Under the pieces are notes generated by a model. That model worked only from the letters and a program-made list of their open reading frames with translations. It was not told where the DNA came from and did no database searches. Positions 1 to 33,233 of a stretch of DNA of 33,233 bases are shown piece by piece. Source of the stretch: an uncultured Verrucomicrobia subdivision 3 bacterium. GTDB lineage: Bacteria; Verrucomicrobiota; Verrucomicrobiia; Limisphaerales; UBA11358. Location of the stretch: contig CAJAQO010000208.1 of assembly GCA_903944085.1 (NCBI GenBank), positions 1-33,233 on the forward strand, written 5' to 3'. Position numbers and translations under genes: made by a program. The stretch's first letter is position 1. The number at the start of each line of letters is the position of its first letter.

Positions 1-436
1 CCTGCTGTTCATCAAAAAATATCTGCGCAAAAGCTGAAACCATTGGACACGAATTTCACGAATGAACCCGGATTTTAAAATCAAAGCTCGCCGGGCTGGC
101 ATATGTGTAAGCACCAGCGGAAAAGATTTTCCAGCTCCGGGCCGGCGTAGCGCGGCCGTCCCCGGCTGCGGGTGCGGGCGGCGTCTCGCCGCCAGTTCCC
201 TCGCCGGGCGGGACGCCCGGCCAACCCGCCGGCGGGACGCCGGCGCTACCAAGTTCACGCAGGACTATGCCGCGCCGACGGCGCTGAGGCGCATTGAATT
301 GAAAATCCCAATAAAATTCTCGACTCGATTTGGAAATGGGCGTAAACCGTAAACAAATCGAAAATCTGGGCTTCAAAGTGCCGTTGTTGTTTCGGCTATT
401 TTTGATTCTTGGGTTCTCTCAAGTAGCTAAAACATT
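1..436. other. Intergenic region upstream of the SIR2 gene
   Basis: No convincing gene is present. The region holds the GC-rich palindromes at 141-252 and then becomes AT-rich from about 290. A promoter for the SIR2-HerA genes should lie in roughly 350-430, but I could not single out a convincing -35/-10 pair. Confidence 0.5.
141..252. repeat. Tandem GC-rich palindromes (REP-like element)
   Basis: Three short perfect hairpins follow one another. The first is GGCGGCG / tct / CGCCGCC at 177-193. The second has 8-bp arms GCCGGGCG / CGCCCGGC around gga at 203-221. The third is CGCCGGCG / gga / CGCCGGCG at 227-245. The outer edges GCCGGCGTAG (141-150) and GCCGGCGCTACC are loosely related. The two small overlapping ORFs here (56-376 minus, 62-352 plus) are Arg/Ala/Gly/Pro-rich by-products of this composition. 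It sits at the border between GC-rich host sequence and the AT-rich defence genes. It resembles dispersed REP-type elements; family membership is inferred. Confidence 0.6.
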
Positions 437-1615
437 ATGGATGTCGTAAAAGAAATCCGAGAGCTTAAAAACCAACTGGCCTATTCAAAAAATATTGGCT
501 TCTTTTTCGGCGCAGGAACGTCTTGCGCTCTTAAAATTCCGAATATAGAAATGCTCACAAAAGGGATTGAAGCGAAATTGACGAATGATCATTTAAAAAA
601 TTTCAAAATCATCAGGGATTCTTTAACAGCATCGACAGAAAAGTCGGTGAATATTGAGGACATCCTGAACCAGATACGTAGAATTAGAGAAATTACAAAC
701 GAAAAATCCGACCAAGATTTCAACAAAGTTACAGGAGAGTCTGCTAAAAATCTCGACAAGGAAATTTGTAATAAGATTTACAGCATTCTTCATGAAAGCG
801 AAGAAAAGGCAGATTTCACTAATCCAAAGAAGTTTTTTGCGTGGTTAAACATCTTGAACAGAGAATATTCCAAAGAGGTATTTACATCGAATTACGATTT
901 AATAATTGAAAGATCATTGGAGGCGAACCAGATTCCGTATTTTGATGGCTTTGTTGGTTCTTACGAGCCGTTTTTTTGGCAAGAAAGCGTAGAGCATTCG
1001 GCAGAGAAAAATGATCTGACTAAAAATTGGATTCGCCTTTGGAAAATACATGGCTCATTAAGCTGGTTTTGGAAATTAGATAAGACGGACAACTCGCAAA
1101 AAATAATTAGAGTCGGAAAGTTTGATAGTGCAAGCCCAGCAGATAAGGAATTGGTCATTTATCCTTCAAAGGAGAAATATGATTCTTCGCGAAAACAACC
1201 ATTTATTGCATATTTTGACAGACTTAAAAAATTTCTGTCGAGCGGTGAATTGCTTTTTGTTTTTACTGGCTATTCGTTCTCAGACCAGCATATCAACGAC
1301 ATAATTTTTAATTGTCTCCGGGAAAACAATCGGCTGTTTTGCGTAATTTTTTGTTACAAGGATTCGGAAGTTGAAGCCCTCCATAAGCTGACTGCGGCTT
1401 ATATGAACCTAAACGTATTTGGGCCAAAAAAAGCAATTGTAAATGGAACTTTAAGTGATTGGAGCTTTACTAAACCAGCCGCTGGCACTGAAAAGTTTGA
1501 TTCTTATTGGGATGAGGCAAAAGCAGAATTTAAATTGGGGGACTTTAACCAACTTGTGAATTTTCTTATCACGTATTCGGGTAAAGCTGAACTCTTGGAC
1601 ACACTAAAGAAATGA
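437..1615 (+). CDS. SIR2-like domain protein, probable NADase effector of a SIR2-HerA defence system
   Basis: This 392-aa protein carries the hallmarks of the SIR2-like (SIR2_2) family: a Rossmann-type GAGTS at residues 25-29, TSNYD at 150-154 (position of the catalytic Asn), KIHGS at 203-207 (candidate catalytic His205) and GYSFSDQH at 278-285. There is no signal peptide or membrane segment, so it should be cytoplasmic. In characterised defence systems such proteins hydrolyse NAD+ during phage infection, often in complex with a HerA ATPase. Here the stop overlaps the HerA start by four bases (ATGA), indicating translational coupling and a shared complex. Codon use is strongly AT-rich compared with most of the window, suggesting horizontal transfer. 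The function follows from motifs and gene order; NADase activity itself is inferred. Confidence 0.88.
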   Translation: MDVVKEIRELKNQLAYSKNIGFFFGAGTSCALKIPNIEMLTKGIEAKLTNDHLKNFKIIRDSLTASTEKSVNIEDILNQIRRIREITNEKSDQDFNKVTGESAKNLDKEICNKIYSILHESEEKADFTNPKKFFAWLNILNREYSKEVFTSNYDLIIERSLEANQIPYFDGFVGSYEPFFWQESVEHSAEKNDLTKNWIRLWKIHGSLSWFWKLDKTDNSQKIIRVGKFDSASPADKELVIYPSKEKYDSSRKQPFIAYFDRLKKFLSSGELLFVFTGYSFSDQHINDIIFNCLRENNRLFCVIFCYKDSEVEALHKLTAAYMNLNVFGPKKAIVNGTLSDWSFTKPAAGTEKFDSYWDEAKAEFKLGDFNQLVNFLITYSGKAELLDTLKK

Positions 1616-3393
1616 CAAACGAGGCAACTTATCTTGGGAAAGTAATCAGAGTTGATTCCGGCTCCGTCGAGGTTGAGGTGTCAGATGAGATTCCATCGGC
1701 CGCTCCGATTATTAATGGCAGATTATACAAGATAGGCCAAATAGGAACTTTTGTAAAACTTCCGATTGGAAACATCACAATATATGGGATCGTATCATCT
1801 GTTAGCAATGCGCCAAGCAAGATTAATGAAGATAGTCAGGTAAAATATAATTTCGGCTCACGGTTTCTTACAATTCAATTGGTAGGAGAAAAGGTTGGAG
1901 ATGATGATTTTGAAAAAGGGGTTGGAACTTACCCAACAATCAATGACGAAGTTCATTTAGTAATTGAGAAAGACCTTCGACAGATTTATGGAAAAAAAGA
2001 TGTTGGTTCAATCGAGATTGGGAAACATTCGTCGTCGGATGACTTAAGCGTCTATGTCGACCTGCACAGGTTTGTCTTGCGGCATTCTGCCATTCTAGGT
2101 TCCACTGGAAGCGGAAAATCCAACACAACAGTAAGCATCTTAAAGGCGGTTTTGGATGATTATAGAGGCTCAAGAATTATCCTAGTTGATCCTCATGGGG
2201 AATACGCGAGCGCCTTTCCAAAAGCTAAAGTCTATAAAATAAACGACGAAAAGAATCCGTTGTTTATTCCATTTTGGTTAATGAACTTTGATGAACTGGC
2301 ATATTTTTTAGTCGGAGCTAAACAGTCGGATGAACAAAGACCAGAATATAAAAAATTCAGAGATTTAATTACCGAATACAAAAGAGCAAATCACAAGTTG
2401 AAGGCCGGAAATGTTAACGCCGATTTCATTACTGGTGATTCGCCCGTTCCATTCAATATACGAATGGTCTGGCACGAGTTAAATTGGTGGGTAAATGCTA
2501 CGTTCAAATCGACCACTAAGGACGACCAAACAAAGGCAAATGCTTGTGAAGAGGATAACGGAAACGCGAATGAATTAAAACCAGCTCGTTTCACTTCGCA
2601 TTTATCAACAGCAAGTAATCAGCCCCCATACCGTTCTCGGCATGAGGAGTTTTATCCCTATGAAAAGAGAATTTTATCAAGAATAAAAGATTCACGCTTT
2701 AATTATCTTTTCAATCCGGGCGATTATTTTGACGCTGGTTCAAAAAATGATCTCCACGATTTGTTAAACGAATGGATAAGCAATTCCGAAAGATTAACAA
2801 TTTTGGATTTAAGTGGAGTGCCGTTTGAATTGTTGGACATTTCTGTCGGGTTAATTACAAGATTTATCTATGACAGTATGTTTTGGGGTAGAAGTGAGTC
2901 CTATACTGGGAAAAGCCGACCGATTTTATTAGCATACGAAGAAGCTCATTCATATTTGGGTAAAGACGAAGCGCGCAGCTATTCAAAAAGTGCAGTTGAA
3001 ATGATATTTAAAGAAGGTAGGAAATTTGGGCTTGGCGCTATGGTGATTTCTCAAAGACCCTCGGAAATATCAGAAACCATCTTGGCTCAAGTAGGGACAT
3101 TTATTGCCTTACGTCTAACGAATTCGAGCGACCAATCAATAGTAAAATCATCTGCTCCTGATAATCTAATCAGCCTGATTGATTTGCTTCCTTCTTTGAG
3201 GACAGGCGAAGCCGTCATTGTCGGAGAAGCAATAAAGATTCCATCTAGAGTTCGAGTCAAACTAAACAATCCGCGTCCGACAAGTGAAGATCCGAAACTT
3301 GTTGAAGCCTGGAGCAAAGAACATAAGCCAAGCGCAAATAACTATAAAGAAGTGGTCACAGCTATTCGCGAACAAAAATTCAAAAAGAAATAA
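1612..3393 (+). CDS. HerA/FtsK-superfamily ATPase (DUF87-type), partner of SIR2 protein
   Basis: This 593-aa protein begins with a beta-rich HerA/HAS-barrel-like N-terminal region (about 1-100). The P-loop is GSTGSGKS at residues 163-170, followed by LVDPHGEY at 191-198. Walker B is ILLAYEEAH at 438-446, followed by the sensor-like SQRP at 480-483, all typical of hexameric HerA translocases. A long insert (about 230-390) separates the two halves of the ATPase. The ATG overlaps the upstream SIR2 stop codon, and the KTSC gene begins one base after this stop, so the three probably form one operon. Known SIR2-HerA pairs assemble into large complexes in which HerA regulates or augments the SIR2 effector. 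The same AT-rich composition as its neighbours supports joint acquisition. Confidence 0.9.
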   Translation: MTNEATYLGKVIRVDSGSVEVEVSDEIPSAAPIINGRLYKIGQIGTFVKLPIGNITIYGIVSSVSNAPSKINEDSQVKYNFGSRFLTIQLVGEKVGDDDFEKGVGTYPTINDEVHLVIEKDLRQIYGKKDVGSIEIGKHSSSDDLSVYVDLHRFVLRHSAILGSTGSGKSNTTVSILKAVLDDYRGSRIILVDPHGEYASAFPKAKVYKINDEKNPLFIPFWLMNFDELAYFLVGAKQSDEQRPEYKKFRDLITEYKRANHKLKAGNVNADFITGDSPVPFNIRMVWHELNWWVNATFKSTTKDDQTKANACEEDNGNANELKPARFTSHLSTASNQPPYRSRHEEFYPYEKRILSRIKDSRFNYLFNPGDYFDAGSKNDLHDLLNEWISNSERLTILDLSGVPFELLDISVGLITRFIYDSMFWGRSESYTGKSRPILLAYEEAHSYLGKDEARSYSKSAVEMIFKEGRKFGLGAMVISQRPSEISETILAQVGTFIALRLTNSSDQSIVKSSAPDNLISLIDLLPSLRTGEAVIVGEAIKIPSRVRVKLNNPRPTSEDPKLVEAWSKEHKPSANNYKEVVTAIREQKFKKK

Positions 3394-3394
3394 T

Positions 3395-3607
3395 ATGGAC
3401 AGAAAACCTGTAAGTTCGAGCAACATACGCAGCATTGGTTATGAATCCTCAAATGGCACATTGGAAATCGAATTCAATAGCGGAGCTGTTTGGCAATATT
3501 TTGATTTTCCTGAATACATGTGGAGCGAATTTGAATTTGCCGAATCGCATGGCAAATATTTCAATGCAAACATAAAAAATCATTTCCGCGAAGCAAGGAG
3601 TGGATAA
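3395..3607 (+). CDS. KTSC-domain small protein
   Basis: This 70-aa protein starts at the ATG one base after the herA stop. An upstream in-frame start at 3284 would lie inside herA and is unlikely. Almost the whole length matches the KTSC domain pattern: SSNIRSIGY near the N-terminus, the central aromatic triad WQYF (family YxY motif) and AESHGKYFNANI towards the C-terminus. KTSC domains occur fused to some lysyl-tRNA synthetases and as stand-alone small proteins; their biochemical role is not established. The AT-rich codon use and immediate adjacency make it a plausible third gene of the SIR2-HerA operon. Whether it acts in defence is inference. Confidence 0.85.
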   Translation: MDRKPVSSSNIRSIGYESSNGTLEIEFNSGAVWQYFDFPEYMWSEFEFAESHGKYFNANIKNHFREARSG

Positions 3608-3639
3608 TTATAAATGGATTCCAGAATGAATCTCGCTTC

Positions 3640-3787
3640 ATGACCGTTCCCCAGCCATTTCAATATCAAGGCAGCCAGCGGGCGCTGGCACCGTTGATTC
3701 TGCAATATCTGCCCATCAGCACCACGCGGCTGGTGGAGCCGTTCTGCGGTTCCGCCGCGCTGTCCATCGCCACGGCGGCGCGCGGGC
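3640..3787 (+). pseudogene. N-terminal fragment of Dam-type DNA adenine methylase, copy 1
   Basis: The reading frame begins with ATG and encodes about 48 residues like the start of class D12 DNA N6-adenine methyltransferases. PFQYQGSQRALAPLI corresponds to the family's F-x-Y-x-G-S-K motif, and EPFCGSAALSI corresponds to the SAM-binding EPF-x-G-x-G motif. The match ends at about 3787, where the frame runs into palindromic repeat sequence. The catalytic DPPY motif and target-recognition part are absent, so it cannot be an active enzyme. It is repeated 394 bases downstream with few changes. Confidence 0.7.
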
Positions 3788-3826
3788 GGACGGCTAAAAT
3801 GAAAGCTGCGGAGCAGCGTCCGATAA

Positions 3827-3974
3827 TAGCCCACGGCGTCAGCCGTGGGTCAGCCATCGTCATAAATCAAAAGCCCCGGCAGGGGGCGACAGAACCGCTG
3901 CGCCCAATTTCTACCGCCCCTTCCGGGGCTAGTTTCCCGTTTACCCGGAAACCCACGGCTGACGCCGTGGGCTA
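3827..3974. repeat. Nested palindromic element between Dam fragments (REP doublet or MITE-like)
   Basis: The outer arms at 3827-3850 and 3951-3974 are perfect 24-bp reverse complements. Each arm is itself a hairpin (CCCACGGC / gtca / GCCGTGGG in the first). Inside lies a second, imperfect inverted pair, AGCCCCGGCAGGGGGCG near 3872 and CGCCCCTTCCGGGGCT near 3915-3930. This nested architecture resembles paired REP elements (BIMEs) or a small transposable element. No transposase is present in the window. Confidence 0.75.
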
Positions 3975-4033
3975 CTATCTTCCGCCTCTCCGAGGCTTGA
4001 AAAAGGGGGCAGTCTCATAATAGATCTCGCCCC

Positions 4034-4177
4034 ATGACCGTTCCCCAGCCATTTCAATATCAAGGCAGCCAGCGGGCGCTGGCTCCGTTGATTCTGCAAT
4101 ATCTGCCCCTCAGCACCACGCGGCGGGTGGAGCCGTTCTGCGGTTCCGCCGCGTTCTCCATCGCCGCCGTAGTCACG
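4034..4177 (+). pseudogene. N-terminal fragment of Dam-type DNA adenine methylase, copy 2
   Basis: This is a second copy of the methylase N-terminus, offset exactly 394 bases from the first and differing at about five positions over the first 136 bases. It includes PFQYQGSQRALAPLI and EPFCGSAAFSI. Similarity breaks down after roughly 4172. Like copy 1, it lacks the catalytic DPPY region. The bases just before the ATG (atctcgc..catg) are also shared, so the duplication includes a little upstream sequence. Confidence 0.7.
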
Positions 4178-4350
4178 TGCCGCCGGGCGGAAGCGCGGCG
4201 GCTGTGTTCGTCCGCCGGGTCGGGTGGGTCTGTGCCAAAGCGCGTTTCGAGCAGGAGGTTTTGGGCAACCCATGAATTTCTCTTTGCCATTTGCCAGCGC
4301 CGTCAGGTGCGAAATCTTTGTAGAACCCCGGCAAAATAAAGTCCCAGCCC

Positions 4351-4440
4351 CGTCCGGGGCGGCATATTCCGGGCATTGGCCGCTGATGTCGCTCCGACGG
4401 AGCTTGAACCGATGGTTTGAACGGTTCTCCGTCGTGGAGT
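4351..4440. repeat. Further REP-like hairpins
   Basis: AGCCCCGTCCGGGGCGG at about 4351-4367 is the same type as the inner arm of the element at 3827-3974 (AGCCCCGGAAGGGGCGG on the complementary strand). It is followed by GTCGCTCCGACGGAGC and a second hairpin-forming stretch, GGTTCTCCGTCGTGGAG, near 4390-4440. Their clustering suggests repeated insertion of palindromic elements into decaying sequence. Confidence 0.5.
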
Positions 4441-4479
4441 TGGTCATTGGCCATTTCCATCCGGGCGGATTGCTCGTCA

Positions 4480-4643
4480 AGCCAGCAGTGATTATCAACT
4501 CACCCGCTTTGCTGTTAGCAGATATATTTGGGAAGCTAGGTTCGTGGGGCACTGGATGGCCGTTTATTCTCGGCCTCTTGTCTTGCGCGATCCTTTGGTC
4601 ACTCATTGCAGGTTTTGTTTTTCCTCATAGAGTTGCCGCCTAA
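4480..4643 (+). pseudogene. Probable C-terminal remnant of a membrane protein
   Basis: The open frame ending in TAA at 4641-4643 encodes a hydrophobic stretch (NSPALLLADIFGKLGSW, then a segment around WPFILGLLSCAILWSLIAGF) with the character of two membrane segments and a short basic tail. Upstream the frame runs into REP-like hairpins with no credible start or ribosome site, so it is probably a gene end cut off by repeat insertion. The family is not recognised. A chance hydrophobic ORF remains possible. Confidence 0.35.
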
Positions 4644-4686
4644 TATATTGAAAGGCTGCGCGTTTAGTTGACGGATTTCAGCAAGC

Positions 4687-4722
4687 AAAAAAAGCGCGGA
4701 CAGCTTTCGCCATCCGCGCTTT
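4687..4722 (-). terminator. Rho-independent terminator of pnp
   Basis: On the minus strand, the 10-bp perfect stem AAAGCGCGGA / TCCGCGCTTT (4691-4700 with 4713-4722) is followed by a run of T. It lies just beyond the pnp stop codon. Confidence 0.85.
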
Positions 4723-4739
4723 GAATTGTTTCAGCAGGA

Positions 4740-6881
4740 TTACGCTTTGGGCGCTTCGGCCACGGCGGCTTCTTTGTCACGGTCTTCCATCGCGGCTTTG
4801 CGCGAGAGCTTCACGCGGCCTTTTTCATCCACGCCGAGGCATTTCACGGTGATGTCGTCGCCGACTTTCACGATGTCCTCGGTCTTCTTCACGCGGAAGT
4901 TAGCGAGCTCGCTGATGTGCACGAGACCGTCCTTGCCCGGAAGGAACTCGACGAACGCGCCGAATTCTTTCACGGTCACAACCTTGCCGCGATAGATCTT
5001 GCCGATCTCCGCTTCGGAGGTGATGCCACTGATGGCGTCCACGGCAATCTTCATGCCCTCCGCCGAGACGGAGAAAATGTTGACGGTGCCGTCGTCCTCG
5101 ATGTCAATTTCGCAGCCGGATTCCTCGACGAGGCGCTTGATGTTCTTGCCGCCGGGTCCGATGATCGCGCCAATCTTCTCGGGGTTGATCTTCAGCGAGG
5201 TGATGCGCGGGGCATATTTGCTAATGTCCTTGCGCGGCGCGGAGATGGTCTTGGCCATTTCACCGAGAATCGCAAGGCGGGCAATGCGGGCTTTTTCGAC
5301 CGCAATTTCCATGATGGCATGCGGCAGGCCTTTCAACTTCAAGTCGAGCTGGAAGCCGGTGATGCCTTTTTCCGTGCCGGCGATTTTGCAGTCCATGTCG
5401 CAATAGGCGTCTTCCCAGCCGATGATGTCGGTGAGGAGCTGGTATTTGGAAATGGTGTCGCCGCTGTATTCGGTGCAGATGCCGACGCTGATGCCGGCGA
5501 CCGGACGAATCATCGGGACGCCCGCATCGAGCAGCGCGAGCGTGCCGCCGCAAACGGACGCCATCGAGGTGGAACCGTTGGATTCCATGATCTCGCTGGT
5601 GACGCGCACGGCATATGGATAGGTGTCGAGCGGAATCATCGGCTCGATGGAACGTTCGGCGAGCGCGCCGTGGCCGATTTCGCGGCGGCCGGGACCGCTG
5701 ATGCGGCCGGTTTCGCCGACGGAGAAATTCGGAAAGTTGTAGTGCAAGATGAAGCGCTTCTGGCTTTCGCCGCCGGTGTAGGAATCGAATTCCTGCGTGT
5801 CGTCGCCGGTGCCGAGCGTGGCGAGCGTGACGGCCTGCGTTTCACCACGGGCGAACAAAGCGGAACCGTGCGCGCGCGGCAGGATGCCGACTTCGCTGGT
5901 GATCGGACGAACCGTTTCAAAATCACGACCGTCGAGGCGCTTGCCGCTTTCGAGGATCAGTTTGCGAACGGCTTCCTTCTGGATGTAATAGAACGCGTCG
6001 TTGATGACGAACTGCGTGACTTTCTCCGCGCCGAATTTGGCGATGAGCTTGGTGCCGACTTCGTCCTGAATCGCCTTGCAGGCGTTTTCGCGGTTGAGTT
6101 TGCCGGGCGTGAGCAGCGCGGGAATGAAACGATCACCGGCGAGCGCCTTGGCTTCGGCCAAAATTTCGTCGGGGACGATTTTCAGCGTGATGGCGCGCTT
6201 GGGCTTGCCGACTTTCGCGGCGAGTTCCTTTTGCGCGGCGATCATCGGTTGGATGACTTCCTGCGCGTATTTCAACGCGGCGGCAAAATCGGCTTCGGAA
6301 ATTTCCTTGGCCGCGCCTTCATACATGACGATGTCTTTTTCGTTGCCGACATAGACGAGATCGAGATCGCTCTCGGCCTTCTCAGCATGCGTCGGATTCG
6401 CGACAAATTTTCCACCGATGCGGCCAATGCGCGCGGCACCGAGCGGCCCGGCCCACGGAATATCGGAAACCATCAACGCCGCGCTCGCGCCGATGATGCT
6501 CAAAATATCGGGATCGTTTTCGCCATCCGCGCTCAACAGCACGGTCTGCACTTGCACTTCGTTGTAATAGCCCTTCGGAAACAGCGGGCGGATCGGTCGG
6601 TCGGTGAGACGGCAGGTGAGAATTTCTTTTTCCGTCGGCCGGCCTTCGCGCTTGAAATAGCCGCCGGGGAATTTTCCGGCTGCGGCCGCTTTTTCGCGGT
6701 AATCCACGGTGAGTGGGAAAAAGTCCTGGCCGTCTTTGGCCTTCGTCGCGGCCACGGCGGCCACGATGACGATGGTTTCACCCATCTGCACGGTCACGGC
6801 ACCGTCGGCCTGTTTGGCCAGCTTGCCGGATTCAATGATGATTTGCTTGTCGCCTAATTGGGCGGTGATTTTATGTGACAT
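4740..6881 (-). CDS. pnp: Polyribonucleotide nucleotidyltransferase (PNPase)
   Basis: This 713-aa protein has the full domain order of PNPase: two RNase PH core domains separated by the all-helical linker (about 1-545), a KH domain with the GPGGKNIK loop, and an S1 RNA-binding domain starting at KIYRGKVV. It degrades RNA 3' to 5' phosphorolytically and can add tails; it acts in the cytoplasm, usually as a trimer. The length and the start ([24 protein letters not shown]) match the family. It lies downstream of rpsO, the classical rpsO-pnp order, but a terminator separates the two. The ~200-base leader may carry autoregulatory structure, as in other bacteria. The long plus-strand ORF opposite it is an antisense artefact. 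Confidence 0.98.
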
Positions 6882-7053
6882 AACTTTCTGGCCGCCACCC
6901 CCAGAGGAACTTCAGTGAACCCCGAAAAAAGTTCGGAGCTGAATGAAATTTCCCGAAGGCGGCGGATTTTTCTACGCGAGATTGTTCGGTTGAGGAATCC
7001 GGCAGTTCGCGTGGACCGCAAAATTCCAAAACGGAAGACTGGCCTGAAGTAAT

Positions 7054-7092
7054 AAAAAAAGCCGCGCCTTCCGAAAGTTTCAGTGGCGCAGC
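7054..7092 (-). terminator. Terminator overlapping the rpsO 3' end
   Basis: On the minus strand, GCTGCGCC (7085-7092) pairs with GGCGCGGC (7061-7068), eight pairs including one G-U, followed by TTTTTTT. The upstream arm lies inside the last codons of rpsO and the stop codon (7080-7082) is in the loop. It may attenuate read-through into pnp. Confidence 0.8.
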
Positions 7093-7337
7093 TTGAGCTT
7101 CTTGGTGACGGTTTGGTAACGGCTCAAGTCAATGCTTTGCAAGTAATCCAGCAACCGGCGGCGCTGGCCAACCATCATCAGCAGCCCGCGGCGCGAGCTG
7201 TGATCTTTCTGGTTGCCCTGCAAATGGCCGGTCAAATGGTTGATGCGCTCGGTGAGCAGCGCGATTTGCACGTCCGCCGAACCAGTGTCTTTGGCGTGCG
7301 TTTTGAATGATTCAATCGTCTTTGTCTTCGATTCCAT
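7080..7337 (-). CDS. rpsO: 30S ribosomal protein S15
   Basis: This 85-aa protein has the S15 signature: [22 protein letters not shown], the conserved [22 protein letters not shown] and a C-terminus ending KKLKLRH. It is slightly shorter than the usual 88-89 aa. S15 binds 16S rRNA early in small-subunit assembly and in several bacteria represses its own mRNA. It lies between tilS and pnp on the same strand. A sigma-70-type promoter fits 7355-7383. No clear Shine-Dalgarno sequence precedes the ATG. Confidence 0.97.
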
Positions 7338-7354
7338 AATAAAATGAGTTCAAG

Positions 7355-7383
7355 AAGATAATTATTCACACCCCGGCTGTAAA
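7355..7383 (-). promoter_or_regulatory. Putative sigma-70 promoter of rpsO
   Basis: On the minus strand, TTTACA (7378-7383) and TATCTT (7355-7360) are separated by 17 bases, close to the -35/-10 consensus. Transcription would begin near 7348, leaving a very short leader before the rpsO ATG at 7337. Confidence 0.45.
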
Positions 7384-7388
7384 GCGAA

Positions 7389-8804
7389 TTAAGCGGCCAA
7401 TTTTGACCAGTTCCAGATCAGTTGGCACCCGGTTTCCGGCGATAATTTAAAACGCTCGCCAATCCGCAATCCTTCCACCCAAAAAATCTCGCCGTCGGCC
7501 GCCGTGGCCAGAATCAAATGCCGCCGCCGCGCCGCCGGCAGCTTGGCGTTCACAAACAAATCCTGCAACTTCACCGCCGATTTCATTCCGCTGGGCTGAA
7601 ACCGGTCGCCCGCGCGCCAGTGGCGCAGGACGATTTCGCCGCCGATTTTGTCCACGTCAAAAAATTCGACGCCGTTTTTTTTCACCGGCAACCGGAATTC
7701 TTTCAGCGGCTGGATTTGCCAGCGGAATTTCCGGCCGGCGAATTCCGCCCGCCCGGCCCGGCCCTGAAATTGCAATTCCAACTCGCCGGCTTTGAAAGAT
7801 TTTTCAAGGAGTTCGCGCCGGCTGATTTTTCCCGCCGCCTCGCGCGCGACGGCCAAACCGGAACGGATGCTCACAAATTTCCCCGGCGCGGCGCGAAGCT
7901 GCTCAATCAAATCAAAATCCGAAATCACGCCGACGGCGGTCAGTTGCTGCTGCAAAACTTTCCGCTGAACCGCAACCGGCAGCCGGTCAAAACTGCGGGC
8001 CACGCCTCGCGCCGGCTTTCCGCTTTCCGCTTTCCGCTTTCCGCTTTTATTATCGAGCCACGCTTGCGCCGTTTCGCTTGCAAATTCCGCTTCCGCGCCG
8101 GTGATTTCCATCAGCCGCAACACGGTTTTTGCCAAGCCCGGCTGGTATTTTTTTTGCAGCAACGGCAGCAGCTCATTGCGAATCCGGTTGCGGAGAAAAT
8201 CATTGGAAAAATTGGTCACATCGTCGCGAAAGCCAATTTTATTTGCCCGCGCGAACGCGCCAATCTCCGCTTTTGAAAAACCGAGCAGCGGACGGACCAG
8301 CGCGATTTTTTCATCCGCCGGCGACGGCGAACGCCACTTCATGCCCGCCAAACCTTCGCCGCCCGCGCCGCGCAGCAGCCGCAGAAAAAAAAGCTCCACC
8401 TGATCGTCGGCATGATGCGCCAGCGCGACGGCGGTAATTTTCTGCGCCCGCGCCACGCGCGCAAAGAATTCGTGCCGCAGTTTTCGCGCCGCCATTTCCA
8501 CCGAGATTTTTGACTGCGCGGCCAAGCGCGCGACTTGGCCGCGCCCGCTGAAAAACGGCAGCGAAAATTTCTTCGCCGCCGCGCCAACGAATTTTTCATC
8601 GGCATCACTCGCGCGGCCGCGAAGCTGGTGGTTGAAATGCGCGACCGAGATCCGCCAGCGATTTTTTGCGGCGAGGGAATTCAGCGCGTGCAGCAACACC
8701 AGCGAATCCGCGCCGCCGGAAACCGCGACGAGAATTTTCCGCCCGCGCGGCAGCAAACGGCGGTTTTGAATTTCAGCTTCGACGCGCTGGAGGAATTCGC
8801 TCAC
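7389..8804 (-). CDS. tilS: tRNA(Ile)-lysidine synthase TilS
   Basis: TilS converts the wobble cytidine of tRNA-Ile(CAU) to lysidine, using ATP and lysine. The N-terminal PP-loop ATPase motif SGGADS is at residues 29-34, followed by VAHFNHQLRG and ALAHHADDQVE, both typical of TilS. The C-terminus (VLRHWRAGDRFQPSG to the end) is the TilS C-terminal tRNA-binding domain. I start it at GTG 8804, just before SEFLQRVEAEI, giving 471 aa. The open frame extends to 9284, but that part overlaps the neighbouring peptidase gene in another frame and is not TilS-like. No strong ribosome site is visible. A heptanucleotide repeat at 8015-8047 encodes a Lys/Gly/Ser-rich linker (KSGKRKAESGKP); its unit is not a multiple of three, so copy-number change would shift the frame. 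Confidence 0.93.
   Translation of the reverse strand: MSEFLQRVEAEIQNRRLLPRGRKILVAVSGGADSLVLLHALNSLAAKNRWRISVAHFNHQLRGRASDADEKFVGAAAKKFSLPFFSGRGQVARLAAQSKISVEMAARKLRHEFFARVARAQKITAVALAHHADDQVELFFLRLLRGAGGEGLAGMKWRSPSPADEKIALVRPLLGFSKAEIGAFARANKIGFRDDVTNFSNDFLRNRIRNELLPLLQKKYQPGLAKTVLRLMEITGAEAEFASETAQAWLDNKSGKRKAESGKPARGVARSFDRLPVAVQRKVLQQQLTAVGVISDFDLIEQLRAAPGKFVSIRSGLAVAREAAGKISRRELLEKSFKAGELELQFQGRAGRAEFAGRKFRWQIQPLKEFRLPVKKNGVEFFDVDKIGGEIVLRHWRAGDRFQPSGMKSAVKLQDLFVNAKLPAARRRHLILATAADGEIFWVEGLRIGERFKLSPETGCQLIWNWSKLAA
8015..8047. repeat. Heptanucleotide tandem repeat inside tilS
   Basis: Four full GCTTTCC units plus GCTTT (33 bases). The identical array, with the same copy number, occurs at 16560-16592. 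The repeat lies in the inter-domain linker of tilS, where slippage would be frameshifting. Confidence 0.95.
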
Positions 8805-8848
8805 GCGGTCATCATGCTTTTTTTGGGCGCGACCGGCAAGCAACAGGA

Positions 8849-11800
8849 TTATTGCGCGAGCTTGAGCCGGTAAAACCGCTGGATGAAATTCGTGGCCTGC
8901 GCGTCGGTGAACTGCCAGATGCCGCTGGAATCGAGCGTGTTGGTGGCCACGGGCAGCCAGCCGCCGGTCGCCGACAAATCCGCCGCCGTTTCCAAAACGT
9001 AGGTGCCACCGGGCGCGCCGCCCAGGTTCAGAGTCACGACGCCGTTGCCGGCCGCCGCGACGCCGTTGATGAGCGGCGTGGGATTGGCCACCGGCACCGG
9101 CGCAATGCTTACCGACTGAAAATTGGTGCCGCCCCAGCCATCCGTGATCGTGCAGGTGAACTGATCGGCGACGTTGTTGGAATTGGAATAAATCAGGGCC
9201 GTGCCGTTGTTGATCAGCGTGATGCCGTTGGTGCTGATACTGACGTCGGCGAGCGAAACGACATCGCCATCCACATCGCTCCAATTGGTTGCGAGATTCG
9301 TCAAGTCAATGGCGAGCGGCGCATCCCCGGTATTGGTGTAAAGCACGGCGACCGCGACCGGCGGATGATTGGTGACGATTTGCAGCAGCAGATTGGTCGC
9401 CGGCAGATCGTTCATGCCGCCGGAATAAATGGCGGCAATCACATTCGTGCCGCGCGGCAAAGCCGAAAGATTGGTGCTGACGGCCTGGCCGGAGAAAATG
9501 ATTTCCGCATCAAAAAACGCGCCGTTCGTTAAAAATTGAATGGTGCCGGAGGCATTTGCCGGCGTGACGGTGGCGGTAAAATTCACGCCGTCATTGAAGC
9601 CAGACGGATTTTCGGACGACGCGAGCGTGACGCTGGTGAACAGCAAATTCACCGTGAGCGCGACGACGGCGCTGGTGGTGGCCCCGCCCGCCGCCGTGGT
9701 GACGACAAAATAATTTCCCGCCGCCGACGAATTGAGATTGGACAGCGTGAGCGTGCTGTTGGTTTGGGTGACGAGGGCGGCGGCACCAAAAAACCATTGG
9801 AACGCCAGCGGCGTGCAGGCGGTCGCGGCCACGCTGAAACTCGCCGTGTCACCGGCGTTGTTGGTCTGGCTTTGCGGCTGGCTGGCAATCACCGGCGGCA
9901 ATTGATCCTGAACCATGATCGTGTTGGTTGAAAAAACGGTGTTGCCGAAAATATCCGGCACCGCGAGCACGACCAAATTTGTTCCGAGCAACAAAACCGA
10001 GCCATTCGTCGGGGTCTGTGAAATTGCCGCCAGGCCGGACAAATCGGCGGCCAAAACGAAATTCGTTCCGGTCACGTCGGGCAGCGCGGCGCTGCAATTC
10101 GTGTCCGCCGCCAAAACCAGATTCGTGAAGCTCCACAAAATTGTCGGCGGCGTGGTGTCGCGCACGATGACCGTGCGCGCGGCCGTGTTGGTGTTGCTGC
10201 GGCCATCGTCAGCGGTGTAAGTGAGTGTGTTCGTGCCGATCACATTCGAGTTGACGCCGCCGCTGACTGCGACGACGACAATGCCGGCGCAAGCATCGAG
10301 GGCGGCGGCACCCGGATCGGCAAAAGCTTGGCCAAGCTCGCTGAAAATCAAGCTGCCACCATTCAAGGTGATGACCGGCGGCGTTTGATCCTGCACCACA
10401 ATTTGATTGGTCGCATGCGTCGTGTTGCCCGACGCATCCTTGACGGTGATGACAACGCTGTTGGTGCCCAGGAATAAAACGGTGTTGTTGGTCGGGCTTT
10501 GCGAAATCGTCAGCGCGCCGGACAAATCGGTGGCCAAAATAAAATTTGTTCCAGTCACGCAGGGCATTTTTGCGCTGCAATTCGTGTCCGCCGCCAAAAC
10601 CAGATTCGTGAAGCTCCACAAAATTGTCGGCGGCGTGGTGTCGCGCACAATGACGGTGCGCGTGGTCGTGTTGGTGTTGCCGCTGCCGTCGCCGGCCAGA
10701 TAAGTGAGCGTGTTCGTGCCGACCACGTTGACATTGACCGCGCCGCTGACGATCACGCCGACCGCGCCGGCGCAAAGGTCGGTGGCCGTCACGCCGGGAT
10801 CAGTGAACGCGCTGCCGAGTTCGAGATAAAGCAGATTGCTTCCGCTGCGCGTGATGACCGGCGCAAGCGTGTCCTGCACCGTCAGCACGGCGTTGCTGGT
10901 GAGGCTGGCATAAAGATTCGTGACGGTGACGCTGACGGTATGGTTCGGCAGATGCAGGTTGGTCAGCGCAAAGCTCGTGTTCGTCGCATTGGCCACCGGC
11001 GAGCCATCCAGGCTCCATTGATATTTCAGCGGTGCCGTGCCGGTGGCGGTGAAGCTGAAAGCCAGATTGTTGCTGCCGCATTGGCTGGTGCGATTGGTGA
11101 CCGAGGAACTGGTGATGACCGGCGGCAGCACGACCGTCAGCGCCGTGACGCTGCTGGTGGCCACGCCAAAAATATTGGAGACGGATAAATTGAAATTGCC
11201 GCCGCTGTTGGTCGTCACCGCCGTGAGCGTGAGCACCGAGTTCGTCGCGCCGGAAACGCCCGTGCCGTTGACCAGATTGGTTCCATTTTTTCGCCAGTGA
11301 TAAACCAGCGGCGTGGAGCCGGTGACGGTCGCGGCAAAAACCGCATTGCTGCCGGAAAAAACAATTTGATTGGTCGGCAGCGCGGCGACCAGCGGCGCGA
11401 AACCAATATTCAAAACCGCGACGCTGCTGGTCACGGCTCCGGTGAGATTGGACACCACCAACTGATAACTGCCGCTGTTGTTGGTCGTGGCCGGAACAAA
11501 TGACAGGACGTTGCTGGCGCTGCCGGAAAGGCTGCCGCCGTCCGATAAATTTGTGCCGTTGAAAAGCCAGGCGTAGCCGAACGGCGCCGGGCCGCTGACG
11601 GTGGCGCTCAAGCTGACATTCGCGCCGTTGGTCGCGTTTTTGTTCGCGGGCTGCGTGACAAACGTCGGCGGCGGCCAGACGAGGGCATTGATGAGATTCG
11701 TGCCGTTGGGCGTGCCCAATCCGGTGCAAAGGTCGAAGCCGGGAACAGCATTGAATAATCCGGACGCCGTATTGGCGGTGTTGTTGCCCGTGATGATGTC

Positions 11801-13372
11801 GTGAAAGCAGTTTGCGTAGCAGCTTGAAGCGGCCAGTTTGTAGAGTGCCGGATTTAGAAAACCGAGGCCCGTGCCATTCGTCGCGACGGCCAACTGGTTG
11901 GCCAGCGCGCAAAAGCCCGCCCACAGCGGCGCGGCGCAACTCGTCCCGGCGGCCGGCCCGGAAACGCCATAGCCATAATCCACATGCACCGCCTCCGCCG
12001 TCAAAGCCACGTCGGGAAAATTCCGATAAACCGTGGAGCCGGAGTTGGCCGCCATGCTCACATTCGTCTGCCACGAAGGAATGGTGTAATTCGAACTGAT
12101 GCCGCCGCCGGTGCCCACGTCGCCACCCCAGTTCCAAACCGTTTCCGAAGCCCACGACGCGCCGCCACTATTCATCGTCAAACTGGTTCCGCCGACGCTG
12201 GTGGTGTAAATGCTGTCCACCGGAATCGGCCCGGCGGAAACCGTTATGGCCTGGCTGCCGGTGTAAGCATCGGCATCACCGCACGCCGTAAAAAACGCCT
12301 GGCCCTGCGTCACCATTTGCTTCAACTGCGAATCAAGCGTTGATCCGAACCCGTGCCAGATCGAACTTGGTCCGGTGTCCCAATACCAGGAACAACTCAC
12401 CTGCTTGGCCAGGCGGTCGGTGGCCACCCGGTTAAAAACGTCATACGGATTGCTGCCTTCATAGACAATCACGTTGGACAATCCGGGCGCCATCGCGATG
12501 GCCGTTTCGATGTCGAGAGAAACTTCAAAATCCGCGTTGGCCACGCCGCTGTAGCCGGGCGTGCCGCTAACGCTGTTCAGCAGGACATTTTGCAATGGCA
12601 CATTCGTGTAGCCGCATTCCGCTTCGTAAGCCGTAATGTCGGTTGGATAATAGCCGTCGAATTCCACTATCGCCACGGTCTGGCCGGAGCCGACCAAGCC
12701 GGAGCCGGGAATATACGCGTTGCGAAAATCCGTGCCGCGATACGAACCGTCCGAGCTGGAACCATTCCAATTGAGCGGCCGCGTGACTGGCGGTGTTTGG
12801 GGCCGCGCCAGCGGCGTGGGCCGCGCGTAATCGCTCAAGCCCCACATGTCGGCCACCGGCAGATTCGTCGGCACGGACGGCTCGGCGTCCGGTGCAAAAA
12901 AATCGCGCGCCTCGCGCGGATGCCGGTAAGTTCGCAAGTTCAGTTTGAAGGCGTGGCCGATGCTGGCCGCGCTGGCCGCCACGTCCAGCACCACGCGGTT
13001 GCCGTGCCGGCCAGTGACGGTGAGACCATTGGTTTCCGCAAATTGTATGACCGCTTGATAATCCTGTTCCGTGGGACCGAAGCGTGCCGCGAATTCTTCC
13101 GGCGTCAGATATTTGTGGTAGTTGGTGCTGCGCGGATCGTAAAGCTGCGCGATCAGTTCATCCAACCCGGTTTGATTTCGCAACGGCAGACCGATGGCGA
13201 GCGCAAGCTGGTTTGTTGCCGGCACCCGACCGTTCGGGGTCAGGTGCGCGACTGCGGCCGGGACGTGGCCGTGCAAAGTTTTCCAGCCCGGTTCCGCACC
13301 GAAACCGGCGGCGGCCAGACCAAAAAAAAGCAGCGTGGCCAGCACCGTTGTTTTGGAATAAGACAAGGTCAA
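8849..13372 (-). CDS. Secreted S53 (sedolisin/kumamolisin-like) peptidase with Ig-like and HYR-like tail
   Basis: This 1507-aa protein has a signal peptide (about 1-26, ending GFGAEP) and a pro-kumamolisin activation domain (about 30-180). The S53 catalytic domain has E283 and D287 in EVSLD, D366 in CGDAD and nucleophile Ser478 in GTSCAAP, so the Ser-Glu-Asp triad and oxyanion Asp look intact. It should be an acid-active extracellular endopeptidase. After about residue 560 come Ig-like repeats (QPANKNATNGANVSLSATV type) and at least two HYR/DUF5011-like modules beginning APVI or PPVI and ending in TTRTVIVRDTTPPT, one of them duplicated at DNA level. The tail is rich in Asn and Thr. No anchor or sortase signal is evident at the C-terminus. 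It lies 48 bases downstream of a paralogue and is probably co-transcribed with it. Confidence 0.92.
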   Translation of the reverse strand: MTLSYSKTTVLATLLFFGLAAAGFGAEPGWKTLHGHVPAAVAHLTPNGRVPATNQLALAIGLPLRNQTGLDELIAQLYDPRSTNYHKYLTPEEFAARFGPTEQDYQAVIQFAETNGLTVTGRHGNRVVLDVAASAASIGHAFKLNLRTYRHPREARDFFAPDAEPSVPTNLPVADMWGLSDYARPTPLARPQTPPVTRPLNWNGSSSDGSYRGTDFRNAYIPGSGLVGSGQTVAIVEFDGYYPTDITAYEAECGYTNVPLQNVLLNSVSGTPGYSGVANADFEVSLDIETAIAMAPGLSNVIVYEGSNPYDVFNRVATDRLAKQVSCSWYWDTGPSSIWHGFGSTLDSQLKQMVTQGQAFFTACGDADAYTGSQAITVSAGPIPVDSIYTTSVGGTSLTMNSGGASWASETVWNWGGDVGTGGGISSNYTIPSWQTNVSMAANSGSTVYRNFPDVALTAEAVHVDYGYGVSGPAAGTSCAAPLWAGFCALANQLAVATNGTGLGFLNPALYKLAASSCYANCFHDIITGNNTANTASGLFNAVPGFDLCTGLGTPNGTNLINALVWPPPTFVTQPANKNATNGANVSLSATVSGPAPFGYAWLFNGTNLSDGGSLSGSASNVLSFVPATTNNSGSYQLVVSNLTGAVTSSVAVLNIGFAPLVAALPTNQIVFSGSNAVFAATVTGSTPLVYHWRKNGTNLVNGTGVSGATNSVLTLTAVTTNSGGNFNLSVSNIFGVATSSVTALTVVLPPVITSSSVTNRTSQCGSNNLAFSFTATGTAPLKYQWSLDGSPVANATNTSFALTNLHLPNHTVSVTVTNLYASLTSNAVLTVQDTLAPVITRSGSNLLYLELGSAFTDPGVTATDLCAGAVGVIVSGAVNVNVVGTNTLTYLAGDGSGNTNTTTRTVIVRDTTPPTILWSFTNLVLAADTNCSAKMPCVTGTNFILATDLSGALTISQSPTNNTVLFLGTNSVVITVKDASGNTTHATNQIVVQDQTPPVITLNGGSLIFSELGQAFADPGAAALDACAGIVVVAVSGGVNSNVIGTNTLTYTADDGRSNTNTAARTVIVRDTTPPTILWSFTNLVLAADTNCSAALPDVTGTNFVLAADLSGLAAISQTPTNGSVLLLGTNLVVLAVPDIFGNTVFSTNTIMVQDQLPPVIASQPQSQTNNAGDTASFSVAATACTPLAFQWFFGAAALVTQTNSTLTLSNLNSSAAGNYFVVTTAAGGATTSAVVALTVNLLFTSVTLASSENPSGFNDGVNFTATVTPANASGTIQFLTNGAFFDAEIIFSGQAVSTNLSALPRGTNVIAAIYSGGMNDLPATNLLLQIVTNHPPVAVAVLYTNTGDAPLAIDLTNLATNWSDVDGDVVSLADVSISTNGITLINNGTALIYSNSNNVADQFTCTITDGWGGTNFQSVSIAPVPVANPTPLINGVAAAGNGVVTLNLGGAPGGTYVLETAADLSATGGWLPVATNTLDSSGIWQFTDAQATNFIQRFYRLKLAQ
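10089..10165. repeat. Direct repeat unit 1 within the sedolisin tail
   Basis: These 77 bases are identical to 10572-10648, an offset of 483 bases (161 codons). Similarity continues less perfectly on both sides and marks a duplicated HYR-like module pair. Such identity in coding sequence suggests recent duplication or gene conversion. Confidence 0.9.
10572..10648. repeat. Direct repeat unit 2 within the sedolisin tail
   Basis: Perfect 77-base copy of 10089-10165; both encode the segment around TILWSFTNLVLAADTNCSA. Confidence 0.9.
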
Positions 13373-13420
13373 TCGTTAAAGTCACACATCAGGTTGACGC
13401 ATTTTAAATGCAAGCTCCAC

Positions 13421-16378
13421 TTATGGCAACACCAGCAGCCGATAAAAACGCTGCGCCGAGGATTGAAAGGCGTTGGTGTCGGTCAGCGTCAGGGAGTTGG
13501 AACCGGCGGTGACGGCACTGCCCAGGCTCGTCCAGTTGGCCTGGAACAGATTGGTTTTGTATTGCACCTGATAAACGACGCCGGCGGTGGTGTTCCAAAC
13601 GAGCTGAAAATTGTTCGCCGCTTTCACCGTGGACTTGAAAGTGGCCGGTGCCAGTGGAACTACGTTGACATCGTCCAGGCCAAAATACGCCGGGTCGTTC
13701 TGAAAACCGAATTGCAGCGGCGTGGCGGAACCGGTGGCGGTGACCAAGAATTGCAGATTGGTCCATGCCGTGACGGTCAGATTCGACTGGTAGAAAATCG
13801 TGGCGCCGTTCCACTGCACTTGAAATTGATTGGGCGTGCCGCCGGAGTAATTGCGCAGCCAGAGCGAAAGCAGATAATTTTGTCCCGCCGCCGTCGTCAG
13901 ATTTTGGGTCAGATAACCGAGCGGGCCGACCGGACCCAGTTCCGCGCCGTAAGTCCCGCCGTGGACATAATTCGCATTCCCGCTGGTCACCGTCGAGGAA
14001 CCGGTGTTGCCCGACTGGGTCCAACCGGTGAAATTGCCGGTCTCAAATCCGCCGTTCTGAAGAATGGGCTGGCCGACCGAAACCGTGAACGGCACGACGG
14101 CCACAACTCCGCTGGGATTGGTGAAAATCAGATTTGCATTATACACCGCCGCCGCCAGCGAGCCGGCCGCCGCCGACAACGTCGTCGTCACCACCGCCTG
14201 ACCGCCGCTGGCCAGCGCACCGCTCGCCGGCGACGCGCTCAACCAGGCGGAGGTGTTGATGAGGCTCCAATTCACGGTGCCACCGCCAAGATTGGTGAGG
14301 ATGAAATTTTGCGCCGCCGAAGTGAACGGCCCGCCCACCGGGCCGACGGCGGCGAAACCTTTGACCGGCATCAACGACAACGGTTGATAAATCTGGAGCG
14401 TGAACGGAAAACTTTGGACGACGTGCGAGGTTCCGTTGGTGAACAAAATCGTGGTGGAATAATTTCCGACCGCAAGATTGCCGGCGATGGCGGTGAGTGC
14501 GCAATTGAGATTGGTGACCGAATTTGCCGCCAAACTTCCGTTGGTGAACGCGGCGGTGAGCCACGCCGACGTGTTGACGAGCGACCAGTTCAACGCGGTC
14601 GCGCCGGAATTGGTCAGTTGAAAAGTGCCCGCGCCCGGATTAAATGGCCCGCCAAGCGGCCCGCTCAACGCAAAACCGGTGCCCGGCGAAATGCCCAGCG
14701 CATCGCCGCCGACGGCCAGCGCATTGATCAAGTTTTGTCCGGCTGGCGTGCCCAAGCCGGTGCACAGGTCATAACCGTTCGTCGCCGCAAACAAGCCGGG
14801 ACTGCTGCTCCAAAAATTATTGCCGGTGGTGATGTCGTGAAAACAATTTGTGTAATTGGCGCCGGAAGCAATCGCGTAAATGGCCGGGTTGATGAAGCCG
14901 GCCGGCTTCCCACCCGCCGCCGCCGCCTGCTGATTGACCAGCGCCATGAACCCCGCCCACAATGGCGCGGCGCAGCTCGTGCCACCGAAAGCTCCGGTGG
15001 TTTGATCATAATTGACCCAAACATTTTCGGCAATCAAGGCCACGTCCGGAAGGTTCCGATAAGTGGCCGAGCCGCCCCGGACGGTCAGGTTGATGTTCGT
15101 TTGCCAACTGGGAATTGAATAATAACTGCTAATGCCGCCGCTGCTGCCGACGCCGCTGCCCCGATTCCAAACCGTTTCCGAGGAGTAGCTGGCGCCGGTG
15201 CCAGTGGTCAAAGTCGTTCCACCGACCTGGGTGATGTAGGGAGAACTGGACGGAGCATTGGCTTGGGAATAACTATCCACTTGTCCCGCCGTAAAAGCGT
15301 CGCTGTCGCCAGAAGCGTTAAAAAACGACTGCCCTTGCGCGGCCATCTCCATGAACAGCACGTCATTGGTCTGGGCGGGGCCGCCGGGCCAGCCCCACGA
15401 ACAACTGATTTGCTTGGCCTGGTTGTCGGAAACCATGCGGCTCAAAATGCTGGTTTGCTGGGAGCCTTCATAAACAATCACCTTGGCCAGCGCCGGAGCC
15501 ATGGCAATCGCCATTTCAATATCCAAGGATACTTCCCCGATGGCATCGGCACCTTGGCCGCTAAAACCGGGCGTGCCGCTGACGCTGTTGAGCAGGACAT
15601 TCACCAGCGGCACGTTGGTGTAGCCGCTCAGACTTTCGTAGCTGGCGATGTCGCTCGCGTAATAACCGTCGAATTCCAGCAGCCCGACAATCTGGCCGGA
15701 ACCGCGCAAGGTCACGCCGGGAACATACGCTGCGCGAAAATCGTTGCCCAAATAGGAACTGCCGTCCGGCGCGGAACCACCTTTGGCCGTGACCTGCGCC
15801 GTCTGGCGGTGCAATTTCGGATGCGGCAACTGATAATTGTTCAGGCCGCTGATGCCCGTCACCGGCAATGCCGCATCCACGCGCGGCTCGGTGTCCGGCG
15901 CAAAAAAATCGCGCGCTTCGGTCGGATGCCGGTAAGTGTGGAGCGTAATTTGAAACGCCTTTTCCACAGCGGTCGCCGGTCCGGCCACGTCCAGCACCAG
16001 CCGGTTGCCATAAGTGGCCGTGATGCTCAAACCGTTCGTCTGCGCGAAGTTTTTCACCGCCGCATAATCCGATTCCGTCGGGCCAAAGCGGGCGGTGAAT
16101 TCTTGCGGCGTGAGATATTGGTGAAAGGCCGGACTGGCCGGGTCATAAAGCTGCGCGAGAAAATCTTTCAGCCCCGCCGGATCGCGCAGCGGCACGCTGA
16201 TGGCCAGCCGCAACTGGTTCGTCGCGGCCAAGCGCCCGTTGGGCGCCAATTTCGACAGCGCCGACGGCACATGACCCGGCAAAACTTTCCAGTCCGCGCC
16301 CCGCGCCGAACCGGTCAGCAGCGCGCCGCACCAGCCCAGCGCGCTGAAAACCAGCAATAATCGTTTGTTTATTGGCAT
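13421..16378 (-). CDS. Secreted S53 (sedolisin-like) peptidase with BACON-like repeats
   Basis: This paralogue of the next gene is 985 aa from ATG 16378. A GTG at 16390, with GGGAAG five bases upstream, is an equally plausible start. A signal peptide is followed by a pro-kumamolisin domain and the S53 domain with E282/D286 (EVSLD), D358 (SGDSD) and Ser468 (GTSCAAP). After about residue 560 come two similar modules, each with an NWSLxNTSAWL core (BACON-like). Then comes a jelly-roll-like segment beginning ILQNGGFETGNFTGW, which resembles carbohydrate-binding modules. The C-terminus (RFYRLLVLP) ends like the sister protein (RFYRLKLAQ). It probably digests proteins in acidic surroundings; substrate unknown. 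A good promoter lies at 16451-16478. Confidence 0.92.
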   Translation of the reverse strand: MPINKRLLLVFSALGWCGALLTGSARGADWKVLPGHVPSALSKLAPNGRLAATNQLRLAISVPLRDPAGLKDFLAQLYDPASPAFHQYLTPQEFTARFGPTESDYAAVKNFAQTNGLSITATYGNRLVLDVAGPATAVEKAFQITLHTYRHPTEARDFFAPDTEPRVDAALPVTGISGLNNYQLPHPKLHRQTAQVTAKGGSAPDGSSYLGNDFRAAYVPGVTLRGSGQIVGLLEFDGYYASDIASYESLSGYTNVPLVNVLLNSVSGTPGFSGQGADAIGEVSLDIEMAIAMAPALAKVIVYEGSQQTSILSRMVSDNQAKQISCSWGWPGGPAQTNDVLFMEMAAQGQSFFNASGDSDAFTAGQVDSYSQANAPSSSPYITQVGGTTLTTGTGASYSSETVWNRGSGVGSSGGISSYYSIPSWQTNINLTVRGGSATYRNLPDVALIAENVWVNYDQTTGAFGGTSCAAPLWAGFMALVNQQAAAAGGKPAGFINPAIYAIASGANYTNCFHDITTGNNFWSSSPGLFAATNGYDLCTGLGTPAGQNLINALAVGGDALGISPGTGFALSGPLGGPFNPGAGTFQLTNSGATALNWSLVNTSAWLTAAFTNGSLAANSVTNLNCALTAIAGNLAVGNYSTTILFTNGTSHVVQSFPFTLQIYQPLSLMPVKGFAAVGPVGGPFTSAAQNFILTNLGGGTVNWSLINTSAWLSASPASGALASGGQAVVTTTLSAAAGSLAAAVYNANLIFTNPSGVVAVVPFTVSVGQPILQNGGFETGNFTGWTQSGNTGSSTVTSGNANYVHGGTYGAELGPVGPLGYLTQNLTTAAGQNYLLSLWLRNYSGGTPNQFQVQWNGATIFYQSNLTVTAWTNLQFLVTATGSATPLQFGFQNDPAYFGLDDVNVVPLAPATFKSTVKAANNFQLVWNTTAGVVYQVQYKTNLFQANWTSLGSAVTAGSNSLTLTDTNAFQSSAQRFYRLLVLP

Positions 16379-16450
16379 GTATGTCTTCACGTTCGCTTCC
16401 CGCCCACAGCAGCAGGCGGCGTTCCACATTTGCAGAAGCGATAGTTACCT

Positions 16451-16478
16451 AGAATATCTTCATTTCTTAAGCTGTCAA
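16451..16478 (-). promoter_or_regulatory. Putative sigma-70 promoter of the sedolisin pair
   Basis: On the minus strand, a perfect TTGACA (16473-16478) is followed after 16 bases by TATTCT (16451-16456). Initiation near 16444 would give a leader of about 65 bases before ATG 16378. Confidence 0.55.
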
Positions 16479-16559
16479 TTTGACGCTCATGATCTTAATT
16501 GTCACTCTGAGTCCAGTCTGCCGCAACCTTGATTAAGCGAAGATTAAATTTGCCCGCGC

Positions 16560-16592
16560 GCTTTCCGCTTTCCGCTTTCCGCTTTCCGCTTT
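16560..16592. repeat. Heptanucleotide tandem repeat ahead of the walJ-like gene
   Basis: Four GCTTTCC units plus GCTTT, identical to the array inside tilS. It ends 11 bases before the GTG start of the hydrolase gene, in the zone where a ribosome-binding site would lie; no purine-rich site is present there on the plus strand. Confidence 0.95.
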
Positions 16593-16603
16593 AACTTCAA
16601 GCT

Positions 16604-17449
16604 GTGTCCGTCAAATTCACCATCCTCGGCAGCGGCTCCAGCGGCAATTGCGCCTATCTGGAAACCGCCGACGCCCGCGTGCTCGTGGACGCCGGCTTTT
16701 CGCCGCTGCAAATCCGCAAGCGCCTCGCCACCATCGGCCGCACGCCGGAAAATCTCACCGCCATTTTAATTACCCACGAACACAGCGACCACATCAGCGG
16801 ACTGCTCGGCATCGCCGATAAATTTCACATTCCGGTTTATTGCAACCGGGGCACGCAGGACGGCACCGTCTGGGCGTTCAAATCCAAATGGGCCAGCAAA
16901 AAAAAACCGCTGCTTGATGGACTCGACGGCACGGAACAGCTCAAAAGAAAAATTGACTGGCGGCTGTTTGAAACCGGCGCAAGTTTTGAAGTCGGCGACG
17001 TGAGCATCGAAACGTTTTCCATTCCGCACGACGCACAAGATCCCGTCGGATATTTGTTGCGCACCGCCGCCGGCAATTTTGGTTTCGCCACCGACCTCGG
17101 CCACGTCACCAAGTTGGTGCTGGACCGCATCCGCGCCGCGAATGTGCTCGTGCTGGAATCCAACCACGACGTGAAAATGCTGCAGGATTGTCCGCGCCGC
17201 TCGTGGAGTTTGAAGCAGCGCATCCTCGGTCGTCACGGCCATCTGTCCAACGAAACCGCCGCCGAAACCGCCGCGCAAATCATGTCCGCCGAGCTGCGGC
17301 AGCTTTACCTCGCGCACTTGAGCCGCGAATGCAACAAGGCCGAGCTTGCCCACCGCGTCATGTCCGACCGCCTCAAAAAAATTGGCGCCATCCACGTCCA
17401 GATGCAGATCGCCGCGCAAGATGTGCCTTGTCAGACTTTGGAACTTTGA
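16604..17449 (+). CDS. Metallo-beta-lactamase-fold hydrolase, WalJ/YycJ-like
   Basis: This 281-aa cytoplasmic protein starts at GTG. Its N-terminus (VKFTILGSGSSGNCAYLE) is exactly where WalJ/YycJ proteins begin, which fixes the start. The metal-binding motif is THEHSDH (His58, His60, Asp62, His63). Further matches are GFATDLGHVT, the SNHD segment and a C-terminal LAHLSRECN block shared by the family. WalJ-type proteins are predicted di-metal exonucleases or phosphodiesterases linked to DNA repair or cell-wall signalling in Firmicutes. No WalRK genes are nearby, so that link does not apply here. The gene is isolated between divergent and convergent neighbours. Confidence 0.88.
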   Translation: MSVKFTILGSGSSGNCAYLETADARVLVDAGFSPLQIRKRLATIGRTPENLTAILITHEHSDHISGLLGIADKFHIPVYCNRGTQDGTVWAFKSKWASKKKPLLDGLDGTEQLKRKIDWRLFETGASFEVGDVSIETFSIPHDAQDPVGYLLRTAAGNFGFATDLGHVTKLVLDRIRAANVLVLESNHDVKMLQDCPRRSWSLKQRILGRHGHLSNETAAETAAQIMSAELRQLYLAHLSRECNKAELAHRVMSDRLKKIGAIHVQMQIAAQDVPCQTLEL

Positions 17450-17538
17450 GGATTCAGAAATTGCCGCAGCCCGCGCCAAGATTTTATTTCAAGCGCAATT
17501 TCAAACCTGTCGCAAATAATAAAGCGTGCGCCCGATAT

Positions 17539-19599
17539 TCAGGGACTTATCACCCGGTAGTAACGATTGGGAAAATGCCCGGCGTTGATGTCGGTGAAGG
17601 TTAATGAGCTGGCCGGCGGATTGGTGGCAATGGTCACCCAAGACGTGGGATCGCCCAGATTCGTGGTGGCTTGAATCAAAGTGGTCTGCGCCGCATCAGC
17701 CTGCACGATGAATTGAAAACCGCCGGTGGCCGGCGGAACGGTCACGGCAGCCAGTGCTGCCGGCTGCGGCGCGGGGTTGATGACTAATGCTGGGAGATAA
17801 TCGTAGGCCGAGACGTTTCCCGCCGTATCAAGCGCAGTAACACCCCATAATATGGCTGTGCCGGGAGATAGGCCAGTAACTGTGAAGGTCGAATTATAAA
17901 TATTTGCATAGCTCAATGGATACTGGACAAAGATCCCATTAAACACGCCCAAAAGTTGGTAACTAGCCACCGGCACGGGCCCGACAGGTGGATCCCACGC
18001 CAAGGTGACCGTGGTTGAAGTAAGTCCGACAACCCGGAGGTTGGTTGGTGTTGGCTCCGGGAGCGTGGTGGCCGCGATGCCGGCATAGCCTGAAGCTCCT
18101 CCCGCACCCGTCGCCACGATGTAATAGGTTTGAGACAATCCCGCCGCCAGCCCGCTGATGGTAGTGCTCGTCTGCGTGGTGCTGCCGCCGATCTGTGTAT
18201 ACCAGACGGTGCCGCCGCTGCCTTTCGGATCATGAATGGAATGTCGGAGCCAGACGCTGTAGGTCACCGGGCCAACCACCGGATCTTCAGGCGACCAAGA
18301 CAAAGTCACCGAGCCTTCCGTCACGCCGACAACGGCCAGATTAGTAAGGATGGTCGGCGGCGGATTGGGAACGTTGATGGTGAAGGTCCAGTTAGTTGAG
18401 CCGGAAAAATTGGCGGCCTGAATGGTCACCGGAGAAGCCCCGATCTGATCAAGCCCTTGCGGCGTCCAAGTGATGGCACCCGTGTAATAGTCAACCTGCA
18501 TCCCGGCGGGACCGCTGACCAGCGAATAAGTCGGTGGCGGGCTGCCCGTGGCATTGATGGACGAAGTGTAGGCTGCAAGATAAGTGGCGTTGGTCGCGGG
18601 ATATTGGGTCAACACTGGCGCGCTGTCCGGCACATTCAATTGCTGACTCCGCCAGACGTCGCTGACGTCGTTGCCATTGACGTCCACGCCGCCCATCACA
18701 ATCAGCCGGCCCAAGCTGTCCACTCCCAAGGTCGTCAAACTCAACCCTTCGGGCAGCGGCGTTGCAATCATCCAGGAATTGGCCGTGGGATTGAAGATCT
18801 GAACCACATTGGTCGAGACGCCGCCGGAAGTGCCGCCGACCACATAAATTTTTCCATCCGGCCCCAACGTTGCCACGCTGCCGGCGACGGCGATGGGCAT
18901 TGGAGCCAGATTGGTCCAGCTATTTCCGTTCACCGAGTAACGCAGGACGGCGGCAGTTTCTGTCCCGGTGGCCGTGTTGGTGAGTCCGCCAAAAGTGTAA
19001 ATGTAGTTCGTGCGGTTGAACACGGCGGGGAAGTTGTAACAGGCCGCCGGTAACTTAGCGGTGGCAGCCCAGGCGCTGTTATTATTGTCCGGATTAAATC
19101 GTTCGCACGATGCCAGCGGATTTCCATTGGCATCCAGTCCGCCAAAAGCGTAAACATTGCCGCTCTTGTCGGCCGCGTAAGCCAGATAAGAACGGGCGAC
19201 GCTCATGGAGTTATAAGTTTGCGGCGTGTCGCCGGAAGGACTGTAACCAAACACCGTGCTCTGGGAACTGGTTCCGTCGCTCCCGCCATAAACAATGATC
19301 ATTCCGCCGCTTGCCACGGCTCCCGGCGCGATATTGACGCTGAACATTTCCGCCAGATAAGTCCAGTAGCTGTTCGTGGCGGCCAGACTCAGCGGATAAC
19401 TGTAAGGCGAGTAATAGGAATCGCCGCCAATCAGGATGTTATTCCCGCCAGAAGTGACGGTTGCCGCCCCGCTAATCGGATTGTCTATGGCCGGCCCGGG
19501 AAACCAAGTCAGGGGTGCGCCGCACAAGCTCATTCCCAACAGCATCGGCACGAAGCCAATGCCAACGCCGCGTAGAAAAAACGAATGATTTGTTTTCAT
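17539..19599 (-). CDS. Secreted kelch-repeat protein with fibronectin type III domains
   Basis: This protein is 686 aa from ATG 19599; the frame is open to a TTG at 19629, but the signal peptide (MKTNHSFFLRGVGIGFVPMLLGMSLCGAP) fits the ATG. Residues about 40-320 contain kelch-type blades, with recurring GG plus YVFGG-like strings such as VYAFGGLDANGN, YTFGGLTN and IYVVGGTSGG, expected to fold as a beta-propeller. An Ig-like or cadherin-like putative domain follows (YSLVSGPAGMQVDYYTGAITWTP is split by me into YSLVSGPAGM and GAITWTP). Two fibronectin III domains (VTLSWSPEDPVVGPVTY, VTLAWDPPVG) complete it. No catalytic residues are recognisable. It may bind polysaccharide or protein outside the cell. 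Confidence 0.85.
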   Translation of the reverse strand: MKTNHSFFLRGVGIGFVPMLLGMSLCGAPLTWFPGPAIDNPISGAATVTSGGNNILIGGDSYYSPYSYPLSLAATNSYWTYLAEMFSVNIAPGAVASGGMIIVYGGSDGTSSQSTVFGYSPSGDTPQTYNSMSVARSYLAYAADKSGNVYAFGGLDANGNPLASCERFNPDNNNSAWAATAKLPAACYNFPAVFNRTNYIYTFGGLTNTATGTETAAVLRYSVNGNSWTNLAPMPIAVAGSVATLGPDGKIYVVGGTSGGVSTNVVQIFNPTANSWMIATPLPEGLSLTTLGVDSLGRLIVMGGVDVNGNDVSDVWRSQQLNVPDSAPVLTQYPATNATYLAAYTSSINATGSPPPTYSLVSGPAGMQVDYYTGAITWTPQGLDQIGASPVTIQAANFSGSTNWTFTINVPNPPPTILTNLAVVGVTEGSVTLSWSPEDPVVGPVTYSVWLRHSIHDPKGSGGTVWYTQIGGSTTQTSTTISGLAAGLSQTYYIVATGAGGASGYAGIAATTLPEPTPTNLRVVGLTSTTVTLAWDPPVGPVPVASYQLLGVFNGIFVQYPLSYANIYNSTFTVTGLSPGTAILWGVTALDTAGNVSAYDYLPALVINPAPQPAALAAVTVPPATGGFQFIVQADAAQTTLIQATTNLGDPTSWVTIATNPPASSLTFTDINAGHFPNRYYRVISP

Positions 19600-19671
19600 A
19601 GGCTTTGTTTTGCGTTTTGCCGGCACCAAGCGACATAAACCTTTTTTGCCACCAATGCCGCAATATTTGGT

Positions 19672-19699
19672 AAGGTATGCCCGTTTGCACCAGTGTCAA
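19672..19699 (-). promoter_or_regulatory. Possible sigma-70 promoter of the kelch gene
   Basis: On the minus strand, a perfect TTGACA (19694-19699) is followed after 16 bases by TACCTT (19672-19677). The -10 match is weak; the 16-base spacing is the same as in the sedolisin promoter. Confidence 0.35.
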
Positions 19700-19765
19700 G
19701 TCCCAGTGACAGATTCTCGTTTAGCCTCAAAAAACCCTGTTAAGGCAATGAATCCTCCTGCCGGC

Positions 19766-20212
19766 TCAATCCCACAGCCGGAACGGTATGCCGTTTTTTT
19801 CCAGGAAATTTCCACAACGTGGGCACCGGCCCGGATCATTCCACGCCTCGACAAAATGTTTTGCTTCGACGGGGCAGGTCAGCTTGAATTTTCGCCAGAC
19901 CAGCGGGCGTGGCGCAGTGCGTTTGGGATTCACCGAGCTGTCGCGCAAAACCGCCGGCGGAATTTCGGGCCGGTAAAAGCCGGGAAATTTGATCGCGTCC
20001 ACCGCGTCCGCGTGCCGCCGCTGGCGGGTGAAGACGTCGAACAATTCCCGGCAGTCGCGGCACACGACCGTTTGGATTTCGCAATGCACGCCGCTGTCGA
20101 TGCCGCCCGAAATTTTTGCGCGGTATTGGCACAGCGGACATTCGAAGATATAAGTCCGGCCCACGCGATTGAAATACAACCTCCGCAAAATTATTTCAAG
20201 CCGCCATCGCAT
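19766..20212 (-). CDS. Double zinc-ribbon protein, function unknown
   Basis: This 148-aa basic protein is read from ATG 20212, which overlaps the end of the upstream flavoprotein gene by 17 bases; a GTG at 20164 is an alternative. Four metal-ligand clusters are visible: C25-x2-C28, C51-x2-C54, then C113 (with His119) and C130-x2-C133. They suggest two zinc ribbons flanking a Pro- and Arg-rich middle. The protein does not match a family I recognise. The overlap implies co-transcription and coupling with the flavoprotein, but there is no evidence of a functional link. Confidence 0.7.
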   Translation of the reverse strand: MRWRLEIILRRLYFNRVGRTYIFECPLCQYRAKISGGIDSGVHCEIQTVVCRDCRELFDVFTRQRRHADAVDAIKFPGFYRPEIPPAVLRDSSVNPKRTAPRPLVWRKFKLTCPVEAKHFVEAWNDPGRCPRCGNFLEKNGIPFRLWD

Positions 20213-21413
20213 GGCCGGCGATAAAACCGGTTGTCCACGCGGCCTGAAAATTGAAGCCGCCGGTGATGCCGTCCACATCCAGCAGTTCGCCTGCAAAAAA
20301 CAAACCGGGACAAATTTTACTTTCCAGCGTCTTGAAATTCACCTCGGCCAGTTTCACGCCGCCGCAGGTCACGAACTCATCCTTGTTCAAACTTTTTCCA
20401 GTCACCTGAAATTCCGTGCGCGTGAGCTGCTGCGCCAGCGCCAGCGCTTGCGCCCGCGTAAGCCCGGCCCAGCGCGTGTCCCGCGCGATGCCCGCCGCCA
20501 AAACCAGTTGCTCCCACAGCCGGGCGGTCAGCGGAAAAAGCGGCACGTTCACTAACAATTTTGCGCCGGCGGTGGCGCGCCGCGTTTGAAATTCCTGGAT
20601 GATTTTTTCGGCGTTGGTTGCCGGAAGCCAGTTCACGAGCAACGGAAATTGATAATTAAAATCGTGCAGCGCCCGCGCGCCCCAGGCGGACAACCTCAAA
20701 ATCGCCGGGCCGCTCAAGCCCCAATGCGTCACCAGCAGCGGCCCGCGTTCGCGCAATTTGGTGGCGGGAATGGAAACTTCCGCGTCCGCCGAAACGCCGG
20801 CCAGTTCGCGCAGCCACGGCGCGGCGATTTGAAACGTGAACAGCGACGGCACCGGCGGTTCGAGCGTGTGGCCGAGCGAGACCACGAGCTGACCCGCCGC
20901 CGCCGCGCGGCAGCCGCCGGTTGCCAGCAGCAATTTGTCGGCGGAAATTTTTTCACCGCCGGCCAGCGTCAGCTCAAATTTTCCATCGGCATTTCTGGCG
21001 ATGGATTCCACCGAGCAATTCAAACGCAATTTCACGCCCGCCTTTTTGGCGGCATCGGTCAGACAGTTCAAGATGGTCTCCGAAGAATCGGTAATGGGAA
21101 ACATTCGCCCGTCCGGCTCGGACTTCAGTTTCACGCCGCGCGATTCGAACCAAGTCACGGTGTCGCTGGCGGAAAATTTTTGGAACGGACCGAGCAGCGC
21201 CTGGCCGCCGCGCGGATAGCGCGCGGCAAATTCGCGCGGCTCGAAGCACGCGTGTGTGACGTTGCAGCGGCCGCCGCCGGAGATGCGCACCTTGTCGAGA
21301 AAGCGCGAAGTTTTTTCCAACACGGTCACGTCCGCGTCGGCTTCCGCCGCCGCGATGGCCGCGAAAAATCCCGCCGCGCCGCCGCCGACAATAATGATTT
21401 GCCTCGAATTCAC
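20196..21413 (-). CDS. BaiN/HI0933-family FAD-dependent oxidoreductase (aminoacetone oxidase family)
   Basis: This 405-aa flavoprotein starts at GTG 21413; the open frame reaches 21479, but that part would overlap the divergent rsmH. The FAD-binding Rossmann motif IIIVGGGAAG is at the extreme N-terminus, followed by LEKTSRFLDKVRISGGGRCNVTH, diagnostic of the YhiN/HI0933 family. The C-terminus (GLFFAGELLDVDGITGGFNFQ) is the second FAD-contact signature. Proteins of this family are annotated as NAD(P)/FAD-dependent oxidoreductases; BaiN acts on bile acids in a gut clostridium, but the native substrate here is unknown. A 26-base gap separates it from divergent rsmH. Confidence 0.93.
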   Translation of the reverse strand: MNSRQIIIVGGGAAGFFAAIAAAEADADVTVLEKTSRFLDKVRISGGGRCNVTHACFEPREFAARYPRGGQALLGPFQKFSASDTVTWFESRGVKLKSEPDGRMFPITDSSETILNCLTDAAKKAGVKLRLNCSVESIARNADGKFELTLAGGEKISADKLLLATGGCRAAAAGQLVVSLGHTLEPPVPSLFTFQIAAPWLRELAGVSADAEVSIPATKLRERGPLLVTHWGLSGPAILRLSAWGARALHDFNYQFPLLVNWLPATNAEKIIQEFQTRRATAGAKLLVNVPLFPLTARLWEQLVLAAGIARDTRWAGLTRAQALALAQQLTRTEFQVTGKSLNKDEFVTCGGVKLAEVNFKTLESKICPGLFFAGELLDVDGITGGFNFQAAWTTGFIAGHAMAA

Positions 21414-21439
21414 GCCCGCAGAATCGCAGAATCCCCGCC

Positions 21440-22498
21440 ATGTCCGAAGAAAAATTACCAGCGCCGTCACCCGCGCCACACAAACGCCGCGTGCGCTACC
21501 GCGGAAAAAATCCGCGCCGGTTCGAGGACAAATACAAGGAGCACGGCCGCGATCCGGAAACGATCGCGAAAGTCATCGCGTCCGGCAAAACGCCGGTGGG
21601 CACGCATCGGCCGATCCTGGTGGCGGAAATTTTGGAGGCCCTCGCGCCGCAGCCCGGCGAAACTGCGGTGGATTGCACGCTCGGCTACGGTGGCCACGCG
21701 CAGGAACTGCTCGCGAAAATTTTGCCCGGCGGAAAACTGCTCGGCCTCGACCAGGATCCGGTGGAATTTCCCAAGTCCGAAGCGCGGTTGCGGGCCATGG
21801 GTTTTGACGAAAAAGTTTTTACCGCGCACCGCAGCAATTTTGCCGGCCTGCCGCAAATTCTCGCCGCGCAAAATCTTGCCGGCGCGGATTTGATCCTCGC
21901 TGACCTTGGCGTTTCCTCGATGCAGATTGATGATCCGGCGCGCGGCTTTTCCGTGAAGCTCGATGGTCCGCTCGACATGCGCATGAATCCGCAGCGCGGC
22001 CAGCCGGCGTCCGTGCTGCTGCAAAAAATCAAGCCTGACGCGCTCGCGGAACTGCTGGTCAACAATGCCGACGAGCCGCGCGCGGCGTCACTCGCATCGC
22101 AACTCGCGGAAAAAAGTTTATCGTCCACGCGGCAACTGGCCGAGGCGGTGCGTGCCGCGCTGCCGCGTTCGGGCAAAGGCGATGCCGATTTGACCGTGCG
22201 CCGGGTGTTTCAGGCGTTGCGCATCGCGGTGAACGATGAATTTTCCGCGCTGGAAAATTTTCTGCGGAATCTGCCGGCGTGCCTGAAACCCGGCGGGCGT
22301 GTGGCGCTGCTGACGTTTCATTCCGGCGAAGATCGGCGGGTGAAAAAGGCTTTCGCGGCCGGCCTCGCGAGCGGAATTTATTCCAAAATTTCCGACGAGG
22401 TCATCCGGCCGACGCCGGCGGAGCAACATTCCAATCCGCGTTCCGCGCCGGCCAAGCTGCGCTGGGCGATTCGCGCGGGCGAAGTGGCTTCAGCGTAA
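21440..22498 (+). CDS. rsmH: 16S rRNA (cytosine(1402)-N4)-methyltransferase RsmH
   Basis: This 352-aa SAM-dependent enzyme methylates N4 of C1402 in 16S rRNA, tuning the decoding centre. It contains VDCTLGYGGHAQELL (SAM loop), LADLGVSSMQIDDPARGFS and LDMRMNP, all diagnostic for RsmH/MraW, and ends with NPRSAPAKLRWAIR. A basic N-terminal extension of about 50 residues (KRRVRYRGKNPRRFEDK) precedes the usual THRPILVAEIL start. Unusually, it is not in a visible division/cell-wall (dcw) cluster. Its last nine bases overlap the convergent YkgJ-type gene. Confidence 0.97.
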   Translation: MSEEKLPAPSPAPHKRRVRYRGKNPRRFEDKYKEHGRDPETIAKVIASGKTPVGTHRPILVAEILEALAPQPGETAVDCTLGYGGHAQELLAKILPGGKLLGLDQDPVEFPKSEARLRAMGFDEKVFTAHRSNFAGLPQILAAQNLAGADLILADLGVSSMQIDDPARGFSVKLDGPLDMRMNPQRGQPASVLLQKIKPDALAELLVNNADEPRAASLASQLAEKSLSSTRQLAEAVRAALPRSGKGDADLTVRRVFQALRIAVNDEFSALENFLRNLPACLKPGGRVALLTFHSGEDRRVKKAFAAGLASGIYSKISDEVIRPTPAEQHSNPRSAPAKLRWAIRAGEVASA

Positions 22499-22927
22499 TT
22501 CATCGAGCGCATCGGCCACGGCCGAAAATATTTTTCGCGGGCCGTCGCCATTCAGCCGGACATCCAAATCTTCCAGCCGCCGGATCAAGTCGAGCACTTC
22601 TTTCCGCGCATACGGTCCGCCGGCCGCCGCGCAAAAATGCGTGCGGCAGCCGAACGGCCGGTCGGCGTAAATCAGGCAGCGGCCGGTGGCGCGCTGCAAC
22701 AGCGGACAGGCACCGTCGTCCGTTTCCGGCAATTTCCTCCGGCCGGTGGCGCGGAACGCCTTGGCCGCCAGCAGGGCTTCGCCCTTGGTGAGCTGCGGCG
22801 TCAGGCCGGTGAGTTGGAACTGGCAGCATTCCGTCCGCGCCACGCAACTGCGCGTGACCGGCCGTTTGGCCAGTTCCTGATAAATGGCCCGCACTTCCGC
22901 GAGAATGTCAGCAATTGTTTTTTGCAT
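22490..22927 (-). CDS. YkgJ-family cysteine cluster protein
   Basis: This 145-aa protein carries the YkgJ/zinc-or-iron cysteine cluster. C28, C34 and C35 (ECC) are followed by C74 (GACPLL), C84 (GRCLIY), C94 and C99 (RPFGCRTHFC). The spacing and the ADRPFGCR motif are characteristic. Family members are thought to bind Zn2+ or an Fe-S cluster; no reaction is established. The start MQKTIADILAEV is natural. It converges with rsmH, overlapping its stop by nine bases; no hairpin terminator is visible between them. Confidence 0.88.
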   Translation of the reverse strand: MQKTIADILAEVRAIYQELAKRPVTRSCVARTECCQFQLTGLTPQLTKGEALLAAKAFRATGRRKLPETDDGACPLLQRATGRCLIYADRPFGCRTHFCAAAGGPYARKEVLDLIRRLEDLDVRLNGDGPRKIFSAVADALDELR

Positions 22928-23080
22928 TGTTAACTTTGATCCACTCCATTCCCAACATGGTGTGAACGCACGCTCGCGGCCGCGATGGGCGGGTGGAGAA
23001 TTTTCATTTCGCCGCCGACGGATTTAGCGCTTTGCCGAAGGTTCGACAAGCGGAAAAAATCCCAGTGGCGCGCAGGATGC

Positions 23081-23115
23081 AAAAAAACGGCGCAGACTTT
23101 TGGTCTGCGCCGTTT
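23081..23115 (-). terminator. Rho-independent terminator of glnII
   Basis: A perfect 13-bp stem (AAACGGCGCAGAC at 23085-23097 with its complement at 23103-23115) has a 5-base loop and is followed on the minus strand by a run of seven T. Confidence 0.92.
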
Positions 23116-23147
23116 GGTTCCCCACGATTCTCCTGGCGTGTTAAAAA

Positions 23148-24194
23148 CTATTTTTTCGCCTTCTTGGCCCCGGGCGTCGGCACCGTGGCGACGGTCTGCA
23201 GGATTCGGCCCGCGATCTTGTAGGGGTCGCCCTGCGAATTCGGACGGCGGTCTTCCAAATAGCCGCGGTAGCCGTCGGGGATGAAGCTCTGCGGCAGGCG
23301 GACGGAAGCGCCGCGGTTGCCCACGCCGAAGTTGAATTTGTCAATGGACTGCGTTTCATGCAGGCCGGTGAGGCGCAGATGATTGTCCGGTCCGTAAACC
23401 GCGATGTGCTCGTTCTTGTATTTGTCGAACGCGGCCATGAGCGCTTCAAAGTATTCCTTGCCGCCGACTTCGCGCAGGTGCGTCGTGGAAAAGTTCGTGT
23501 GCATGCCGGAACCGTTCCAATCCACATCTTTGCCGAGCGGCTTGCAATGCCAGTTCACGTCCACGCCGTATTTTTCGCACAGGCGCATGAGCAGGTAGCG
23601 CGCGACCCACACTTGGTCGGCGGCGTTTTTGGAGCCTTTGCCAAAAATTTGAAATTCCCACTGGCCCTTGGCCACTTCGGAATTGATGCCTTCGTGGTTG
23701 ATGCCGGCGTCGAGGCAGAGTTGGAGGTGCGTGTCCACGATTTCGCGGGCGATGCAGCCGACGTTCTTGTAGCCGACGGCGGTGTAGTATTCGCCCTGCG
23801 GCGCGGGATAGCCGCCACCACACGGGAAGCCGAGGGGCTTGCCGTCTTTGTAGAGGAAATATTCCTGCTCGAAACCGAACCAAGCGCCGGGATCGTCAGG
23901 AATCGTCGCGCGGGCGTTGCTCGGATGCGGCGTCACCTTGTCGGGCATATAAACTTCGCACATGACGAGCGCGCCGTTCTGCTTGGTGGTGTCGGGATAA
24001 ACGGCCACGGGTTTGAGGAAGCAATCCGAGGTGCGGCCTTCGGCCTGGCGCGTCGAGCTGCCGTCGAAGTTCCACCAAGGAAGTTCTTCGAGTTTTGGAA
24101 ACTTCGCGAACTCCTTGAGGGTGGTTTTGCCGCGGATGTTGGCGACGGGTTCGTAGCCGTCCAGCCAGAGGTATTCTAATTTATATTTTGCCAT
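23148..24194 (-). CDS. glnII: Glutamine synthetase type II (GSII)
   Basis: This 348-aa enzyme makes glutamine from glutamate, ammonia and ATP. It is the short, eukaryotic-like GSII type. The N-terminal beta-grasp region has LPWWNFDGSSTRQAEG, followed by AWFGFEQEYFLY, INHEGINSEVAKGQWEFQ (catalytic Glu cluster), NGSGMHTNFST (ATP/His site) and NRGASVRLP. The C-terminus is Lys/Ala-rich (KKAKK). Unlike GSI, GSII is not adenylylated and is usually controlled by transcription. That fits the sigma-54-type element at 24282-24297 and a strong terminator. glnK and amt, on the same strand 3.4 kb away, complete the ammonium-assimilation set. Confidence 0.97.
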   Translation of the reverse strand: MAKYKLEYLWLDGYEPVANIRGKTTLKEFAKFPKLEELPWWNFDGSSTRQAEGRTSDCFLKPVAVYPDTTKQNGALVMCEVYMPDKVTPHPSNARATIPDDPGAWFGFEQEYFLYKDGKPLGFPCGGGYPAPQGEYYTAVGYKNVGCIAREIVDTHLQLCLDAGINHEGINSEVAKGQWEFQIFGKGSKNAADQVWVARYLLMRLCEKYGVDVNWHCKPLGKDVDWNGSGMHTNFSTTHLREVGGKEYFEALMAAFDKYKNEHIAVYGPDNHLRLTGLHETQSIDKFNFGVGNRGASVRLPQSFIPDGYRGYLEDRRPNSQGDPYKIAGRILQTVATVPTPGAKKAKK

Positions 24195-24217
24195 GTGAGT
24201 GCGTGTGTGTTGTTGTC

Positions 24218-24383
24218 TGTGTAAAACCGGTCCATGCCCGATGCGTCAGTGCCTTCGGTGAACCTTGTGGTTAAATTTTTTAGCAGGGCGGATGCCAGTT
24301 CGCAAGCACTTTGCTCGCGGCGGCTAAAAAAACAGTTTTCCCCGCATCGGGCAAAGGTTTTGGCCCGCACCGTTTTTTACACA
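24218..24383. repeat. Long imperfect palindrome upstream of glnII
   Basis: The outer arms are TGTGTAAAA (24218-24226) against TTTTACACA (ending 24383). Next is a perfect 11-bp pair, TGCCCGATGCG (24235-24245) with CGCATCGGGCA (24343-24353). An inner pair is TTTTTTAGC (24276-24284) with GCTAAAAAA (24323-24331). Together they form a nested, roughly 166-base imperfect palindrome containing the putative -24/-12 element. It could be a MITE remnant or a regulatory hairpin. Confidence 0.6.
24282..24297 (-). promoter_or_regulatory. Putative sigma-54 (-24/-12) promoter of glnII
   Basis: On the minus strand, TGGCATCCGCCCTGCT matches TGGCAC-N5-TTGCW with GG and GC at the required spacing and three mismatches elsewhere. 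Initiation would be near 24270, giving a leader of about 76 bases before the glnII ATG at 24194. Confidence 0.6.
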
Positions 24384-24523
24384 AAAATCACCGCCGGAAA
24401 ATCCGCTGTGGAAATTTAGCCGCGCTGGACAAATCGCCGCGCGGTGACGCCGCGAAGCAGCCTTGCATCGCGCCAAAAATCGGCAATAGTGAATCTAACG
24501 AACGCCGCGTCCGCAACGGTCCC

Positions 24524-24919
24524 ATGCTGAAAGTAAAAGACACGCTCCGCGCCACCGTCCATTTGGGTTTTGATGGCCGGGTGTTCAAGGCGTATCACGG
24601 CCCCGATGCGGCCAAACGCTTTGCCAACGAGGTGCGAATCCTTCGCCACCTCGCCGCGCACGGCTGCGACTTTGTTCCGCGGCTGCTGGAAGCGGATGAA
24701 AAAAATCTCCGCATTGTCACCAGCAATTGCGGCACCCGCGTCGAGCGCATTGATGACGCGCGGGCGCAGCGCCTCTTCGCCGAGCTGGAAAATTTCGGCG
24801 TGCGCCACGACGATGCCGATCCGCGCAACATCACCTACCGCTTTTCCGACGGACGCTTTTGTTTGATTGATTTTGAATTCGCCACCATTCTTCCCGAATC
24901 CAAAACGGAACCAAAATGA
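24524..24919 (+). CDS. Miniature protein-kinase-fold protein
   Basis: This 131-aa protein, read from ATG 24524, preserves the order of kinase motifs in an unusually short chain. Lys22 lies in VFKAYHG (ATP lysine), and Glu36 in FANEVRIL (helix C). H95-x-D97-x4-N102 (HDDADPRN, catalytic loop) is followed by D116-F117-E118 in LIDFEFA (metal-binding DFG equivalent). The glycine-rich loop is poor (GFDGR) and there is almost no C-lobe after DFE, so it resembles the minimal end of the RIO/Kdo-kinase-like superfamily. Its stop overlaps the PP2C start (ATGA), indicating coupling. It may be a real small kinase, a regulator of one, or a degenerate pseudokinase; the substrate is unknown. Confidence 0.7.
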   Translation: MLKVKDTLRATVHLGFDGRVFKAYHGPDAAKRFANEVRILRHLAAHGCDFVPRLLEADEKNLRIVTSNCGTRVERIDDARAQRLFAELENFGVRHDDADPRNITYRFSDGRFCLIDFEFATILPESKTEPK

Positions 24920-25746
24920 AACGCCAGCCGCCCTGCCCCGCCAAAAAAATCCCCGCGCTGAAATGGTCCGGCAGCTCGGATATCGGGCGGGTGCGCAAGA
25001 ACAACGAGGATTCCTTTCTCGGCCTCCAGTTCGACGCGCGGGAGATTTTCCGGCTCGGCAAATTCGGCGAGGCCGGCATGGAGCAACACGATTTCACCTT
25101 TGCCGTGTGCGACGGCATGGGCGGTGCCAAGGCCGGCGAATACGCCAGCCAGATCGCCGTGGATAAAATCACCACCCTGCTTCCCCGCGCCTTCCAGCAA
25201 TCCGCCACCGGCATGAACGCCGGTTTTGCCGACGTGCTGGCGGAACTTTTCGCCCAGGTTCACCGCGCCCTGGCCTACCTCGGCAGTTGCTACGAGGAAT
25301 GTCACGGGATGCAGACCACCATGAGCCTGTGCTGGTTCACGCCCGGCTGGATGTATTTCGGCCACATCGGCGACAGCCGGATTTATCATTTGCCGAAGAA
25401 AAAAAACACCGTCAAGCAGCTCACCGAGGACGACACCCACGTCGGCTGGCTGTTTCGCCAGGGAAAAATCAATGAATACGAGCTGCGCACCCATCCGCGC
25501 CGCAACGTCCTGCAACGCGCCCTCGGCGGCGAAAACCAGTTCGTGGAACCGCAGGTCGGCGCGGTGGCCTGCGAGCGCGGCGACCTGTTTCTGCTCTGCT
25601 CCGACGGTCTGGTTGACGGCCTGTTTGACGGCCAACTCGTGGAACTGCTGCGCGCCAAGGACCACTCGGCGCAAAAACTGGTGGCCGCCTCGCTCGTCAA
25701 TTCCGGTCGCGACAATACCACCGCGCTGGTGGTGCAGGTGATGTAA
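24916..25746 (+). CDS. PP2C-family Ser/Thr protein phosphatase
   Basis: This 276-aa cytoplasmic phosphatase has all main PP2C metal-site motifs: SDIGRVRKNNED (21-32), VCDGMGG (64-70), GDSR (152-155), CSDGL (228-232) and GRDN (264-267). It dephosphorylates Ser/Thr (or related) phosphoproteins using two Mn2+/Mg2+ ions. The start overlaps the stop of the kinase-like gene by four bases, so the two are probably translated together as opposing partners. No membrane segment or regulatory domain is visible. A simple GTG/ATG alternative start is not needed. The pair lies within the nitrogen-assimilation block, but a link to glnII or glnK is only inferred from position. Confidence 0.93.
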   Translation: MKRQPPCPAKKIPALKWSGSSDIGRVRKNNEDSFLGLQFDAREIFRLGKFGEAGMEQHDFTFAVCDGMGGAKAGEYASQIAVDKITTLLPRAFQQSATGMNAGFADVLAELFAQVHRALAYLGSCYEECHGMQTTMSLCWFTPGWMYFGHIGDSRIYHLPKKKNTVKQLTEDDTHVGWLFRQGKINEYELRTHPRRNVLQRALGGENQFVEPQVGAVACERGDLFLLCSDGLVDGLFDGQLVELLRAKDHSAQKLVAASLVNSGRDNTTALVVQVM

Positions 25747-25835
25747 ACTTCCCCAACCGAAGCCTCCGCTGAAATTTTAAGCGCTGCCCGATTCTTTCTC
25801 ATTCCCGCAACTTTTTCGGCGGCAGATGACTCAAT

Positions 25836-25868
25836 AAAAAAACGGCGGGCAACTTGCGTTGCCCGCCG
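25836..25868 (-). terminator. Rho-independent terminator of glnK-amt
   Basis: An 11-bp perfect stem CGGCGGGCAAC / GTTGCCCGCCG (25843-25853 with 25858-25868) with a TTGC loop is followed on the minus strand by seven T. Confidence 0.92.
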
Positions 25869-25912
25869 TGCGGATTTGTCTGTCAGGCTTTCTATCTGAA
25901 TATCGCCAGCGC

Positions 25913-27532
25913 TCAGTCGTGGTAGCCGAGTTCGCCGTGTTCGGATTCGTCGAGGCCGACCATTTCGACTTCTTCCGTCGGGCGCAGACCGACCAGCAAC
26001 TTGGTGATGAAGGCGATCACAATCGTTCCGATCACGCTCAAGATGATGGTGATGACCACGGCCTTGAGCTGTTCCTTGACGAGCGGTTGGAAGCAGGAAT
26101 CGGTGACGTATTTGCTCAAGTTGGTGGCGAAGTTCGGATTCGCCGCATTGCGCGCTAGCATACCGGTCATGATGGCCCCCGTCGTGCCGCCGATGGCGTG
26201 GACGCCGAACGTATCCAACGCGTCGTCATAACCCAACCAGGCTTTGACCTTGTAGCACATGAACCAGCAGATGGTGCCGGCCGCAATGCCGATCCAGATC
26301 GAGCCTTGAGGTGTGATGTAACCGCAAGCGGGCGTGATCACCACCAAGCCGGCCACCGCGCCGGAACAGAAACCGAGCACGCTCGGCTTGCCTTTGACGA
26401 TCCACTCCCACATTGGCCAGACGAAGGACGCAATGGCCGTGGCAATCGTCGTGGTGGTGAAGGCGTTGGCGGCGATGATGTCGCCGGCGACCGCTGAACC
26501 GGAGTTGAAACCATACCAGCCGACCCAGAGCATGCCGGTGCCGATGTAGGTGAGCACCAGGCTGTGCGGCGCGAAGTTTTCTTTGCCGAAGCCTTTGCGT
26601 TTGCCGAGGATCAAGCACAGGATCAACGCTGACCAACCGGATGTCATGTGCACCACCGTGCCGCCGGCGAAGTCAATCGCCTTGATTGGTGCGTTGGCGT
26701 TCCACACGCCGTTCATGTAACCGTTGATGCCCCAAACTGCGTGGCCCTGGGTGAAATAAACCAGCAGCATCCACAGCGTCATGAACACGAAGATGGCCTT
26801 GAATTTCATGCGTTCCGCAATGGCACCGATGATGAGCGCCGGGGTGATGATGGCGAACATCAATTGGAACATGGCATAGACGTTTTCCGAAACCCAGTAG
26901 GAATAATTGCCGTTGGGCGCCGAGGTGACATTCTTCAGCATCCAGCAGATCATCGGGCTGCCGACCCAGCCGGAGATGATGTCTTCCTTGCCGGGCGCGC
27001 CCGTGCCGCCGAAGATCATGCCGTAGCCGACGAACACCCAGAGGATGGTCACGAGGCCGGTGATCAGGAAGCATTGCGCGAGCACTGACAGCACGTTCTT
27101 GCGGCGCACCATGCCGCCGTAGAACAGCGCCAGACCGGGCAGCGTCATGAACAACACGAACGCCGTGCTGGTGAGCAGCCAGGCATTGTGGCCCGCGCCG
27201 GGATAGGAAACAAACCCGCCGGTGCTGTTGGACAGGTTGGTGTTGATGATGGAGGCGCCCAGCCCAAAGTTCACCGTGTAGTTGCCGTTCGTGTCCTTGT
27301 AAGGCGCGGTCGGATCCGTATTCGCAAAATAAGCTTCGACGGATTCGAGGCGTTGTTCCAAGGAAGGCGCATTGGTCAGCGGCGGTGCGGCCGGCACGGC
27401 GGCCGCGACCGCATTGGTCGCCATCGCCACGGCATTCGTTGTCGTCAGGGCGTTGGTGTCATCCGCGCGCAGGGAAAGCGCTCCGAACGAGGCCGAAGCG
27501 ATCAAGGCTAAAGTAAGAAAGAATTTTTTCAT
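25913..27532 (-). CDS. amt: Ammonium transporter Amt
   Basis: This 539-aa protein conducts ammonium or ammonia across the inner membrane. A signal peptide (MKKFFLTLALIASASFGALSLRA is split as MKKFFLTLALIA and SFGALSLRADD) precedes an Ala/Thr/Asn-rich periplasmic stretch of about 90 residues. The Amt core begins near HNAWLLTSTAFVLFM and contains PGLALFYGGMVRRKNVLS. The twin histidines fit GTVVHMTSGWSALI and FGVHAIGGTTGAI. It is about 100 residues longer than AmtB because of the N-terminal extension. It is the second gene of glnK-amt (30-base gap), the usual pair in which GlnK blocks Amt under ammonium sufficiency. Confidence 0.96.
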   Translation of the reverse strand: MKKFFLTLALIASASFGALSLRADDTNALTTTNAVAMATNAVAAAVPAAPPLTNAPSLEQRLESVEAYFANTDPTAPYKDTNGNYTVNFGLGASIINTNLSNSTGGFVSYPGAGHNAWLLTSTAFVLFMTLPGLALFYGGMVRRKNVLSVLAQCFLITGLVTILWVFVGYGMIFGGTGAPGKEDIISGWVGSPMICWMLKNVTSAPNGNYSYWVSENVYAMFQLMFAIITPALIIGAIAERMKFKAIFVFMTLWMLLVYFTQGHAVWGINGYMNGVWNANAPIKAIDFAGGTVVHMTSGWSALILCLILGKRKGFGKENFAPHSLVLTYIGTGMLWVGWYGFNSGSAVAGDIIAANAFTTTTIATAIASFVWPMWEWIVKGKPSVLGFCSGAVAGLVVITPACGYITPQGSIWIGIAAGTICWFMCYKVKAWLGYDDALDTFGVHAIGGTTGAIMTGMLARNAANPNFATNLSKYVTDSCFQPLVKEQLKAVVITIILSVIGTIVIAFITKLLVGLRPTEEVEMVGLDESEHGELGYHD

Positions 27533-27562
27533 TTTGGTGTCGAGTAAGGTTTTTGTTGTTGG

Positions 27563-27934
<372 letters not shown>

Positions 27935-28024
27935 TCATGCGCATTCGCGCAGTCCAGTTCCGCCCGCATCCACGGGCCTGGTAGAATCCAACCGGCTCCG
28001 GCTGTGATTGGCACTCGCTCCTTT

Positions 28025-28040
28025 AGCAACGGCGGTGCCA
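28025..28040 (-). promoter_or_regulatory. Sigma-54 (-24/-12) promoter of glnK-amt
   Basis: On the minus strand, TGGCACCGCCGTTGCT is an exact match to TGGCAC-N5-TTGCW. Initiation near 28013 would leave a leader of about 112 bases to the glnK ATG. Confidence 0.8.
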
Positions 28041-28045
28041 ACTGA

Positions 28046-28072
28046 AAAACGCATTCCAGCGGAATGCGTTTT
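28046..28072. repeat. Perfect inverted repeat next to the glnK promoter
   Basis: AAAACGCATTCC and GGAATGCGTTTT flank a 3-base centre (AGC). The centre is about 20 bases upstream of the -24 box. It could be an operator or a hairpin. It is rather close for a sigma-54 enhancer site. Confidence 0.75.
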
Positions 28073-28192
28073 CGCCTGATTCCACAATGGTTTTATGAAC
28101 AATGATTATTTTTAGACACCGCGCCGGGGGCTTTTTTTTGCAGCTTTTTATCCAGCCGAAGAATTTTTCGCCAGCGCTTCGCCGATGACTGA

Positions 28193-28428
28193 TCCATTGT
28201 CGGCATCGGCGGCTTGGCCCAGTTGTGCGAACTCGCGGGCCAGCCGGACGCCGCGAAGAAATTCTCGGCCATCGCCTTTGATTACACGGTAAAATGGCAG
28301 GAGCGGGCGAAAGATTTCACCTCAACGGCGCGCTGGCGGCGAAGCGTTTCCGGTGAGCGAAACCGCCAACGCGGCGATGTGGACGAGCGGTTTGATGATC
28401 TGGTGTCAATTTTGGCACGAAGGGAAAA
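28193..28428 (+). pseudogene. Gene debris, glutaminase-like fragment and unassigned fragment
   Basis: From 28193 the frame encodes GLAQLCELAGQPDAAKKF then AFDYTVKWQERAKDF, which resembles the C-terminal region of large secreted glutaminase-like proteins (DUF4965 type). It breaks near 28320. A different frame from 28338 encodes GEAFPVSETANAAMWTSG and [11 protein letters not shown], which also looks like real protein but is not assigned. Frame changes and missing ends show decay. Confidence 0.45.
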
Positions 28429-28569
28429 GTGATTTCCGAGTCGCGGCGCTTGCTCGAATTGGGAAAAGGCGGCGGATATATTTTCTCGCCGTCGCACTCG
28501 GCTGAGGAAGACGCTTCGCGCGAAAAAATTCTGGCATTGAGCGACGTGGCTCAACCACAAATCAAATAA
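28429..28569 (+). pseudogene. C-terminal fragment resembling the uroporphyrinogen decarboxylase family
   Basis: In a third frame, about 46 codons encode [19 protein letters not shown] followed by [18 protein letters not shown], ending at TAA 28567-28569. The GGYIF-S-P-x-H / ENI-L-A pattern is typical of the end of URO-D-like methyltransferases. Only the last part is present. Confidence 0.5.
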
Positions 28570-28614
28570 CGCCAGCCGTGCATTGGTTTGTGGTGAATCA
28601 AGAATGTGTTCGCT

Positions 28615-30954
28615 TTAATGCGCCGGGTTTTGCGTGCCGCGCGGAATAGTCTGCAGCCCTCGGGTTTTCGCAAATGCGGCATCTTTTGCGCGCAGTTCTG
28701 CCAGTGCGCCAGAGCCAATCTCAGGAATATCCATCGTTCCAAAACCATCCTCCAGTTTCGCCAGCGGGTCAATCATGGCCCACGTCAGCCAAGGCAGCCA
28801 AGTATTGACGCCCTGACCGCGCGGCGGTGCCAGCGACAAGGCTTCGGTGCAAAGTCCGGTGTGCCCGTAACCCAATGAACCATTGACGTCCACTGCCTGT
28901 TTGGTGTTGTAAAGCAACTGGCGCGCGATGGCGGCGTAATGCGCGTCTCCCGTTTCCACATAAAGCCGGTAGTAGAGAAACGGTGCTGCCGCCAGGAACA
29001 GGTCGGCCCCTGAGTGCCCGGTGGCGATCAGGCTGAAACCGGTGGTGGTGCAATCCCTTGGGTAGTTCACGGCACTGTCGTCGAACCGGAGCGGAACATT
29101 CCAGCAGTAAACCCACGTTTCGGTAAAGTCGCCCGCCTGCGCGGCGGCGGCCAGCCAGCGCTGCTCGCCAGTCGCGTCGTGAAGGGCTAGAAAAGCGTCC
29201 ATGGCCAGAAAGCCCGCTTCCTTGTCCATGATATTGGGATTGTCCGCCGTGCCGCCAATGTAGGCGAATGGTTCATGAATGTTGGTGTAGCAATAATTCC
29301 CAGCCTGCAATGCGGCCTGAAGAAATTTCCTTTCCCCAGTGGCCTTCGCCAAATCCACGAGGAAACGAACGGGATGCGAAGTGTTCAGCTTGCCCCGGTT
29401 CACCGGCTGGCTGTGCCAGTCGTATTCGCGATACCACGAGCCATCCAGGTTTTGATGCTGAACCAGCCAGTCACCAAAGCTCCGGCAGAACTGGAGCCAT
29501 TCGGGCTTGGACTGTCCATGCGCCTGCATCACATCCCAAGCCCTGAGCGCGCCCACCATGCCATCACTGGCAATCCGCATATAGGTGTTATAGTTCCGCC
29601 AATGCGGCTGGGGAAAAACGTCGAACCAGGTGCGCGGCAGACCTTCCGGCGTCAACGAGTTGGCCGCCCAGAAATCCACCATCGCCTCGCCTTTGCGCAA
29701 CGCTGTCTCGTCGTGATGAAGTAATCCATGGCGCACGAGTTGATACGCGAGCGGAAGTTGCTGGCCCACGAAGCCCATTTGAAAATTGATGAATTCGTCG
29801 CCCTCCAGTTCACCTTGCGGCAGCTTCAGCCGGAAAGGAATTCCCGCACAACTGTTGTAAGTTTTGCTCCAGTCGGAAATCAAATGGATGCTCGCCGCAT
29901 AACTCGCGGACAGATCAGTGTGGGCCATCAGCGGCGGCTTTTCCTCGTAAGCGGCGCGCCAGGCGTGGCGCATGGCCGTGGGAAAATTGGTTTCCACCGA
30001 CAATCCGATCATGATGTTATAGGCATGTTTTACGCCGGCTGCCACGGGATGAAAACGCTCCACCCATTGCTTGTGATCAGCCGCGTTGCGGCCGCTTCGG
30101 TTGCGGCGCAGATAACTCCGTTCGCCTTCAGTCGCCGGATAGCAGAAAGATACCGCCGGGTGCTCATGCGACCAAAGGCCGAGCGACGCCACTTGGATAC
30201 GCCCATCAACCCCGCGCTCCGGTTGGTTGTCGGCCAGACAGGTTGTCCCGTCCGGATCGCAGTGGGTCAACGTGATGGTCGCTCCACTGTTCTTATTGCG
30301 CATCATCACCAGCGGCAACGCCATGCGATCTTCGCGGATTAGAAATACATTGTCGGAAAGATTCGCCGCCAACGCGTAGGCGGGAACGTGTTGGTTGTCC
30401 TGATACCAAACGCCCGGAATGAAGACTTCCTGTTCGACCAACGGTGCTGGTTGGCGGGATTCAAGGCTGAAGCGCGTCATGAAACCGGCGTCGTTGGTGG
30501 CGGGACGGCGCACCGTGACGTCGCGCTCCAACACGAATGTCCCGGCCGGTTTCCCGGCGTGGTAAATGTCGGCGAATTCAAATACGGTGCCGTTGGTCGT
30601 GCGAATTTCACCTGCGCAGTGCCATGCCCCAGCAACAAGAACAACCGACGAGTAGTGAGCGGACAGCCAATTCGTTGCTCCAAAAACGTCCAGCACTTCG
30701 GCCATCAGCGGGTTCGTCGTTTGGAAACCGGTGGCCGCGCCGGATTGGGGTGGCAGCCAAAATTTGACTCCGGCAGACGCAGGATTGGTGGAAATTTCGA
30801 GCTGGCATTGACCGGATGTCAAGGTCTGCATTGGTGTGGGCAAAGTAAACGACTCGGTAGCGGGTGCGGTGCCGGAGAACAGCAAAAAGGCGAACCCGAA
30901 CGCTGCTATCAGCGTGGGGGCGCAACGCAGCAAAATCTTTTCACGCACTCTCAT
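28615..30954 (-). CDS. Secreted (alpha/alpha)6-barrel-like protein, possible glycoside hydrolase
   Basis: This 779-aa protein has an N-terminal export signal (basic MRVREKILLR then a hydrophobic run to SGTAPATES). Residues about 40-320 look beta-rich. Residues about 330-760 contain helical repeats with aromatic and Asp/Glu-rich strings (LDGSWYREYDWH, NTYMRIASDGMVG, TADNPNIMDKEAGFLAMDAF, GYGHTGLCTEAL), in the manner of six-hairpin glycosidases. I cannot place it in a numbered GH family or name catalytic residues. It is probably periplasmic or extracellular and may act on plant or algal polysaccharide; this is inference. It stands alone, with no clear promoter or terminator found. Confidence 0.75.
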   Translation of the reverse strand: MRVREKILLRCAPTLIAAFGFAFLLFSGTAPATESFTLPTPMQTLTSGQCQLEISTNPASAGVKFWLPPQSGAATGFQTTNPLMAEVLDVFGATNWLSAHYSSVVLVAGAWHCAGEIRTTNGTVFEFADIYHAGKPAGTFVLERDVTVRRPATNDAGFMTRFSLESRQPAPLVEQEVFIPGVWYQDNQHVPAYALAANLSDNVFLIREDRMALPLVMMRNKNSGATITLTHCDPDGTTCLADNQPERGVDGRIQVASLGLWSHEHPAVSFCYPATEGERSYLRRNRSGRNAADHKQWVERFHPVAAGVKHAYNIMIGLSVETNFPTAMRHAWRAAYEEKPPLMAHTDLSASYAASIHLISDWSKTYNSCAGIPFRLKLPQGELEGDEFINFQMGFVGQQLPLAYQLVRHGLLHHDETALRKGEAMVDFWAANSLTPEGLPRTWFDVFPQPHWRNYNTYMRIASDGMVGALRAWDVMQAHGQSKPEWLQFCRSFGDWLVQHQNLDGSWYREYDWHSQPVNRGKLNTSHPVRFLVDLAKATGERKFLQAALQAGNYCYTNIHEPFAYIGGTADNPNIMDKEAGFLAMDAFLALHDATGEQRWLAAAAQAGDFTETWVYCWNVPLRFDDSAVNYPRDCTTTGFSLIATGHSGADLFLAAAPFLYYRLYVETGDAHYAAIARQLLYNTKQAVDVNGSLGYGHTGLCTEALSLAPPRGQGVNTWLPWLTWAMIDPLAKLEDGFGTMDIPEIGSGALAELRAKDAAFAKTRGLQTIPRGTQNPAH

Positions 30955-31258
30955 TTTCGAATAGCGGAACGCTCAAGATTTCAGTGAAAAAAGTTGGAGC
31001 ATAAATCTAACACGTCTTGCGGCCAGCCAAGATTGACGGCTTGATTTGCAATGTAAACCACCAAATTGGCGGCAAAACCGGATTAATGTTAAGCCCGGCG
31101 AACGGGTGCCACAACCACCAACCAATTGAGCATCCCGATCGTCAGAACCAACTGGGATGAGTAGCACCGACTGACCTATCCGTGAACTCCTTTGCTTTCT
31201 AAAGCGGAGGATTAAAAGTGTCTGCGGTGCCAAAGGGCTCAGCCCGTGGAAATCCGCT
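30955..31258. other. Intergenic, no gene seen
   Basis: About 300 bases between the secreted protein start and the response regulator stop. I see only a short GC-limited inverted pair (AAGCGGA 31202-31208 with TCCGCTT 31253-31259) lacking a T-run, and no convincing gene. Confidence 0.4.
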
Positions 31259-31744
31259 TCAAAGATCACTGTAATCATCCGGCCGCTGGCCGGTTGTGTC
31301 CGTCCCGGTCATGTGGCTGCCGGGTATCCAAGGAGTGCGCGGACCGCCCTGTGGATTATCACTATGATGCGTGAGCACCCAGGTAATTGCGTCCCGCAGT
31401 TCGCCCATCAAAAACGGTTTGCTGAGAAAATAGTCCACGCAGAGAGCTCCCTTGCCCACAACGGTGCTATTTGAGTATGAGCCACTGGCCATGATGATAG
31501 GTTGGTCCGGCCAGCGTTCCTTGACTAGCGCCGCAAATTCATCCCCCATCATTCCCTGCATCAAATAGTCAGTGATGATCAGGTCAAAATGGGTTTGTTC
31601 GAGCAAGGGCAGCGCCGCTTCCGCGCTGCCAATCGTCTGGACGTCATGTCCGTCAAATTCAAGCAGCGACCGAAACATGCTGCTCACGCTCGGATCGTCG
31701 TCCACGACCAAAATTTTAAACGACTGTTTTACCTCTTTCATCAT
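31259..31744 (-). CDS. Single-domain response regulator (CheY-like receiver)
   Basis: This 161-aa protein has a full receiver domain: acidic triad DDD at 15-17, phospho-acceptor Asp59 in LIITDYLM, Ser87 in IMASGS (switch Thr/Ser) and Lys109 in LSKPF. After about residue 125 comes a Gly/Pro/Thr-rich tail with no DNA-binding or output domain. No histidine kinase is in the window, so its partner is elsewhere. The start could be either of the two adjacent ATG codons (31744 or 31741). Confidence 0.9.
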   Translation of the reverse strand: MMKEVKQSFKILVVDDDPSVSSMFRSLLEFDGHDVQTIGSAEAALPLLEQTHFDLIITDYLMQGMMGDEFAALVKERWPDQPIIMASGSYSNSTVVGKGALCVDYFLSKPFLMGELRDAITWVLTHHSDNPQGGPRTPWIPGSHMTGTDTTGQRPDDYSDL

Positions 31745-32542
31745 GCCCGATCAGGACAGCAAACTAAACCCGATTTTGGCTGCGGTCAAATGCGGCGAGG
31801 CCTCATGCCAGCCCAGGCCCGCGCCAAAAGATGTATCCGCAGGCAACCGGTGAGCGCAAAACTTTCATTTCTCATCGGCGCTACGGCTCGCACTCGTATC
31901 CCGGAAGCGATGCCCCGGACTATTCTCGGTCGGTTCAGTTTAAGTGGCGGCGCGTCTTCGGGCGCTCACCGGTCGTCCCATCAGAAAAAAATGCCCGCCG
32001 CCGCTCGGAATTATATAGTTGCCAAACGCAAAGTTCTTAACGGAAAAGCAGGGAAAACGGAGGATAGTTAAAAGACGAATTTGGAAATTTTTACGCTTTG
32101 CGACTCGGCGCATGGCGCTGGGACGCATTAAGTATTTCAAAAATATCCGATGGAATTTATGCTGATAAAGCGCCTTTGAAAATTCCAAGATGCTGAATAG
32201 TCTTTCGAATTCGTTTTATCGCGTCAGAGGCCGGCAAGCATGGCATAAATATGTCCATATTTAATCAAGATGGAGCATTGCCTACGCCGCCATTTAACAA
32301 AGAAATTACAACGCGACACGCTCTCCGCTTGAGCACTGGGGCGAACATTGGGATTATTGGGCTTAACGGAATTATTTCCCCTGAATTTGGCGAATACAGC
32401 CTGAATTTGTGTGTGGACGGCAATTTACAAGGCTCGCCCCGCTACATTTCCTAAAGTCTTAGACCGCCACTTAAAATTCGGAAATAACACCTTTATTTTC
32501 TTTGGCTACACGCAAACCGCGCCAAGTCAAATTGCCATCCCC
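31745..32542. other. Long intergenic stretch, no supported gene
   Basis: Roughly 800 bases without a convincing coding sequence. ORFs here are short, overlap one another on both strands and lack family-like motifs or ribosome sites. Base composition falls towards AT from about 32040. Possibly degraded sequence. Confidence 0.4.
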
Positions 32543-32680
32543 TTAGCGTTTGGCGCGCTTTGGCTTGATGGCCGTTTTCTTGGCAGATTTCGAGGATAGC
32601 GGCGGCGCGGTGTTCAACATCTTCCGCAATCCATCTTCAAAACGGACGCCCGGAAACTTTAGATTTAACGATTTGCCCAT
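32543..32680 (-). CDS. Small basic protein, function unknown
   Basis: From ATG 32680, 45 codons encode MGKSLNLKFPGVRFEDGLRK then MLNTAPPLSSK and a Lys/Ala/Arg-rich tail (KPKRAKR). The F-E-x-x-L-R-x-M-L-N-T-x-P-P string resembles a pattern I associate with small bacterial proteins of unknown role. The frame is open further upstream to 32854, but that part is low-complexity-like and unconvincing. No good ribosome site precedes the ATG. Confidence 0.45.
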   Translation of the reverse strand: MGKSLNLKFPGVRFEDGLRKMLNTAPPLSSKSAKKTAIKPKRAKR

Positions 32681-33193
32681 GTGGTTTGAAGGTGGATGAA
32701 ACTGGCGGCAAGTCAAGCGGTCGGTTTTGCGGTGTCCCGCCGGGCCAGGCATTATTGCTAACCCGCTGCTTTCACACGGGTGAGCGTGTGAAGTTTTTGA
32801 CGGAGAATGCTGAGATTTTGGGGGGAGCGTGATCGAAACGGCGGTTTTTTCCAACCGTGAGCAAAGTCCCCCTTAGCCCGGTTGATTTTCAGCGTGCCGG
32901 GGCAGCACTCCGTGAACTTAAACCGCTGCCCAATACTTGAACCACCCGACCGCAGATGGTGGCCGGGCCAACTGCGTCACGCATCCTTTCAATGGTCACG
33001 GCAACCACGGCAACATTACGCTCGCGGCAACGCGATCGCCTTTTTCAATTATAATTACGTTTCCGTGACTTCGACCGTGCCATCGAAGACACAATGTTTT
33101 CCATGAGTTTCGGCTTGACCTAAACAATGGCGCGGTCACTCTGAAACGTATTAACCAATTTCCAGCCACAAAACCACTCCAAAAAACCATGCT
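32681..33193. other. Intergenic, possible gene debris
   Basis: No intact gene seen. A short frame ending near 33121 (DFDRAIEDTMFSMSFGLT before TAA) has the look of the end of an outer-membrane beta-barrel protein, but it is closed by a stop shortly upstream, so at most it is a remnant. Confidence 0.3.
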
Positions 33194-33233
33194 ATGAAAC
33201 CCCTCATTTCCATTAAAACCCATCCGTTCATGC
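33194..33233 (+). CDS. Possible start of a gene cut by the window end
   Basis: ATG at 33194 opens a frame MKPLISIKTHPFM that runs out of the window. Too short to identify. Confidence 0.3.
   Translation, partial: MKPLISIKTHPFM

Follow-up and report, generated by a model that had tools for sequence, protein, structure and literature searches.

A miniature kinase and its partner PP2C phosphatase track type II glutamine synthetase in Verrucomicrobiae and may form a phospho-switch

A miniature kinase gene overlapping a PP2C gene

The window (the whole stretch of DNA analysed here, 33,233 nucleotides) is a 33-kb contig that belongs, by its nearest named relatives, to Verrucomicrobia of the Pedosphaera/Limisphaerales type. 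It carries a gene for a very small kinase-like protein whose end overlaps the start of a PP2C-type phosphatase gene (Table 1), and an initial inspection of the letters and open reading frames (the sequence-only reading) had placed this pair among ammonium-assimilation genes. The neighbours are indeed glnA, amtB and glnK. GlnA of the window is a type II (eukaryotic-like) glutamine synthetase (GSII) and the sole glutamine synthetase (GS) of the genome. No Rfam family was found around the locus, including the region between glnA and the kinase gene. The same genome contains a second amtB-glnK pair (G000:C83:33000-43000, L208) that is accompanied by neither kinase nor PP2C and whose glnK is 83% identical to that of the window.

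Table 1. Features at the kinase-PP2C locus (window positions).
Feature	Position	Strand	Remarks
glnA, type II glutamine synthetase (GSII), 348 aa	23148..24194	-	divergent from kinase; proposed substrate
329-base intergenic region, glnA start to kinase start	24195..24523	.	putative shared regulatory region
mini kinase, 131 aa	24524..24919 (stop included)	+	N-lobe, helix E, catalytic loop HDDADPRN, DFE; no C-lobe past DFE; partial match to Pfam APH, 35.7 bits
ATGA stop/start overlap, kinase TGA with PP2C ATG	24916..24919	+	recurs at homologous loci
PP2C-family phosphatase, 276 aa	24916..25746	+	motifs RxxNNED, DGMGG, GDSR, SDGL, GRDNTT all present
terminator-like hairpin between PP2C and convergent amtB	25842..25869	-	pattern match only
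amtB ammonium transporter, convergent	25913..27532	-	neighbour conserved within the order, not in more distant families
glnK (PII)	27563..27934	-	T-loop with Ser49 and Tyr51 (YRGSEY)

The kinase is as the sequence-only reading had described it in coordinates, frame, length and residues, and its translation contains the catalytic-type residues K22, E36, H95-x-D97-x4-N102 and D116-F117-E118; the overlap of its stop codon with the PP2C start was likewise correctly recognised. A 202-aa product from an upstream TTG start in the same frame was rejected because conservation does not extend beyond the ATG at 24524, whose M1 is kept in 111/111 unique homologues. Of 59 near relatives, 39 encode a homologue, as do 81 of 387 genomes across the phylum, almost all from the same class, and a species-level collection yielded 289 stretches with a kinase match, of which the best 80 were retained. 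Identity to orthologues is 70-84% within the order, across species and families, and 45-65% to those of other orders, and by these sequence comparisons the reading frame is conserved far beyond chance. K22, E36, H95, D97, N102, D116 and E118 are invariant in 141/141 unique sequences, in which K5, V12, R32, C48, G70, R101, T104, Y105 and G110 also never change. The sequence-only reading would have been undermined by full-length homologues, of which the window protein was a truncated copy; none of the homologues is full-length, and the unfused ones of class Verrucomicrobiae measure 124-171 aa (median 131), which rules out this origin. Along with the invariant Cys48, Cys69 and Cys113 are nearly invariant in this protein of 131 aa, and a metal or redox role of the three is conceivable.

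The PP2C gene lies directly 3' of the kinase gene in nearly all loci, namely in 75/75 loci of the species collection with enough sequence and in 51/51 of the other set, and ATGA ends 40/76 unfused kinase reading frames in one locus set and 28/52 in the other. The conserved pairing that the sequence-only reading had proposed to look for is class-wide, and it includes natural fusions. Opitutaceae-like genomes encode such fused proteins, 398-417 aa long (two come from single-contig assemblies), and so do a second and a third family and one subdivision 3 group; the kinase portion has the same end point as in unfused copies, the PP2C begins about 10 residues later, and the predicted fold comprises two confident domains. 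The window PP2C scores 56.5 bits on Pfam PF13672 (cut-off 24) and 181.6 bits on the Stp1/PrpC-type equivalog NF033484, below the 230 required there. Its motifs RxxNED, DGMGG, GDSR/GDTR and D[ND]xT are present in 39/39 sequences, and the CSDGL type in 37/39, so that the catalytic residues of both enzymes are intact. An orthologous PP2C is encoded by 40/40 kinase-positive and 0/40 kinase-negative genomes; kinase and phosphatase are strictly co-inherited.

Outside the order, amtB and glnK are mostly not neighbours of the pair. The glnA gene stays, in two different gene orders: divergent from the kinase in most families, and as kinase-PP2C-glnA in one. In one genome (G412) the kinase-PP2C fusion gene is present twice, both copies being accompanied by a separate glnA; the two GlnA proteins share 70% and 46% identity with the window GSII. 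At six loci of family f26, the kinase gene follows an mgtE-type Mg transporter gene and does not lie upstream of PP2C.

A kinase fold without a C-lobe

The AlphaFold model of the kinase (60 sequences; mean pLDDT 92.6, pTM 0.86) consists of five N-lobe strands, helix C (29-45), helix E (78-91), the catalytic loop, two short strand pairs and the DFE motif. The sequence-only reading had noted that there was almost no C-lobe, and the model agrees: DFE is followed by one short strand (120-122) and a low-confidence tail, and the protein ends about 13 residues past the motif. Helix F with Asp220 and the substrate-binding C-lobe, that is, the subdomains after DFG, are absent from the model; the helix F Asp is one of ten key residues of the kinase superfamily (PMC1821047). 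As modelled, the protein is a kinase fold of which only the half that binds ATP and the catalytic strand are left. It is nonetheless a member of the protein-kinase-like superfamily by its residues, since the catalytic Lys, helix C Glu, HxD, Asn and metal-binding Asp are all present in the 141 unique sequences.

A Foldseek search with the model returned the archaeal RNA kinase Ark1 (171-173 aa) as best match, with Bud32 and RIO kinases near the top, and VIA-align gave Z scores of about 11-13 to PRPK/Bud32, Rio and Ark1, with which many protein kinases tie. The APH family (Pfam PF01636) is matched above its gathering score of 23.2 across profile positions 137-199 only, a partial, superfamily-level match that 58/60 kinase homologues share at E <= 0.001. 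On the Bud32 profile TIGR03724, the kinase reaches 23.8 bits against a curated threshold of 125. When solved structures were searched with a profile of the aligned kinases, nothing was found at 0.01; a single-sequence search gave one weak match (8k20_B, E 0.016).

Co-occurrence with GSII and alternation with GlnE

What is new here is that the kinase and PP2C track GSII, which is encoded divergently beside the kinase; the nitrogen connection seen in the sequence-only reading holds and can be narrowed to this enzyme. GSII was found in 79/80 kinase-positive genomes (67/67 of those of good quality) versus 3/80 kinase-negative ones, and the GSIIs of these three are divergent, being only 57-61% identical. 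The association has a Fisher p of about 1e-40, or 1e-25 at genus level, both uncorrected for phylogeny; contrasts within genera and within families (the window's own genus; f28; f34; f26) all agree with it, and GSII is likewise missing from seven kinase-negative genomes that belong to the same genus as the window. The pattern is not accounted for by physical linkage, given that it holds in genomes in which the genes are scattered. At least ten genomes still possess GSII although the sequence retrieved on either side of the kinase (8-15 kb in most cases, less on one short contig) contains no glnA; in five of these, PP2C is divergent to glnA and the kinase lies elsewhere (after mgtE where the surroundings were read), and in one genome kinase, PP2C and GSII are on three different contigs. 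The pair therefore displays the co-occurrence with one GS type looked for in a GS-modifying system. Co-occurrence alone cannot distinguish GSII itself from another gene that travels with GSII.

Plasmid-encoded rhizobial GlnII (two loci) is 74-75% identical to the window GSII and has no adjacent pair, and no kinase homologue was found on plasmids; the proposed switch is thus no universal part of bacterial GSII. The window GSII is about as close to these rhizobial enzymes as to GSIIs from other orders of its own class, a similarity that suggests horizontal transfer of GSII. A search for Ser/Thr residues of GSII unique to kinase-positive genomes found none, and no clear phosphosite candidate emerged. 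Ser283 may serve as a weak lead: it is invariant in 116 kinase-positive GSIIs and two rhizobial enzymes have Pro at this position, but all three kinase-negative GSIIs share the Ser.

The kinase-negative state is marked by the adenylyltransferase GlnE. True GlnE is present in 27/40 kinase-negative versus 2/40 kinase-positive genomes; the latter two possess a GSI-type GS besides GSII, and kinase-negative genomes with GlnE usually carry a GSI-type enzyme, or another GS form. Weak GlnE matches (E 1e-4 to 1e-7) in kinase-positive genomes were left uncounted: most map near the N-terminus of reading frames as long as GlnD, and many coincide with GlnD coordinates. GlnD itself occurs in every kinase-positive genome of the class among those listed and in many kinase-negative genomes as well, as does PII in the latter, with an identical T-loop, Ser49 included, in 5/5 kinase-negative genomes checked. 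The simplest reading is that the output modules are of two kinds that can replace each other, one in which GlnE acts on GSI and one in which kinase/PP2C acts on GSII, and PII and GlnD may feed into both. In genus g26 of family f26 (G063, G079, G082, G140, G169 and others), among the matches listed, kinase and PII are absent; GSII is also absent from the genomes searched, and no full-length GlnD appeared.

A candidate phospho-switch on GSII

We propose that the kinase and PP2C are writer and eraser of a reversible phosphorylation of which GSII is the substrate, a reading towards which the evidence leans. A phospho-switch is strongly implied as the predicted activity of the pair, which would probably be an undescribed on/off control of GSII, a central enzyme of nitrogen metabolism. 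The mini kinase would use ATP to phosphorylate a Ser/Thr of GSII or, conceivably, a site that GSII has in common with a partner, and PP2C, made at a fixed ratio via the overlapping genes or as part of a single fused protein, would remove it. The phosphorylation state would then set the activity or assembly of GSII in one direction or the other. Given that the peptide-binding C-lobe is missing, substrate recognition would have to come from docking of the kinase or the fusion on the GS surface. The pair would hold for GSII the place that GlnE holds for GSI in related bacteria, and since GlnD and PII occur in kinase-positive and many kinase-negative genomes, either output could receive its nitrogen signal from them.

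The missing C-lobe also leaves room for a different role, in which the kinase is a pseudokinase or ATPase that senses ATP/ADP and switches PP2C or GSII by binding. The loss of everything past DFE, helix F Asp included, fits such an energy sensor, and the tight gene overlap and the fusions would suit a regulatory subunit. However, pseudokinases usually lose some catalytic residues, whereas here the catalytic Asp97, the metal-binding N102 and D116 and all others are invariant, and a PP2C without a kinase would require another writer. We regard the sensor as unlikely, while taking it seriously.

A switch on PII, our initial favourite, we now consider improbable. The pair would act on Ser49 in the T-loop of GlnK, like the cyanobacterial PP2C PphA, and the kinase would be the missing type of PII kinase, which in cyanobacteria is still unidentified (PMC4285133, PMC11863333). 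The window GlnK does have this Ser49 and lies in the same cluster as the pair, as at many loci of the order, and tPphA is among the solved relatives of the window PP2C. This proposal was set back by the finding that the T-loop is the same in kinase-positive and kinase-negative genomes; since such a PII occurs without the kinase, PII does not explain the distribution. In addition, it is glnA and mostly not glnK/amtB that adjoins the pair outside the order, and PstP of M. tuberculosis is slightly closer to the window PP2C than PphA is.

Phosphorylation of RNA or a small molecule, in the manner of the tRNA kinase Ark1 or of the Pfam family APH, is quite improbable, even though Ark1 is the best Foldseek match, DFE is common to ArkI (PMC9095486) and APH is matched by profile. 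In ArkI, HGQ replaces HRD, the surface is basic and a C-terminal YKR helix is present (PMC9095486), but the window kinase has an HDD loop, ends before the helix and belongs to a family with a near-zero net charge (mean -0.85). Its partner, moreover, is of a protein phosphatase family and not KptA. In SelO, a kinase fold transfers AMP, and the kinase domain might likewise AMPylate GSII while PP2C acts elsewhere. Control of GSI by AMPylation and the existence of kinase-fold AMPylases (PMC12409994) are in keeping with this, but the strict partnership with PP2C argues for a phosphate mark, and we rate AMPylation as very improbable. That the genes are inherited merely as a block, with the kinase a decaying functionless remnant, is scarcely credible: linkage is common in the class, but kinase, PP2C and GSII still occur together where their genes are scattered, no catalytic residue varies and identity is high over large distances.

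So far as our searches show, a mini kinase and a PP2C that jointly track GSII are real, conserved and undescribed: we found no report in the literature on Verrucomicrobia with PII and PP2C, and no title of apparent relevance in that on glutamine synthetase with kinase and phosphatase. In its fullest form, our proposal is that an active kinase of 125-131 residues, lacking a C-lobe past DFE, and a co-translated or fused PP2C constitute the first reversible covalent switch dedicated to a bacterial GSII, and that this equivalent of GlnE, with phosphate as its mark, originated in class Verrucomicrobiae; we hold this tentatively, at slightly less than even chances. If true, bacterial GSII would gain a dedicated covalent control, of which we found none described in the literature searched, and the lower size limit for a working protein kinase would drop below Bud32 and ArkI. 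The pair would also offer a simple kinase-phosphatase cycle of two genes, or one fused protein, for study, and would show that a lineage can exchange, at its main nitrogen gate, the enzyme together with the entire chemistry by which it is modified. Because the pair and GlnE-GSI alternate almost exclusively, cultured relatives among the Opitutaceae lend themselves to a direct test of the hypothesis.

Among known systems, GlnE, which adenylylates and deadenylylates GSI, is like the pair a dedicated modifier with two activities that tracks one GS type. The folds are unrelated, however, the mark is AMP instead of the proposed phosphate, and GlnE combines two nucleotidyltransferase domains where the pair has a separate or fused kinase and PP2C. 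PphA, which dephosphorylates PII-Ser49-P in cyanobacteria, resembles the window PP2C in its proposed role in nitrogen control, and in Synechocystis an atypical kinase gene, SpkI, adjoins pphA, although SpkI is dispensable for PII phosphorylation (PMC11863333); the pair differs in its mini kinase and in co-occurring with GSII, not PII. The closest solved fold is that of archaeal ArkI/Ark1 (COG2112; PDB 8yv4, 8yv5), which is likewise small and has DFE for DFG, whereas the window kinase is shorter (131 versus about 171-216 aa), has the catalytic Asp and lacks the C-terminal helices with the YKR motif. Bud32/PRPK and RIO kinases are similar in fold and size range (VIA-align Z about 11-12.6), but the window kinase falls far below the Bud32 profile threshold and is missing the C-lobe helices after DFE. 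AceK combines kinase and phosphatase activities for one metabolic enzyme, isocitrate dehydrogenase, in one protein. It is in this respect that we liken it to the fused kinase-PP2C homologues, although its phosphatase chemistry and architecture differ. Finally, plant GSII is controlled by phosphorylation and 14-3-3 proteins (PMC8668187), so that GSII is a known target in eukaryotes, as we propose here for a system that is, in contrast, bacterial and built from dedicated, linked enzymes.
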